DNA of 53,112 bases from Bacteroidales bacterium (lineage in GTDB: Bacteria > Bacteroidota > Bacteroidia > Bacteroidales > P3): NCBI GenBank assembly GCA_024400505.1, contig JAKSMP010000009.1, positions 1-53,112 of the forward strand, given 5' to 3'. The notes under the pieces are model-generated. The model saw only the letters and a list, made by a program, of their open reading frames with translations. It ran no database searches and had not been told where the DNA came from. This document shows positions 1 through 53,112 of the stretch, in pieces. Each line of letters opens with the position of its first letter. The stretch's first letter is position 1. The position numbers were made by a program, and so were the translations under genes.

Positions 1-116
1 TTCGCGGTTATCTCCAAAATAGGCAGTAGGAATAATGGAATAAGGTAGCAGGTAGCAGGTAGTAGGTGGGAGGGAGCAGGTAGTAGGTTTTTAGGTAGTA
101 GGTAGTAGGTGGGAGG

Positions 117-316
117 TAACCGCGAAAGACGCGAAAAAACGCAAAATTTTTATAGGCAGGAAAGGATATCGAAAAACGCAAAAATACTCTTTGTTCCAAA
201 GAGTCTAGTAGTGGCCCGAGCCCTTTTTCGTGTCTTTGCTTGCTTCAGCAGGCCCAGTTTTGGCGATTTAAATAAGATTTTCGCACCTTTCGCGCTTTTT
301 GCGGTTTTCGCGGTTA
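117..316. repeat. 200-bp element with 11-bp terminal inverted repeats
   Basis: The segment opens with TAACCGCGAAA (117-127) and closes with its exact complement TTTCGCGGTTA (306-316); the similarity extends imperfectly inward through GCG/CGC-rich sequence. Position 1-10 is the right end of a preceding copy cut by the window edge. Position 534 starts another left end, whose right part is lost before the gene at 681. The element contains a hairpin (186-204) and no reading frame. It resembles a MITE-like or REP-like repeat; no target-site duplication was identified. Confidence 0.65.
186..204. repeat. Short perfect hairpin in the repeat element, second copy at 614-630
   Basis: ACTCTTTG (186-193) and CAAAGAGT (197-204) are perfect complements around a 3-base loop TTC. 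The 7-bp core recurs in the next element copy at 614-620/624-630. No T-tract follows, so this is not a clear terminator. It is more likely a structural part of the repeat family. Confidence 0.6.
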
Positions 317-680
317 TCTCCAAAATAGGCAGTAGGAATAATGGAATAAGGTAGCAGGTAGTAGGGAGCAGGTAGTAGGTAGCAGGTAGGAGGTAGTAGG
401 TAGGAGGTAGCAGGTAGGAGGTAGTAGGTAGCAGGGAGTAGGTAGCAGGGAGCAGGTAGGAGGTAGTAGGTAGTAGGTAGGAGGTAGCAGGTAGGAGGTA
501 GTAGGTAGCAGGTAGTAGGTGGGTGGGAGTTTTTAACCGCGAAAGACGCGAAAAAACGCTAAATTTTTATAGGCATGAAACAGAAAGAAAGGATATCGAA
601 AAACGCAAAAGGCCTCTTTGTTCCAAAGAGTGTATCCTTGTAACGCCAGATTATTTATCACAGATCACTGAAATCACAAC

Positions 681-1106
681 ATGAAATATTTCACTATTAG
701 AGAACTTAGCGTTTCGGCTACGGCGATGCGTTTGGGCGTTGACAACACGCCATCGGCTGAGGTGATGCGCAACCTGGCCAAACTGACTGACCTTTTGCTT
801 GACCCCGCCCGTGAGCGATGGGGCAAACCCCTTGTGGTGACCAGCGGATATAGGTGCAAGAAACTGAATGCGCTGGTGGGCGGCGTGGCGGACAGCCAAC
901 ACCTAAGGGGGTGTGCCGCCGATATAGTGACCCTGGGCAACAACCGGTTGCAGAACTACCAGCTGTACCAGATGATAAAATCGAGCTCCTTGCCCTACGA
1001 CCAGCTGATTGCCGAGCATGTGCGGTGCGGCGGCTGCGGCTGGGTGCACATCAGCTTAGCCCCAACTGGCAAACCTAGACGCCAAGCGTTGGAGAGGAGG
1101 GAATAA
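681..1106 (+). CDS. M15 family peptidase (D-Ala-D-Ala carboxypeptidase-like)
   Basis: This 141-residue protein matches the compact Peptidase_M15_3 fold that is common in phage endolysins and in Bacteroidales genomes. The zinc-site signature is visible: SGYRC near residues 55-59, SQHLRG with His74, Asp81 in AADI, then Glu112 and the WVHIS segment with His123. The expected activity is cleavage of peptidoglycan stem peptides. There is no signal peptide, so export would need a holin, lysis or another route, or the protein acts on cytoplasmic precursors. It stands alone, with repeats upstream and GH89 downstream. It may be a phage remnant or a domesticated endolysin; no other phage gene is present. 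Confidence 0.8.
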   Translation: MKYFTIRELSVSATAMRLGVDNTPSAEVMRNLAKLTDLLLDPARERWGKPLVVTSGYRCKKLNALVGGVADSQHLRGCAADIVTLGNNRLQNYQLYQMIKSSSLPYDQLIAEHVRCGGCGWVHISLAPTGKPRRQALERRE

Positions 1107-1110
1107 AGAA

Positions 1111-1142
1111 TTTGGTTATATGGGAAAAATGTTGTACTTTTG
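1111..1142 (+). promoter_or_regulatory. Bacteroidota-type promoter for the GH89 gene
   Basis: TTTG at 1111-1114 and TACTTTTG at 1135-1142 fit the Bacteroidota primary-sigma consensus TTTG-N(19-21)-TAnnTTTG, with a 20-bp spacer. Transcription would start close to position 1147, which is the A of the ATG chosen for GH89. The message would therefore be leaderless or nearly so. The in-frame ATG at 1120 lies upstream of the predicted start of transcription and is unlikely to be used. Confidence 0.75.
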
Positions 1143-1146
1143 CAAA

Positions 1147-3345
1147 ATGAATTATAGGATTTGCTTTATTTTGGCTGCGCTCTTGCCTTGGGGCGCCATG
1201 GCTCAGGGCACGGCTGAGGCGGCATTGGATGTAATCAACCATTTCACCCATGGAGCGATGCCTGTGAAGGTGACGCTGGACCAGAAGAAGAACGCCCTTG
1301 GGGGGGACTCTTTTTGCTATGCCCTGGCGGACGACACGCTGGAGGTGCATGCCAGCAGCGCCGTGGCGGCTTGCCGAGGTTTTTACCACTGGATTCGCTC
1401 TAAGGGGGCTGGGATTTGCAGCTGGAGCGGCAACAGATTTGAGAAGCCCCAGGATATGCACACCGCTGCGACCGCTATGAGTTCACCCTACCGCGACCAC
1501 CAATATATGAATGTGGTGACTTACGGATATACGATGCCCTATTGGGGCAGAGCTGAATGGGACAAGGAGCTGGAATGGATGGCCCTGCACGGGGTGGATA
1601 TGCCGCTGATGCTGATTGGCCAGGAGGCGGTGTATAGGCAGGTGTTTAAGGACATGGGACTGACCGACCCAGAGGTGGACGAATGGCTAGTGGGACCTGC
1701 GCACCTGCCATGGATGAGGATGGGCAACTTGAGCGGCAACAGCTTTGACGGCCCACCGCCCCGGGGGTGGGACAGCCACCAGATGGCATTGGCAGAATAT
1801 GTGATGGACAGGATGCGGGCGCTGGGCATGAAACCCATCTGCCCTGCTTTTGGCGGATTTGTGCCCAAGGCACTGGCAAAGCACTACAACGTGGAGCTGG
1901 ACACCACCGGATGGGACTGGATGCCTGCCCAGCAACGCAACTATCGCATACGGCCCGACTCGCCGCTTTTTGTGGAGATTGGTTCTAGGTTTATCGAAAA
2001 ATGGGAACAGATTTTTGGCAAAGGGCACTACTACTTGAGCGATTCGTTTAACGAGATGGCGATACCGCAAGACACCGCCCTGATGGCCCGCTATGGGCAG
2101 GCTGTGTATAGCAGCATCAGCCAGGCCAACGCCGACGCGGTGTGGGTGATGCAGGGGTGGTCGCTGGGATACCAACGCTGGCTGTGGGGCAACGGCATTT
2201 TTGAGGCGTTGCTGAAGCATGTGCCACAAGAGAAATTCTATCTGCTGGACATGGCTACCGACTATAACTGCTGCTTTTGGAAGAATAGTTTTGACTGGGA
2301 CTTCTACCACGGATTTGATGGCAGGGAGTGGGTGTGGTCGGTGATACCCAATATGGGAGGCAAGACTGCCTATACAGGTGTGATGGAATACTATGCCAAC
2401 GGACGAATTGAGGCACAGACCTCGGCCAACAGGGGCAAGCTGACCGGCTATGGCATGGCACCCGAAGGGCTGGACAATAATGAGATGATATACGAGCTGC
2501 TGTGCGACGGCGGCTATATGGGCGCCACCGACAGCATCAACACCGCTGAATGGCTCAAGAACTATACCCTATGCCGATACGGCAAAACCATACCGGCAGT
2601 GGACGACTACTGGCAGGGCCTGCGGCAATCCATCTACTCGACTTTCCACGACCACCCGCAGTTTGGTTGGCAAGTGCGCAACAATATCACCGGCAGAGGC
2701 ACAGTGAACACCGACACAACCTTCAACCGAGCCGTGGAAAATATTTTTGCCCACCCCAGCGAGATCAGCCAATGGATGAAAATGCTGGACAACGAGGGTG
2801 CCAGGCTGCTGGAGGCCGACTTGATTGAAGGTGCCGCACAATATATTGCAGGCAAGGTGGAGCGGATGAATGGGTTGATTGCCTCATGCGCCGAACAAGG
2901 CGACAAGGATAGAGCGCACCGAATGATGAAGCATGCAGAGCAAACGCTGATGAAGCTGGACGCCATACTGGAGCACCACCCCCTGCACCGACTAGAAAGA
3001 TGGGAGCAAGCGGCCCAGGCTAATGCCCAACTGACGGAGCAAGAGAAACAAGCCTTGGCGAGGAATGCCAGGCGGATTGTGAGTGTGTGGTATGGCCTGC
3101 ACGAGAAGGATGAACCCGTGAACGACTACAGCTGCCGGCTGTGGTCGGGACTTGTGCGAGATTACTATCTGCCCCGCATGAAAGAGACTTGGCTGAAAAA
3201 GATAGACGGAAAAAGGTTCGACCAGATTGAATTTGAGAACCATTTTGTGGAACTGGCACCCAAACTGAGCGAACCTTTAAGGATAGATGATGGAGAGTTG
3301 ATGGATTTCGTGAGCGAGACTATCGCAGGGTTGGTACGATACTAG
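1147..3345 (+). CDS. Alpha-N-acetylglucosaminidase, GH89, secreted
   Basis: This 732-residue enzyme is predicted to remove terminal alpha-linked N-acetylglucosamine from host glycans such as mucin O-glycans. From the ATG at 1147 it begins with a clear signal peptide (MNYRICFILAALLPWGAMAQ). An N-terminal domain is followed by a TIM-barrel catalytic domain and a helical C-terminal domain, the usual GH89 order and length (NAGLU family). The conserved DSFNE motif (Glu303) and the PEG motif (Glu440) match the family's two catalytic acids. An upstream ATG at 1120 would add nine residues before the signal peptide and precedes the likely transcription start, so I rejected it. Its TAG stop overlaps the stop of the convergent lipoprotein gene. 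Confidence 0.93.
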   Translation: MNYRICFILAALLPWGAMAQGTAEAALDVINHFTHGAMPVKVTLDQKKNALGGDSFCYALADDTLEVHASSAVAACRGFYHWIRSKGAGICSWSGNRFEKPQDMHTAATAMSSPYRDHQYMNVVTYGYTMPYWGRAEWDKELEWMALHGVDMPLMLIGQEAVYRQVFKDMGLTDPEVDEWLVGPAHLPWMRMGNLSGNSFDGPPPRGWDSHQMALAEYVMDRMRALGMKPICPAFGGFVPKALAKHYNVELDTTGWDWMPAQQRNYRIRPDSPLFVEIGSRFIEKWEQIFGKGHYYLSDSFNEMAIPQDTALMARYGQAVYSSISQANADAVWVMQGWSLGYQRWLWGNGIFEALLKHVPQEKFYLLDMATDYNCCFWKNSFDWDFYHGFDGREWVWSVIPNMGGKTAYTGVMEYYANGRIEAQTSANRGKLTGYGMAPEGLDNNEMIYELLCDGGYMGATDSINTAEWLKNYTLCRYGKTIPAVDDYWQGLRQSIYSTFHDHPQFGWQVRNNITGRGTVNTDTTFNRAVENIFAHPSEISQWMKMLDNEGARLLEADLIEGAAQYIAGKVERMNGLIASCAEQGDKDRAHRMMKHAEQTLMKLDAILEHHPLHRLERWEQAAQANAQLTEQEKQALARNARRIVSVWYGLHEKDEPVNDYSCRLWSGLVRDYYLPRMKETWLKKIDGKRFDQIEFENHFVELAPKLSEPLRIDDGELMDFVSETIAGLVRY

Positions 3346-4199
3346 AGGTTATCAACCACTAGGCGGACACAATTGCCATAGCTGGGGCCATAATTGTTGG
3401 TGCCATCGATGCTGCGGCCGGTGAAATAGAGGTAGTAGTGGCTATAAGCAGGGCTTGGAGCGGTCCAATAGCGGCCATGGGTACCCACCTGGCTGATGCC
3501 ATATCCATTGCGACAGCCGGCAGCGGGCAGGAACACAGCACCGGCAGCCTGCATGGCAGCCCAAGAGCCATCGGATACGCTATAGGTGTTGCAAGAATAG
3601 TCGGTGTGGAGGGTGCCCAAAGCGGCGTTGAAGGTGCAACCTTCGGGAAGCGTCCAGTTGTCGGGCAGGAAGAAACAGCCAGCCACGAATGAGCCATTGG
3701 CCAGACGGATGGAGCCTGTGGCACAAAGCGAATAGGCATTGGGGCGGTAGTAGCGCAGATAATACCATTCGTCGAGGGTGAGTGTGCGCCAAGGAGAATT
3801 AGCGCCAAAGACACTCCCCCACTCTACATACTCGCCCTGGTAGTTCTCGTCAAGATGGGAGGTGAGCATACCGAAATTGGTGGTGGTGGTGCTCCAGCCA
3901 AAGTGGTCCCAGGCATCGGCCGAATAGGTTGAAAGGAAGTCGTATTGCTGATCGGCCATGCGCCATTGTCCATTGACATACTGCAGATTGCCTTGAGCGA
4001 AACGCACCTGGCGATTGTCGGCGACAGAGAAGAGACCAGAGAGAGCCTCGGGGGTATCGATATCAGGAGGCACGATGGTGTCGATAGTGGGTGTGGTGTC
4101 GGGGGTGATGGGATGGATGGCAGGTTCTTTTTGACAAGAGATGAATGCAAAAAGGGTGAAGGCCAATGCCACAATATGAAAGATAGGATGTGTTTTCAT
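3342..4199 (-). CDS. Bacteroidales surface lipoprotein
   Basis: The 285-residue product starts with a lipoprotein signal (hydrophobic stretch ending FAFISC, lipidated Cys at about residue 22). A Pro/Thr-rich linker (about residues 25-52) follows, then one globular domain. That domain carries a pattern seen in many Bacteroidales exported proteins: VRFAQGNLQY, WEWG/VFGANSPWRTLTLDEWYYL and a C-terminal VRLVVDN. I recognise the domain style, which recalls formylglycine-enzyme-like sugar or surface-binding domains, but not a defined function. The gene sits 29 bp downstream of hflX on the same strand, so it may be read through from that operon. Confidence 0.7.
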   Translation of the reverse strand: MKTHPIFHIVALAFTLFAFISCQKEPAIHPITPDTTPTIDTIVPPDIDTPEALSGLFSVADNRQVRFAQGNLQYVNGQWRMADQQYDFLSTYSADAWDHFGWSTTTTNFGMLTSHLDENYQGEYVEWGSVFGANSPWRTLTLDEWYYLRYYRPNAYSLCATGSIRLANGSFVAGCFFLPDNWTLPEGCTFNAALGTLHTDYSCNTYSVSDGSWAAMQAAGAVFLPAAGCRNGYGISQVGTHGRYWTAPSPAYSHYYLYFTGRSIDGTNNYGPSYGNCVRLVVDNL

Positions 4200-4228
4200 G
4201 TTTAATCTATTAATTTATTAAAGGTTGC

Positions 4229-5536
4229 TCAATATAGGAAATTGTTGTAGGGATAGCGAATGGCGTGGATTTTTTTTACTTCCTCATACAGGAGGTTGCG
4301 CAGCGCATCGACATTGGAGCGACAGGCAGCAGAGATGAAGATGATGTGGTCGGCAGGGGTGTTGGGACCCGTCATGCGAGCCATCCAGGAGTTCTGCAGC
4401 ATTTCCATGGACCAGTTGGCCTTGGTGAGGGGTGTGAGGTCGTCTTCTTCTTTTTGGATATAGGTATAGGCATCGATTTTGTTGAAGACCAAGATGGTGG
4501 GCTTGCCGGATGCACCGATTTCCTCCAAGGTGCGGTTGACGGCATTGATTTGTTCCTCGTAGTCGGGGTGAGAGATGTCAACGATGTGGAGAAGAAGGTC
4601 GGCTTCTTTGACCTCGTCGAGGGTAGATTTGAACGACTCAACCAATCCGTGGGGGAGTTTGCGAATGAAACCCACGGTGTCGGTGAGGAGGAAAGGAAGA
4701 TTGGCGAGCACCACTTTGCGCACTGTGGTGTCGAGGGTGGCGAAGAGTTTGTTCTCGGCGAAGACATCACTCTTGGAGAGGAGGTTCATGAGTGTGGATT
4801 TGCCCACATTGGTGTAGCCCACAAGCGCCACACGCACGAGAGACTCGCGATTCTTGCGTTGTTGCACTTTTTGCTTGTCGATATCGAGGAGCTTTTCTTT
4901 GAGGAGGGCAATCTTCTCGGTGATGAGTCGGCGGTCGGTCTCGATTTGGGTTTCGCCAGGGCCACGCATGCCGATGCCGCCACGCTGACGTTCGAGGTGG
5001 GTCCACATTCGGGTGAGGCGGGGCAGCATATATTGGAGTTGAGCCAGCTCCACCTGGGTTTTGGCGATGGAGGTGCGGGCACGCTTGGCAAAGATATCGA
5101 GGATGAGGGTGGTGCGATCGAGGATGCGACATTCAAACTCGCGCTCGAGGTTGCGCAGCTGGGCAGGCGAGAGTTCGTCGTCGAAGACCAGGAAATCGGC
5201 ATCGAGGGCGTTTTTGTATTCTTTGATCTCTTGCAGCTTGCCGCTACCCACATAGGTGCGGGTGTCGGGGCGGTCGAGTTTCTGCACCACCTGCTTGACG
5301 GCCACGCCGCCAGCAGTGTCGAGGAGGAATGCCAGCTCGGCGAGGCACTCGAGGGTGCGTTCCATGGTGGTGCCATTGGCACAGACGCTCACGAGAATGG
5401 CTTTCTCGGGAACAGGTTCGGTGCTGAAAGTGTTGCGCTCCTGAGGGGTGAGGCGCTTATTTTTGTCGAGACCTTCGGCTTCCCACTGACCGATGGGTTT
5501 CTTCCACTTGCCGTGATTATTGGGTTTCCAGGACAT
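4229..5536 (-). CDS. GTPase HflX
   Basis: This 435-residue ribosome-associated GTPase splits or rescues stalled ribosomes. The HflX N-terminal domain occupies about residues 45-225, with the family signature GGIGMRGPGETQIETDRR at 186-203. The G domain follows: P-loop GYTNVGKST (240-248), DTVGF (286-290) and NKID (352-355). The first 40 residues are a variable basic extension. The gene follows a glycosyltransferase and parC on the minus strand with gaps of 39 and 32 bp, which suggests one transcript. A 425-codon antisense reading frame covers it and is a codon-bias shadow. Confidence 0.95.
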   Translation of the reverse strand: MSWKPNNHGKWKKPIGQWEAEGLDKNKRLTPQERNTFSTEPVPEKAILVSVCANGTTMERTLECLAELAFLLDTAGGVAVKQVVQKLDRPDTRTYVGSGKLQEIKEYKNALDADFLVFDDELSPAQLRNLEREFECRILDRTTLILDIFAKRARTSIAKTQVELAQLQYMLPRLTRMWTHLERQRGGIGMRGPGETQIETDRRLITEKIALLKEKLLDIDKQKVQQRKNRESLVRVALVGYTNVGKSTLMNLLSKSDVFAENKLFATLDTTVRKVVLANLPFLLTDTVGFIRKLPHGLVESFKSTLDEVKEADLLLHIVDISHPDYEEQINAVNRTLEEIGASGKPTILVFNKIDAYTYIQKEEDDLTPLTKANWSMEMLQNSWMARMTGPNTPADHIIFISAACRSNVDALRNLLYEEVKKIHAIRYPYNNFLY

Positions 5537-5575
5537 GGTTGAGGTATGTGTGATCTGGGATGAGTGAACGGTGAA

Positions 5576-6772
5576 TTAGTTGGTGGTGCAAGTGCCGCTT
5601 TTTTGATTCACTACTTGCTGGAGGATTTGCTCGAGCTGCTGGCTAGATTTGGACCAACAGAAGTTGTCCTTCACATACTGGGAGCCCGCCAAGGCCATCT
5701 GCTGGGCTTGCTGGGGCTGCTGGAGAAGGGTGATGATATGCTGGGCAAAAGCCTGGGCAGTGTCGCCCACCAGCACTTGGGTGCCATGCTGGGCACGGAG
5801 CGAGGCATTGGCGATGGAAGTGGTGACACAAGGCAGCTGCATGGACATGGCCTCAAGGAGTTTATTCTGCAGACCTGAGCCGGAGAGCATGGGAGCGGCA
5901 AACACCTTGGAAGAGGCATAGCACTGGCGAATGTCGGGGACGGTGCCTGAGACGGTGATGAGAGAAGACTGGAGTTTGCGCACCGAGCCACGGGGGCTGG
6001 CACCTGCCAGGAGCAGTTTGGCCTGGGGCACTTCACCCCAGACGATGGGCATGATTACTTGAGCCAGATAGGTGGCAGCGCGCACATTGGGCTCGTAGTT
6101 CATGTTGCCACAGAAAACGATGTCGTACTGCTTGGGGCATGAGATGGGTTTGAAATATTCGAAATCAACCCCGTTGGGGATGATGTGGATGTCGCTGTTG
6201 CGCTGATGGGGGATGGCATCGCTATCGGGTTCGGAGATGATGGTGAGGGCATCGAAGATTTTAAAGGCGTTGTACTCGGTGGAGCGAAGCATCTTGAACT
6301 CGAAATGGAGGAAATAGTGCAAGAGGAAACGAGCCGAATCCATACGGCGCTCGAAGTTCATGGAGAGGGCATCCTGAAAGTCCATCACCTTGGGATAGGA
6401 AGAACGACTGACGAGGGGCATGGTGCGCACCATTTGGTTGTAAAGCACATCGGGCATGACCATACGTTCGAAGGCTTTGTAGGCTTTGCGGGCTTTGACA
6501 GAATCCCAATAGCCCAACTGAAGAGATTTGGTGGAGAGATAATTGCGCAGCACATTCTTGTAGTTGACCAGTTTGGGCGATCGGACCACACGGATGGCTT
6601 TGCAATAGGGACGGAGCATTTCTAGGTGGGCAGGTTGCACAGGGGTGTGCGACACACAGAAAAGATAGATATCATTTGTCTTCGACAATTCCTTGATCTG
6701 GTTGAAGGCGCGGAGTTTGTCGCCTTTTTCCAGTGGATAAGGGAATCGGGGAAGGACTACGAGTATTTTCAT
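5576..6772 (-). CDS. Family 4 glycosyltransferase
   Basis: The 398-residue protein has the two-domain GT-B layout. The N-terminal half opens with ILVVLPRFPYPLEKGDKLRA, typical of the sugar transferases related to the PEP-CTERM/Stp1 group. The C-terminal nucleotide-sugar domain has IIPNGVDFEYF (about 197-207), DIVFCGNMNYEPN and GSGLQNKLLEAMSM, where the Glu of the E-x7-E region sits. It most likely transfers a sugar to a cell-surface glycan or capsule precursor in the cytoplasm. Donor and acceptor cannot be read from the sequence. No other capsule genes flank it; parC lies 32 bp upstream and hflX 39 bp downstream. Confidence 0.85.
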   Translation of the reverse strand: MKILVVLPRFPYPLEKGDKLRAFNQIKELSKTNDIYLFCVSHTPVQPAHLEMLRPYCKAIRVVRSPKLVNYKNVLRNYLSTKSLQLGYWDSVKARKAYKAFERMVMPDVLYNQMVRTMPLVSRSSYPKVMDFQDALSMNFERRMDSARFLLHYFLHFEFKMLRSTEYNAFKIFDALTIISEPDSDAIPHQRNSDIHIIPNGVDFEYFKPISCPKQYDIVFCGNMNYEPNVRAATYLAQVIMPIVWGEVPQAKLLLAGASPRGSVRKLQSSLITVSGTVPDIRQCYASSKVFAAPMLSGSGLQNKLLEAMSMQLPCVTTSIANASLRAQHGTQVLVGDTAQAFAQHIITLLQQPQQAQQMALAGSQYVKDNFCWSKSSQQLEQILQQVVNQKSGTCTTN

Positions 6773-6804
6773 TGTATAATATAATAGGGATTAAAAATGA
6801 TTAC

Positions 6805-9489
6805 TTAAAAGAGTTCGGTCTGCATGCCTTCGGCAAATCCTTCGCGGTCGTCGGGGGAGGCTGATGGGGTTTCAACCTCCAAGTCTTCGGGGTCGGGCTC
6901 AGGCTCGGGGTCGGGCTGCAACCATAGGAAGCGACTTTCGGTGACTGTGGTGATGCGTTTGCCCTTGGCTTTATAGCCTTTGACAGCAATGAATTGATCA
7001 ACATTGATCTCCTCTTGGAGGATTTTTTTGCCGCTTACGGGGTCGTATTCTACCTGGAGGTGGGGGAAGGTGTCGAGGGAGAAGAGGATCATCTTGTCGC
7101 CATCATCCACAAAAGCGAGTTTCTTGTCGCTGTCTTCGGCCTGGAATCGCTTGAGATAGAAGCTGCCGCTTGACTGCTCCTGATAGACTACCGAGATGAT
7201 GGAGCGGGGATTGTATTTGGCAATGAAGCAGGTGTCATCGTCGAAATGGGCGCTGAGATCGTGGCCACAGAGGCGCATATAACCCGAACTGGTGATGGAG
7301 AGGATCTTGTCTTTGCCCGAGAAACGGCCCAAAGAGCGACCAGCTCCATTGGCATTGAGACGATTGATAGAGGGATCGAACCATATCTCGCGAGCCTCCA
7401 AGGTAGATACACCCTCGCCTTTCTTGTTGATGCTGCGCACTGCATTGCGGGTGAGAATGTTGCCCATCGACTGGCGACCTTTGATGGCCAGTTTGGCAAA
7501 ATCGAAATCGAAGCTCACTTTCTTGAGTTTGGCTTTGGTGGCGTGATGGACGGTCACCATCTCGGCTTCGCCATTGGGATTGGCGGTGAAATAGAGAATC
7601 TTTGATCCTTTGGTGCCCTTGGTAAGGTTGTACTCGGTGTCGCGGGTGATGCCAATGACAGAGAATCGCTTGACAAAAACGTAGCCGAGGTTGCCGTCGC
7701 GGTATATCATGTTATAGACTGTGCGGTCGTCGCGGCGGCGGAAGACACCTATGTGCTGAATCTCTTTGCAGGTGGTGGAGCCAACAAAGGCTTTGTCCTG
7801 CACTTTGGTGACTATCATGGTGCCATCGGTGCGGAAGACGATGATGTCGTCAATCTTGTTGCAGTCGAAGGCATATTCCACTCCGTCCTCTTTCTTGAGG
7901 GCGGTGCCGGCAAAGCCAGTGAGTTTGTTGACGTAGAGTTTCTCGTTGGCCACAGCCACGGTGGCTGCTTGGATATCTTCGAAGTTGCGGATTTCGGTGC
8001 GGCGCTCACGACCTTTGCCGTAGGTGTCCAAGATGTGCTGGAAATAGTTGATGGCGTAGTCGATAAGGTGAGCGAGGTGATTTTTGGTTTCCTCGATGTT
8101 GGCGTCGATGTTGGCAATTTCCTCTTCGGCTTTCTTGATGTCGAACTTGGAGATTTTGCGAACAGGTTTTTCGCAAAGTTTGAGCACTTGTTCGCGGGTG
8201 ATTTGTTCGCGGAAGAGTTTTCTATAGGGGTCGAATCCACGTTCGATGCCAGTCACTTGGTCGTCCCAGGTAGCAAAATCTTTTTTCTCTAATATCTTGT
8301 AGATCCCTTTTTCAAAGAAAATCTTTTCAAGCGATACCCAATGCCAACGGTCTTGCAGCTCGGCAAGGAGTATTTCCAGCTCTTGGCGGAGGAGATCCTT
8401 GGTGCGAAGGGTGGAATGGCGCAGGATGTCGCTGGCAGTCATGAACACAGGCTTGTTGTTGACAATGACGCAAGTTTGAGGCGAGAAGCTTATCTGGCAG
8501 CTGGTGAAAGCATAGAGGGCATCCATCATCTGGTCGGGCGAAATGCCATTGGGGAGATAGCACACGATTTCAACCTCGGCAGCTGTGTTGTCATCAACTT
8601 TCTTGATTTTGATCTTGCCTTTTTCGTTGGCTTTCAGTATGCTCTCGATGAGCACATTGGTGGTGACGCCATAGGGTATTTCGGTGATGACGATGGCTTT
8701 GCGTTTCTCGTCGTAATGCATCTTGGCACGGATGCGCAGACGACCGCCCAGGGCTGCATCGTTGTATTTGGTCACATCGATGAGGCCGCCCGTGGGGAAG
8801 TCGGGGAAGATTTCGAAGGGTTCATCGCGCAGAATCTTGATGGATGCTTCCATCAACTCGCAGAAATTATAGGGCAGGATGACCGAGGTGAGGGTGACGG
8901 CGATGCCCTTGGTGCCCTGAGCCAGCAGCAGCGGGAACTTGATGGGGAGCGAGACGGGCTCTTGCTTGCGGCCGTCATAGCTGGGTTTCCACTGGGTGGT
9001 CTTGGCATTGAAGCAAACTTCCTTGGCAAATTTGGAGAGCCGGGCCTCGATGTAACGGCCTGCTGCCGCACCATCGCCGGTGAGGATGTTGCCCCAGTTA
9101 CCTTGGCAGTCGATGAGCAGGTTTTTCTGTCCGAGGTTGACCAAAGCGTCGTTGATGGATGCGTCGCCATGGGGATGATAGAGCATGGTGGTGCCCACGA
9201 TGTTGGCCACCTTGGTGTATCGGCCATCGTCGGTCTCCTTCATGGCGTGGAGAATGCGGCGTTGGACAGGTTTGAGACCGTCGTCGATGTCGGGCACCGA
9301 GCGGTCGAGTATCACATCGGAGGCATAATCTATCCAATAATCACGAAACATGCCATTGAGAGAGATGGTTGTTCCCTCGCCAGCAGGCTCCACACTTTGC
9401 GGAGTTGTGGCATGGGCAATGGTCTCATCATCATTTATGTTACCCACATTTTCGTCAAACTCTTCAGGTATATTTTGCTCTTCGTCCAT
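6805..9489 (-). CDS. DNA topoisomerase IV subunit A (ParC/GyrA family)
   Basis: This 894-residue protein breaks and rejoins DNA to decatenate chromosomes, together with a ParE/GyrB-type partner encoded elsewhere. The winged-helix/tower breakage-reunion domain fills about residues 45-480, with the catalytic Tyr146 in GRYIEARLSKF. Beta-pinwheel blades follow, and an acidic tail (PDPEPEPDPEDLEVE) ends the protein. An upstream TTG at 9510 is in frame but overlaps the predicted promoter, so I chose the ATG at 9489 (MDEEQNIPEEF). In Bacteroidota this long paralogue is normally annotated parC rather than gyrA; a gyrase A assignment is the alternative. Confidence 0.9.
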   Translation of the reverse strand: MDEEQNIPEEFDENVGNINDDETIAHATTPQSVEPAGEGTTISLNGMFRDYWIDYASDVILDRSVPDIDDGLKPVQRRILHAMKETDDGRYTKVANIVGTTMLYHPHGDASINDALVNLGQKNLLIDCQGNWGNILTGDGAAAGRYIEARLSKFAKEVCFNAKTTQWKPSYDGRKQEPVSLPIKFPLLLAQGTKGIAVTLTSVILPYNFCELMEASIKILRDEPFEIFPDFPTGGLIDVTKYNDAALGGRLRIRAKMHYDEKRKAIVITEIPYGVTTNVLIESILKANEKGKIKIKKVDDNTAAEVEIVCYLPNGISPDQMMDALYAFTSCQISFSPQTCVIVNNKPVFMTASDILRHSTLRTKDLLRQELEILLAELQDRWHWVSLEKIFFEKGIYKILEKKDFATWDDQVTGIERGFDPYRKLFREQITREQVLKLCEKPVRKISKFDIKKAEEEIANIDANIEETKNHLAHLIDYAINYFQHILDTYGKGRERRTEIRNFEDIQAATVAVANEKLYVNKLTGFAGTALKKEDGVEYAFDCNKIDDIIVFRTDGTMIVTKVQDKAFVGSTTCKEIQHIGVFRRRDDRTVYNMIYRDGNLGYVFVKRFSVIGITRDTEYNLTKGTKGSKILYFTANPNGEAEMVTVHHATKAKLKKVSFDFDFAKLAIKGRQSMGNILTRNAVRSINKKGEGVSTLEAREIWFDPSINRLNANGAGRSLGRFSGKDKILSITSSGYMRLCGHDLSAHFDDDTCFIAKYNPRSIISVVYQEQSSGSFYLKRFQAEDSDKKLAFVDDGDKMILFSLDTFPHLQVEYDPVSGKKILQEEINVDQFIAVKGYKAKGKRITTVTESRFLWLQPDPEPEPDPEDLEVETPSASPDDREGFAEGMQTELF

Positions 9490-9507
9490 AATAATAATTT
9501 TAAACTG

Positions 9508-9515
9508 CAAAATTA
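9508..9515 (-). promoter_or_regulatory. -7 box for the parC operon
   Basis: On the minus strand TAATTTTG matches TAnnTTTG and ends 18 bases before the ATG at 9489. The surrounding A/T-rich sequence gives no strong TTTG -33 match. The likely transcription start falls about 13 bases upstream of the ATG. Confidence 0.55.
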
Positions 9516-9580
9516 CTATTTTTTTTGCGAAAAAATAGAGTATTGCTAGATTTTTTTATAAAAAGATGCAAAACAATACT

Positions 9581-9597
9581 GCAATACTGGGTATTGC
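9581..9597. other. Hairpin between parC and the DUF4139 gene
   Basis: GCAATAC (9581-9587) pairs with GTATTGC (9591-9597) around a TGG loop, and a partial third copy CAATACT lies at 9574-9580. Read on the minus strand, it is 170 bases past the DUF4139 stop and precedes a T-rich stretch, so it could end that transcript. The rest of 9511-9766 shows no gene that I trust. Confidence 0.4.
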
Positions 9598-9766
9598 ACG
9601 GTAGAGAATGGGGTATGAGAACAAGGAGGATACTATCGGTGTGGAGAGGCAGTCACTTGCTAGTTTTCTTACTCACCCCACGACACCGCTCGCATGACGA
9701 GATGGTGATGATTGTTATTTTCATTTTAGGTGAGTCGATAATTGTTAAGAGGGGAATCGAGTTGCT

Positions 9767-11422
9767 CTATTGCAGCACGAGGGTGCCGTCTTTCTCCTTG
9801 GGGTATTTGACAGTGTAGGAGAAGGTAATGGTGCGCTGTTCCAGAGGCTGCATGGGCACTATCCAGCGAATGGTGCCGGTGTCTTTGTTAAGGGTACCGC
9901 CAGCGGGGTTGATATCTTGCACTTTGATTTCCAGATCGGAGGAGATGGGCACTTGGTCTTTGAGGCGCAAGACGATGGGTTCGTTCTTGGTATTTTTGAT
10001 GGTGATGGAAACGGTGACAACACGAGTCACTTCCTTGGATAGGAGCCCTTTGTCGGGGGTAGAGAGGGTGTGTTTGCGCTTGACCAGCACATTGGGGTCT
10101 TGGCCCACAGAGAATCGGAGTGTGTCGCCAGAGCCAGCGGTGACCACATCGGAGGTGGATACAAAGCGGTTGTTGAGATAAACATTGCATCCTACCTCAA
10201 GCAGGCCTAGTTGTTCCCACTGGGGAAGCAAGGCGGTGAAATGTACCTTTTCTTCGTTCTTTGGGGTGGCGAAACGTGCGAAGATGGCCGAAGCGGTGTC
10301 GCGCTGGAGAGGGAGCGTTTGGGGCTTTCCCAAGGAATATACAGACTGGGGTGTGTTGAGCAAATATTCGCGTGAGAGGGTGAGATTGCTGCTGGTGGAA
10401 GCAGTGATGGACTTGGCTTTCCTTGCTGGATCAGAGTAAGTGTTGGACACCTCGGCCATGATCATGTTGCGTTCCTGCAGGGTTGAGTTCATTGCAGCTT
10501 TGGTGCGATAGGCTGCAGGTGTGTGGCTGATGAGGTAATAGACAGGCAGCTCGGAGTCGAATCCGGCATAGCCAGCTTCGGAGGTGGAGAAGGCAAGCTG
10601 GCATCCATGCCAATGCTCACCAGTGTTTTGCGACACAGTGGCTTTGAGGGCAAATATGGCTTGGCTGCGCTGCTCGTCGAACAGTGCATCATAAGAATAT
10701 TGGCAGCTGACACCTGTGACCATATAGGAGTAATCAATCTTGGCGTTGTTGATATTCTTGTTGGAATAGATAGTAAGGTGAATATCTTTTTGCCCCAAGC
10801 TAGGACTGTGGGTGCCCAGGTTCTGATCAAGGAGACGATTGATTTCATTGGCAAGCTGACGGCTCTTTACTTGGAGGTCGGCAAGTTCGGTAGCGGCTTT
10901 GTGGCGGGCTGTGGCGATGGACTGGGTTTCGCGGCGCTGATAGTCAAACTGTGCCTTGATTTTGTCGATGGAGTCGAAGGCAACGGTGTTGCGGATGGCT
11001 TTGAGATTTTGGAGTGCTGCTTGCTGGGCATCGAGGGTGGAGATGAGCAGTTGGGTGTTGTTGATTTTGAGCTCCACTTCGTCTTGCTGATTTTTAAGGC
11101 TGAGATACTGGGTGAAGGCTGCACCGGACAACTGGGTACTATAAAATTCTTTGGGTGTAAGGGTGCGTTGGATGGTGTTGAGAGAACTCAAAAACCAATC
11201 CTCCGAGGAAGAGAAATGAATGCGGTCGTCGATGGCCAAATTGGCATTGCCACGGATGACAAACTGGTTCTCGCCTCGCTTGAGATAGACGGTGATGGAT
11301 TTCTCCACCAATGCAGAAGAAGGATATACTGTGACTTTTTCGAGTTTGGGAAAGACCTCGGTTTGCGCCAATGCAGAAAAAACAACCGAGAGAAGGGATA
11401 GCATGATAACGAAAGATTTCAT
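9767..11422 (-). CDS. DUF4139 domain protein, exported
   Basis: The 551-residue product carries a cleavable signal peptide (residues 1-19, ending ALAQ). A DUF4140-type N-terminal domain follows (FPKLEKVTVYPSSALVEKS, about 24-42), then a coiled-coil segment (about 105-205) and a C-terminal DUF4139 beta domain (about 215-545). This is the family sometimes called mucoidy inhibitor A-like (TIGR02231), whose biochemical role is not established. It is probably a periplasmic or surface protein. It lies on the same strand as parC, separated by 277 bases with a possible terminator, and is divergent from rdgB. Confidence 0.8.
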   Translation of the reverse strand: MKSFVIMLSLLSVVFSALAQTEVFPKLEKVTVYPSSALVEKSITVYLKRGENQFVIRGNANLAIDDRIHFSSSEDWFLSSLNTIQRTLTPKEFYSTQLSGAAFTQYLSLKNQQDEVELKINNTQLLISTLDAQQAALQNLKAIRNTVAFDSIDKIKAQFDYQRRETQSIATARHKAATELADLQVKSRQLANEINRLLDQNLGTHSPSLGQKDIHLTIYSNKNINNAKIDYSYMVTGVSCQYSYDALFDEQRSQAIFALKATVSQNTGEHWHGCQLAFSTSEAGYAGFDSELPVYYLISHTPAAYRTKAAMNSTLQERNMIMAEVSNTYSDPARKAKSITASTSSNLTLSREYLLNTPQSVYSLGKPQTLPLQRDTASAIFARFATPKNEEKVHFTALLPQWEQLGLLEVGCNVYLNNRFVSTSDVVTAGSGDTLRFSVGQDPNVLVKRKHTLSTPDKGLLSKEVTRVVTVSITIKNTKNEPIVLRLKDQVPISSDLEIKVQDINPAGGTLNKDTGTIRWIVPMQPLEQRTITFSYTVKYPKEKDGTLVLQ

Positions 11423-11554
11423 AGTGATAAGGGTGTATTTAGGGTGTTTTTAATTGTTGCTTAATAAACTTTTGGAAATGCAAAGGTACGAAAAAAATAT
11501 GACAGACAGAAAAAAAAGTTTGCAACAAGAATTATCGGTATCGAAAAAAAAGTG

Positions 11555-11562
11555 TATCTTTG
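11555..11562 (+). promoter_or_regulatory. -7 box for the rdgB operon
   Basis: TATCTTTG fits TAnnTTTG and is followed by only five bases (CACGT) before the ATG at 11568. Transcription would start at or next to the start codon. This decides the rdgB start, because the longer reading frame beginning at 11454 lies upstream of the promoter. Confidence 0.7.
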
Positions 11563-11567
11563 CACGT

Positions 11568-12158
11568 ATGAGAACTTTAGTTTTTGCCACCAATAATAAA
11601 CACAAACTACACGAAGTCAGCGAAATGCTAAAAGGTGTAGTGGAAATCAAATCACTTGAGGAGATGGGGCTGGCTGGAGATATACCAGAGACAGCCGACA
11701 CCCTCCAAGGCAACGCTTTGCAGAAAGCTCAATGGGTGTGGGAACGCACCCAGATGGACTGTTTTGCCGATGACACCGGACTGGAAGTAGATGCTTTGGG
11801 CGGAGCTCCTGGAGTTTACAGCGCACGCTATGCGGGTGAGCATTGCTCATTTGACGACAATGTGAATAAAATGCTTTCCGAGATGGAGGGCAAGACCAAC
11901 CGCAAGGCCGATTTCCGCACCGTGGTGTGCCTTATAGAGAATGGCGAGCCCCGTTATTTCGAGGGCAGAGTGGATGGCACCATCCTCACCGAGCGATATG
12001 GCGAGCAAGGGTTCGGCTACGACCCTATCTTCATGCCCGACCGCTTTGCCGTGAGCTTTGCTGAAATGCCCTTGGAGGTGAAAAACCAAATTAGCCACCG
12101 TGGCCGTGCCATTGCCCAATTGGTCGAGTATTTGAAAGCGTGTTCGACAAATAAATAA
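11568..12158 (+). CDS. Non-canonical purine NTP pyrophosphatase (RdgB/HAM1)
   Basis: The 196-residue enzyme hydrolyses dITP, XTP and related damaged purine triphosphates to monophosphates, keeping them out of DNA and RNA. The family signatures are present: FATNNKHKLHEVSEML at the N-terminus, DDTGLEVDALGG and PGVYSARYAG in the middle, and GFGYDPIFMPD near the C-terminus. The length is normal for Ham1. The ATG at 11568 sits directly behind a promoter, so the 38 extra codons upstream are not coding. It leads a tight plus-strand cluster with the BFN-domain, nucleoside phosphorylase and HAD genes, a coherent nucleotide-hygiene set. Confidence 0.95.
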   Translation: MRTLVFATNNKHKLHEVSEMLKGVVEIKSLEEMGLAGDIPETADTLQGNALQKAQWVWERTQMDCFADDTGLEVDALGGAPGVYSARYAGEHCSFDDNVNKMLSEMEGKTNRKADFRTVVCLIENGEPRYFEGRVDGTILTERYGEQGFGYDPIFMPDRFAVSFAEMPLEVKNQISHRGRAIAQLVEYLKACSTNK

Positions 12159-12167
12159 TATTGAAAT

Positions 12168-12761
12168 ATGAGATACACCCCAGTTTATCCTGTGCAGATA
12201 AAGCAGACGATGTCGGACAGCGACTCGTATATCCTAGTGCTGGACGCCCCCGAGATGGGCAAACATGTGCCAGTGCTGATAGGCGAAAGCGAGGCCCAGG
12301 CCATTGTGCTGGCCATTGAACAGCACAAAACAAGCCGTCCGCTGACCCACAACTTGATATGCAACATCATGAAAGAATACCAGCTGGGGCTAAAACAAGT
12401 GTCAATCGATCGATTTGACGAGGGAATATTTTACTCATCGCTGCTGATTGACGATGGTTTCAGCGAACGGCACATCGATAGCCGCACCTCCGATGCTGTT
12501 GTGCTTTCGATTTTGCAGCATTGCGAAATCCTGATGAGTATGCAGGTGCTGGAAGAAACCTCTATGGAGCCCGGCGCACTGGAGGACAACCTGCCCGAAC
12601 ACTCCGACAGCGACTTTGCTGATGAGGCAATCCGGATGCTGGAGGAACAATTGCGCCAATGCGAGGAAGCCGAAGACTATGAGCAAGCAGCCGAAATCAT
12701 GAATCGTATCAATGCTATTCGCGACATCAACGACGACACTATTGACGACATCAACGAATAA
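12168..12761 (+). CDS. Bifunctional nuclease domain (DUF151) protein with UVR motif
   Basis: The 197-residue protein has a BFN/DUF151 domain in about residues 5-125 (VPVLIGESEAQAIVLAIE, then SRTSDAVVLSI). A C-terminal UVR-like helical pair follows (about 150-190, LEEQLRQCEEAEDYEQAAEIM), a motif found in UvrB, UvrC and ClpC-type proteins, where it mediates protein contacts. Some DUF151 members degrade RNA and DNA, but activity here is an inference from the family. It starts 9 bp after rdgB and ends 20 bp before the phosphorylase gene, so it is surely co-transcribed. Confidence 0.85.
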   Translation: MRYTPVYPVQIKQTMSDSDSYILVLDAPEMGKHVPVLIGESEAQAIVLAIEQHKTSRPLTHNLICNIMKEYQLGLKQVSIDRFDEGIFYSSLLIDDGFSERHIDSRTSDAVVLSILQHCEILMSMQVLEETSMEPGALEDNLPEHSDSDFADEAIRMLEEQLRQCEEAEDYEQAAEIMNRINAIRDINDDTIDDINE

Positions 12762-12781
12762 CCTAAAACATACTTAATGCT

Positions 12782-13600
12782 ATGATAAAACTGATAGACG
12801 AAACCACACAGTATATCCGCCAACAACTTGGCAACCGTCCCATCCCTCAAATTGCAATCATCCTGGGCAGCGGTCTTGGTCTGATGGCCGACCGCATCGA
12901 GAATCCACTAGTGCTGCCATATAGCGAGATACCCAATTTCAAGCGCTCTACCGCTGTAGGCCACAAAGGCAACCTCATTTTCGGTACACTGGGCGGCAAA
13001 GATGTAATGGCCATGCAAGGTCGTTTCCATTACTATGAAGGTTACACGATGCAAGAGGTCACTTTCCCTGTTCGCGTGATGGCTCGTCTGGGTGTGAAGG
13101 TGCTGTTTGTGTCCAATGCAGCCGGTGCTGTGAACCCCACATACAGAGTGGGCGACATGATGGTTATCACCGATCATATCAACTTGCTCCCCAATCCTCT
13201 CATTGGCCCCAACATGGATGAATTCGGCACTCGTTTCCCCGATATGACCACCGTCTATAGCCGCCGCATCAGGCAGCTAGCACTGGACCAAGCTCAGCAG
13301 ATGGGCATTCAGTTGCAGCAGGGCATCTATGTGGGTGGCACAGGCCCCACCTACGAAACTCCAGCCGAGTATAAATTCTACAAAGCCATTGGCGGCGACG
13401 TGGCTGGCATGTCCACCATTCCCGAAGTAATTGTGGCTCGCCATAGCGGATTGGAGATATTCGGTATGAGCATCATCACCAACCAGTCTAACGACTTGAG
13501 CGACTCTTGCTTGAACGATGGTGACGATGTGGTTCGCGAAGCCAACAAAGCTGCCGAAAGAATGACTACCCTATTTGAGAAGATTGTGTCGGCACTATGA
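12782..13600 (+). CDS. Purine nucleoside phosphorylase
   Basis: This 272-residue trimeric-type phosphorylase splits purine nucleosides with phosphate into base and ribose-1-phosphate for salvage. Visible motifs are IILGSGLGLMADRI (phosphate-binding Ser), VGHKGNLIFG, QGRFHYYEGY, GPTYETPAEYKF, GMSTIPEVIVARH and ITNQSNDL; the Asn in the last one is typical of enzymes that prefer 6-oxopurines. The length is normal. It sits between the BFN gene and a HAD phosphatase, with a 4-bp ATGA overlap at its 3' end that implies translational coupling. Confidence 0.93.
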   Translation: MIKLIDETTQYIRQQLGNRPIPQIAIILGSGLGLMADRIENPLVLPYSEIPNFKRSTAVGHKGNLIFGTLGGKDVMAMQGRFHYYEGYTMQEVTFPVRVMARLGVKVLFVSNAAGAVNPTYRVGDMMVITDHINLLPNPLIGPNMDEFGTRFPDMTTVYSRRIRQLALDQAQQMGIQLQQGIYVGGTGPTYETPAEYKFYKAIGGDVAGMSTIPEVIVARHSGLEIFGMSIITNQSNDLSDSCLNDGDDVVREANKAAERMTTLFEKIVSAL

Positions 13601-14370
13601 TAAAAGCCGCTTTCTTCGATATCGACGGCACCCTCCTAAGCTTCAAGACTCACCAAGTTTCGGAGGGTACTGTCAAAGCTTTTGACGAACTGCACAAGCA
13701 AGGCATCAGCACATTTCTCTCCACCGGTCGGCCCTACTCGCTGGCGCCGCAACTGCCGCTCTCATTTGAAGGGTACATCACCATGAACGGTGGCTATTGT
13801 TTCATGGGCGACAAAGTTTTGCACAACAACCCCATACCGCAAGATCAAGTGGATGGATGGCTTCGATTTGCCCAAGAGCACAACATCTGCACCATGTTGT
13901 TTTCCGACAAGGAGATGTTCATCAACCGCGTGGATGACCCCGTGGCTCTGGCCATCAAGGAGGAAATCAAATTCGATTTTCCCCCATGCATCCCCATTGA
14001 GCAAATGATGGGGATGAAAGCATATCAATTCATTGCCGTGATGGAGCCCGAGATGGATGCCTTAGTTACCGAGCTGCTCCCCCACTGCCGCCTGCCTCGC
14101 TGGCACCCCCATTTCACCGACCTTATCAACCGATTCAACAGCAAAGCTGTGGGCATCGAGAGCATCATCTCCCAACTAGGTATTCATCGCCAAGAGTGCA
14201 TCTGTTTTGGCGACGGAGCCAACGATATAGAGATGCTGGAATACTGCGGTATAGGGGTGGCCATGGGCAATGCCAACGATGAGGTGAAATCCCATGCCGA
14301 CTATGTGACCACCTCGGTGGACGAAGAGGGAATATACCATGCGCTGAGACATTTTGGGGTGGTGGAATGA
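13597..14370 (+). CDS. HAD-superfamily phosphatase (Cof-type, IIB cap)
   Basis: The 257-residue protein has the four HAD motifs: FFDIDGTLLSF (nucleophile Asp at about residue 8), a Ser/Thr in STGRP, a Lys in NSKAVGIE, and GDGANDIEML. The insertion between motifs II and III is the C2-type cap of Cof/YbiV sugar-phosphate phosphatases. The substrate is unknown. Overlap with the phosphorylase gene suggests a phosphosugar or nucleotide salvage role, for example ribose-phosphate clearance. Confidence 0.9.
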   Translation: MIKAAFFDIDGTLLSFKTHQVSEGTVKAFDELHKQGISTFLSTGRPYSLAPQLPLSFEGYITMNGGYCFMGDKVLHNNPIPQDQVDGWLRFAQEHNICTMLFSDKEMFINRVDDPVALAIKEEIKFDFPPCIPIEQMMGMKAYQFIAVMEPEMDALVTELLPHCRLPRWHPHFTDLINRFNSKAVGIESIISQLGIHRQECICFGDGANDIEMLEYCGIGVAMGNANDEVKSHADYVTTSVDEEGIYHALRHFGVVE

Positions 14371-14411
14371 TAATTCAGCACCCCAAATCCTGATAATTCG
14401 GAAAAGTTTCG

Positions 14412-14419
14412 TACCTTTG
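14412..14419 (+). promoter_or_regulatory. -7 box ahead of the fucosidase gene
   Basis: TACCTTTG matches TAnnTTTG. It gives a predicted transcription start near 14424 and a leader of about 50 bases before the ATG at 14473. No convincing -33 TTTG lies at the expected distance. It may start the plus-strand transcript that continues toward gltX. Confidence 0.55.
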
Positions 14420-14472
14420 CACAATGGCACAAAATGCCGAGGTATGTCTTATTATCTGAAAACGTTATTATT

Positions 14473-15909
14473 ATGCATAAAATAAATTATATTATATTTT
14501 CAATTATCGCTGTTATTTTCTTTGCCATGCCTTGCCATGCCCAAGAGGTGCAGCCCAACTGGGAATCAATCAACCAACGTGGCTACCCCCAATGGTTTGG
14601 CGATGCCAAGTTGGGCATTTTTATCCATTGGGGCCTCTACTCTGTGCCCGCCTATTCCACTCCCGACGGCTATGGCGAATGGTTCTACAGAGGGCTGATG
14701 CTGGGCGACACCATTCGCACCAACGAGATGCGGCAGTTCAACCGCCATTGGGGCTTTATGCTGGGCGACCAATGGAGCGGCCGACTGAGCAACAGCGACA
14801 ACGTGAAATCCAACCCCAAACCCACCGACCTCTACACACTTTACGCCCAGTCGTGGTTTGCCGAACATTGGAACCCCAACCAATGGGCCGACCTTTTTGC
14901 CGAGAGTGGCGCCAAATATGTGGTGCTGGTGACCAAGCACCACGACGGCTATTGCCTTTGGAACAGCCGCTACCAGCCTAATTGGAATAGCGTGGTGACA
15001 GGCCCCCACATGAATATCGTGGACTCCCTCACCCGCAGCGTAAGAGAGAAAGGGCTGAAAATGGGTTTCTACTACTCCCTCCCCGAGTGGACAAACCGAC
15101 TGCACGTGTGGATGCAAGACCCCGACAGCTGCATCGACGAGTATGTCGAAAGCTACATGATACCGCAATTCAAGGAATTGATATCAAAATACAAGCCCGA
15201 ACTGGTGTTCACCGACGGCGAATGGCAGAACACTGCTGAGCAATTTCACGCCACCGAACTGATTTCGTGGTACTACAACACCGTTGGCCCCGAAGCCATC
15301 GTAAACGACCGTTGGGGTGCCGGAGCACAACACGGATTCAAGACCCCCGAATACAAAGGTGCCATCAACGACACCACCCGCCCCTGGGCCGAATGTCGCG
15401 GCATTGGCAAGTCGTTTGCCTACAATCGCAATGAGCCGTTGAGCAACTACCTCACCTCCGACTCGCTGATTCGCCACTTCGTAAAACTGGTGGCTGCAGG
15501 CGGCGGCATGACCCTGAATGTGGGGCCTGAAGCCGACGGCACCATCCCTGCCTTGCAGCAGGAACGTTTGATGGATCTGGGCAGATGGTTGAAAGTGAAC
15601 GGCGAGGCCATTTATGCCTCCCGCCCCTACGTCAAGATGTGCGACAAGGACAGCACCACCTTCTTCACCCGCGCCGGTGGCAACCTCTACGCCATAGCCA
15701 CCCGATTGGACGGCAACACCCTGGTGCTGCACAATATGCCCCGCCCCAATATTCTGTCGCAAATAAAGCTCCTGGGGTGCGACAAATTCATCACCTACTA
15801 CTACCTGGCTGGCAACCTCTACATCAGACTCAACAACCTGGATTTTGACGATATCGAGAAAACCCGCCCCGCCTGGGTGTTCCGCATCACCAAATATGGC
15901 GACAAATAA
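14473..15909 (+). CDS. Alpha-L-fucosidase, GH29, secreted
   Basis: The 478-residue enzyme should release terminal alpha-L-fucose from host glycans. From the ATG at 14473 it has a signal peptide (MHKINYIIFSIIAVIFFAMP, cleavage after CHAQ). The longer frame from 14434 would bury that signal behind 13 residues. GH29 hallmarks are GIFIHWGLYSVPAY, YVVLVTKHHDGYCLW and the catalytic nucleophile Asp248 in LVFTDGEW, followed by a C-terminal beta domain. With the GH89 enzyme upstream it points to mucin-type glycan use, although no SusC/SusD pair is in the window. It ends 23 bp before the nucleoid-associated protein gene. Confidence 0.95.
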   Translation: MHKINYIIFSIIAVIFFAMPCHAQEVQPNWESINQRGYPQWFGDAKLGIFIHWGLYSVPAYSTPDGYGEWFYRGLMLGDTIRTNEMRQFNRHWGFMLGDQWSGRLSNSDNVKSNPKPTDLYTLYAQSWFAEHWNPNQWADLFAESGAKYVVLVTKHHDGYCLWNSRYQPNWNSVVTGPHMNIVDSLTRSVREKGLKMGFYYSLPEWTNRLHVWMQDPDSCIDEYVESYMIPQFKELISKYKPELVFTDGEWQNTAEQFHATELISWYYNTVGPEAIVNDRWGAGAQHGFKTPEYKGAINDTTRPWAECRGIGKSFAYNRNEPLSNYLTSDSLIRHFVKLVAAGGGMTLNVGPEADGTIPALQQERLMDLGRWLKVNGEAIYASRPYVKMCDKDSTTFFTRAGGNLYAIATRLDGNTLVLHNMPRPNILSQIKLLGCDKFITYYYLAGNLYIRLNNLDFDDIEKTRPAWVFRITKYGDK

Positions 15910-15932
15910 AACTCACCCCCACTTCATTCATT

Positions 15933-17012
15933 ATGCCAATATTTGACTCCCAATCCATACACACCGTAGCACTCCACCGCGTGGGCAACAAAGCCACCGA
16001 AGAGGGCTATATTATCTCCGACCAACCCCTCCAACTGACCGAGCAGCTGCAAGACATCTTGGTAAAATACTTCATCTCCCCTTTCAAAGTGGAAGAATAC
16101 TACCATCTTTTTCATGAGCAAGACCTGGAGATGAACGAAGTCTATCATGCCTGTGCCAACATTTTTGCCAACCCCGAGAGTCTGCTCGAAGAATCCACCG
16201 AACTGGCCCGCCACCTCTACAACGCATCCACCCATGCCAATATCAAAGGCGGCGACTTCTTTGTGGTTTATTTCAAAGACTGCCAATTGAACGGCGAGAC
16301 GATGGATGCCGTGGGACTGTTCAAATCGGAGAACAAAGAGTCGTTCCTCAAAGTGCAGCACGATGCCGAACAATGGAGCACCCAAGCCAACGACCCCTCC
16401 GCCAAAGCGCACTATTGCCTTGAAGTGCACCATGGCATCAATCCCAACAAGTTGGACAAAGGAGCCTTGATATTCAACTCCGAGGCAGAGAAAGGCTTTG
16501 TGGTGAGCGTGGTGGATGCCACCAACCGCACAACCGATGCCCTCTATTGGAAAGATTCGTTCCTGGCCATCCGCCAGCGCGAGGATGAATACTACAACAC
16601 CAATGTGGAGATGCAAGCCTACAAAAAGTTCATCACCGATGAACTGCCCAACCAGTTTGAGGGTGTGAGTCGCGCCGACCAAGCCGACATGCTGAACCGC
16701 TGCAGCAACTATTTCAAGCAAAACGACAACTTCGACCTCCAAACCTTCACCGAGGAGGTGATCGCCCAGCCCGAAGTGATTGACAGCTTCCAAGAGTTTC
16801 GCCAACAATATCAAGAGGAGAACAACCTTGAGATGCCCGAGACATACGACATCAGCGAAAGTGCCGTGAAAAAGCAAGCCCGCGCCTATAAGAGCGTGAT
16901 CAAACTGGACAAGAATTTCCATATCTATGTCCACGGCGACCGCGAACTGATAGAGCAAGGCGAAGACGAACGCGGCAAATACTACAAAGTTTATTACGAC
17001 CAAGAGAGCTAG
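15933..17012 (+). CDS. Nucleoid-associated protein (NdpA/YejK family)
   Basis: The 359-residue protein fits PF04245 (37-kDa nucleoid-associated protein) over most of its length. Features include an N-terminal FDSQSIHTVALHRVGNK, a central LEVHHGINPNKLDKGALIF region, and a C-terminal half ending in a basic segment with SVIKLDKNFHIYVHGDRELI. It is predicted to be cytoplasmic and to bind DNA or the nucleoid; the exact role in Bacteroidota is unclear. A 370-codon antisense frame covers it and is not taken as a gene. Confidence 0.85.
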   Translation: MPIFDSQSIHTVALHRVGNKATEEGYIISDQPLQLTEQLQDILVKYFISPFKVEEYYHLFHEQDLEMNEVYHACANIFANPESLLEESTELARHLYNASTHANIKGGDFFVVYFKDCQLNGETMDAVGLFKSENKESFLKVQHDAEQWSTQANDPSAKAHYCLEVHHGINPNKLDKGALIFNSEAEKGFVVSVVDATNRTTDALYWKDSFLAIRQREDEYYNTNVEMQAYKKFITDELPNQFEGVSRADQADMLNRCSNYFKQNDNFDLQTFTEEVIAQPEVIDSFQEFRQQYQEENNLEMPETYDISESAVKKQARAYKSVIKLDKNFHIYVHGDRELIEQGEDERGKYYKVYYDQES

Positions 17013-17074
17013 CCCCGCACAATATTGACACCACACAATCGTTAATAAAACAACAAAAAACTAATACATAATAT

Positions 17075-18625
17075 ATGAAGAAGATATCATTCCTTCTAAC
17101 CCTCATCCTGTTGGCCACCGCTGTGTGGGCACAGGACAAACATCTCTCCGCCCTTTTCGGCTATTCTTCATTCTATTCGCCCAGCACCAAGCAGGCCTAT
17201 GTTGAGACCTACCTCGACTTTAGCGCTTGGTCGCTCAATTTTGTCAAGGATGAAGAAGGCAGTTTTCGTGCCACCGTGGAAATCACCCTGGTTGTTCGCC
17301 ACAACGACACGATAGCCTACCTCAAGAAATACGACCTCCTCAGCCCTCGCACCAATGCCGAGGATGCTACCAATTTCACTTTCTCCGACTTGCGTCGTTT
17401 CTCGCTGCAAAATGGCATCTACGATTTGCAGATGATTCTCCACGACAAGGCTTCCAACGACGATCCCTTCGTCTATAACGACAAACTGGTGGTTTATTAC
17501 CCCACCGACAAACCTTCCATGTCCAACATCCAGCTCATGTCTTCGGCTCAGCCCACCTCGGTAGAGAATATGCTCTCTCGCAATGGCTACGACATGGTGC
17601 CTTACATCAGCGACTTCATTCCCGCTTCTATCACCCAGCTCCACCCCTACTTTGAATTTTACTACCTGCAGCAAGAGCTGGGCAACAAACCCTACGATAT
17701 CGTGCTGAACATCGAAAAGAAAGAGACAGGCTACCAGCTTCCTGCTTTCTCCCAGGTGATCCGTCGCCCTGCCGCCAAAGCTTTCGATGCCTACTATGCC
17801 ACCATGGACATCTCCCAGCTACCCTCTGGCAACTATAATTTGGTGGCCGAAGCCCGCGACGAGAATGGCAACACCTTGGTCAAAAAATCCATCTTCTTCT
17901 TCCGCTCCAACCCCAACTTGATCAACAATGCCTTGTCCGAAGATGTTGTGGCCACCTCATTTGCAGGCCTCATCAAAGACAAGGAAAAACTCAACTACTA
18001 CATCCGTGCGCTTTATCCCATCTGCGGCCCCGAAGAGCTGGCCATTTCCTACGACGTGATGAACGACACTTCACTGGTGGCCAAGCAGACCTTCTTCTAT
18101 TATTTCTGGGAGACCCGCAGCCCACTCACCCCCAACGACGAATGGCTGAAATACAAAGCCCGCCTCGACTTTGTTGATGCCCACTACTCCTATCCCATGA
18201 CTCCCGGCTACATGACCGACCGCGGTCGCGTTTATCTCCAATATGGTCCTCCCGACTTTGTGCGTGACGAGAAGAACTTCGTGGGCGCATTCAGCCTCCT
18301 GAGCGCCACCCCCGGCGTGAATAGCGAGATGAATGGCATCACCCCCGACCAAACCAGCTACGACGGCCAGGAATCTTTCTCCGACGGACTGGGCACCATC
18401 CACTACCTCCCCTACCAGCTTTGGCGCTACAACAAGCTGCCCGACGACTACAACTACCGCGTATTCCTCTTCTGGGATCAGATGCGCGGCGGCAACTATC
18501 GCCTCCTCAACTCCAACGCTCGCGGCGAGGTGCAAACCGCTGGCTGGGAGCGTATGCTCTCTCAGCAACAGCTGCCCGAGGGCATGATAGGCGAAGTGGG
18601 CGAACAATTTGAACGCGGCTATTAA
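17075..18625 (+). CDS. GWxTD domain protein, exported
   Basis: The 516-residue product has a signal peptide (MKKISFLLTLILLATAVWAQ), a beta-rich middle part and a C-terminal GWxTD domain. The signature appears here as GYMTDRGRVYLQYGPPDFV (about residues 378-396), with Tyr in place of Trp, and ends with the typical LWRYNKLPDDYNYRVFLFWD segment. GWxTD proteins are common in Bacteroidota and Acidobacteria and have no settled function; an envelope location is likely. It precedes the lipid A acyltransferase gene by 17 bp, which supports an envelope role. Confidence 0.8.
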   Translation: MKKISFLLTLILLATAVWAQDKHLSALFGYSSFYSPSTKQAYVETYLDFSAWSLNFVKDEEGSFRATVEITLVVRHNDTIAYLKKYDLLSPRTNAEDATNFTFSDLRRFSLQNGIYDLQMILHDKASNDDPFVYNDKLVVYYPTDKPSMSNIQLMSSAQPTSVENMLSRNGYDMVPYISDFIPASITQLHPYFEFYYLQQELGNKPYDIVLNIEKKETGYQLPAFSQVIRRPAAKAFDAYYATMDISQLPSGNYNLVAEARDENGNTLVKKSIFFFRSNPNLINNALSEDVVATSFAGLIKDKEKLNYYIRALYPICGPEELAISYDVMNDTSLVAKQTFFYYFWETRSPLTPNDEWLKYKARLDFVDAHYSYPMTPGYMTDRGRVYLQYGPPDFVRDEKNFVGAFSLLSATPGVNSEMNGITPDQTSYDGQESFSDGLGTIHYLPYQLWRYNKLPDDYNYRVFLFWDQMRGGNYRLLNSNARGEVQTAGWERMLSQQQLPEGMIGEVGEQFERGY

Positions 18626-18642
18626 TCCACTCCTCAGCACAA

Positions 18643-19530
18643 GTGCACCTCATCGCTTCCATACTCTACCCCATCATTTATCATCTGGTGCGATATCGCC
18701 GCAAGGTGACTCGCACCAACTTGGCCCATGCCTTCCCCCAGAAAGATGAGGCTGAGCGGTTGCGCATCGAGAAAGCCTATTACCACCATCTGTGCGACAT
18801 CTTTGTTGAGGCCGTCCACAACCTCTTCTGCCGCCCCAAGAGCATCTTGCGCCGCTATCAAGTGGTCAACCGCGAACTGGTGAATCATTATTACGAGCAA
18901 GGCCGAAGCGTCATACTCCTCTCCTCCCACTACAACAACTGGGAGTACATGATCACCTCGCTCAACTTCCAGCTCTTCCACTTGGGCATAGGAGTGGGCA
19001 AACCGCTCAACAACCACCTCACGGCCAAATTCATCACTCGCCGCCGTTCTCGTTTCGGCACCGAGATTGTGGATCAAACCAATGTCCGCCAAACCTTCGA
19101 CTACTACCAGCGCCACCATGTGCCCGTGGCCTATATGATGCTTGCCGACCAAGCACCGTCCAACCCCAGCAAATCGTATTGGACCACTTTCTTGCATCAG
19201 GAGACCCCTTTCCTCTATGGCCCCGAATACTTTGCGCGCAAATACGACCTACCCGTCATTTACTACGAAGTGGACAAAGTCAGCCGCGGCCACTACCAAG
19301 TGCGGTTCAGCCTCCTCTGCGACGCACCTTTGCAGCTGCCGCAATATGCCATCGTGGGTCGCTATGCCCAGCTGCTCAGCACCACCATCAGCCGTGCCCC
19401 GCAATATTGGCTTTGGTCGCACAAACGATGGAAACGCACCCGCCCCCAGGATGTGCCCCTCTATCCCGCCTGGCCCGACGACACCCACTGGCAAGAACAC
19501 TCCCAATCATCACACCAACAAATACAATAA
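18643..19530 (+). CDS. Lipid A acyltransferase (LpxL/HtrB family)
   Basis: The 295-residue enzyme belongs to the lysophospholipid acyltransferase family that adds secondary acyl chains to lipid A at the inner membrane. Key features are LVRYRRKVTRTNLAHAFP, the catalytic HYNNWE (His-x4-Glu) and GPEYFARKYDLPVIYYEV. The only start in this frame is a GTG at 18643, because a TGA closes the frame at 18610. As a result the usual long N-terminal membrane anchor is reduced to one short hydrophobic stretch. The gene lies 17 bp after the GWxTD gene and 10 bp before a glycosyltransferase. Confidence 0.87.
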   Translation: MHLIASILYPIIYHLVRYRRKVTRTNLAHAFPQKDEAERLRIEKAYYHHLCDIFVEAVHNLFCRPKSILRRYQVVNRELVNHYYEQGRSVILLSSHYNNWEYMITSLNFQLFHLGIGVGKPLNNHLTAKFITRRRSRFGTEIVDQTNVRQTFDYYQRHHVPVAYMMLADQAPSNPSKSYWTTFLHQETPFLYGPEYFARKYDLPVIYYEVDKVSRGHYQVRFSLLCDAPLQLPQYAIVGRYAQLLSTTISRAPQYWLWSHKRWKRTRPQDVPLYPAWPDDTHWQEHSQSSHQQIQ

Positions 19531-19540
19531 CCCCCCAACA

Positions 19541-20554
19541 ATGCACATAGCAGTAGTTATCCTCAACTGGAACGGCAAGCACATGCTTGAGCAATTCCTT
19601 CCTTCGGTCACAGCCCACACCACTGGCGATGCCGAAGTGATCATTGCCGACAATGGCTCCACCGACGACTCCATCCACTTCCTCCGCACCCGCTACCCCT
19701 CGCTCCGCATCATCCAACTCGACCAAAACTATGGTTTTGCCGAAGGCTACAATCGTGCGCTGGCGCAAGTGGATGCCGACATTTATGTGCTGCTCAACGA
19801 CGATATTGAGGTAACCCCTAACTGGCTCAACCCCATAGCGCAGTACATGGCCGAGCATCCCTCCGTGGCCATTTGCCAGCCCAAGCTGCTCATGTACCAC
19901 CAGCGCGACACCTTTGAATATGCTGGCGGTGCTGGTGGGTATATCGACCGCTACGGCTATCCCTTCTGCCGCGGCCGACTCTTCAACGACGTGGAGAAAG
20001 ACCACGGCCAATACAACGACCCCCGCCCCATCTTTTGGGCCACAGGAGCAGCCATGTGCGTGAGAGCCGAAGTGTGGAAACAACTGGGCGGACTGGATGG
20101 CGACTTCTTCGCCCACATGGAAGAAATTGACTTCTGCTGGCGCGCCAAAAACCAAGGCTATCAGGTTTCCTACTGCCCCCAATCAGCCATCTATCATGTG
20201 GGTGGCGGCACCCTGCCCAAGTCCAACCCCCGCAAGACCTTCCTCAACTTCCGCAACAACCTTTGCATGCTCTATAAGAATCTCCCCCAGCGGCACCTCT
20301 TCTGGGTGCTGGCCGCTCGCATAGTGCTCGACTATGTGTCGGCCTTCATGTTCCTCCTGCAGGGCAAACCGCAGGAGTTCGCCGCCGTGGCCAAAGCACA
20401 TCGCGCCTTCTATGGTCAGCTATCATCGCTCAAGGCCAAACGGGTCCTTCTTCCCCACCCCAAGCAGCTCAACTGCACCTATCCTGGGCTCATCCTGCTG
20501 CCCTACTATCTCCGAGGCAAGAAAAAATTCTCCGACCTCCCCTCATTCAATTAG
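19541..20554 (+). CDS. Family 2 glycosyltransferase
   Basis: The true start is the ATG at 19541 (MHIAVVILNWNGKHML), giving 337 residues; the longer frame from 19142 is a shadow of the upstream gene. The GT-A fold is seen in ILNWNG, the nucleotide-sugar pocket IIADNGSTDDS, the metal-binding LLNDDIEV and a FFAHMEEIDFCWRAK acceptor motif. A hydrophobic segment near residues 255-275 could tether it to the membrane. It resembles rhamnosyltransferase-like GT2 enzymes of surface polysaccharides; the substrate is unknown. Its place after an LpxL-type gene suggests lipopolysaccharide assembly. Confidence 0.88.
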   Translation: MHIAVVILNWNGKHMLEQFLPSVTAHTTGDAEVIIADNGSTDDSIHFLRTRYPSLRIIQLDQNYGFAEGYNRALAQVDADIYVLLNDDIEVTPNWLNPIAQYMAEHPSVAICQPKLLMYHQRDTFEYAGGAGGYIDRYGYPFCRGRLFNDVEKDHGQYNDPRPIFWATGAAMCVRAEVWKQLGGLDGDFFAHMEEIDFCWRAKNQGYQVSYCPQSAIYHVGGGTLPKSNPRKTFLNFRNNLCMLYKNLPQRHLFWVLAARIVLDYVSAFMFLLQGKPQEFAAVAKAHRAFYGQLSSLKAKRVLLPHPKQLNCTYPGLILLPYYLRGKKKFSDLPSFN

Positions 20555-20580
20555 CATATAATAAATAATACAATAATACT

Positions 20581-22113
20581 ATGAGTAAAGTACGCGTTCG
20601 TTTCGCACCCAGTCCCACCGGTCCTCTCCACATCGGAGGTGTCCGCACAGCCCTCTACAACTATCTCTTCGCCCGTCAGCATGGCGGCGACATGATCCTC
20701 CGCATCGAGGACACCGACCAAACCCGCTTCGTCCCCGGCGCCGAGGCCTATATCATTGAGGCCCTCGAATGGCTCGGCATCAAGTTCGACGAGGGTGTGC
20801 ATCTGGGTGGCAACTATGGCCCCTACCGTCAGAGCGACCGCAAGCCCATGTATCGCCAATATGCCGACCAGCTCTTGCGCGACGGCTGGGCTTACCTTGC
20901 ATTCGACAAACCCGAAGCCCTCGATGCCAAACGCAAAGAATACGAGGCCGAGAAGAAAACCTTCCAATACGACTGCAACACCCGCTCTCAGATGGAGAAC
21001 AGCCTCTCCCTCTCCGCCGACGAGGTGCAGCGTCGCCTCGATGCTGGCGAGCCCTACGTCATGCGCTTCAAATTTCCCGACAACATCGACATCACCGTCC
21101 ACGACCTCATCCGTGGCGATGTCACCATGAACTCACGACTGCTCGACGACAAAGTCCTCTTCAAATCCGACGGCATGCCCACCTATCATCTGGCCAACAT
21201 CGTTGACGACCACCTGATGGAGGTGTCCCACGTCATCCGCGGCGAAGAGTGGCTTCCCTCCGCCCCCCTGCATGTGATGCTCTACAAAGCCTTCGGCTGG
21301 GAAGATACCATGCCCCAGTTCGCCCATCTGCCTCTGCTGCTCAAGCCCGACGGCAACGGCAAACTCTCCAAGCGCGACGGCGACCGCCTCGGTTTCCCCG
21401 TCTTCCCCCTCGACTGGCACAACCCCGCCACCGGCGAAATCTCTAGCGGCTACCGCGAGAAAGGCTATCTCCCCGAGGCAGTGGTCAACATGCTTGCCCT
21501 CCTGGGCTGGAACCCCGGCAACGACCAAGAGATGCTCTCCATGGACGACCTCATCCGCCTCTTCAGCATTGAGCACATCAGCAAGAGCGGTGCCAAGTTC
21601 AATGTAGAGAAAGCCAAGTGGTTCAACCACGAGTATCTCCAGCTCTGCTCCGACGAGCGTCTGGCCCAGATGTTCGCCCCCCAGCTCCAGGAGCACGGCA
21701 TCAACGCCCCCCTCGACTATGTGGTGAAAGTGTGCGGCATGATGAAAGAGCGCATCTCCTTCCCCGCCGAGCTGTGGGATCAAACCCACTACTTCTTCCA
21801 AGCTCCCACCGAGTACGACCCCAAAGCCGTATCCAAACGCTGGAAACCCGGCATGACCACCCACATGGCCAAAGTCATCGACATCCTCAACACCGTACCC
21901 TTCGAATACGACGCCATCCACAAAGCACTCCTCGAAGACTACATCAAAGGCAACGAACTTAACATGGGCCAAATCATGAATTCGCTCCGCCTGGCTGTGG
22001 TAGGCACCACCGTGGGTCCCGATATGCTCACCCTGGTTATGACCATCGGCAAGGACGAAACCATCGCCCGCGTTCAACGTGCCATCGATGTCATTGGCGA
22101 AGTAGAAGCGTAA
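20581..22113 (+). CDS. Glutamyl-tRNA synthetase
   Basis: This 510-residue class I synthetase charges tRNA-Glu. The HIGH-type motif appears as [16 protein letters not shown] near the N-terminus and the KMSKS-type loop as KLSKRDGD at about residues 261-268. The anticodon-binding helical domain follows from about residue 330. The length is normal and the domains are complete. It is 26 bp downstream of the GT2 gene and 42 bp upstream of the OmpH-like gene, so it probably shares their transcript. Confidence 0.97.
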
Positions 22114-22155
22114 AACAATCATCAGTATCAAATCCTTAACAACAAAAAAAATACA

Positions 22156-22896
22156 ATGGAAAACGAAACTCCCATCCAGGAAAATCCTATCCAGGAAAAT
22201 CCCACCATTCAGGAGCACGCTTCATGCAACTGCCCCAGCTGCGCTCCTCAGCCCCAGCAGCCCAAGAAAAAATGCAATACCAACATCTGCCTCTTGGCCC
22301 TCAACCTCGTCATGCTCGTGGGCCTCGTGGTGCTGTATGTGCTCCATTTCACCGGCAAAGGCACCCCCTCCAAGTTCAACCCCGCCGCTTCCGAACCCGT
22401 TATTGCCGAAGACGGCGTGCTGAAGATTGCCTATGTCGATAGCGACACCCTGCTGGCCAAATACCAGTATGCCATCGACCTCCAAGAGCAGCTCAACAAA
22501 TACAAGGAAACCCAGGAGAAATCCTACGCCGAACAGATGACCAAGTTCCAAAACGACTACCAAAACTTCATCAAAACCGGCGAAAACCTCACCCTCTCCC
22601 AGCAGCAGGCCAAAGAGTCCGAGCTCAAACAGCGTGCCGAGCGCCTCAGCACCCTCCAAGAAGAGCTTGCCAGCAAGGTGATCGAAAAACAGATGAACAG
22701 CAACATCGAGTTGCTCAACCGCATCTTTGCTTTCGTGCGCGAGTACAATGCCGCCAACCAGCAGTTCGACATCATCCTCCGCAAAACCTTCACCGACTCT
22801 CCCTCGCTCTACATGAATCCCGGTATGGACATCACCGACGAGATCGTAGAAGGCCTCAACAAAGAGTACAAAGAAGTGATCGCCAAGAAGAAATAA
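22156..22896 (+). CDS. OmpH/Skp-like coiled-coil membrane protein
   Basis: The 246-residue protein begins with an N-terminal tail holding short repeats (PIQENPIQENP) and a Cys/Pro-rich patch (CNCPSCAPQPQQPKKKC). A single transmembrane helix follows (about 45-67), then a periplasmic region with AYVDSDTLLAKYQYA and a long coiled coil (about 105-205) typical of Skp/OmpH chaperones. Unlike classic Skp it is anchored in the membrane rather than secreted. It may help outer-membrane proteins cross the periplasm. It is the last gene before the terminator at 22923. Confidence 0.8.
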   Translation: MENETPIQENPIQENPTIQEHASCNCPSCAPQPQQPKKKCNTNICLLALNLVMLVGLVVLYVLHFTGKGTPSKFNPAASEPVIAEDGVLKIAYVDSDTLLAKYQYAIDLQEQLNKYKETQEKSYAEQMTKFQNDYQNFIKTGENLTLSQQQAKESELKQRAERLSTLQEELASKVIEKQMNSNIELLNRIFAFVREYNAANQQFDIILRKTFTDSPSLYMNPGMDITDEIVEGLNKEYKEVIAKKK

Positions 22897-22922
22897 CCCT
22901 CTTCCACCGATCACCCTCCCTC

Positions 22923-22965
22923 AAAAGTGAGTCGTCCTCATCATGGGACACTCACTTTTTTTTTT
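22923..22965 (+). terminator. Rho-independent terminator after the OmpH-like gene
   Basis: AAAAGTGAGT (22923-22932) pairs with ACTCACTTTT (22950-22959), the stem continues with GTCC/GGAC, and a run of ten T residues follows. It ends the long plus-strand transcript that includes gltX and insulates the sigma locus downstream. Confidence 0.9.
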
Positions 22966-23027
22966 CGGCGGCGGCACCCCTATTCACCTTAATTCCAATA
23001 ATCTCATTAAAAAAAAGAACTTTTTTT

Positions 23028-23053
23028 GTAACGTTTTTAGTTTTTTTACGACA
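23028..23053 (+). promoter_or_regulatory. Putative ECF-sigma-dependent promoter
   Basis: GTAAC (23028-23032) and CGACA (23049-23053) are separated by 16 bp. This resembles ECF-type -35 (GTAAC/GAAC) and -10 (CGTC-like) elements rather than the TAnnTTTG box used elsewhere in the window. The start would fall about 35-40 bases before the ATG at 23097. It suggests that the sigma factor drives its own operon. Confidence 0.5.
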
Positions 23054-23096
23054 ATAATGTAAACGCACCTCACCGCTGCACAAAACAACGCAACAG

Positions 23097-24266
23097 ATGA
23101 AAACCGACGAATTCAAGCAATGGGTCCCCATCCTCCAGCCCGCCATGCAACGCATGGCCGAGCACCTGCTGGGCTCGCCCCAAGAGGCCGAAGACATGGT
23201 GCAAGACCTTTTCGTCGAACTCTGGCAGCAGCGCAAGCACCTCTCCCAGGTCGATAACCTGCAAGGCTACTGCATCCGCATGACGCAGTTCAAATGCATC
23301 GACCTGCTCCGCTCCCGCCGCATCGTTATGCAGCCACTCGACTCCTGCCCCCAGCCGCCCGACGCACAGCCGTCCGACAGCGATCCCATCGACGACCAAC
23401 TCTTCCAACAGCTGCAGCAGCGCATTGCCCTTCTTCCCCCGGCCCAGCAAGAGCTCCTCAAGCTGCGTTATTGGCAGGGGCTCAGCAGCAGCCAAATTGG
23501 CCAACACATGCACATCAGCCAGGGCAACGTGCGCGTGCGTTTGAACCGTATTATTGCAAATCTCAGAGACCAACTTGTCTCTCCTAAATCTTTTCGTATG
23601 AACAACAAACTAAAAATTCTCATCACCCTGCTGGGTCTCACATTCACCTCGGCCGCCTTTGGTCAGCTTCAGCCGCGCCAATTCCAACATTCTTCCGACC
23701 TTTTTGCCGATACAGCTCGCAACAGTTTCAAACTGGCCATCAGCCATGGCAACGAAGGCGGTTTTACTTTTGCCACACAGCTCAAGTACACTTTCGAATA
23801 CGACCGCAAGATCAACCGCTACATCGACCTCGGCGCTTTTGCCTCCTACTGGCAGTGGACGGCTGCCGACTATTCCCAAAGCACACTGTCCACGCCCCAC
23901 GTCCTTAGCTTCGTCAACCACCCATTGTTTGCTTTGGGCGCCAGCCTCAACATCCATCCCTTGGCAGCCCGGTGGCCAGCCCACAATCGGTTCGACCTCT
24001 ACTTCAACCTCCGTGCCGGAACGGTCTTCAACCTCAATCGCCAGTTCGACTACATCGAATCCAATCAGATTGTCCACCTGCAGACGCAGATGTTCTATTT
24101 CTGTGGCGAATTCAACTTGGGCCTCAGCTATGCGCTCAGCTCCCATTGGACCCTCTTTGGCGAGTTTGGTTGGCGCCAGTACTGCGCCCGCCAGGTGTTC
24201 ACCCCCGATCACTACACATGGAGCTCCATCCCTCAAGCGCAGTTGGGCATCAACTTCCAATTCTAG
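23097..24266 (+). CDS. ECF sigma-70 factor fused in frame to an outer-membrane protein
   Basis: One open frame of 389 residues holds two proteins. Residues 1-160 are an ECF sigma factor: region 2 with AEDMVQDLFVELWQQR (31-46) and region 4 with ALLPPAQQELLKLRYW plus a helix-turn-helix (111-158). After a 7-residue linker (VSPKSFR), Met168 (ATG at 23598) begins a normal signal peptide (MNNKLKILITLLGLTF...AFGQ) and a 200-residue beta-rich barrel ending in NFQF, the aromatic C-terminus expected of outer-membrane proteins. No stop codon separates them. Either translation restarts at 23598, or a real fusion tethers sigma to the membrane until signal peptidase cuts. A sequencing error that removed a stop is the third option. 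Confidence 0.8.
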   Translation: MKTDEFKQWVPILQPAMQRMAEHLLGSPQEAEDMVQDLFVELWQQRKHLSQVDNLQGYCIRMTQFKCIDLLRSRRIVMQPLDSCPQPPDAQPSDSDPIDDQLFQQLQQRIALLPPAQQELLKLRYWQGLSSSQIGQHMHISQGNVRVRLNRIIANLRDQLVSPKSFRMNNKLKILITLLGLTFTSAAFGQLQPRQFQHSSDLFADTARNSFKLAISHGNEGGFTFATQLKYTFEYDRKINRYIDLGAFASYWQWTAADYSQSTLSTPHVLSFVNHPLFALGASLNIHPLAARWPAHNRFDLYFNLRAGTVFNLNRQFDYIESNQIVHLQTQMFYFCGEFNLGLSYALSSHWTLFGEFGWRQYCARQVFTPDHYTWSSIPQAQLGINFQF

Positions 24267-24290
24267 CCATCCTCCACACCCCTTTTAGCC

Positions 24291-24905
24291 ATGAAACCCA
24301 ATCCCGAAGACCTTCGCCGTCAACAAGCCATCCTCAGCCGCATCGGTGCCCTCGAAACCGCCCGTCGCCGCCGCAATGGCTTTATTGCAGGCTCTGCCGT
24401 CACCCTGGTAGTGGCCGCCGTGGTGCTCAGGGGCCTTTGGCCTAGCCCATCCCCCTCAGTCCCTGCTATTCAGCCCGCTCAAGTAGTGGCCCAAGCCACT
24501 GTGCCACCTGCCAACGTGACTCCTGCCTCCGTGCCCCAGCCGCTGCCCAACACCGCCCGTCAACATTCCGCCACCCTTGCCGGCAGCCATATCACCCCTC
24601 AGCCGCCAGATAGCCTGGCTTCGCCCACCCCACTCGATCCTCAGCTGCCCCCATCACCCATCGCCGAGCTACTAGAGCCCCTGCCCCAGTCGCTGCCCGC
24701 CACTTTGCCGCTTGACGAAGCCACCCTGCTGGCCGACGCATCCATCCCTGCCGAGCAGACATCTCACGAGCGCATCGATCCCGCTCCCCACACCCTCACC
24801 CCGCGCCAATTCGTTTCTCATCCCGACGGCAAAATCCGCAGTTGGCTACATCATTCGGCCGACTCCCACATGGATGGCACCACCCTTTCCTTACAGATCA
24901 TTTAG
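24291..24905 (+). CDS. Single-pass membrane protein, possible anti-sigma partner
   Basis: The 204-residue product has a short basic cytoplasmic head (residues 1-28, with LRRQQAILSRIGALETARRRR), one transmembrane helix (about 29-47) and a long Pro/Ala/Ser-rich periplasmic stalk (about 50-150). A more ordered end with HTLTPRQFVSHPDGKIRSW follows. Its place straight after an ECF sigma gene, and its topology, fit an anti-sigma or signalling partner. However, no known anti-sigma domain is visible and the cytoplasmic part is very small. Treat the role as inference. Confidence 0.6.
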   Translation: MKPNPEDLRRQQAILSRIGALETARRRRNGFIAGSAVTLVVAAVVLRGLWPSPSPSVPAIQPAQVVAQATVPPANVTPASVPQPLPNTARQHSATLAGSHITPQPPDSLASPTPLDPQLPPSPIAELLEPLPQSLPATLPLDEATLLADASIPAEQTSHERIDPAPHTLTPRQFVSHPDGKIRSWLHHSADSHMDGTTLSLQII

Positions 24906-24929
24906 GTTCATTACAATATCTTTGCTGCT

Positions 24930-26219
24930 ATGAAAAGAATCATCATCCTCGCTCTACTGCTGCTTGCCGTGTTGTCCCTCTCGGCTCAAACCAAGCAACA
25001 CCGTTTCATCCTCAGCCGCGACTTCGACAGAATCATCGTCGAGCAAGGCTGGGATGCCGTGCTCGTCCAATCCGGTTCGCCCAACGATGTGAGCGACCTC
25101 ATTGTCAATGGCCTTACCGACACGCTCAACTACCTCACGGTAGAATACCCCGGCAGTGTCAATCCATCGCATATCTTCCGCCTTATGGAGGGCAACCTGC
25201 GCATCAAAGAAAACAAGCACCTGCCCCTTGGCACACGGGTGGTCATACACACCGCTCGCCGCGTGGGTCGCATCGAGCTCAAGCCCCACGCCCAGCTCTC
25301 AATCCCCGGCCGATTCGAGGGCTATGGCGACCTCGTCCTTGCCCAGTGGAGCCAGAGCCGTCTCGTGGCCGACACACTGGCATCAGCCTCGCTCATATTT
25401 GGCTATTACGGCGACAGCTGCCACTTCTCCTGCCGCCACCAAGAGTCCATCCAAACCCTCATCGACCAAAACCATGGCCATAGACTGGGCTCCACCCCTT
25501 CGCCTATCGGCCAAAAGCCCGACAGCAACCAGTACTCCCTGTCGTCCTACAACGGATCAGTCTATCGTATGACCGACCTTTGGGACGAACCCGCCGATGT
25601 ACGCTTCTACGAGCACATCACGCTGCACATCGGGCTGGGATTCCGCCTGCTCCACAATATTTGCGAAAACGAGGTCTATAATTCCCAATTCGATTACTAT
25701 GCCAGCAAGAAAAACGACTTTTTCGTGCCGCTCTACCTCAAGTACAAAATCGACCGCCGCTGGGAGGCTCGTGTCGGACTGCAATACAACTGGTTCACCA
25801 CCACCCTCTTCAAGCACCCCATCCCCAGCCACGATCTCAACCAAAACGAAATAGACCCCAACTATTTCAATGCCAAATCCACCATCGACCAGCATTTCCT
25901 TGGCGTGCCCCTGTCCATCACCTATCATCCCCTCCGGCGCAACCGTCAGGCGTTGGGGCTCACCGCCGGCTTGTTGATCAGCCATCACCTTGCCCCCGCC
26001 ACCCTATCCAACACCTATCAGCTCTCCGCCACCAGCGGCGGCGGCAACGGCCAAAGCATCGAGGCCAACCCCTGGCGCATAGAGCTCCAGTTGGGTGCCG
26101 AAACCAATATGCTAGGGCTCATCCACGGTGTGCAGTTCTTCTACAGCCTCCTCCCCTCCTATCTCGTCATCCCAGGTGCCTCCCGCTGCCACGAATTCGG
26201 CTTCGCCCTATTCCTTTGA
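24930..26219 (+). CDS. DUF2807-like head plus outer-membrane beta-barrel protein
   Basis: The 429-residue protein has a signal peptide (residues 1-20, ending LSAQ). A beta-solenoid-like region follows (about 24-155) with the style of DUF2807/head GIN domains (FDRIIVEQGWDAVLVQ, and later YGDLVLAQWSQSRLVADTL). From about residue 210 there is a barrel of alternating hydrophobic strands ending in FGFALFL. It is likely a surface protein. It is the third gene of the sigma locus, 24 bp after the membrane protein, and could be the sensor or the regulated target. I do not recognise a named family for the whole chain. Confidence 0.65.
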   Translation: MKRIIILALLLLAVLSLSAQTKQHRFILSRDFDRIIVEQGWDAVLVQSGSPNDVSDLIVNGLTDTLNYLTVEYPGSVNPSHIFRLMEGNLRIKENKHLPLGTRVVIHTARRVGRIELKPHAQLSIPGRFEGYGDLVLAQWSQSRLVADTLASASLIFGYYGDSCHFSCRHQESIQTLIDQNHGHRLGSTPSPIGQKPDSNQYSLSSYNGSVYRMTDLWDEPADVRFYEHITLHIGLGFRLLHNICENEVYNSQFDYYASKKNDFFVPLYLKYKIDRRWEARVGLQYNWFTTTLFKHPIPSHDLNQNEIDPNYFNAKSTIDQHFLGVPLSITYHPLRRNRQALGLTAGLLISHHLAPATLSNTYQLSATSGGGNGQSIEANPWRIELQLGAETNMLGLIHGVQFFYSLLPSYLVIPGASRCHEFGFALFL

Positions 26220-26227
26220 TTCTTCAG

Positions 26228-26325
26228 GCGTAGGTAGTAGCGAATTGTGAATAGTGAAATGTGAATCGACGGTCCCCACCCACCTGCTGCCCACCTACCT
26301 ACGCCCTACTACATCCTACCTACGC
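26228..26325. repeat. Intergenic echo of the heptad repeat
   Basis: GCGTAGGTAG (26228-26237) is matched by two inverted copies, CTACCTACGC (26295-26304) and CTACCTACGC (26316-26325), each followed by CCT(A/G)CT. The units are the reverse complement of the GTAGGTA heptads at the start of the window. The stretch lies between two convergent genes (26219 and 26482) and has no reading frame of note. Confidence 0.65.
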
Positions 26326-26481
26326 CCTGCTATAGAACGAAGAGTTTATATACGATGAGCCGACTGGGGAGGTGGGCCAAGAGGTGTGTGCGGGCGGCAC
26401 AGGGGCTGACGCGCTCAAGGGCGGAGGGAAAAGCAGTAGGGGCAGAAACAATCTGGCGCCAAGGCTGAAGGGGGCAGGCCG

Positions 26482-27372
26482 CTAGCGGCGGACGCTGCTG
26501 ACGAGCTGGGAGAGGGCTTGGTTGAAGAGCTGGGGCTGCTCCATGTGGATGAAGTGGCCGCAGGTGGAGAGTTGGATATAGGTGAGGCTGGGATAGAGGG
26601 CTTGCATGCGGGCTTGGTTGTCGGGCTCAAGACCGCTGTTTTGGGTGCAGACGACAAGGGTGGGCACGGTGATGGGGGCACCGGTCCAATGGCGGAGGTC
26701 AATGAGGTTGCGCATGGTGCTGCAGGCCACATAGCCGGGGGTGTGGGGCATGGTGCTGAGGGCGTAGGAGGTGATGTGCTGGGGGGTGTGGGGGCCTGCA
26801 AGGGAGCTGACAAAGCCGGTGAAATAGGACTGGACATCGGGCTGGCAGAAGCCGGAGGCAAAGGCTTGCATGGCCTGCTGATACTGCACGGCTGCGGCGG
26901 TGTCGGCAGGCATGAGCACATAGACTCCATCGACGTCGCATAGGGCATCGACTTGGCGGGGATGCTCGAAACAGTACTGACGACAGACGGGGGTGCCTAG
27001 GCTGTGACCCACGAGGATGGCGTGGCGGACGTGTTCTTGGTCGAGCACTTCTTCGATGGCTTCGGCAAAGAAGGAAAGGGTGTAGTCGGCGGCGGGCTTG
27101 GAGGAAAGGCCGAAGCCGGGAAGATCGATGAAGATGAGTTTGAGCCCTCTCTGTTGGGCGAAGGCGGCATACTGCGACTCCCAGGTGTGGAGGTCGCACC
27201 CCAGGCCGTGGACGAATACCAGGGCTTGCGAACCGCGGCCGACGGTTTTGTAGTGGATGCGGAGGTCGTCGTCGGTGGCATAGCGCGATTTGACTTGGGA
27301 AAGGGATTGGGGACGGGGCTGGCACGAAGCAAAAAGGACGCCCATAAGAAGGATAAGGATTAAGCGGTGCAT
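26482..27372 (-). CDS. Alpha/beta-hydrolase lipoprotein
   Basis: The 296-residue product begins with a lipoprotein signal (MHRLILILLMGVLFASC, Cys17) and continues as an alpha/beta-hydrolase. The oxyanion region is VFVHGLGCDLHTW, the nucleophile elbow is GHSLG (Ser124) and the C-terminal catalytic His273 sits in STCGHFIHMEQP. The substrate is unknown; esters or lactones outside the cytoplasm are plausible. It is the last gene of the minus-strand cluster that holds the CARF nuclease, 61 bp downstream of it. Confidence 0.87.
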   Translation of the reverse strand: MHRLILILLMGVLFASCQPRPQSLSQVKSRYATDDDLRIHYKTVGRGSQALVFVHGLGCDLHTWESQYAAFAQQRGLKLIFIDLPGFGLSSKPAADYTLSFFAEAIEEVLDQEHVRHAILVGHSLGTPVCRQYCFEHPRQVDALCDVDGVYVLMPADTAAAVQYQQAMQAFASGFCQPDVQSYFTGFVSSLAGPHTPQHITSYALSTMPHTPGYVACSTMRNLIDLRHWTGAPITVPTLVVCTQNSGLEPDNQARMQALYPSLTYIQLSTCGHFIHMEQPQLFNQALSQLVSSVRR

Positions 27373-27433
27373 GATTGCTGATTTTTTTGTGATTGATGAA
27401 TTGCGAATGGAGGAGTGATGTTTTTATGATTGA

Positions 27434-28600
27434 TTAAAATTCGTGTGCTTGCTGGAGCATGCGGCCTTGGACGGCGGCAAGGAGTTTGGGCGAGGTGAGG
27501 ACGGATTTGGGGCAGAGGGTGATGCCCATCATGTCGGCCACCTGGGTGAGGTGGTGGTCGTGGTCGTTTTTGAGGGTGAAGATGTAGGAATAGCTCTTCA
27601 TGCCGAGGAAGGACTCTTTGAGGGCGCAGGCTTTATAGACTATCTCGTTGAACATGTGGTCGGTGGCCACGCCGGTCTTGCACTCGACCACGAAGAGGGT
27701 GTTGGCCTTGATGAAGACTACGTCGAGTTCGTTGTTGTGCTGGCTGCCGGGGCGCGAGATGCGCACTCCGATGGCGATCTCGTGGGGAGAAAGGGCTTGG
27801 CGGAGGATGTAGAAGACGTACTCCTCGAACCAGCCGCCAGTGAGGTAGTCGATTTCGTGGGGCTGGAGGCTGTCGGGCACTGCGGGCACAAAGCCAAATT
27901 CGCGCAGGAGGGCGTCGAGGCCAGCGATGCCCTGGGCATGGACGACGGAGCCGCGACGCAGGGCTTGGAGGCTGAGGGAGTTTTTGGTGCCGCGATAGTA
28001 GGTGCGCAGCTGCTCGAGGGCACGGAAGGCTGAGACGGTGAGCTGGCGGCTCTGGAAGAGGCGGAAGATGCGCAGCGCATCGTCGAAGGAGCGGATGGGG
28101 GTGTGGCGGCGGGAGTGGAGGTCGTGCTGGAGGTTGTGGAGCTCGAAGTATTCGGCGAGCGACATGCGATAGGTGATGGGGTCGATGGTGTCGTCGTCGT
28201 CGAGGATGTTGTTGTCGAAGAAGGAGGATACGATGAGGTTTTCGTGGGTTTGGACGTAGAAGAACTTGGCTTGGAATTGGGCGAAGACATGCTGGACCGC
28301 CAAGGCGGAATAACGGGTGCCGCCGGCGAGGTTGACCCAATACTGGACATGGGGAGAGAGGGCGGAACGGAGGCGGCGGCAGATGCGCTCGTAGATGTAG
28401 CTATCCTCGTCGCGCTGGAAGGCGATGATGGAGATGTGGTCGTCGGGGATGTGGAAAAGGGAGGCATAGGGCCGCACGGAGGCTTGGTGGCCGTGGGTGG
28501 AGATGAAGACGAGGTGGTCGCCGGGCTGATAGTACTGCTTGAGAAAGAGGTAGGCGGCCAGCGGCTCTTGGGGGTCGAAGATATTGACGAGGGTTTTCAT
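27434..28600 (-). CDS. CARF-domain nuclease, Card1/Can2-like (DUF1887)
   Basis: The 388-residue protein has the layout of the cyclic-oligoadenylate-activated nucleases Card1/Can2. An N-terminal Rossmann-like CARF domain (about 1-140) has the ligand-site motif NLAGGTRYSALA (Asn90, Gly93-Gly94-Thr95). A linker follows, then a C-terminal PD-(D/E)xK nuclease (about 250-385) with GGWFEEYV (Glu259/Glu260), ELDVVF (Asp293) and the VVECKTG signature (Glu306, Lys308). All expected catalytic residues are present. In type III CRISPR systems such proteins cut DNA and RNA once cyclic tetra-adenylate binds. No cas gene or CRISPR array is in the window. It appears co-transcribed with envelope proteins. Confidence 0.85.
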   Translation of the reverse strand: MKTLVNIFDPQEPLAAYLFLKQYYQPGDHLVFISTHGHQASVRPYASLFHIPDDHISIIAFQRDEDSYIYERICRRLRSALSPHVQYWVNLAGGTRYSALAVQHVFAQFQAKFFYVQTHENLIVSSFFDNNILDDDDTIDPITYRMSLAEYFELHNLQHDLHSRRHTPIRSFDDALRIFRLFQSRQLTVSAFRALEQLRTYYRGTKNSLSLQALRRGSVVHAQGIAGLDALLREFGFVPAVPDSLQPHEIDYLTGGWFEEYVFYILRQALSPHEIAIGVRISRPGSQHNNELDVVFIKANTLFVVECKTGVATDHMFNEIVYKACALKESFLGMKSYSYIFTLKNDHDHHLTQVADMMGITLCPKSVLTSPKLLAAVQGRMLQQAHEF

Positions 28601-28604
28601 TGTT

Positions 28605-28665
28605 TTCGGGGTTCGGTGATCGGGGGGGTGGGACGTTGCTGTTCGGGGTTCGGAGATAGGACGTT
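28605..28665. repeat. Imperfect direct repeat in the spacer upstream of the CARF gene
   Basis: TTCGGGGTTCGG occurs at 28605-28616 and 28642-28653, each followed some bases later by GGACGTT (28631-28637 and 28659-28665). The pair fills most of the 70-bp gap between the 770-residue protein gene and the CARF gene. It may be a duplicated operator or a simple replication slip. Confidence 0.5.
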
Positions 28666-28670
28666 ATTGG

Positions 28671-30983
28671 TCACAAGAGCGAAAGGGTATGGGTGAGGAG
28701 GTCGCAGTGGGTGATGTATTGGGGCGCATCGGGGCGGCCGTGGAGCTGCGACTTGTACTGGAGGAGCAAAGGATAATAGGCCGAATGGGTGTTGAGCGTG
28801 AAGCGGTAGGTGTCGGTGTGGAAGTCCCACTCGCGGTAGAGATAGTCGGGGAGGCCCTGGAAGAGGGCGAGGTAGGCGGCTTGAAAGCGGAGGGAGGGGT
28901 TGCTGCTGCCCATGGCGAGGGAGAGCAGCTGGCGCGACTGGTCGAGGAAATTGAAATGGCCACGCTGGAGGTCGAGGTTGAAGTCGAGCAATGTGGAGAC
29001 GCCGTAATAGGCCAACCACCAGCAATGGCCCTGGACGCTGGCCTGATGGTAGAGCAAGCCCAGATCGTAGGCGGCTTGATAGCGAGACTCGCCGGTGGCG
29101 GACTGGAACTGACGCTGGACTTGGAGCACCAAGCGGCAGTAGTCGAGCTTGGCATTGGTGGTGAGCTGATAGGTGGTATCGTCATACTGATTGACGGGGA
29201 CACACTCCCAGGGGGTCTGATGGACATTGCGCACAGCGGCATAGGGGGCAATATTCTGCTGACTGAGGAACGAGAGGGGCACTTGCTGGAGATAGGGGAT
29301 GGCTTGTTCGAAGCGACCATCGCGAATGAGGTTGGTGCCAATGACATCGAGATAGTCGGCGGCAGAAAAGATGTTGCGAGAAAGGATGTATTGGGCCAAA
29401 GGATTCTTTACTTTGCCAGGGTGCTGCACCATGTGGAGGATGGAGAGCTGGCCGGCATGGCTGAGGTTGCAGAGGGTATGGTAGTGCTCGTTGCCGAAGG
29501 TGGGGAGGTGGAAATGAAGGTTTTCGTCGGGGGAATAATACTGCCGGCAGAGAAGCGACCAAGCCAGAGTGGCCATGACGGAATCGCCTTCGCGGAGATA
29601 GCGATCGACGATGCCGCGGCTGACCAGGTGGGCTAGGCACTCGAAGTCGGTGACGGGGGTGGAACCGCTATAATACTGATAGCTGCCGTCGGCGGAGGTG
29701 TCGGGTGCCCAATCGTAGAAGCTGGATGGAGAGAGGTGGTGGAGCTGATTGAGGCCTTGGACGAGGGTGGACTCCATGGTTTTGAGGGAGGAATGGCGGG
29801 TGGCGCAGAGGAGGCGGAGGTAGAGGGCGTTTTGCTGAGACTGGGGGGTGCCGGGGGCTTTGACGGCTTGGCCGATGAGCGCCCAAGCGACATCGTAGTT
29901 TTTTTGCAGATACTGCATATAGGCTTTGGCGCTAAGCCACATGCAGCGATCCTGCACTTGGCTGTTGGCCAGCTGTTTTTCGATGATGGATTGGAAGTGG
30001 AGGATTTCTTGCTCGGTGACTTGGAAGGGGCGCACTTCGCTGAACCACTCGTCGGGCGTGGGGAGATGGGCGATGTGGAGGGAGTCGTAGGAGTCGGGGG
30101 AACAGAGGTCGTAGCAGTCCATGGGGATGCGGACTGAAGGCATCTGCTCGAAAGGGAAACAGGCTCCACGCTGGAAGATGGGATGGAGAATGGAGAGGGC
30201 ACGATAATAGTTGATGGACTCGGCAAAGCCGTTGACCATTTCCTCTACCATGTAAGGGAGGACGGGCGAGTTGGGGTTGGCGGCTATGATGCGGCTCATA
30301 CAGGAGGCTCCTCTCAGGCCCCGCATGCAGAGGTGGGCATCGAACATATTGCCACTGATGGCGTATTGGACGGCGGCATCCTCTACACGGCCGGAATGAT
30401 AGAGGGCACCAGCATAGAGGTCGCGAGCCATATCGGCAAAAACGCTGCCCGAGGTGAGCGGATGTTGCTCCCATTGGGTGATGATGGCGGAATAAGCCTG
30501 CTGGCGGAAGAGGATGCGCAGGCGCAGGAGGGCATAACGCTCGGCCAGCTGTTGGCCACGATATTGGCTGGCTGTGGAGAGCAAGGAATTGAGCTGCTGA
30601 CGATAGGCGTCAACTTCTTCGGGCGAGGGATAGTCCCACGGATTGGAGAAGATGGAGGTGGCCTGCAGATAGGCGACAAGGGTGTGGAGATAGTCGTTCA
30701 CCTCCTTGGATTTGCGAGCCTGGCGGACAAGGGGGATAGAGAGCGTGTCGAGCTCGGCCAGGGTGACATCGGCCAGCTGGCGACTCTGGGCCACGGTGAC
30801 TTTGACACCCAGCAACTGGCTCCAGGCTTCGGCCAACCGCATATCGTTGTTGCGCGCATAGTGCTGGGGGTTGGGGCAAAGGCGGAACACGTGCGCATCG
30901 TAGTTGGGCACTTCGGGGCCGCAAGCCCAGGCACGAACTGAGGCCAGGGCTAGAAGGATAAGCAGGAAGGATATTCTTTTCAT
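28671..30983 (-). CDS. Large exported protein of unknown function
   Basis: The 770-residue protein has a signal peptide (MKRISFLLILLALASVRAWA), then CGPEVPNYDAHVFRLC, a conserved-looking opening with paired Cys. The rest is rich in helices with aromatic and Ala positions spaced like TPR repeats (for example residues 160-210 and 330-400), but no catalytic motif is seen. It is probably a periplasmic or surface scaffold. Its start overlaps the stop of the upstream lipoprotein gene by four bases (ATGA), so the two are translationally coupled. I do not recognise a named family. Confidence 0.7.
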   Translation of the reverse strand: MKRISFLLILLALASVRAWACGPEVPNYDAHVFRLCPNPQHYARNNDMRLAEAWSQLLGVKVTVAQSRQLADVTLAELDTLSIPLVRQARKSKEVNDYLHTLVAYLQATSIFSNPWDYPSPEEVDAYRQQLNSLLSTASQYRGQQLAERYALLRLRILFRQQAYSAIITQWEQHPLTSGSVFADMARDLYAGALYHSGRVEDAAVQYAISGNMFDAHLCMRGLRGASCMSRIIAANPNSPVLPYMVEEMVNGFAESINYYRALSILHPIFQRGACFPFEQMPSVRIPMDCYDLCSPDSYDSLHIAHLPTPDEWFSEVRPFQVTEQEILHFQSIIEKQLANSQVQDRCMWLSAKAYMQYLQKNYDVAWALIGQAVKAPGTPQSQQNALYLRLLCATRHSSLKTMESTLVQGLNQLHHLSPSSFYDWAPDTSADGSYQYYSGSTPVTDFECLAHLVSRGIVDRYLREGDSVMATLAWSLLCRQYYSPDENLHFHLPTFGNEHYHTLCNLSHAGQLSILHMVQHPGKVKNPLAQYILSRNIFSAADYLDVIGTNLIRDGRFEQAIPYLQQVPLSFLSQQNIAPYAAVRNVHQTPWECVPVNQYDDTTYQLTTNAKLDYCRLVLQVQRQFQSATGESRYQAAYDLGLLYHQASVQGHCWWLAYYGVSTLLDFNLDLQRGHFNFLDQSRQLLSLAMGSSNPSLRFQAAYLALFQGLPDYLYREWDFHTDTYRFTLNTHSAYYPLLLQYKSQLHGRPDAPQYITHCDLLTHTLSLL

Positions 30984-31957
30984 AATGAATCAATGGCTGA
31001 AAGGTGATAGATGACTGTTTGCTGGTGGATGGTGCGGCTATGGGTGGAGAGCATTTTTTGCACCTGCCGGATTTGGGTGGGGTCGCTCTGCCAATGGCGC
31101 ACCACATCGCCGGGAGCGAGATGGATATAGGGGCTGCCCTTGGCAACGGGGACATCGTGAGGCGCGATGACACGATAGGTGGTGGCGTTGATGGGCAGAT
31201 AGCTATGGGGGTCGGAGAGGTTTTCGTTATAGAGAATACCGCGGAACTGATTGTGGTGGAAAAGGATTTTCCAATCGAAATTGGGATAGGCAGCACAAAG
31301 GGGAAGCCGATAGGTGGAGAGATGCTGGAGGTAGGGTTTCACATCTTCGGCATCGAGGATGGGATTTCGCTGAAGGTGGGGCTGGCGGAAATTGCCGGTG
31401 TTGTAAAGCATGAGCACACCATAGGTGCAAGGGGGAGCGGGCAAAGAGAGCTGATGCAGGCGGATGGTGGAGCTGAGGATGAGCGAGGTGTCGATTTGAT
31501 GGGCCGCCTGGAGGAAGTCGAAGTATTGCTGCTGGGTGGAGGGAGTCCAATCGCAGTCGAACTGCACTTCGGTATAATGGAAGCCATGGGTGCGGGCCAT
31601 CTTGGAGATGCGCTGCAAGGTGTTGGCTGCCATAACCCTGACATCGACCGGGGAACGGAAGAGGGTGAAGTCGATGAAGATGGTGGGAATGACGGTGAGC
31701 GAGGCGGGGATGGTGTCGGCGAAGGTGATGGTGGCGTTGGGGATGGGGCCTTGCTGCGATGGGACGATATCGAAAAGGCGGAGATAGAGTTTTTGGATAT
31801 GCTGATGGCGAAGCCACTGACGCTGAGGTGGGGTGAGCTCGAAGGTGGTTTTCCAATAATAGACCCCTGGGGCGGGATTGGGCACACCTCCCCTATGGCG
31901 GCATGATGCCAGCAACAGCAGCGACAACAACAGCAATATCAGATTCCTGAATTTCAT
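30980..31957 (-). CDS. DUF3142-like lipoprotein
   Basis: The 325-residue product from the ATG at 31957 has a clear lipoprotein signal (MKFRNLILLLLSLLLLASC). The globular part recalls DUF3142: LYLRLFDIV, a segment VQFDCDWTPSTQQQYFDFL, SSTIRLHQLSLP and YNTGNF, in a pattern that suggests a TIM-barrel, glycosidase-like fold. An alternative ATG at 31972 would start only two to four bases after the predicted transcription start. It is the first gene of the four-gene minus-strand transcript that contains the CARF nuclease. The function is unknown. Confidence 0.7.
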   Translation of the reverse strand: MKFRNLILLLLSLLLLASCRHRGGVPNPAPGVYYWKTTFELTPPQRQWLRHQHIQKLYLRLFDIVPSQQGPIPNATITFADTIPASLTVIPTIFIDFTLFRSPVDVRVMAANTLQRISKMARTHGFHYTEVQFDCDWTPSTQQQYFDFLQAAHQIDTSLILSSTIRLHQLSLPAPPCTYGVLMLYNTGNFRQPHLQRNPILDAEDVKPYLQHLSTYRLPLCAAYPNFDWKILFHHNQFRGILYNENLSDPHSYLPINATTYRVIAPHDVPVAKGSPYIHLAPGDVVRHWQSDPTQIRQVQKMLSTHSRTIHQQTVIYHLSAIDSL

Positions 31958-31980
31958 CTTCAGCCAAAACATATAATTTG

Positions 31981-31988
31981 CAAAGATA
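31981..31988 (-). promoter_or_regulatory. -7 box for the CARF-gene operon
   Basis: On the minus strand TATCTTTG matches TAnnTTTG and lies 23 bases upstream of the chosen ATG at 31957. The genes downstream to 26482 are on the same strand with short gaps or overlaps, so this is the best candidate promoter for all four. Confidence 0.65.
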
Positions 31989-32046
31989 CAAAAAAATGGT
32001 CAAACATCAACATTTTTTTTTGCAGAGGAGGGATGATTGAAGAATG

Positions 32047-32080
32047 AAAAAGAGGGCGTCCGATGACGGACACCCTCTTT
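32047..32080 (-). terminator. Terminator of the methylmalonyl-CoA decarboxylase operon
   Basis: AAAGAGGG-c-GTCCG (32049-32062) pairs with CGGAC-a-CCCTCTTT (32067-32080) around a 4-base loop. On the minus strand five T residues follow. It lies 29 bases after the stop of the beta subunit. Confidence 0.9.
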
Positions 32081-32108
32081 ATTATGTAGTGATTCTAATC
32101 AGCGAGGA

Positions 32109-33281
32109 TTAGTGCAAGAAAGCAAGCAGGATACCTGCTGCCACAGCAGAACCTACAACGCCAGCCACATTGGGACCCATTGCATGCTGGAGGAGGTAGT
32201 TGGTGCGGTCGTACTCAAGACCTACGTTGTTGGACACACGGGCTGCATCGGGCACAGCGGAAACGCCAGAGTTGCCGATGAGGGGGTTGATCTTGTTGCC
32301 TTCCTTGAGGAAGAGGTTGAAGAACTTAACAAACAGAACACCGCAGAAGGTGGCGATGACGAATGAGAAGGCACCGAGGCAGAAGATCAGCACGGAACGG
32401 CCGGTGAGGAAAGAGGTGGCCTGAGTGGATGCGCCAACGGTGATACCGATGAGAAGGGTGCAGACGTTGACCACTGCGTTGGAAGCAACATCGCTCAAAC
32501 GCTTGGTGACGCCAGACTCTTTCAAAAGGTTACCGAAGAAGAGCATGCCGAGCAGGGGCAGACCCGAAGGAACGATGAAGGCACAGAAGAGGAAACCAAC
32601 GATGGGGAAGGTGATCTTCTCGAGTTTGGAAACCTGACGGGGGGTCTTCATGCGGATCTTGCGCTCCTTATCGGTGGTGAGGAGGCGCATGATGGGGGGC
32701 TGGATCACAGGCACAAGTGCCATGTAGGAATAAGCAGAAACTGCAATAGCACCCATCAGATCGGGAGCCAACTGGCTGGAGAGGAAGATGGCGGTGGGGC
32801 CGTCGGCACCACCAATGATGCCGATAGCACCGGCCTCATTGGGTGCAAAGCCAAGAGCCAAAGCACCTGCATAGGCTGCGAAAATACCGCACTGGGCAGC
32901 AGCACCGATGAGGAAAAGCTTGGGGTTGGACAGCAGGGCCGAGAAGTCGGTCATGGCACCGATACCTAGGAAGATAAGGGGCGGATACCAACCATTCTGC
33001 ACACCATGGTAGAGGATATTCAATACTGAATTGGCTTCATAGATGCCTATCTTCAATCCGGGATAGAAGGGAATGTTACCCACAAGCATACCAAATCCGA
33101 TAGGAACGAGAAGCAGAGGTTCGAATTCGAACCTGATGCCCAAGAAGATGAACGTCAGGCCGAAGAGGATCATGATAAGGTGGCCCCAGGTGACATTGGC
33201 AAAACCAGTGTACATAAGGAACTGCACAAGCTGGGTTGACAGAAAGTCGGCGAAACCACCAGTTGCTAATAAACTAAACAT
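32109..33281 (-). CDS. Sodium-pumping decarboxylase beta subunit (methylmalonyl-CoA)
   Basis: This 390-residue integral membrane subunit couples decarboxylation of carboxybiotin to export of sodium ions. It has about nine to eleven hydrophobic segments and the family's central GGADGPTAIFLSSQLAP motif (about residues 158-174), whose Asp takes part in sodium and proton movement. Gene order with the epimerase and alpha subunit supports methylmalonyl-CoA rather than oxaloacetate or glutaconyl-CoA as substrate. It is the last gene of the operon, 96 bp after the biotin carrier, and is preceded by a stem-loop. Confidence 0.92.
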   Translation of the reverse strand: MFSLLATGGFADFLSTQLVQFLMYTGFANVTWGHLIMILFGLTFIFLGIRFEFEPLLLVPIGFGMLVGNIPFYPGLKIGIYEANSVLNILYHGVQNGWYPPLIFLGIGAMTDFSALLSNPKLFLIGAAAQCGIFAAYAGALALGFAPNEAGAIGIIGGADGPTAIFLSSQLAPDLMGAIAVSAYSYMALVPVIQPPIMRLLTTDKERKIRMKTPRQVSKLEKITFPIVGFLFCAFIVPSGLPLLGMLFFGNLLKESGVTKRLSDVASNAVVNVCTLLIGITVGASTQATSFLTGRSVLIFCLGAFSFVIATFCGVLFVKFFNLFLKEGNKINPLIGNSGVSAVPDAARVSNNVGLEYDRTNYLLQHAMGPNVAGVVGSAVAAGILLAFLH

Positions 33282-33307
33282 TTGTAATTAAGATTTAAAA
33301 TTTTAGA

Positions 33308-33365
33308 TTAAGAGCGGATGAGCATGAGACACGATTGGGTGAATGGCAATGCTCTAGGCTCTTAA
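33308..33365 (-). other. Nested stem-loop between biotin carrier and beta subunit genes
   Basis: TTAAGAGC (33308-33315) pairs with GCTCTTAA (33358-33365), and inside it GAGCAT (33320-33325) pairs with ATGCTC (33349-33354). No T-tract follows the outer stem on the minus strand beyond a short A/T-rich segment. It could attenuate transcription or protect the upstream message and so set subunit ratios. Confidence 0.55.
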
Positions 33366-33377
33366 ACTCCTAATTAA

Positions 33378-33827
33378 CTAACCAATAACGATAAGGTTCT
33401 GACCTTCGAGGACAGCGTCGCCTTTGCGAACGTTGACAGCGGTAACGGTGCCATCAACATCAGCTTCGATGTTGTTCTCCATCTTCATAGCCTCAAGCAG
33501 CACTACGCTCTGGCCGGCCTTGACGGTGTCGCCAACATTGACGAAAACGTCGAGGATGGTGCCGGGAAGAGGTGAGTTGAGCTTGTTGCCAGCACCACCA
33601 GCGGCGGGTGCGGGAGTGGAACGCTGAACTTCGCCAGCAGCAGCAGCCACGCGGGGAGCGGGCTTGGGGGTAACGATAGTGGTACGCGGTTTCTGGGCGC
33701 GCATCTCTTTGTCAACAGTAACGGTGTAAGCAGTGCCGTTGACTTCCATTTTCATTTCTTGGCCTTCGACTTCGTTGATGTTAACTTTGTACTCAGAGCC
33801 ATTGATTTTGAACTTATATTCTTTCAT
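33378..33827 (-). CDS. Biotin carrier subunit of the decarboxylase
   Basis: The 149-residue protein carries CO2 between the alpha and beta subunits. It has an N-terminal beta domain, an Ala/Pro-rich hinge (about 50-80) and a C-terminal biotinyl domain (about 82-149) with EAMKMENN, where Lys115 is the biotinylation site. The length and layout match MmdC/GcdC-type carriers. It lies 42 bp after the OadG-like gene. Confidence 0.93.
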   Translation of the reverse strand: MKEYKFKINGSEYKVNINEVEGQEMKMEVNGTAYTVTVDKEMRAQKPRTTIVTPKPAPRVAAAAGEVQRSTPAPAAGGAGNKLNSPLPGTILDVFVNVGDTVKAGQSVVLLEAMKMENNIEADVDGTVTAVNVRKGDAVLEGQNLIVIG

Positions 33828-33869
33828 TGTGTCTTGTTCTTATTTAATAGGTATTTCTATTAAAAGCCA

Positions 33870-34865
33870 TTATTTTTTGTTGGAGAAATACTGGTTCATG
33901 TTGTAGAACTTAGCATTCCAAGGAGTCCATGCACGCTCAACCTTCTGGATGGTGATGACGGTGTCTTCCTCATCGTGGAGGTCTTGCTCATAAGCATAGA
34001 TGGCAGCTGCGATGGCAGCATAAACTTCGCCATCAACGGCTTTGCTGCCTTCGGATACGGCCTTAGGAGCGTTGCCCTTGGCCTCTTTGCCTTTGTTCTC
34101 ATTCTTCTCGGTCACCTTGCGGATGATAGCACCATAGCCAAGCATGATGAAGCAGATGCAAACGAGAGCGATGAACACTACGCAGATAGCCACCAAAGCC
34201 AATCCGCCACCATAGGGGTCGGCCTCTTTGATGCGCTCAGCTTGCTTGGGCACATGATAATGGAAGGTGGTGAGAGGAGTCATCGCATTGCAACCCTGGG
34301 CAAAGCTGAGAGAGTTGATGTTGTAGCCTACAGGAGTCTTGCCCACGAGGATGATTTCCTTGGACATGGGATTGACCTGGAAAGCATAGTGAGTGCAGGA
34401 AAAACCGTACTCAGCCACAGGCTTCTCGTACATTTTAAGGGTATCATCGCAATACATGAGCTGAAGAACTACCAGATAGCTGGAGTCGGTCTGAGAACTA
34501 ACGAGTGCAAGCACATATTCGCCCATCACACTAACGGACTGGGGACGAAGGATGTTCTTGAGGTCGTGGCGACCCTGATACACATCGGTAGTAAAGCGGC
34601 CGGTACGCTGCAGAGTGTTGTCCTCGCCACGAACAAGGAAGTCGATGGCGCAGTCGATGCTGTCAACAACAACAAATGCATCATAGCCGGGCACGTAGCA
34701 AACAGGGTTGGCATGGAAATCCATGGGGGCCATGCAATGATGTGCGCAAGCAGAAGCCGCACCGTCGGGAGCACCTTCAGTGGCAGCAGGCTGAGCCACA
34801 ACACTGCCAGCCATCATGAAAAGGCCAACGAATATTGCAACTAATTGTTTAGCTATTTTATTCAT
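33870..34865 (-). CDS. OadG-like membrane subunit of the decarboxylase
   Basis: From the ATG at 34865 the product has 331 residues with a signal peptide (MNKIAKQLVAIFVGLFMMAG...VVAQ). It has a Bacteroidales-specific extracytoplasmic domain (about 25-210) and one transmembrane helix (about 220-245, LVAICVVFIALVCICFIMLG). A charged cytoplasmic tail resembles OadG/MmdD and ends near YAYEQDLHDEEDT and WNAKFYNMNQYF. OadG-type subunits hold the alpha and beta subunits together. The large outer domain is much longer than in the enterobacterial protein. The reading frame extends upstream to 34913, but those codons show no signal. Confidence 0.82.
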   Translation of the reverse strand: MNKIAKQLVAIFVGLFMMAGSVVAQPAATEGAPDGAASACAHHCMAPMDFHANPVCYVPGYDAFVVVDSIDCAIDFLVRGEDNTLQRTGRFTTDVYQGRHDLKNILRPQSVSVMGEYVLALVSSQTDSSYLVVLQLMYCDDTLKMYEKPVAEYGFSCTHYAFQVNPMSKEIILVGKTPVGYNINSLSFAQGCNAMTPLTTFHYHVPKQAERIKEADPYGGGLALVAICVVFIALVCICFIMLGYGAIIRKVTEKNENKGKEAKGNAPKAVSEGSKAVDGEVYAAIAAAIYAYEQDLHDEEDTVITIQKVERAWTPWNAKFYNMNQYFSNKK

Positions 34866-34918
34866 TTTGTTATTCAAAAAATTAGAAACAAAAACTATTT
34901 TTGGAATAAGCATATCGC

Positions 34919-35251
34919 TTATTCAGCGTGGTGCTGGCAAGCGTGCTCGCAACCTTCGTGCTGATGCTCGCAGCAACCTTCGTGCTGGTGAGCGCAGCAG
35001 GGCTGCTCGCCGGCCTTAGCCTTGCAGCAGTTCTCGGTGCCTTTGTTCACGCAAGTCTCACAATTATTGGCAGCGCAAGTGGTATCTTCGCAGGTGCACT
35101 CGTGTGCGCACTGGTGGTCGCAGTGGTGCTCGCAGCACTCGGTCTCACATGCAGAGTCGATAACCTCTTCATTAGCGTTATTGTTGTTGCAAGCAGTCAT
35201 ACCAAAAGCAAAAGCAGCTGCTACAAAAGCGGTCAAAAATACTTTTTTCAT
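34919..35251 (-). CDS. Cys/His-rich lipoprotein in the decarboxylase operon
   Basis: This 110-residue protein has a lipoprotein-type signal (MKKVFLTAFVAAAFAFGMTAC). Its mature part is extraordinarily rich in Cys (about 18) and His (about 11), in repeated units such as CEHHCDHQCAHEC and CCAHQHEGCCEHQHEGC. These look like metal-binding ligands, suggesting a periplasmic or surface metal store or buffer; zinc, copper or nickel cannot be told apart. It lies between the alpha subunit and the OadG-like gene, with its stop 54 bp before the next start. No homologous domain is recognised. Confidence 0.8.
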   Translation of the reverse strand: MKKVFLTAFVAAAFAFGMTACNNNNANEEVIDSACETECCEHHCDHQCAHECTCEDTTCAANNCETCVNKGTENCCKAKAGEQPCCAHQHEGCCEHQHEGCEHACQHHAE

Positions 35252-35307
35252 GATATTGTTATTTCTTGGGGATTAACCCTATTTATTTTTTATTTAATGA
35301 ATACTAT

Positions 35308-35339
35308 TAATATAATAGACGTGTAATATAATAGACGTG
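35308..35339. repeat. Perfect 16-bp tandem duplication
   Basis: TAATATAATAGACGTG occurs twice head to tail (35308-35323 and 35324-35339), in the spacer between the alpha subunit gene and the Cys/His-rich lipoprotein gene. The unit is AT-rich and could be a duplicated binding site or a slippage product. Confidence 0.85.
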
Positions 35340-35353
35340 ATGATGACAGAATA

Positions 35354-36913
35354 CTACAGGGGGATGTTGCAGTGTTTCTTCATGGGCAGGCTGTCCTTCT
35401 TGGTGGCGAGCACCTGGAGAGCACGGATCACGCGGAAACGAGTATTGCGGGGCTCGATAACATCGTCGATGTAGCCGTATTTGGCTGCATTGTAGGGGTT
35501 AGCGAACTGGTTGTTGTACTCTTGTTCCTTCTCAGCAACGAACTTAGCCTTCTCCTCGGGATCGGTGAGTTCTTTGAGCTGGCGGCCGTAGAGAACCTCG
35601 GTAGCACCGCTAGCACCCATAACTGCGATCTGAGCAGTGGGCCAAGCGTAGTTGATATCGCTGCGGAGCTGTTTGCAGCTCATCACGATGTGAGCACCAC
35701 CGTAGGACTTGCGGAGGGTGACAGTGATCTTGGGCACAGTTGCCTCACCATAAGCGAAGAGCATCTTTGCACCATGAGCGATAACGCCCTGATACTCCTG
35801 ACCAGTGCCGGGGAGGAAGCCGGGAACGTCAACGAGGGTGACCAGAGGAATGTTGAAGGCGTCGCAGAAACGAACGAAACGACCACCCTTACGGGAAGCG
35901 TTGCAGTCGAGCACACCGGCCATAGCCTTGGGCTGGTTGGCAACAATACCTACGCTGACACCGCCGAAGCGAGCGAAACCAACGATCAGGTTGGGAGCGA
36001 ATTTCTCGTGAACTTCGAGGAACTTGCCGTCATCAACGATAGCGTTGATGATTTCCTTCATATCGTAAGGAGCGTTGGGATTTTCGGGGATGATGCTGTT
36101 GAGGCTGTCCTCAAGACGGTCGATAGGATCCTGGGTGGGAACATAAGGAGCCTCTTCGAAGTTGTTGGAGGGCATGTAGCTAACGAGGTCGCGGATGAGG
36201 GCGATGGTATCTTCCTCGGTCTCGCCAACGAAGTGAGCAACACCGCTCTTGCTAGCATGAACCTGAGCGCCACCGAGCTTGTCAACGGTAACGTCTTCAC
36301 CGGTAACGGTCTTCACCACCTTAGGACCAGTGAGGAACATGTAGCTGTTCTGCTTGGACATGAGGATAAAGTCGGTGAGAGCGGGGCTATAAACTGCACC
36401 ACCTGCACAAGGTCCGAAAATAGCGCTGATCTGAGGAACAACACCAGAGGCGAGGATGTTACGCTCGAAAATCTCGGCGTAGCCAGCCAATGCGTTGCAA
36501 CCTTCCTGAATACGAGCTCCGCCGGAGTCGTTAAGACCGATAACGGGAGCGCCGGTCTTCATAGCCTGATCCATGATTTTGCAGATCTTGAGAGACATGG
36601 TCTCGCTCAAGCTACCTGCAAAAACGGTGAAATCCTGTGCGAATACATAGACAGGACGGCCATCGATGGTACCATAACCAGTCACCACACCATCGCCCAA
36701 GAAAACAGTCTTCTGCTGGTCGAAATTGGTGCAACGATGGGTAAGGAACATATCGAACTCTTCGAATGAACCTTCATCGAGGAGAAGGGCGATACGCTCA
36801 CGAGCGGTCAGTTTTCCCTGCTCGTGCTGTTTGTCGATGCGCTTTTGGCCACCGCCCATTTTGGCTTCACTTCTTTTATCAAGAAGTTCTTTTATCTTAT
36901 CTTCAAATGCCAT
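35354..36913 (-). CDS. Methylmalonyl-CoA decarboxylase alpha subunit (carboxyltransferase)
   Basis: The 519-residue enzyme moves the carboxyl group of methylmalonyl-CoA to biotin, giving propionyl-CoA. It belongs to the acyl-CoA carboxylase beta (PccB/MmdA) family. The N-terminal crotonase-like half contains DSGGARIQEG and the FGPCAGGAVYSPAL oxyanion region. The C-terminal half contains the carboxybiotin-binding KSYGGAHIVMS segment. The length is typical. It follows the epimerase gene by about 100 bp on the same strand. A 465-codon antisense frame across it is a compositional shadow. Confidence 0.93.
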   Translation of the reverse strand: MAFEDKIKELLDKRSEAKMGGGQKRIDKQHEQGKLTARERIALLLDEGSFEEFDMFLTHRCTNFDQQKTVFLGDGVVTGYGTIDGRPVYVFAQDFTVFAGSLSETMSLKICKIMDQAMKTGAPVIGLNDSGGARIQEGCNALAGYAEIFERNILASGVVPQISAIFGPCAGGAVYSPALTDFILMSKQNSYMFLTGPKVVKTVTGEDVTVDKLGGAQVHASKSGVAHFVGETEEDTIALIRDLVSYMPSNNFEEAPYVPTQDPIDRLEDSLNSIIPENPNAPYDMKEIINAIVDDGKFLEVHEKFAPNLIVGFARFGGVSVGIVANQPKAMAGVLDCNASRKGGRFVRFCDAFNIPLVTLVDVPGFLPGTGQEYQGVIAHGAKMLFAYGEATVPKITVTLRKSYGGAHIVMSCKQLRSDINYAWPTAQIAVMGASGATEVLYGRQLKELTDPEEKAKFVAEKEQEYNNQFANPYNAAKYGYIDDVIEPRNTRFRVIRALQVLATKKDSLPMKKHCNIPL

Positions 36914-37014
36914 TTTAAAAAATGTGTTTGATGGTTAGTAATTTGGGGAATTGCCCAAGGTCTTAGCGGCCATGGCCTATCCCCAGATAATTCATGATTG
37001 TGAATTGCTGTTGA

Positions 37015-37422
37015 TTATTTGCAGCAAAGTTCGGTGAGTACACCCATGGTGCTCTTGGGATGGAGGAAACCGATGTGGAGACCTTCAGCGCCATTACGGC
37101 TCTGCTGATCGATGAGGCGAACGCCCTTGTCAGCAGCATCCTTCAAAGCCTGGTCGGTGTTCTCTACACAGAAAGCGATGTGGTGCATACCACCCTTACC
37201 GCCGTTTTTCTCGATGAAGCCAGCGATGGTGCTCTCGGGGCAAGTGGGCTCAAGGAGCTCAATCTTTACTTCGCCGCATTTCAGGAAAGCGGTTTTTACT
37301 TTCTGGTCAGTTACTTCTTCAATTGCATAGCACTTGAGACCCATGACGTCTTCCCAATAACGGATAGCTTCGTCAAGATTGGTCACAGCGATACCGATGT
37401 GTTCAATGTGTGAAGGGGTCAT
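37015..37422 (-). CDS. Methylmalonyl-CoA epimerase
   Basis: The 135-residue VOC-fold enzyme interconverts the R and S forms of methylmalonyl-CoA, linking the mutase to the decarboxylase. Two beta-alpha-beta-beta-beta modules are present, with metal ligands in HIEHIGIAVTNL (His7), GGMHHIAFCVEN and a late Glu in MGVLTELC. The length is normal. It is the first gene of the propionate operon. Confidence 0.94.
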   Translation of the reverse strand: MTPSHIEHIGIAVTNLDEAIRYWEDVMGLKCYAIEEVTDQKVKTAFLKCGEVKIELLEPTCPESTIAGFIEKNGGKGGMHHIAFCVENTDQALKDAADKGVRLIDQQSRNGAEGLHIGFLHPKSTMGVLTELCCK

Positions 37423-37515
37423 AATAATAAATTTTAATATTTATAAATTAATTAATTGTTTATTTTTTCATTAAAACATTGTTTTACAGCGCATAGATAA
37501 TATGCACTGAAAATA

Positions 37516-37523
37516 CAAAGATA
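37516..37523 (-). promoter_or_regulatory. -7 box for the propionate operon
   Basis: On the minus strand TATCTTTG matches TAnnTTTG, giving a leader of roughly 90 bases before the epimerase ATG. The leader is A/T-rich; I see no known riboswitch in it. Nothing else is visible in 37423-37637. Confidence 0.65.
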
Positions 37524-37637
37524 CAAAGAATAATTGATTTGAAAAAAATTATTTTACCACACAATACAATTCAGCTGAAAATCTCACCTTTCAACTGCTG
37601 TTTATATGGTATTTTCAATAGAGCAAAGTAGTGGGAA

Positions 37638-39539
37638 TCAAAGCCGATTCATGCATGCTGAAACGATGGAATCCACATCTATACCACAGTCTTTCTGCAA
37701 CTGAGGTATGGGGCCATGTGTAACATAGCTATCGGGCAATCCCAAAATGGTGACGGGCAGGGATATACCACGCTCGGCATAATGTTCCAAAACAGCACTT
37801 CCCAATCCGCCTTTTTTCACGCCATCTTCCACCGTTACTATGCGACGGAAGCCTTGTTTGGCAATGGCGTCCAGCAGGTCGGTATCAATAGGCTTGAGAT
37901 AACGCATATCATACACAGCGGCAGAAATCCCCTCCCCTGCCAATTGCTCGGCAGCCATGAGCGCAGAATTACCAATATGGCCAATGGAAATGATGGCAAC
38001 ATCGCTTCCTTCGCGCACACATCGGCCTCGGCCAACCGGCAGTTTCTCAGGTTTGTTTTGCCAATCGGGGTGCACACTCAACCCACGCGGATAACGTATC
38101 ACCACGGCACCTTGGTCGGGCAACTGGGCGGTGTACATCATGTTTCGCAATTCATGTTCATCCATAGGAGCACAAATGGTCAGCCCTGGGATGGGGCGCA
38201 GACAAGCCATATCAAATGCTCCATGATGGGTGGGTCCATCATCACCCACCAAACCAGCACGATCCAAACAAATCACCACAGGCAAATGCTGCAATGCCAC
38301 ATCGTGGATTATTTGGTCGAAAGCACGCTGCATGAAAGACGAGTATATGTTGCAGAATGGGACCATTCCTTGTGCGGCCAAACCGGCCGAAAAGGTGACT
38401 GCATGCTGCTCGGCAATACCCACATCAAACGCACGAGAGGGCATCTTTTGCATCATTAGGTTGAGCGAGCACCCTGTGGGCATAGCGGGTGTGATACCCA
38501 CTATCTTGGGATTCTTCTCGGCCAGTTCTATGATGGTGCGCCCAAACACGTCTTGATATTTCAAGGGTTCCCCGTTGGTGCTTTTCGTTATCTGATTGCC
38601 CGTTTCGGCATCAAACTTGCCTGGGGCATGGTATGTTACTGGATTTTTCTCGGCAGAACGAAGGCCCTTGCCTTTCTTGGTCACCACATGCAACAGTTTG
38701 GGGCCATTGATGGTCTTGAGCTTTGAGAGCACCTCTACGAGATGGTCGATGTCGTGGCCATCGATAGGACCGAAATAGCGGAACCCCAACGACTCAAACA
38801 GATTTGGAGCACCCAATGCCGCTGTTTTGGCCACAAACGTAGCTCGTTGGAAGAAATTGATTTGCTTTTGCTTCCTTCGGTCGGGAGAGTCAGAGTTGCC
38901 GCCTAAACGATTCCAGATTTTATCCTTTAACTGGTTATATTCGCGCGACGAAGTGATGCGCACCAGATACTTGCTCAATCCACCCACAGCCTTGTCGATG
39001 CTAATGCCGTTGTCGTTGAGCACAACTAGCATATTGGCTTTCGACACGCCCGCATTGTTCAGGGCTTCAAAGGCTTCGCCACCCGTCATCGAGCCGTCAC
39101 CAATCACTGCTATATGCTGCCTACTGTGGTTGCCCTGGAGCGTAGAAGCTGTGGCCATGCCCAAGGCGGCACTGATAGAGGTGGAGCTATGCCCGGTGCC
39201 AAAAGCATCGAATACGGATTCTTCCATTTTGGGAAATCCGCTCAAGCCGCCATAGGTGCGAATGGTATGGAACTGGTCGCGTCGGCCAGTGATGATTTTG
39301 TGTCCGTAAGCCTGATGCCCCACATCCCACACCAGTTTGTCATCGGGTGTGTTGAAAACATAGTGAAGCGCCAAAGTCAACTCCACTGTACCCAAACTAG
39401 AGGCCAGATGGCCTGGGTGCTGAGAAAGAGTGTCTATGATATATTGTCGCAATTCTGTTGCCAGCGTTTTCAACTGCTCGCAATTCAATTTGCGCAAGTC
39501 TTCAACGTTATTGATTGTGCTAAGTAATTCTCCTGACAT
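37638..39539 (-). CDS. 1-deoxy-D-xylulose-5-phosphate synthase
   Basis: This 633-residue thiamine diphosphate enzyme joins pyruvate and glyceraldehyde-3-phosphate in the first step of the MEP isoprenoid pathway. The N-terminal part has HPGHLASSLGTVEL and the thiamine-binding GDGSMTGGEAFEALNNAG. The middle has the transketolase pyrimidine domain (GIAEQHAVTFSAGLA), and the C-terminal transketolase domain starts at about residue 500. The length is normal. It lies 56 bp after a secreted-protein gene on the same strand. Confidence 0.96.
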   Translation of the reverse strand: MSGELLSTINNVEDLRKLNCEQLKTLATELRQYIIDTLSQHPGHLASSLGTVELTLALHYVFNTPDDKLVWDVGHQAYGHKIITGRRDQFHTIRTYGGLSGFPKMEESVFDAFGTGHSSTSISAALGMATASTLQGNHSRQHIAVIGDGSMTGGEAFEALNNAGVSKANMLVVLNDNGISIDKAVGGLSKYLVRITSSREYNQLKDKIWNRLGGNSDSPDRRKQKQINFFQRATFVAKTAALGAPNLFESLGFRYFGPIDGHDIDHLVEVLSKLKTINGPKLLHVVTKKGKGLRSAEKNPVTYHAPGKFDAETGNQITKSTNGEPLKYQDVFGRTIIELAEKNPKIVGITPAMPTGCSLNLMMQKMPSRAFDVGIAEQHAVTFSAGLAAQGMVPFCNIYSSFMQRAFDQIIHDVALQHLPVVICLDRAGLVGDDGPTHHGAFDMACLRPIPGLTICAPMDEHELRNMMYTAQLPDQGAVVIRYPRGLSVHPDWQNKPEKLPVGRGRCVREGSDVAIISIGHIGNSALMAAEQLAGEGISAAVYDMRYLKPIDTDLLDAIAKQGFRRIVTVEDGVKKGGLGSAVLEHYAERGISLPVTILGLPDSYVTHGPIPQLQKDCGIDVDSIVSACMNRL

Positions 39540-39595
39540 GATTTGATAGTAGCGGTAAAGTGTAAAGTTAGTATAGTGGCATGAACTTACAAGCC

Positions 39596-40711
39596 TTAGT
39601 TGGTCACCTTGTATCCGGGGGCCGATTTCTCAATGGGCTTGTCGAAGTCTTTGTTGAGTTTCTTGTTCTTGTCGCGGCCTTGGGCACCCTCACGCATAAC
39701 CCATTTTCCATCCACAAACACGTATGCCAATTCTACTCCCGTGGGCACATAGTATTGAAACAAGCCTTCCATGCCATTCACTTGGGGGCCTACCTCATCA
39801 AAGATGATCATCTTCAACTTCTCGTCGGTAGTTTTGGTGCTGGGGCCTGAGGTGACGCGTTCGTTCACAGCGGCAGAGGTCCGAGCCGCTGTCACTTTCA
39901 CTCGACTCACTCGCTTGGTATTCTTTTTTCCTTTCTTTCCTTTCTTGCCAGGCTTGTACTTGGGTTGAGCCGGGGCCACAGCACGCCCGCCCCCTTTACG
40001 CTTGGCACGGACGCGCTCCACTGTGCGAACATACTGCTCTTCATACCAAAGATTCACCATAGCATTGTGGGTATATTCAAGCACCACGCGGCGCAAGTTG
40101 CGTTCTTTCTTGAACAAGTTCTGTCCAAACTGGGGAGCACTACTGCTTGACTTGAAGCAAATAGGTTCAATCACTTTGCGCTGGGTGAGGTTGTCAACAC
40201 CGCTCCACCCCAGCAGGGTGTAGAATGTTTTGCCGTCGTGAGACGTAGTGATCAATTCCTGATAAACAGCACCGAACCAATTGTCGAAGGTGAGAAGGTC
40301 TTCTTGTCGGTTGACAATTTCTTCCGACATATCATTTAGCTCGTACACATCATACTCGTCGGTTTTTTCGTTGAGAGATTGCACGAATCCAAAACATTCA
40401 TATTCTCCCATATCATTAACCACGGGCCAGGTGATGATGCGGAATTTTTTGTCAGGAGCAGTCAACACAGACACTTTGTTGCCAAAGTTCCATTGAAACT
40501 TGATAGAATTTGGGTGGTTGAGTGCCTCATGGAAAAGATGGACAGCAGCCTCATTGGCATGGTAGCGCTGATTGTCGGTGGGGGCATTATACACGTCTTC
40601 GAATAACGCCAATAACTGCGATTGATAGTCAGACATCAGGGCTTTATCTTGAGCCAAAGAACTGGTGCTCAAAACAAATATAGCGACAACTATGGATAGA
40701 AACTTCCGCAT
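39596..40711 (-). CDS. Exported Bacteroidales protein with Lys-rich linker
   Basis: The 371-residue product has a signal peptide (MRKFLSIVVAIFVLSTSSLA). A folded N-terminal part (about 25-235) has IKFQWNFGNKVSVLTAPDKKFRIITWPVV and TFYTLLGWSGVDNLTQRKVIEPI. A very basic insert (about 236-295) has GKKGKKGKKNTKR, and a conserved C-terminal part has FDEVGPQVNGMEGLFQYYVPTG. The basic insert interrupts the domain and could bind nucleic acid, LPS or peptidoglycan. I do not recognise a named family; the rest looks like a conserved Bacteroidales secreted protein. dxs follows on the same strand. Confidence 0.72.
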   Translation of the reverse strand: MRKFLSIVVAIFVLSTSSLAQDKALMSDYQSQLLALFEDVYNAPTDNQRYHANEAAVHLFHEALNHPNSIKFQWNFGNKVSVLTAPDKKFRIITWPVVNDMGEYECFGFVQSLNEKTDEYDVYELNDMSEEIVNRQEDLLTFDNWFGAVYQELITTSHDGKTFYTLLGWSGVDNLTQRKVIEPICFKSSSSAPQFGQNLFKKERNLRRVVLEYTHNAMVNLWYEEQYVRTVERVRAKRKGGGRAVAPAQPKYKPGKKGKKGKKNTKRVSRVKVTAARTSAAVNERVTSGPSTKTTDEKLKMIIFDEVGPQVNGMEGLFQYYVPTGVELAYVFVDGKWVMREGAQGRDKNKKLNKDFDKPIEKSAPGYKVTN

Positions 40712-40858
40712 ACTAGTATTTTTAAAAGAAATTAACGACTATTTTTATCTTTTATTATTCAATATGCTAAAATATTTAGCAATTCACGCTTGGCCCACCA
40801 CCCCTTCGGCAAGCCCCAACCACCAGCTTATGGTAATACGGATGCAATACAGCAGTTC

Positions 40859-40902
40859 TATAGTGGCTGTATAGTGGTTGTATAGCATTTCTATGGTGGG
40901 AG
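40859..40902. repeat. Four 11-bp tandem repeats upstream of dapD
   Basis: TATAGTGGCTG, TATAGTGGTTG, TATAGCATTTC and TATGGTGGGAG follow each other without gaps. The last two are degenerate. The period matches one turn of DNA. The intergenic stretch 40712-41007 also holds a TGCTAAA/TTTAGCA hairpin (40765-40781). I see no small gene in it. Confidence 0.6.
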
Positions 40903-41007
40903 CATTGCCAGTGATAGAGCTTACACAATATTTACATCCACTTGCTGGGGCCCTTTTTTCTTCGGCTGGCACAATAAGCAGCAGATTTTCTCGTTAAGCA
41001 AAACAAT

Positions 41008-41826
41008 ATGAATAAAAATGTACAAACTATAATTGAGCAAGCCTGGGACAACCGAGAGATGCTCAAAGCAAGCGAAACCCAGCAGGCAATTCGCCAAGTG
41101 GTGGATCAGTTGGATCGTGGCGAACTGAGAATAGCAGAAAAAGTGGATGGATTGTGGCATGTAAACGAGTGGCTGAAAAAAGCCGTGATACTCTATTTCC
41201 CCATCAACCAGATGGAAACCACCGAGTGTGGCCCATTCGAATTCCACGATAAAATTGCATTGAAACACAATTATGCCGAGCAGCAAGTGCGAGTGGTGCC
41301 CCATGCCATTGCCCGACATGGTGCCTACCTTGCCCCTGGCGTTGTGATGATGCCATCGTATGTAAACATTGGAGCATACGTGGATAGCGGCACCATGGTG
41401 GACACGTGGGCCACCGTGGGCAGTTGCGCACAGATTGGCAAGAATGTGCATCTCAGCGGTGGCGTGGGCATTGGTGGTGTGTTGGAACCCGTGCAAGCAG
41501 CACCCGTCATCATCGAGGATCATTGCTTCATCGGCAGCCGATGCATCATCGTTGAAGGTGCCATTGTAGAAGAAGAGGCTGTAATTGGGGCCAACACGGT
41601 AATCACCGCCAGCACCCACATCATCGACGTGACAGGTCCCGAACCCATCACCTACAAAGGTCGCGTGCCAGCCCGCAGCATTGTCATCCCTGGCAGCTAC
41701 ACTCGCCATTATCCTGCTGGCGACTATCAAGTGAGTTGCGCCCTCATCATTGGTCGCCGAAGCGAGAGCACCGACAAGAAAACATCACTCAACAACGCCT
41801 TGCGCGAATACGGAATTGGAAATTGA
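41008..41826 (+). CDS. Tetrahydrodipicolinate N-succinyltransferase
   Basis: The 272-residue enzyme succinylates tetrahydrodipicolinate on the way to diaminopimelate and lysine. The N-terminal helical domain is followed by a left-handed beta helix of hexapeptide repeats (about 100-235), with VNIGAYVDSGTMVDTWATVGSCAQIG and the HLSGGVGIGGVLEP active-site loop. The length is normal. An ATG at 41008 follows an A/T-rich leader. Confidence 0.95.
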   Translation: MNKNVQTIIEQAWDNREMLKASETQQAIRQVVDQLDRGELRIAEKVDGLWHVNEWLKKAVILYFPINQMETTECGPFEFHDKIALKHNYAEQQVRVVPHAIARHGAYLAPGVVMMPSYVNIGAYVDSGTMVDTWATVGSCAQIGKNVHLSGGVGIGGVLEPVQAAPVIIEDHCFIGSRCIIVEGAIVEEEAVIGANTVITASTHIIDVTGPEPITYKGRVPARSIVIPGSYTRHYPAGDYQVSCALIIGRRSESTDKKTSLNNALREYGIGN

Positions 41827-41833
41827 TAATATT

Positions 41834-42211
41834 ATGAAAAAAAGCTTTTTACTCTTATCTTTTTGCCTTCTTTTATTGACTGTGGGATGCAGGAAAAACA
41901 TGGACACTTTCCCATTCAAAGGCAAGGTGGTGGGATATGTCAACTGCACCATGTCCACTGCCACAATTTCAGAGATTGACTTTGGCTATGTGGTGGCCTT
42001 GACCATACCTGATTCGGTGGGTAATGCCTACACCAACGAAAATGGCACCAAGTACGACCACTGTGTTGTCATCTATCGCACCAGGCAACGCTGCCACGAA
42101 GGCGATGAAATAAGCGGCACCATGTATTTGGACGACGATTATTCCCGAGCTTATTGCAATTATCATTTCAACCTGGGTCTGCCCGAAGGTGTCTGCTACA
42201 CACTCGACTAA
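41834..42211 (+). CDS. Small lipoprotein of unknown function
   Basis: The real start is the ATG at 41834, eight bases after the dapD stop; an open frame extends upstream but overlaps dapD. The 125-residue product has a lipoprotein signal (MKKSFLLLSFCLLLLTVGC). Its compact beta-rich domain contains FKGKVVGYVNCTMS, DFGYVVALTIPDS and DEISGTMYLDDDYS. Four Cys in the mature part may pair. No family is recognised. It is likely co-transcribed with dapD. Confidence 0.75.
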   Translation: MKKSFLLLSFCLLLLTVGCRKNMDTFPFKGKVVGYVNCTMSTATISEIDFGYVVALTIPDSVGNAYTNENGTKYDHCVVIYRTRQRCHEGDEISGTMYLDDDYSRAYCNYHFNLGLPEGVCYTLD

Positions 42212-42324
42212 TTTACAACTTCTTCAACGCGCTCCATTTGCATCACACACCATGCTGCAAAGACTCTAAACACACGTCTGTTGAAAAAAAGCTTTGACAG
42301 ACAGACAAAAAATCAAAAATAGTT

Positions 42325-42332
42325 ATTATTTT
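42325..42332 (+). promoter_or_regulatory. -7 box for dnaN
   Basis: TATTTTTG matches TAnnTTTG, with the start of transcription expected near 42338 and a leader of about 45 bases. The spacing to the nearest TTTG (42293-42296) is 28 bp, too long for a good -33 element. The rest of 42212-42382 shows nothing else. Confidence 0.55.
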
Positions 42333-42382
42333 TGCATTTTGTAATTAATTCAAATTATTCAATGAAATAAAAACACAACTAT

Positions 42383-43522
42383 ATGAAATTCATCATCAAC
42401 AGCCTCCTGTTCTCCAAACAGATCTCCGCTATCAGCGGCGTGGTGTCCAACAACAATACTGTACCCATTGTCAACTGCTTTCACTTCCATCTGGATGAAG
42501 GGCTCCTCACCATTCGTGCCACCGACCTTGAGACCACGCTCGTCACCAAAATAGAGGTGGAAACTGGCGCCTTGTCAGGACTCACCGACATCGCCGTACC
42601 CGCCAAGTTGCTGCTCGACATCATCAAGAATCTTGATGACGTGCCCCTCACTTTCTCAGTGGACGACTCCAATTTCAGCATCACCATTTCTTCTGGCGAA
42701 GGCAAATACAGCATGGCAGGCAAAAACGCCGAAACCTTCCCCTCCATGCCCGAGGCTCGCGAGACTTCAACCATTATCATGCCCAGCAGCGTGTTGGTAA
42801 ACGCCATCAGCATGACCACCTTTGCAGCATCCACCGATGAGATGCGCCCTCAAATGTGCGGTATCTTCTGCGAGATCAACGAAGAGTCCACCACTTTTGT
42901 TGCCACCGACGCCCACAAACTCGTCCGTTATCGTCGCCACGACATCAAATCCGATCAGCCTGTCAGCTTCATTCTTCCCCGCAAGCCTGTCAGCATGCTC
43001 AAATCTATCTTGGCTGGCTACAAAGAAGACGTAGAAGTGACCGTAGAATACAACCACGTTAACGCATTCTTCTCTTTCGACAACGCTTACATCATCTGCC
43101 GCCTCGTGGATGGCAAATACCCCAACTACGACGCAGCCATACCGAAAGAGAACCCCAACAAACTGACCATCGAGCGCAGCTCTTTCCACAGCACTTTGCG
43201 CCGCGTAGGTCTCTTTGCCAACCAGGCATCCCACCAAATCCGCCTTTCAATGCAGGCCCATGAACTGGAAGTAAGCGCCGAGGACCTTGAATTTTCCAAC
43301 GACGCAAGCGAAAAACTCCCCTGCTCTTTCGATGGCGAACCTATGGAAATTGGATTCAACGCCAAATTCCTCACCGAGATGGTTCAAAATCTTGGCACCG
43401 AGCACATCATGATTGAGATGTCTCACCCCAGCCGTGCCGGCATCATCACCCCCGTCATCGATGAACCCGACACCCCCGAAGACATCCTCATGCTGGTCAT
43501 GCCTGTAATGCTTGGCAACTAA
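42383..43522 (+). CDS. DNA polymerase III sliding clamp (beta subunit)
   Basis: The 379-residue protein forms the ring that holds DNA polymerase on DNA. It has three similar clamp domains of about 125 residues each and ends with DILMLVMPVMLGN, which corresponds to the usual MPMRL-type C-terminal peptide near the protein-binding groove. Length and motifs are normal. It is not next to dnaA here, as is common in Bacteroidota, and leads the ftsX / DUF3098 / uppP series by 19 bp. Confidence 0.95.
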   Translation: MKFIINSLLFSKQISAISGVVSNNNTVPIVNCFHFHLDEGLLTIRATDLETTLVTKIEVETGALSGLTDIAVPAKLLLDIIKNLDDVPLTFSVDDSNFSITISSGEGKYSMAGKNAETFPSMPEARETSTIIMPSSVLVNAISMTTFAASTDEMRPQMCGIFCEINEESTTFVATDAHKLVRYRRHDIKSDQPVSFILPRKPVSMLKSILAGYKEDVEVTVEYNHVNAFFSFDNAYIICRLVDGKYPNYDAAIPKENPNKLTIERSSFHSTLRRVGLFANQASHQIRLSMQAHELEVSAEDLEFSNDASEKLPCSFDGEPMEIGFNAKFLTEMVQNLGTEHIMIEMSHPSRAGIITPVIDEPDTPEDILMLVMPVMLGN

Positions 43523-43541
43523 TCTCACCCAATAAAGAAGC

Positions 43542-44414
43542 ATGAAACGAAAAATCAATCTTTGGGAAAACCATTCCTCAACGGTTTTGGGCATCACGCT
43601 GGTGCTGTTCTTGCTGGGAATGTGCATGCTGGTGGAATATCATTCCTACCGCCTCTCACATGACATGCAGGAGCGCATCACCTATAAGGTGGACCTTGAG
43701 CCCGAAACCTCAGATGAGGTGGCGCTAATACTCAAAACCAAAATTGAAGCGCTCCCTCAGGTCAAGCATGTTGACTATATCTCACGCGATAAGGCGGCAG
43801 AGATTTTCGCCGAAGACCTAAACGACGATTTTGTCAAGTTTATCGGATACAATCCTCTCTACCCCAGCTTTATGGTCAACCTCAAAGTTGACTATCTCCC
43901 CGAGATGCACCAAACCAGTCGCAACGAGATGATTGACCATTTCACCAATGAGGTGAACAAATTTGAGCATGTCACCGGAGTAGCCTATCAAAAGACCGTG
44001 GTCAGCGAGCTCAACAATGTTTTCTACAAAATCACTTGGTTTCTCGTCATCTTCATGGCATTGCTTTTCATCACCAGCATTCTTATGATAAGCAGCACCA
44101 TCCGTATCTCTCTCTTTGCTCAGCGCGACACAATTCAAACCATGCAATTGGTTGGAGCCAAACGCCATTTCATCGCCCGCCCCTTTGTGTCTCGCAGCAT
44201 TTGGTACGGCCTACTGGGTGCCCTCATTGCCATTGCCATATTGGCCATTACCTTGGGAGGAATCAATCAAACTTTCAGCGACATCAACATCCTCTCACAA
44301 GACCACAACCTCTGGTATGCAGGCCTTGCCTTGGCCGTTATCGTCATAGGCATCGTTCTCTCCTACCTCTCCACCCTATTCGCTATCAACAGACATCTCC
44401 GCAACAGCAGATAA
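43542..44414 (+). CDS. Cell-division ABC transporter permease FtsX
   Basis: The 290-residue inner-membrane protein pairs with FtsE to activate peptidoglycan hydrolases at the septum. One transmembrane helix near residues 18-40 is followed by a periplasmic loop with VEYHSYRLSHDM and a central extracellular domain. Three C-terminal helices (about 165-185, 215-240, 262-282) and the FtsX segment QRDTIQTMQLVGAKRHFI complete it. ftsE is not adjacent, as is usual for Bacteroidota. Confidence 0.92.
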   Translation: MKRKINLWENHSSTVLGITLVLFLLGMCMLVEYHSYRLSHDMQERITYKVDLEPETSDEVALILKTKIEALPQVKHVDYISRDKAAEIFAEDLNDDFVKFIGYNPLYPSFMVNLKVDYLPEMHQTSRNEMIDHFTNEVNKFEHVTGVAYQKTVVSELNNVFYKITWFLVIFMALLFITSILMISSTIRISLFAQRDTIQTMQLVGAKRHFIARPFVSRSIWYGLLGALIAIAILAITLGGINQTFSDINILSQDHNLWYAGLALAVIVIGIVLSYLSTLFAINRHLRNSR

Positions 44415-44444
44415 ATTATTTAAGAACATAAATTCACTCATATT

Positions 44445-44705
44445 ATGGCTAAAGAATCCACCATCAAGGAAGAGGGAGAAAAGAAATTCTCCTTTGTCTT
44501 CGGCAAAATTAACTATATCATTATGATTGCGGGCCTTTTACTGCTCGCCCTTGGCTACTTGCTCCTTTGCGGCGGCGGTAGCGACGACCCCAACGTTTTC
44601 AACCCCGCCATGTTCAACACTCGCCGTCTCGTGGTTGCACCTATCCTTATCGTGCTCGGTCTCGTGGCAGAGATTGTGGCCATCATGTACAAAAGCAAAA
44701 AATAG
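44445..44705 (+). CDS. DUF3098 membrane protein
   Basis: The 86-residue protein has two transmembrane helices (about 26-44 and 62-80) around a short Gly-rich loop (CGGGSDDPNVFNPAMFNTRR). This is the DUF3098 family, always small and usually found between ftsX and uppP in Bacteroidota. The position suggests a role in cell division or wall precursor recycling, but no function is known. Confidence 0.88.
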   Translation: MAKESTIKEEGEKKFSFVFGKINYIIMIAGLLLLALGYLLLCGGGSDDPNVFNPAMFNTRRLVVAPILIVLGLVAEIVAIMYKSKK

Positions 44706-44723
44706 CACCAAACAAATCATATC

Positions 44724-45527
44724 ATGGATTGGTTACAAGCATTGTTACTAGGCCTTATTCAAGGACTTACTGAGTATCTACCGGTTAGTAGTAGCGGACA
44801 CCTCACCATCGGTGCCAACCTCTTTGGGCTCAATGGTGAAGAGAATCTTGCATTCACCGTTGCCGTTCATGTGGCCACAGTACTCAGCACCATCGTTATT
44901 CTTTGGAAAGAAATCGTATGGCTTTTCCAAGACTTCTTTAAATTCAAGTGGAACGAGGGCACACGTTACATTGTCAACATCCTCATTTCTATGATTCCCG
45001 TGGCAATAGTAGGTTTCTGCTTCAAGGACAAAGTAGAGGAAATCTTCGGCAGCGGACTTACTATCGTAGGCATCTGCCTGCTCATTACCGCCACACTTTT
45101 GGCTTTCAGCTATTGGGCCAAACCCCGTCAGCGTGAGAGCATATCGCCGCTCCATGCATTCATCATCGGTATAGCTCAAGCCGTAGCCGTGCTGCCCGGT
45201 CTTTCCCGTTCTGGCAGCACTATAGCCACAGGTTTGCTGCTCGGCAATAAGAAAGAACGTCTTGCCCAATTCTCTTTCCTCATGGTCATCCCTCCCATCT
45301 TAGGCGAAGCACTCTTAGATGCCAAAGATATGGTGGAAGTGGGCGTTAGCACCGCCATGTCGGGTCTCCCCACCACCTCTCTTATCATCGGTTTCCTGGC
45401 CGCCTTCATCAGTGGTTGCTTGGCTTGCAAATGGATGATCAACATCGTCAAACGTGGCAAACTCATCTGGTTTGCTCTCTACTGTGCTATCGTAGGCATT
45501 TTGGCCATCGTAATGCCCATGTGCTAA
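44724..45527 (+). CDS. Undecaprenyl-diphosphatase UppP
   Basis: The 267-residue integral membrane enzyme recycles the lipid carrier by hydrolysing undecaprenyl pyrophosphate, and gives bacitracin resistance when abundant. The two BacA signatures are clear: [16 protein letters not shown] near residues 14-29 and [14 protein letters not shown] at about 157-170. About eight hydrophobic segments are present. It is 18 bp downstream of the DUF3098 gene and followed by a terminator. Confidence 0.95.
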
Positions 45528-45547
45528 TCAATAATCACGAATTATCC

Positions 45548-45580
45548 AAAGGCATCTACCTACCCTAGATGCCTTTTATT
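45548..45580 (+). terminator. Terminator between uppP and truB
   Basis: AAAGGCATCTA (45548-45558) pairs exactly with TAGATGCCTTT (45566-45576) around a 7-base loop and is followed by TATT. The tail is short, so some read-through into truB, whose ATG is at 45589, is likely. The ATG lies 12 bases past the stem. Confidence 0.8.
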
Positions 45581-45588
45581 ATACCTCT

Positions 45589-46395
45589 ATGACACAAGAA
45601 GAACTACTACAAGGACAAGTCTTGGTGATTGACAAACCCTATCAGTGGACGTCCTTTCAAGCCGTTAACAAGATAAAATCAGCCATTCGGCATCGCTACG
45701 ACCTCAAAAAATTCAAGATAGGTCATGCTGGCACCCTCGACCCCTTAGCCACTGGTGTACTATTAGTGTGTGTGGGCAAAGCCACCAAACGTATTGATGA
45801 ACTCCAAGCTGGAGAGAAAGTATATACGGGCACCATGGTGCTAGGTGCCACAACACCTTGTTTCGACCTAGAGCGACCCATTGATCACTACTATCCCTAT
45901 GAACATATCACCATGGACGCAATCCAATCGGTACTCCCCCAGTTCTTAGGTGATGTCGATCAGGTGCCACCCATCTTCTCGGCAGTCAAAATTGGCGGCC
46001 AGCGAGCCTATTCTTATGCCAGAGAGGCCAAAGAGGGAGAAGAGATACCCTCCCCTACCCCAAAGAAAATCCATATTGCCTCATTTGAAATAACAGACTT
46101 TCGCCCTGGCACAACAGCCCCCTCTGAACCACTAGAAAACAACATTATTGCTGACAACACCCCTACTCACCATCTCTACGAGCATCCTCTCGGCACTGTT
46201 CCTACCCATTTGCCACAGTTGGACTTTCGTATCCGATGCGGAAAAGGTACTTATATTCGAAGCATCGCAAGAGATTTAGGTCTTTCACTCGAAAGCGGTG
46301 CATTTCTCTCCAAACTACGTCGCGAACAAGTGGGCGAACATACAATCAATCAAGCCATACAGCTTGATCAAGTTGATTCATTCTTGAATCAATAA
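45589..46395 (+). CDS. tRNA pseudouridine-55 synthase TruB
   Basis: The 268-residue enzyme makes pseudouridine 55 in the T-arm of tRNAs. The catalytic Asp51 is in KIGHAGTLDPLATGVL, with IDKPYQWTSFQAV before it and a later RCGKGTYIRSIARDLG block. An unusual 30-odd-residue insert (about 175-208, SEPLENN...TPTHHLYEHPLG) sits just before this last block and makes the protein longer than most Bacteroidota TruB. Normal downstream sequence follows, so it is not a frameshift. Confidence 0.94.
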   Translation: MTQEELLQGQVLVIDKPYQWTSFQAVNKIKSAIRHRYDLKKFKIGHAGTLDPLATGVLLVCVGKATKRIDELQAGEKVYTGTMVLGATTPCFDLERPIDHYYPYEHITMDAIQSVLPQFLGDVDQVPPIFSAVKIGGQRAYSYAREAKEGEEIPSPTPKKIHIASFEITDFRPGTTAPSEPLENNIIADNTPTHHLYEHPLGTVPTHLPQLDFRIRCGKGTYIRSIARDLGLSLESGAFLSKLRREQVGEHTINQAIQLDQVDSFLNQ

Positions 46396-46409
46396 ATGCG
46401 CAAACCAAT

Positions 46410-48200
46410 TCACAACTTAGCGGCATTGCTGTAAACTCTTTGCAGCAATGCTTGCGTGAGCGTTTCAGCATCACTTCTATGGGGAGTGAACACCGGCACT
46501 AGCTGACCATTGACAACATCAAATCGGCTAGAGCCCAAAGAATCAATGATATTGAGGCCATTCTTATATGCATGCATCACCACAGTGGGCGCATAACTAC
46601 TGCTCAACACATTTCTACTGAAGCTGAATTGCGATGCATCCAATCTCAGCTGGGCCAACAGCGTAGCAGCAATATCACTTTGATTCATCATGACACTAAT
46701 CTGCTTAGGACTTTTGACAGCACCCCCTAGCCAGAGCATCGGAATCCTTGCCACATCAACATCTTGTGGGATATGTCCTTGGCAGGCAACACCATGGTCG
46801 GGCACAATAATCAACAACAAATTTGACCATAATGCAGAATGCTTCAACTGCTGCACAAATTGAGCTATGCACGAATCAGCATAAGCAAAAGAATTGGCCT
46901 GCTGATCTTCCAATTTGGAATACGGCACTTCCCAAGGTTCGTGGCTGCTGAGTGTGAGGAATGTGGCAAAAAAAGGTTGCTCCAAATGTGCAAAATGGTC
47001 GATAGAGAGAATATACTGGTCGTCTATCCCCCACTTGCTTGTAACAGGGCTGTTGAAATCATTCATACCCAACACTTGAGTGTATCCTGTTTCAAAAAGA
47101 TAGCCTCGCATATTGGTAAAATTGATATCGCCACCATAGAAAAAGCCAGACATATATCCCTCTGCCTTGAGTGATTTGGCCAACGAAGGAAGATTGCCAC
47201 ATCTTCCACTCATTTTCATCAGCGAGGTAGTAGGCAATCCGGGTATGCCATTCAATAATGACACCAATCCCCGATCAGTTCGGAAATTGTTGGCATACAG
47301 GCTTGAGAAAAACACACCTTCTTTCTTCAGTTGCACAAAATTGGGTGCCACCTGTTCGTTTTCGCTCATCAAAGAGCCTCCACCCTCCCAAACCAGCAAA
47401 ATAATATTGGGTCGGCCATCGGTGAGCAGGGTATCCAAGATATCGGCCGAACTCTTGAAAACATTATCAGTCAGTTGCTGCACCTTATCCTGGCTGAAGA
47501 ACTGCATCTCATGTGCCAAATCCTCGCTTTTTGAAAGCGAATGAATGAAATTGAACATAGGATTTAGCGCGGCATGATTGAGATAAGGTGTTTGCGAGTA
47601 ATAAGCATAACTGGGGTTGGCCGTAGATTCACTCACCCCCCCGCGCATACCCACACAAGACAAAGCCAACAGCAATAAGGCAACCAAGGGCGATACCCAA
47701 CGATTCTTTGGTGATTCCACCATCTCCGGTGTGATCCTACGCAATAACTTATACTGCAAATAAGTAAGCACGCCTATGGCCACCACCACTACTGCCACCA
47801 CCCACCATGAAAGGCTGGCCAGCATATCTTTGGGGCTTTTCACGTATATCAAGTCGGCTGCATCAAGCTTTGCTCCCCAATAATAATACAATATCGAGTC
47901 GGCCAAAGCCACCAATGTCATGAGCAACGCCACTATCAGATACCACCACCCCAACACTTTGCGCAGAGGAAATCGTTTAAAGAAGGAAGAAACCAACAAC
48001 ACAACCAACGGCACGACCAACAGATAAGAGGTCATCACCAAATCCAACCGCAAACCATGCCATACTACATCCACTAGATCTGCAACCATAAAGGTTCCAC
48101 CGTAGGAGTGGTTAATAAACATGAAGAGACCCTTCTGCAGAGCGAAGAGTCCCATCATGATAAATAGCAGCTTTATGATAAAAAGTATTCTTTCTTTCAT
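46410..48200 (-). CDS. LtaS-type sulfatase-fold membrane enzyme
   Basis: The 596-residue protein has about five N-terminal transmembrane helices (within residues 1-185) and a C-terminal extracytoplasmic sulfatase/alkaline-phosphatase-like domain (about 260-530). The domain shows LVWEGGGSLMSEN, the nucleophile region NNFRTDRGLVSLLNGIP and the metal ligands VPDHG. The family transfers phosphoglycerol or phosphoethanolamine to envelope glycans or lipids. The exact group is uncertain in a Gram-negative without teichoic acid. It ends 14 bp from the convergent truB and starts 12 bp after galE. Confidence 0.88.
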   Translation of the reverse strand: MKERILFIIKLLFIMMGLFALQKGLFMFINHSYGGTFMVADLVDVVWHGLRLDLVMTSYLLVVPLVVLLVSSFFKRFPLRKVLGWWYLIVALLMTLVALADSILYYYWGAKLDAADLIYVKSPKDMLASLSWWVVAVVVVAIGVLTYLQYKLLRRITPEMVESPKNRWVSPLVALLLLALSCVGMRGGVSESTANPSYAYYSQTPYLNHAALNPMFNFIHSLSKSEDLAHEMQFFSQDKVQQLTDNVFKSSADILDTLLTDGRPNIILLVWEGGGSLMSENEQVAPNFVQLKKEGVFFSSLYANNFRTDRGLVSLLNGIPGLPTTSLMKMSGRCGNLPSLAKSLKAEGYMSGFFYGGDINFTNMRGYLFETGYTQVLGMNDFNSPVTSKWGIDDQYILSIDHFAHLEQPFFATFLTLSSHEPWEVPYSKLEDQQANSFAYADSCIAQFVQQLKHSALWSNLLLIIVPDHGVACQGHIPQDVDVARIPMLWLGGAVKSPKQISVMMNQSDIAATLLAQLRLDASQFSFSRNVLSSSYAPTVVMHAYKNGLNIIDSLGSSRFDVVNGQLVPVFTPHRSDAETLTQALLQRVYSNAAKL

Positions 48201-48212
48201 CAGAATCCTGCA

Positions 48213-49226
48213 CTAGAACCCTTCAGGATTCTGCTTTTGCCAATTCCAGCTGTCGCGAACCATTTCATCAATGCCATATTGAGCCTTCCAACCCAATTCC
48301 TTTTCGGCCTTGGCCGGATTGCTATAGCAAGTGGCAATATCGCCAGCACGGCGAGGCTGAATGCTGTATGGAACATCCACGCCATTCACACGAATGAAAG
48401 CATTCACCATGTCAAGCACACTGTAGCCATGGCCTGTGCCCAGATTGAAAATATCCAAACCACACTTACGCTCAATGGCTTGCAGAGCACACACATGGCC
48501 CTTGGCAAGGTCAACCACATGGATATAGTCGCGCACACCTGTGCCATCAGGGGTGTCATAGTCGTTGCCAAAAACGCCCAACTCCTTACGCTTTCCTACT
48601 GCCACCTGAGTGATATAAGGCATGAGGTTATTGGGTATGCCATTGGGATTCTCGCCAATGCGGCCACTTGGATGAGCACCCACAGGATTGAAATAGCGCA
48701 AGAGCACCACATTCCATTCGGGGTCAGCCTTCTGCATATCCATCAGCACCTGCTCAAGCATACTCTTGGTCCAACCATAAGGGTTGGTGCACTGTCCCTT
48801 GGTGCAGTTTTCACTGATAGGAATCTCCACCGGGTCGCCATATACCGTGGCCGACGAAGAGAAGATAATATTCTTGCAGCCATGCTGACGCATCACATCC
48901 ACCAAAACCAAAGTACCCGAGATATTATTCTCATAATATTCCCAAGGTTTTGCCACACTCTCGCCTACAGCTTTCAATCCAGCAAAATGGATGCAAGCAT
49001 CAAAACGATGTTCGCTCATCAATTTGCTGAGAGCCTCACGGTCGCGGATATCCATCTCATAGAAAGGAATAGCGTCAATACCAATAATCTGAGCCACACG
49101 ACGGAGCGACTCGGGATTAGAATTGGACAGATTATCAACCACCACAGCAGTATGGCCAGCTGCGTACAGCTCAATCAAAGTATGAGAGCCAATAAATCCA
49201 GCTCCACCAGTTACAAGAATATTCAT
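48213..49226 (-). CDS. UDP-glucose 4-epimerase GalE
   Basis: The 337-residue SDR enzyme interconverts UDP-glucose and UDP-galactose. It has the NAD-binding GGAGFIGSH (7-15), VVDNLSNS, the catalytic Tyr in NPYGWTKSMLEQ (Tyr-x3-Lys) and FNLGTGHGYSVL. The length is typical of GalE. It supplies UDP-galactose to surface glycans. It precedes the LtaS-type enzyme on the same strand by 12 bp. Confidence 0.95.
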   Translation of the reverse strand: MNILVTGGAGFIGSHTLIELYAAGHTAVVVDNLSNSNPESLRRVAQIIGIDAIPFYEMDIRDREALSKLMSEHRFDACIHFAGLKAVGESVAKPWEYYENNISGTLVLVDVMRQHGCKNIIFSSSATVYGDPVEIPISENCTKGQCTNPYGWTKSMLEQVLMDMQKADPEWNVVLLRYFNPVGAHPSGRIGENPNGIPNNLMPYITQVAVGKRKELGVFGNDYDTPDGTGVRDYIHVVDLAKGHVCALQAIERKCGLDIFNLGTGHGYSVLDMVNAFIRVNGVDVPYSIQPRRAGDIATCYSNPAKAEKELGWKAQYGIDEMVRDSWNWQKQNPEGF

Positions 49227-49279
49227 ATTACATTACTTTTTTTACTGCATAAACGCAAAAAACGCTTTTATATTATATA

Positions 49280-49297
49280 AGGCAAACATTTTTGCCT
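49280..49297. other. Hairpin between the microprotein gene and galE
   Basis: AGGCAAA (49280-49286) and TTTGCCT (49291-49297) pair around a 4-base loop. On the minus strand it is 40 bases past the stop of the 50-residue protein gene but is followed by an A/T-mixed stretch, not a clean T-run. It may be a weak terminator. Confidence 0.4.
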
Positions 49298-49336
49298 CCC
49301 CAAGAGAGGATTCACAATACCGAAGTGGGTAGGAAC

Positions 49337-49489
49337 TCAAAATGCGTATTTCCAAAACACAAACACTAGCGCAGCAACCGCAGCAATAATGCAGCCAACC
49401 GTGACCAAAGGTCTCAGCATGGAAATAATAAAATCCAAAAACTCATTCCTCGATTTATCCTTTTTAGCCTCTTCAAATTCCTTAGTCAT
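49337..49489 (-). CDS. 50-residue single-pass membrane microprotein
   Basis: This open frame runs from the ATG at 49489 to the TGA at 49337. The protein is MTKEFEEAKKDKSRNEFLDF, then a hydrophobic helix from about residue 27 to 46 (LVTVGCIIAAVAALVFVF), ending WKYAF. The charged head and C-terminal helix suggest a tail-type membrane anchor. A TACCTTTG promoter box lies 83 bases upstream and the codons look normal, which supports expression. No family is recognised. Confidence 0.7.
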   Translation of the reverse strand: MTKEFEEAKKDKSRNEFLDFIISMLRPLVTVGCIIAAVAALVFVFWKYAF

Positions 49490-49572
49490 CTTATAGCAGT
49501 TTTTTAATTAATACCTCCTGCAGCAGTATGTTAGGTGTGTAGCCCTCCCCAACTCCTGCCCTTATCATTTTG

Positions 49573-49580
49573 CAAAGGTA
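49573..49580 (-). promoter_or_regulatory. -7 box for the microprotein gene
   Basis: On the minus strand TACCTTTG matches TAnnTTTG. It gives a leader of about 75 bases. The leader holds a GGAGG sequence (near 49515-49520) about 27 bases from the ATG, too far to act as a normal ribosome site. Confidence 0.6.
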
Positions 49581-49664
49581 CACTTTTTTTCACTATTCCG
49601 ATGCTTTTTCTCCACATTTTTTCCAATGCCCTTTAGGCGGATCGAGAAAGCATGCAATGCAACC

Positions 49665-49756
49665 CCAACTTAAGACCAACCCGAGTCTTAACTTAAGGCA
49701 GAGCTAAGCCTTAACTTAAGACAAACCGCAGTCGTAACTTACGACCAAGCCAAAGC
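49665..49756. repeat. Array of four 23-bp units forming covarying hairpins
   Basis: Four units of exactly 23 bp follow each other: 49665-49687, 49688-49710, 49711-49733 and 49734-49756. The consensus is ttaacTTAAGrC-N8-aGYC. Each unit's TTAAGRC pairs with the GYCTTAA formed by its own 3' end plus the start of the next unit, giving 7-bp stems with 8-base loops. Stem 1 is TTAAGAC/GTCTTAA and stem 2 is TTAAGGC/GCCTTAA, a compensatory change. Stem 3 has one mismatch. Stem 4 is TTACG/CGTAA, a different but still paired stem. A degenerate fifth unit follows. The array lies just past the stop of the GIY-YIG/ASCH gene. Confidence 0.8.
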
Positions 49757-49825
49757 GTAAGCATAGGTTAGACCAAACCCAAAGCATCAATCGGTTTAAT
49801 CGAAAGCAACGGCACATAGCAGCCG

Positions 49826-51067
49826 CTACAGAGCACCATCATCACTCACCTTTCTTTTATCGTTAAGATGCTCCAATATTCTGCCCAGATGATATTCCAC
49901 CACTTTATTCTCTTCATCAAACACTATATCTGTTATCTGAATCAGCGCTGTCTCCCTATCGGTGGCATAGCCCACGCCAAGCCTCAACACATCGTAGGGG
50001 CGCAAGTAACGCTTTCCGTCAGTCGGGTCAAGATAAGTGTACCTACTGATTGTAGTTTGTTTCAATTGCCTGTATTCAACAGTTTTCTCGCCACTCATTA
50101 TTTCATCAAAATAGCGTCTCTCTATGGGCAATGTCAGCACTCTTAGCCCAGTCAAATCATAGCGCGATCTTTCCACTCTCACCACACGCTCCAAACATTG
50201 CATCTCGGCATTGTACCTATAGTTCACAATGCTTCTATCCACTATTTTTTTCATTATTGCATCCACCACAGCCAATGGTGCCACATACCATTCTTTCGGT
50301 TCGTGCAGTTGACCTTTCAAATCCTTCACCTTTACATGAAACCGAGCCGCTTCAAGCACTTGATGAACCAATCCTTCAAACATCTGTGAGTTCATATTCA
50401 CCACCTTGTAACTTGCCACAACTTCCACCTCGGCCATCAGATATGTAGGATCTTGCGCTGCGTTAGCAATTCTTTCCTCCACCGTATTGGTTGTGAATCC
50501 TATCTTGAACAAGTCTTTCTGACTGGCTATAGCTGCCACTTGAGACAATGAACGAAGAACATAGATGAACCCCGTAACCTGGTCGTCCTTGGTCAGATCA
50601 GCATTCTTTGCAAGTGATGCATTCTGTTCTTCCACGGTGTTGGTGATTATGTAGCCATTCAGCGACACATTCTTTCTCAATGTCGATAAATATTCGTCCT
50701 GCTCAGTTCCATTTTCATAAATACAGCGAGTTCTTGCATTCTGCATACCGTTGGAACCTTTTGAATACTTGCCGATGCTTTCCAAATAAACAACAACACC
50801 ATCCACCACATAGAAATTGCCTTCGCTGAAATTCGCTGCTTTGCCCGACTTCAGCAGCAGCCGTTTGCCCTCTTTCAGTTCTTGTCGCACTTGGGCAAAC
50901 AAAGGCTCATAGTCCTCAAAGTTCTCACAATGTTTCTTGTGCGCCACATAGTCGGCTTTTTTCTTCCCTTTCATCACCTTTTGCATGTCATCCGGAAAAT
51001 CAAACAAGGCAGCTTGTGTCTCGTCAATTTCCAACAAAGGATCATTCAAAATATCGTCAATATCCAT
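49826..51067 (-). CDS. GIY-YIG (T5orf172-type) nuclease with C-terminal ASCH-like domain
   Basis: The 413-residue protein has several parts. An N-terminal motif contains DILNDPLLEID (5-15). A conserved region of unknown fold (about 60-145) contains NFYVVDGVVVYLESIGKY. The GIY-YIG domain of T5orf172 type (about 165-270) has GFIYVLRSL as the GIY strand, FKIGFTTNTVEERI as the YIG strand and Glu231 in FEGLVHQVLEA as the likely catalytic acid. An ASCH-like domain (about 308-395) contains TLPIERRYFDEIMSGEKTVEYR. It should cut or nick nucleic acid, with ASCH recognising RNA or a modified base. It is the last gene of an operon with a helicase, three bases after the small protein. No experimentally known system with this exact set is recalled. 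Confidence 0.83.
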   Translation of the reverse strand: MDIDDILNDPLLEIDETQAALFDFPDDMQKVMKGKKKADYVAHKKHCENFEDYEPLFAQVRQELKEGKRLLLKSGKAANFSEGNFYVVDGVVVYLESIGKYSKGSNGMQNARTRCIYENGTEQDEYLSTLRKNVSLNGYIITNTVEEQNASLAKNADLTKDDQVTGFIYVLRSLSQVAAIASQKDLFKIGFTTNTVEERIANAAQDPTYLMAEVEVVASYKVVNMNSQMFEGLVHQVLEAARFHVKVKDLKGQLHEPKEWYVAPLAVVDAIMKKIVDRSIVNYRYNAEMQCLERVVRVERSRYDLTGLRVLTLPIERRYFDEIMSGEKTVEYRQLKQTTISRYTYLDPTDGKRYLRPYDVLRLGVGYATDRETALIQITDIVFDEENKVVEYHLGRILEHLNDKRKVSDDGAL

Positions 51068-51070
51068 GTG

Positions 51071-51331
51071 CTACAATATATGATTTGTGTCGTAAGGTTC
51101 CAACAATTCTTTTTCTTTGCGCAATGCTGCCAAGGCTCTGCACAATATCATTTCTGCCAAACTGCCATCGCTTTGTGGTTCCCTACCATTCTCTGCCATC
51201 CATTCTGCCACAACCTGCAACTTTTGCACCTTGTGGTCATTGGCAGTCAGTGGTTGGGGCTTGGGTTTCACATCGGCCAGCAGCGGGTCGGCAAATATGT
51301 CTAATAGTTCTTGAGGCCAATCCATAATCAT
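51071..51331 (-). CDS. 86-residue helicase-associated small protein
   Basis: The ATG at 51331 overlaps the helicase stop (ATGA), so translation is coupled. The N-terminus carries ELLDIFADPLLADVKPK, which shares the DIxxDPLL pattern with the first residues of the GIY-YIG protein. The second half (about 33-80: VVAEWMAENGREPQ, then LAEMILCRALAALRKEKELLEPYD) recalls the helical W/R-P type helicase-associated segments that other proteins of this kind carry fused. It may be a detached adaptor that joins helicase and nuclease. A shorter start at 51325 is possible. Function is inferred. Confidence 0.7.
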   Translation of the reverse strand: MIMDWPQELLDIFADPLLADVKPKPQPLTANDHKVQKLQVVAEWMAENGREPQSDGSLAEMILCRALAALRKEKELLEPYDTNHIL

Positions 51332-53112
51332 TCTTCATTATAGTCCAATCCCATCATTTTTCTTATCTTCAAATTCTTCAGCTTCTGATATGCAGCTGCC
51401 AATTCTCGCACCTTGGGGTCGGGGTCGTCCGACGATGGTCGCTTGCCGTCATGCTCTGCCACATATCGTTTGTAAGGACCCTGAAACAGCACTATTGCCT
51501 GCTCCAAACTCATATCAATTTTCATCTCAGCCAGCGTGTCTTGTATCACCCTTAGCACCTCGGCATCCACATTCTTCGACAATATCTCGTATGCTCGCTG
51601 GAATGGGTTGATGGACTCAATCAGATTGATGCTCAACTTGTTCAAATCTATCAGCCGATTGCTCAGTTTCAAGAATCGGTTGCCTTCACTCTCTTGCTCA
51701 CCATCATCAAGCATACTCACATCTATGGCATTGCCCTCTTTATCCACCACCTCGTTGCCTTTAAACAATATGCTCAGCATTGCCCTGTGCGACACAGCTT
51801 CCACATCATCGGCCGATAACTCTGGATAGGTTTCGCGCACTATCTTAGGTATCAACACCTTGGTGATTGTCTCGGCAGTAGTGTTGCCGCTTATGGCTTT
51901 CTGCACTTGCACATTCTGCAATATAGTGGCCATCAAGTCATCCAGTTGTTCGTCCACAATCTGCTTGGCCTTCACGCTACCCAAGGGTTTCAAACCCTCT
52001 ACCACCACAGTGCCCACGCCTGCCATTCCTTCGTGTGCCTCAATATCTTCCAGTGAGGTCTTGAAATTCCACCGCGGAGCCATCACCTGTTCCATCAGCA
52101 GCGAGGCTGTGATGGCTTTCAGAAAATCGTTCACCGCCACTTTCACATCGGCCTGTTCGGCATCGGGCATAGCAATCATGTTGGCAAAGCGGGCCGTGGT
52201 CTTGCCTTCGCAGTCGCGTGTGCAACGACCTATTATCTGCACCACCTCGGTCAGCGACCCTCTCACCCCTACCGTCAGACACATCTCGCACCATGTCCAG
52301 TCAAATCCTTCTTTGGCTGTGCCCAGGGCAATGATGATGTCCATGTCTTCAGCTCGGGTCATATTCTGCAGATAGCCATACACATGATTTCGCACTTCGG
52401 CCGAATCTTCCACCAAGTCAGCCACTTTCAGCAGCCGCCCGTCGGGGGTGCGCAGCTGATAGATGCCATTGTCGTTGCTCACCTCGGTTCCAATATAGCT
52501 CATGATGTCGGCCACTTCTTGATATTTCGACCCCGTGCTGGCACGGCTGTTCACGTTGGGTATATGGATAATGGTTTTCTTGGTAGTGTCCAACACATCG
52601 CCTATGTGGTCGAGATACGAGCCCGAATAGAAATGATACCCCAGCACCAATTTCTTCATATATTTGTATCCGTTCAACTGCTGATAATAGTTGTAGGTCA
52701 CTGGGGTAAATCTTGACTCGTCTTCGGCACGTAACACCGGCACACCATCACCGCGGAAATACGACCCCGTCATAGCCACAATATGGCCAGTAGAGTTGTT
52801 CATCACCCTGCGCACTATGTCACCCAATCCACTCGCCTCATCGGCACTCGTATGGTGAAACTCATCTATGGCCAGCAGACAGTTGTCAAACTGGTTGTCA
52901 TCTATCTGTTTCATACCATTGCGCAATGTAGCATGGGCGCACACCAATATGCGTTCCGGGCATTTGTCGCTCATAAACTCGCAGAATCGGCCTGCCTTGT
53001 CGCGCTCGTTTTCCACATCACACAGGTTGAAGTATGGCTTCACTTTCCAATCATCAAAAAAGCCGTAAGGTTTCAATTCTGTGTCTTTGAACGAGCGGCC
53101 AATGCTCTTTTC
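51328..53112 (-). CDS. SF2 DEAD/DEAH-type helicase, 5' part outside the window
   Basis: The frame is open to the right edge, so the N-terminus with the Walker A motif is not visible. The in-frame TTG at 53074-53076 is not the start. Seen here are motif II DEFHH, motif III AMTGSYFRGD, and the second RecA domain with ALGTAKEGFDWTWCEMCL (motif V) and QIIGRCTRDCEGKTTARF (motif VI, Arg fingers). A long C-terminal region of about 250 residues without known motifs ends in RKMMGLDYNEE. The architecture is that of SSL2/type I and III restriction-like helicases. The gene overlaps the next by four bases. Confidence 0.88.
   Translation of the reverse strand, partial: EKSIGRSFKDTELKPYGFFDDWKVKPYFNLCDVENERDKAGRFCEFMSDKCPERILVCAHATLRNGMKQIDDNQFDNCLLAIDEFHHTSADEASGLGDIVRRVMNNSTGHIVAMTGSYFRGDGVPVLRAEDESRFTPVTYNYYQQLNGYKYMKKLVLGYHFYSGSYLDHIGDVLDTTKKTIIHIPNVNSRASTGSKYQEVADIMSYIGTEVSNDNGIYQLRTPDGRLLKVADLVEDSAEVRNHVYGYLQNMTRAEDMDIIIALGTAKEGFDWTWCEMCLTVGVRGSLTEVVQIIGRCTRDCEGKTTARFANMIAMPDAEQADVKVAVNDFLKAITASLLMEQVMAPRWNFKTSLEDIEAHEGMAGVGTVVVEGLKPLGSVKAKQIVDEQLDDLMATILQNVQVQKAISGNTTAETITKVLIPKIVRETYPELSADDVEAVSHRAMLSILFKGNEVVDKEGNAIDVSMLDDGEQESEGNRFLKLSNRLIDLNKLSINLIESINPFQRAYEILSKNVDAEVLRVIQDTLAEMKIDMSLEQAIVLFQGPYKRYVAEHDGKRPSSDDPDPKVRELAAAYQKLKNLKIRKMMGLDYNEE

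Follow-up and report, generated by a model that had tools for sequence, protein, structure and literature searches.

The window, by which we mean the whole stretch of DNA analyzed, is an entire 53,112-nucleotide contig (positions 1 to 53112) of a Bacteroidales bacterium. Three coupled minus-strand genes lie at its end, as had been described from the DNA letters alone. They encode a helicase, an 86-residue protein, and a nuclease with an additional C-terminal domain (Table 1). The helicase gene overlaps the gene for the 86-residue protein by 4 bp (51328-51331), and a 3-bp gap (51068-51070) separates the latter from the nuclease gene. The two complete genes begin with ATG, and all three open reading frames end in a stop codon. 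Because the contig ends within the helicase gene, the 5' end of that gene is missing. GC content is 43.7% in the nuclease gene, 46.4% in the 86-residue gene, and 49.6% in the helicase gene, versus 52.2% for positions 1 to 49000 of the window; the helicase value is near that of the rest of the window, which we counted against the interpretation favored below, and the values of the other two genes were counted in its favor. No tRNA that might have served as an integration site was found within the window.

Table 1. Features of the three-gene operon at the contig end
Feature	Positions	Strand	Details
YeeB-type SF2 (DExH) helicase	51328..53112	-	594 codons present, open 5' end
Helicase motif II, DEFH	52855..52866	-	residue 83
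Helicase motif VI, QIIGRCTR	52216..52239	-	residue 292
N-terminal YeeC domain as a separate 86-residue protein	51071..51331	-	
YeeC-type nuclease, 413 aa, with an ASCH-like domain at its C terminus	49826..51067	-	
T5orf172 / GIY-YIG nuclease domain	50243..50572	-	Pfam E 2.2e-13, residues 166-275
ASCH-like domain, GxKxxExR (G326, K328, E331, R333)	49865..50155	-	

The assignment of the first gene to SF2 helicases of restriction-like type was borne out. Motifs II and VI are present; the window protein itself gives only weak, below-cut-off Pfam matches to Helicase_C and ResIII. In one full-length relative, the matches to DEAD and ResIII exceed their cut-offs. Alignment to the helicase of locus L011 (50% identity) begins at residue 74 of 643, indicating that some 73 N-terminal residues have been lost. 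The part present contains no GxxK[ST] pattern. No second helicase piece was found elsewhere in the source genome assembly. The closest relative among those compared is the L040 helicase, at 70% identity. When the helicase alone was used as a query against genome contigs, 16 stretches fit a pattern and none was confirmed.

In the nuclease, residues Y169, R199, E231, and H235 are invariant across the 63 rows of our alignment A2; a PDB profile search with YeeC found no relative. The 86-residue gene had been taken for a small adaptor. The gene is real, but its product is better described as a split domain of YeeC, since among 85 related loci that could be scored the homologous domain forms part of YeeC in 23 and stands apart in the other 62. 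Searches of PADLOC, NCBIfam, and PHROGs returned weak matches for the helicase, matches to a small part of the nuclease, and none for the 86-residue protein, so the known defense systems named in these collections do not fit. The helicase bears a weak likeness to PbeA and Dnd restriction helicases (PbeA, 0.00069 for the window protein and 3.9e-11 for the L011 relative; dnd_restrict_1, 0.011), but in these searches the other cassette proteins gave no Pbe or Dnd match. A classical Type I restriction-modification system was also considered and rejected: helicase and nuclease are separate proteins here, and none of the three window proteins matched an Hsd subunit (HsdR, HsdM, HsdS) in the Pfam, PADLOC, and NCBIfam searches.

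The original prediction proposed a search for conserved co-occurrence of the three genes. Across 86 related loci, which are not mutually independent (at least two pairs, L083/L088 and L104/L106, come from one MAG each), 84 place the helicase beside the nuclease and 85 contain the small domain, so the grouping is more than chance. These data support the conclusion that the helicase, the small gene, and the GIY-YIG nuclease form a conserved restriction-type unit. A sample of the order, which overlaps the 86 loci (L117, L121, and L123 share their genomes with L041, L042, and L043), contained the YeeC part in 17 of 393 genomes, the source genome included. Among the other 16 loci of this sample, helicase and small domain are present in 15 and a methyltransferase in 14, the exceptions without a methyltransferase being L053, at a contig end, and L041, from B. 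ihuae.

Upstream of the helicase, 69 of the 86 loci carry an MmeI-type methyltransferase, and in 16 of the 17 lacking it the available space does not exceed 2,109 bases. In these relatives, methyltransferase, helicase, and nuclease follow one another on one strand in the order DnmA-YeeB-YeeC. Two methyltransferases were scanned, and each matched all five MmeI Pfam domains; that of L040 matches the solved MmeI structure 5hr4 from residue 93 on (2.3e-166). Aligned methyltransferases retain NPPY (59/60) and DPAxGSG (60/60), and no conserved PD-(D/E)xK column set was found in the N-terminal part of the 60. Because 39 of them have the loose pattern D-x(6-20)-[DE]xK somewhere in their N-terminal 130 residues, loss of the nuclease motif is argued from this column view and from published work. 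The window itself ends before a methyltransferase gene could be seen. Elsewhere in the source genome (assembly 73% complete), the L011 methyltransferase found no match as a query, and there are three MmeI_Mtase matches only, all partial and on other contigs (best, 5.8e-9), a result that we counted against the favored interpretation. Genes lying between methyltransferase and helicase were rejected as core parts, their content varying among loci. RhuM matches occur in 8 of the 86 loci, 7 of them in this interval, and SLFN_AlbA_2 in 2 of the 86 (by tblastn). Other genes in the interval are unnamed, and some are perhaps not genes.

In light of the upstream methyltransferase, we no longer regard the three genes as part of an undescribed system, as first suggested; their conserved partners belong to a known, though little understood, restriction set, the DnmA-YeeB-YeeC cluster (PMC7261158, PMC9973331). 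According to these accounts, the cluster is proposed to be a Type I-like restriction-modification system, and its DnmA makes m6A and is without the PD-(D/E)xK nuclease of MmeI (PMC7261158, PMC9973331). The window's relatives resemble it in combining an apparently nuclease-less MmeI-type methyltransferase, an SF2 helicase, and a T5orf172 nuclease, and the window resembles it in having the latter two in succession on the same strand. Unlike that cluster, the window has the small domain as a gene of its own and an ASCH-like domain on YeeC. The likeness to B. subtilis is at family level, its genome, one of the controls, matching MmeI_Mtase and T5orf172. The relatives' methyltransferases also share the methyltransferase, target recognition, and other domains of the MmeI (Type IIL) family; MmeI, however, is described as having its own nuclease (PMC7261158), whereas here a separate helicase and GIY-YIG nuclease are found.

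What looks new in the window operon is the C-terminal ASCH-like domain. Its presence on the nuclease, also part of the original prediction, was supported: Pfam ASCH aligns to residues 316 to 381 at 21.0 bits, just below the curated cut-off of 21.2, and phrog_625 matches residues 309 to 384 (4.2e-12). The residues of the ASCH motif, given as GxKxxxxR in PMC5615036, are 94 to 98% conserved in the 47 ASCH-bearing rows. The domain is present in 47 of 63 A2 members, and Pfam ASCH recognizes it at E 0.01 in just 7 of the 63. A homologous phage ASCH protein (tblastn, 5e-10; blastp against four subjects, 1.8e-20) scores 24.8 bits, above the Pfam cut-off. A PDB profile search with the domain found no ASCH structure; 4jos was rejected, as its E of 0.28 is at chance level and the protein is a nucleosidase.

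Within the order sample, 5 of the 17 YeeC-type matches extend through the ASCH-like domain. In a search with five ASCH-bearing proteins as queries, of which the best 80 of 222 matches were kept, 54 of the 80 carry the domain; given this selection, the proportion is not a frequency. In a quick tree, the fused copies form one side of one branch, so the fusion likely had a single origin; the domain was also lost repeatedly. Close-relative pairs include members with it (L065, L070) and without it (L099). Stand-alone kin are partly phage or prophage-like proteins, and the phage copies adjoin PAPS-reductase-like and ParB-like genes, usually directly before the large terminase. When relatives of the L006 phage ASCH protein were sought by scanning, none was confirmed.

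Reader-like domains on GIY-YIG nucleases are described in EVE and wH fusions, which are modification-dependent endonucleases (PMC7641849, PMC11037411); in relatives of the window, by contrast, the nuclease fused to ASCH belongs to a cluster with methyltransferase and helicase genes. The literature counts ASCH among putative readers of modified bases (PMC11037411, PMC7641849), and its reading of m6A is presented as predicted, not demonstrated (PMC11037411). We met no ASCH fusion to a YeeC-type nuclease in the literature searched, and the novelty of this fusion therefore stands for now.

We consider it probable that the window holds the restriction half (YeeB, small domain, and YeeC) of a DnmA-type system, with the methyltransferase gene situated past the point where the contig stops. 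Starting from the gene set, gene order, domain content, and conserved catalytic residues, which were observed directly, the system may be pictured as follows. The MmeI-type methyltransferase would mark a short nonpalindromic site as self. The helicase would engage, and presumably translocate along, unmarked incoming DNA, while the small domain would hold the nuclease to a putative complex and the GIY-YIG domain would cut. The ASCH-like domain would be an accessory reader that tunes or targets the nuclease, its ligand probably being a modified base in phage DNA.

An alternative explanation, which we regard as unlikely, is that the cassette is a nonfunctional relic, whether maintained or in decay, that does not restrict DNA; the same has been proposed for B. 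subtilis. There, deleting yeeB and yeeC is reported to have had no phage phenotype, and deleting dnmA none in transformation (PMC9973331, PMC7261158), and some related copies look damaged, such as L106, in which a shortened helicase reads into YeeC and the methyltransferase is in pieces. However, the window reading frames are intact as far as they are present, the catalytic residues do not vary in the A2 rows, the gene junctions are tight, and the cassette is spread over several phyla and many plasmids. In V. crassostreae, deletions of dnmA and yeeB are reported to have raised sensitivity to some phages (PMC9973331).

B. ihuae (genome 99% complete, 6 contigs) encodes the helicase and a small-YeeC-ASCH fusion with no match to an MmeI-type methyltransferase, and this ASCH-bearing relative counts against a DnmA-type system. 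Its cassette is preceded by SIR2_2, HerA/DUF87, and SLFN_AlbA_2 genes. Together with the partly phage kin of the domain and its listing as a modified-base reader (PMC11037411, PMC7641849), this locus could point to a modification-dependent (Type IV-like) system that works without a methyltransferase, with ASCH picking targets by reading a foreign base. We think that improbable for the window: B. ihuae is the sole locus of the 86 with room yet no methyltransferase, and the locus with the closest helicase relative compared, L040, has one. Moreover, the genome profile search can miss, as it did a T5orf172 domain that hmmscan scores at 47 bits; the MmeI_Mtase search matched all five other relatives, near full length. 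Least probable of all, the ASCH-like domain would bind or cleave RNA, or act on a free nucleoside, as do a Zymomonas ASCH protein reported to cleave single-stranded RNA (PMC5615036) and E. coli YqfB, reported to hydrolyze N4-acylated cytosines and cytidines (PMC11037411), but here it is fused to the nuclease of a DNA restriction cluster, and other ASCH domains, fused to restriction or BREX-related proteins, are interpreted as binding modified bases (PMC7641849, PMC12839542).

Extending the DnmA-type interpretation, we offer a speculative and rather doubtful scenario in which a phage base reader was captured once by a Bacteroidales DnmA-type nuclease, the phage ASCH-PAPS-ParB genes being perhaps a DNA-marking module. 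If so, the captured system would cut unmarked DNA by virtue of its methyltransferase and phage-marked DNA by virtue of ASCH, and that of B. ihuae, beside SIR2/HerA, would now be methyltransferase free and modification dependent. DnmA-YeeB-YeeC clusters are widespread, and the B. subtilis cluster, studied in detail, is reported to show no restriction (PMC9973331, PMC7261158). Since close relatives with and without the ASCH-like domain exist, its role in restriction is directly testable, and the phage neighborhood of ASCH, PAPS-reductase, and ParB genes provides a first guess at its ligand.

Open reading frame calls upheld the three coupled minus-strand genes of the original prediction: the helicase and small genes overlap by 4 bp, and 3 bp separate the small gene from the nuclease gene. 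The helicase motifs DEFH and QIIGRCTR are present; GxxK[ST] was not found in the helicase portion within the window, which is ∼73 residues short relative to a full-length relative. The source genome (2.09 Mb, 81 contigs) is 73% complete, and the window spans all of one contig (53,112 bases). GC content is 43.7% in the nuclease gene, 46.4% in the small gene, and 49.6% in the helicase gene, and 52.2% across positions 1 to 49000. Positions 1 to 49226, judged by eye, appear to hold ordinary chromosomal genes, and a tRNA search of the window found none.

Genes of the cassette in the window
Feature	Coordinates	Strand	Remarks
SF2 helicase	51328-53112	-	594-aa ORF, 5' end open at right contig end
Small protein	51071-51331	-	86-aa ORF
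T5orf172/GIY-YIG plus ASCH-like nuclease	49826-51067	-	413-aa ORF

The nuclease matched 230 plasmid records (tblastn), from which four loci were examined at first. A Providencia locus (L005) encodes, in order, a methyltransferase, a DEAD/DEAH helicase, a small protein, and a GIY-YIG nuclease; a Morganella locus (L002) has the same order, except that the methyltransferase is followed by an insertion sequence, and in a Rhodococcus locus (L003) the methyltransferase and DEAD/DEAH helicase precede a nuclease fused to the small domain. A 7.2-kb Acinetobacter plasmid (L004) carries the small protein and nuclease, a helicase match in two separate pieces, and no methyltransferase match. Similarly, Tn2009 as printed in PMC9258068 has genes for YeeB, a small protein, and YeeC without a methyltransferase. 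Both methyltransferases scanned matched MmeI_N, MmeI_hel, MmeI_Mtase, MmeI_TRD, and MmeI_C, and that of one related locus (L040) matched solved MmeI (5hr4) from residue 93 onward at 2.3e-166. Among 60 aligned methyltransferases of relatives, DPAxGSG occurs in 60 and NPPY in 59; conserved PD-(D/E)xK columns are absent from the N-terminal part, where a loose pattern matches 39/60 rows.

The gene set of these relatives is the DnmA-YeeB-YeeC cluster, of which the window probably carries the restriction half. Passages of PMC7261158 and PMC9973331 describe DnmA as an MmeI homologue without a nuclease motif that places m6A at GACGAG, propose a Type I-like system of DnmA, YeeB, and YeeC, and note that gene order is kept across many species. 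The same passages give neither a transformation nor a phage phenotype for the cluster in Bacillus subtilis, and higher sensitivity to some phages upon deletion of dnmA and yeeB in Vibrio crassostreae. In control searches B. subtilis matched MmeI_Mtase and T5orf172, and its likeness to the window proteins is at family level only. Since the relatives' gene set is that of this known cluster, the proposal of an undescribed system is not supported. The slot between methyltransferase and helicase varies among relatives, holding RhuM, Bro-N plus RhuM, SLFN_AlbA_2, or unnamed ORFs.

The 413-aa protein has matches in 24 of 393 genomes sampled evenly across the order. In 17, counting that of the window, the match falls in the nuclease part, and in the remaining 7 it is confined to the ASCH part or its vicinity. 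The neighborhoods of the 16 other nuclease-part genomes contain the helicase and small domain in 15 cases and the methyltransferase in 14; the exceptions are a locus at a contig end with none of the three genes (L053) and one in Bacteroides ihuae lacking the methyltransferase (L041). Conserved co-occurrence, a check suggested with the original prediction, was seen in a set of 86 loci (the best 80 of 222 from genome contigs plus 6 from viral contigs; 3 come from genomes already present in the order sample): the helicase adjoins the nuclease in 84, both misses being contig edges, the small domain is present in 85, and the methyltransferase is present in 69. Of the 17 loci in this set without a methyltransferase, 16 have ≤2,109 bases of sequence ahead of the helicase; the B. 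ihuae locus (L117, which shares its contig with L041) is the only one with room. Of 99 relatives searched, 3 have the window helicase: the window's own genome and two others, which carry the nuclease as well. At one locus (L106), a shortened helicase is joined to YeeC in one 823-aa stop-to-stop frame, the methyltransferase is in pieces only, and the small domain was looked for and not found.

Among the matches listed, 85 loci could be scored for the small domain: 23 have it as an in-frame fusion with YeeC (one, L066, is of unsure assignment, beginning at a contig edge), and 62 have it as a separate protein. We read the 86-residue protein as a split YeeC domain and not as an independent "small adaptor".

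The ASCH-like domain is C-terminal in 54/86 loci (54/80 genome loci, from the best 80 of 222, and 0/6 viral), which is not a frequency because the query itself bears ASCH. In a phylum sample of 395 genomes, 13 match (one, G503, to profile position 434 across stops), and nuclease and ASCH are both matched only in the window's genome, B. ihuae (G223), and G385. The window's domain falls narrowly under the Pfam ASCH cut-off; E 0.01 is reached in 7 of 63 aligned nucleases, 47 of which carry the domain, and phrog_625 matches 44 of the 63. Within GxKxxExR (47 rows), G326 is conserved at 98%, K328 at 96%, E331 at 94%, and R333 at 98%. On a YeeC core tree (87 rows, of which 55 have ASCH and 32 lack it), the label takes 8 changes, and well-supported branches force at least 6 of them; in a quick ASCH-only tree (76 rows, 100 columns, 6/69 inner branches well supported), a branch with SH-aLRT 95 separates the 55 fused copies from all other rows. 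Taken together, these trees fit best with a single fusion and several losses. ASCH is absent from 17 loci within a Prevotella-rich branch (L099, L101 to L116), which stop 0 to 8 residues past the YeeC match. Downstream of YeeC, L069 and L090 have 402-aa and 263-aa ORFs that by eye resemble another ASCH-type protein. No T5orf172-ASCH fusion in a DnmA-type cluster was found in the literature searched, which missed most subscription papers. Within that literature, the claim that no characterised system has this set fails for the helicase/nuclease unit and holds for the T5orf172-ASCH fusion, the part that looks new in a system of known kind.

The closest stand-alone ASCH kin among those compared is in a 4.3-kb fecal phage record (L006; tblastn 5e-10), whose protein passes the Pfam ASCH cut-off at 24.8 bits. 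Against four subjects, blastp with the window ASCH gave 1.8e-20 (L006), 1.9e-13 (bacterial locus L037), 9.9e-12 (Bacteroides phage BS-TP2), and 1.2e-8 (Riemerella phage CRP6). The phage ASCH precedes PAPS-reductase-like and ParB-like genes in 15/16 viral-contig loci (exception, L181), 14 of these 15 also having a large-terminase match; all three matches are present in L006, BS-TP2, and CRP6. In L166 to L180, L006, L164, and L165, the stand-alone phage ASCH usually lies directly before the large terminase. PAPS and ParB matches accompany 3 of 10 bacterial stand-alone ASCH loci checked (L030, L037, and L149) and are absent, within the short stretches searched, from the other 7. Our guess is that phages with this module mark their own DNA.

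In the cluster, the methyltransferase probably marks self DNA, the helicase would probably engage unmarked DNA, the GIY-YIG domain probably cuts, and ASCH probably adds reading of a modified base. Parts of published work predict, without proof, ASCH as a 6mA reader (PMC11037411), interpret an ASCH-HsdS subunit fusion as modification specificity (PMC7641849), and mention REase-ASCH and DUF3780-ASCH fusions (PMC10853773, PMC12839542). Because ASCH is often lost while the cassette stays, it probably does not serve as the main self/non-self switch.

B. ihuae is the exception, having an ASCH-type helicase and a small-YeeC-ASCH fusion, with SIR2_2, HerA/DUF87, and SLFN_AlbA_2 genes upstream. An MmeI-type methyltransferase was not found in a profile search of its genome; the same method, with T5orf172, missed the domains known in G385 and at the B. 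ihuae locus, and the lack of a match is thus no proof of absence. The MmeI_Mtase search did give near-full-length matches in all five of the comparison genomes besides that of the window.
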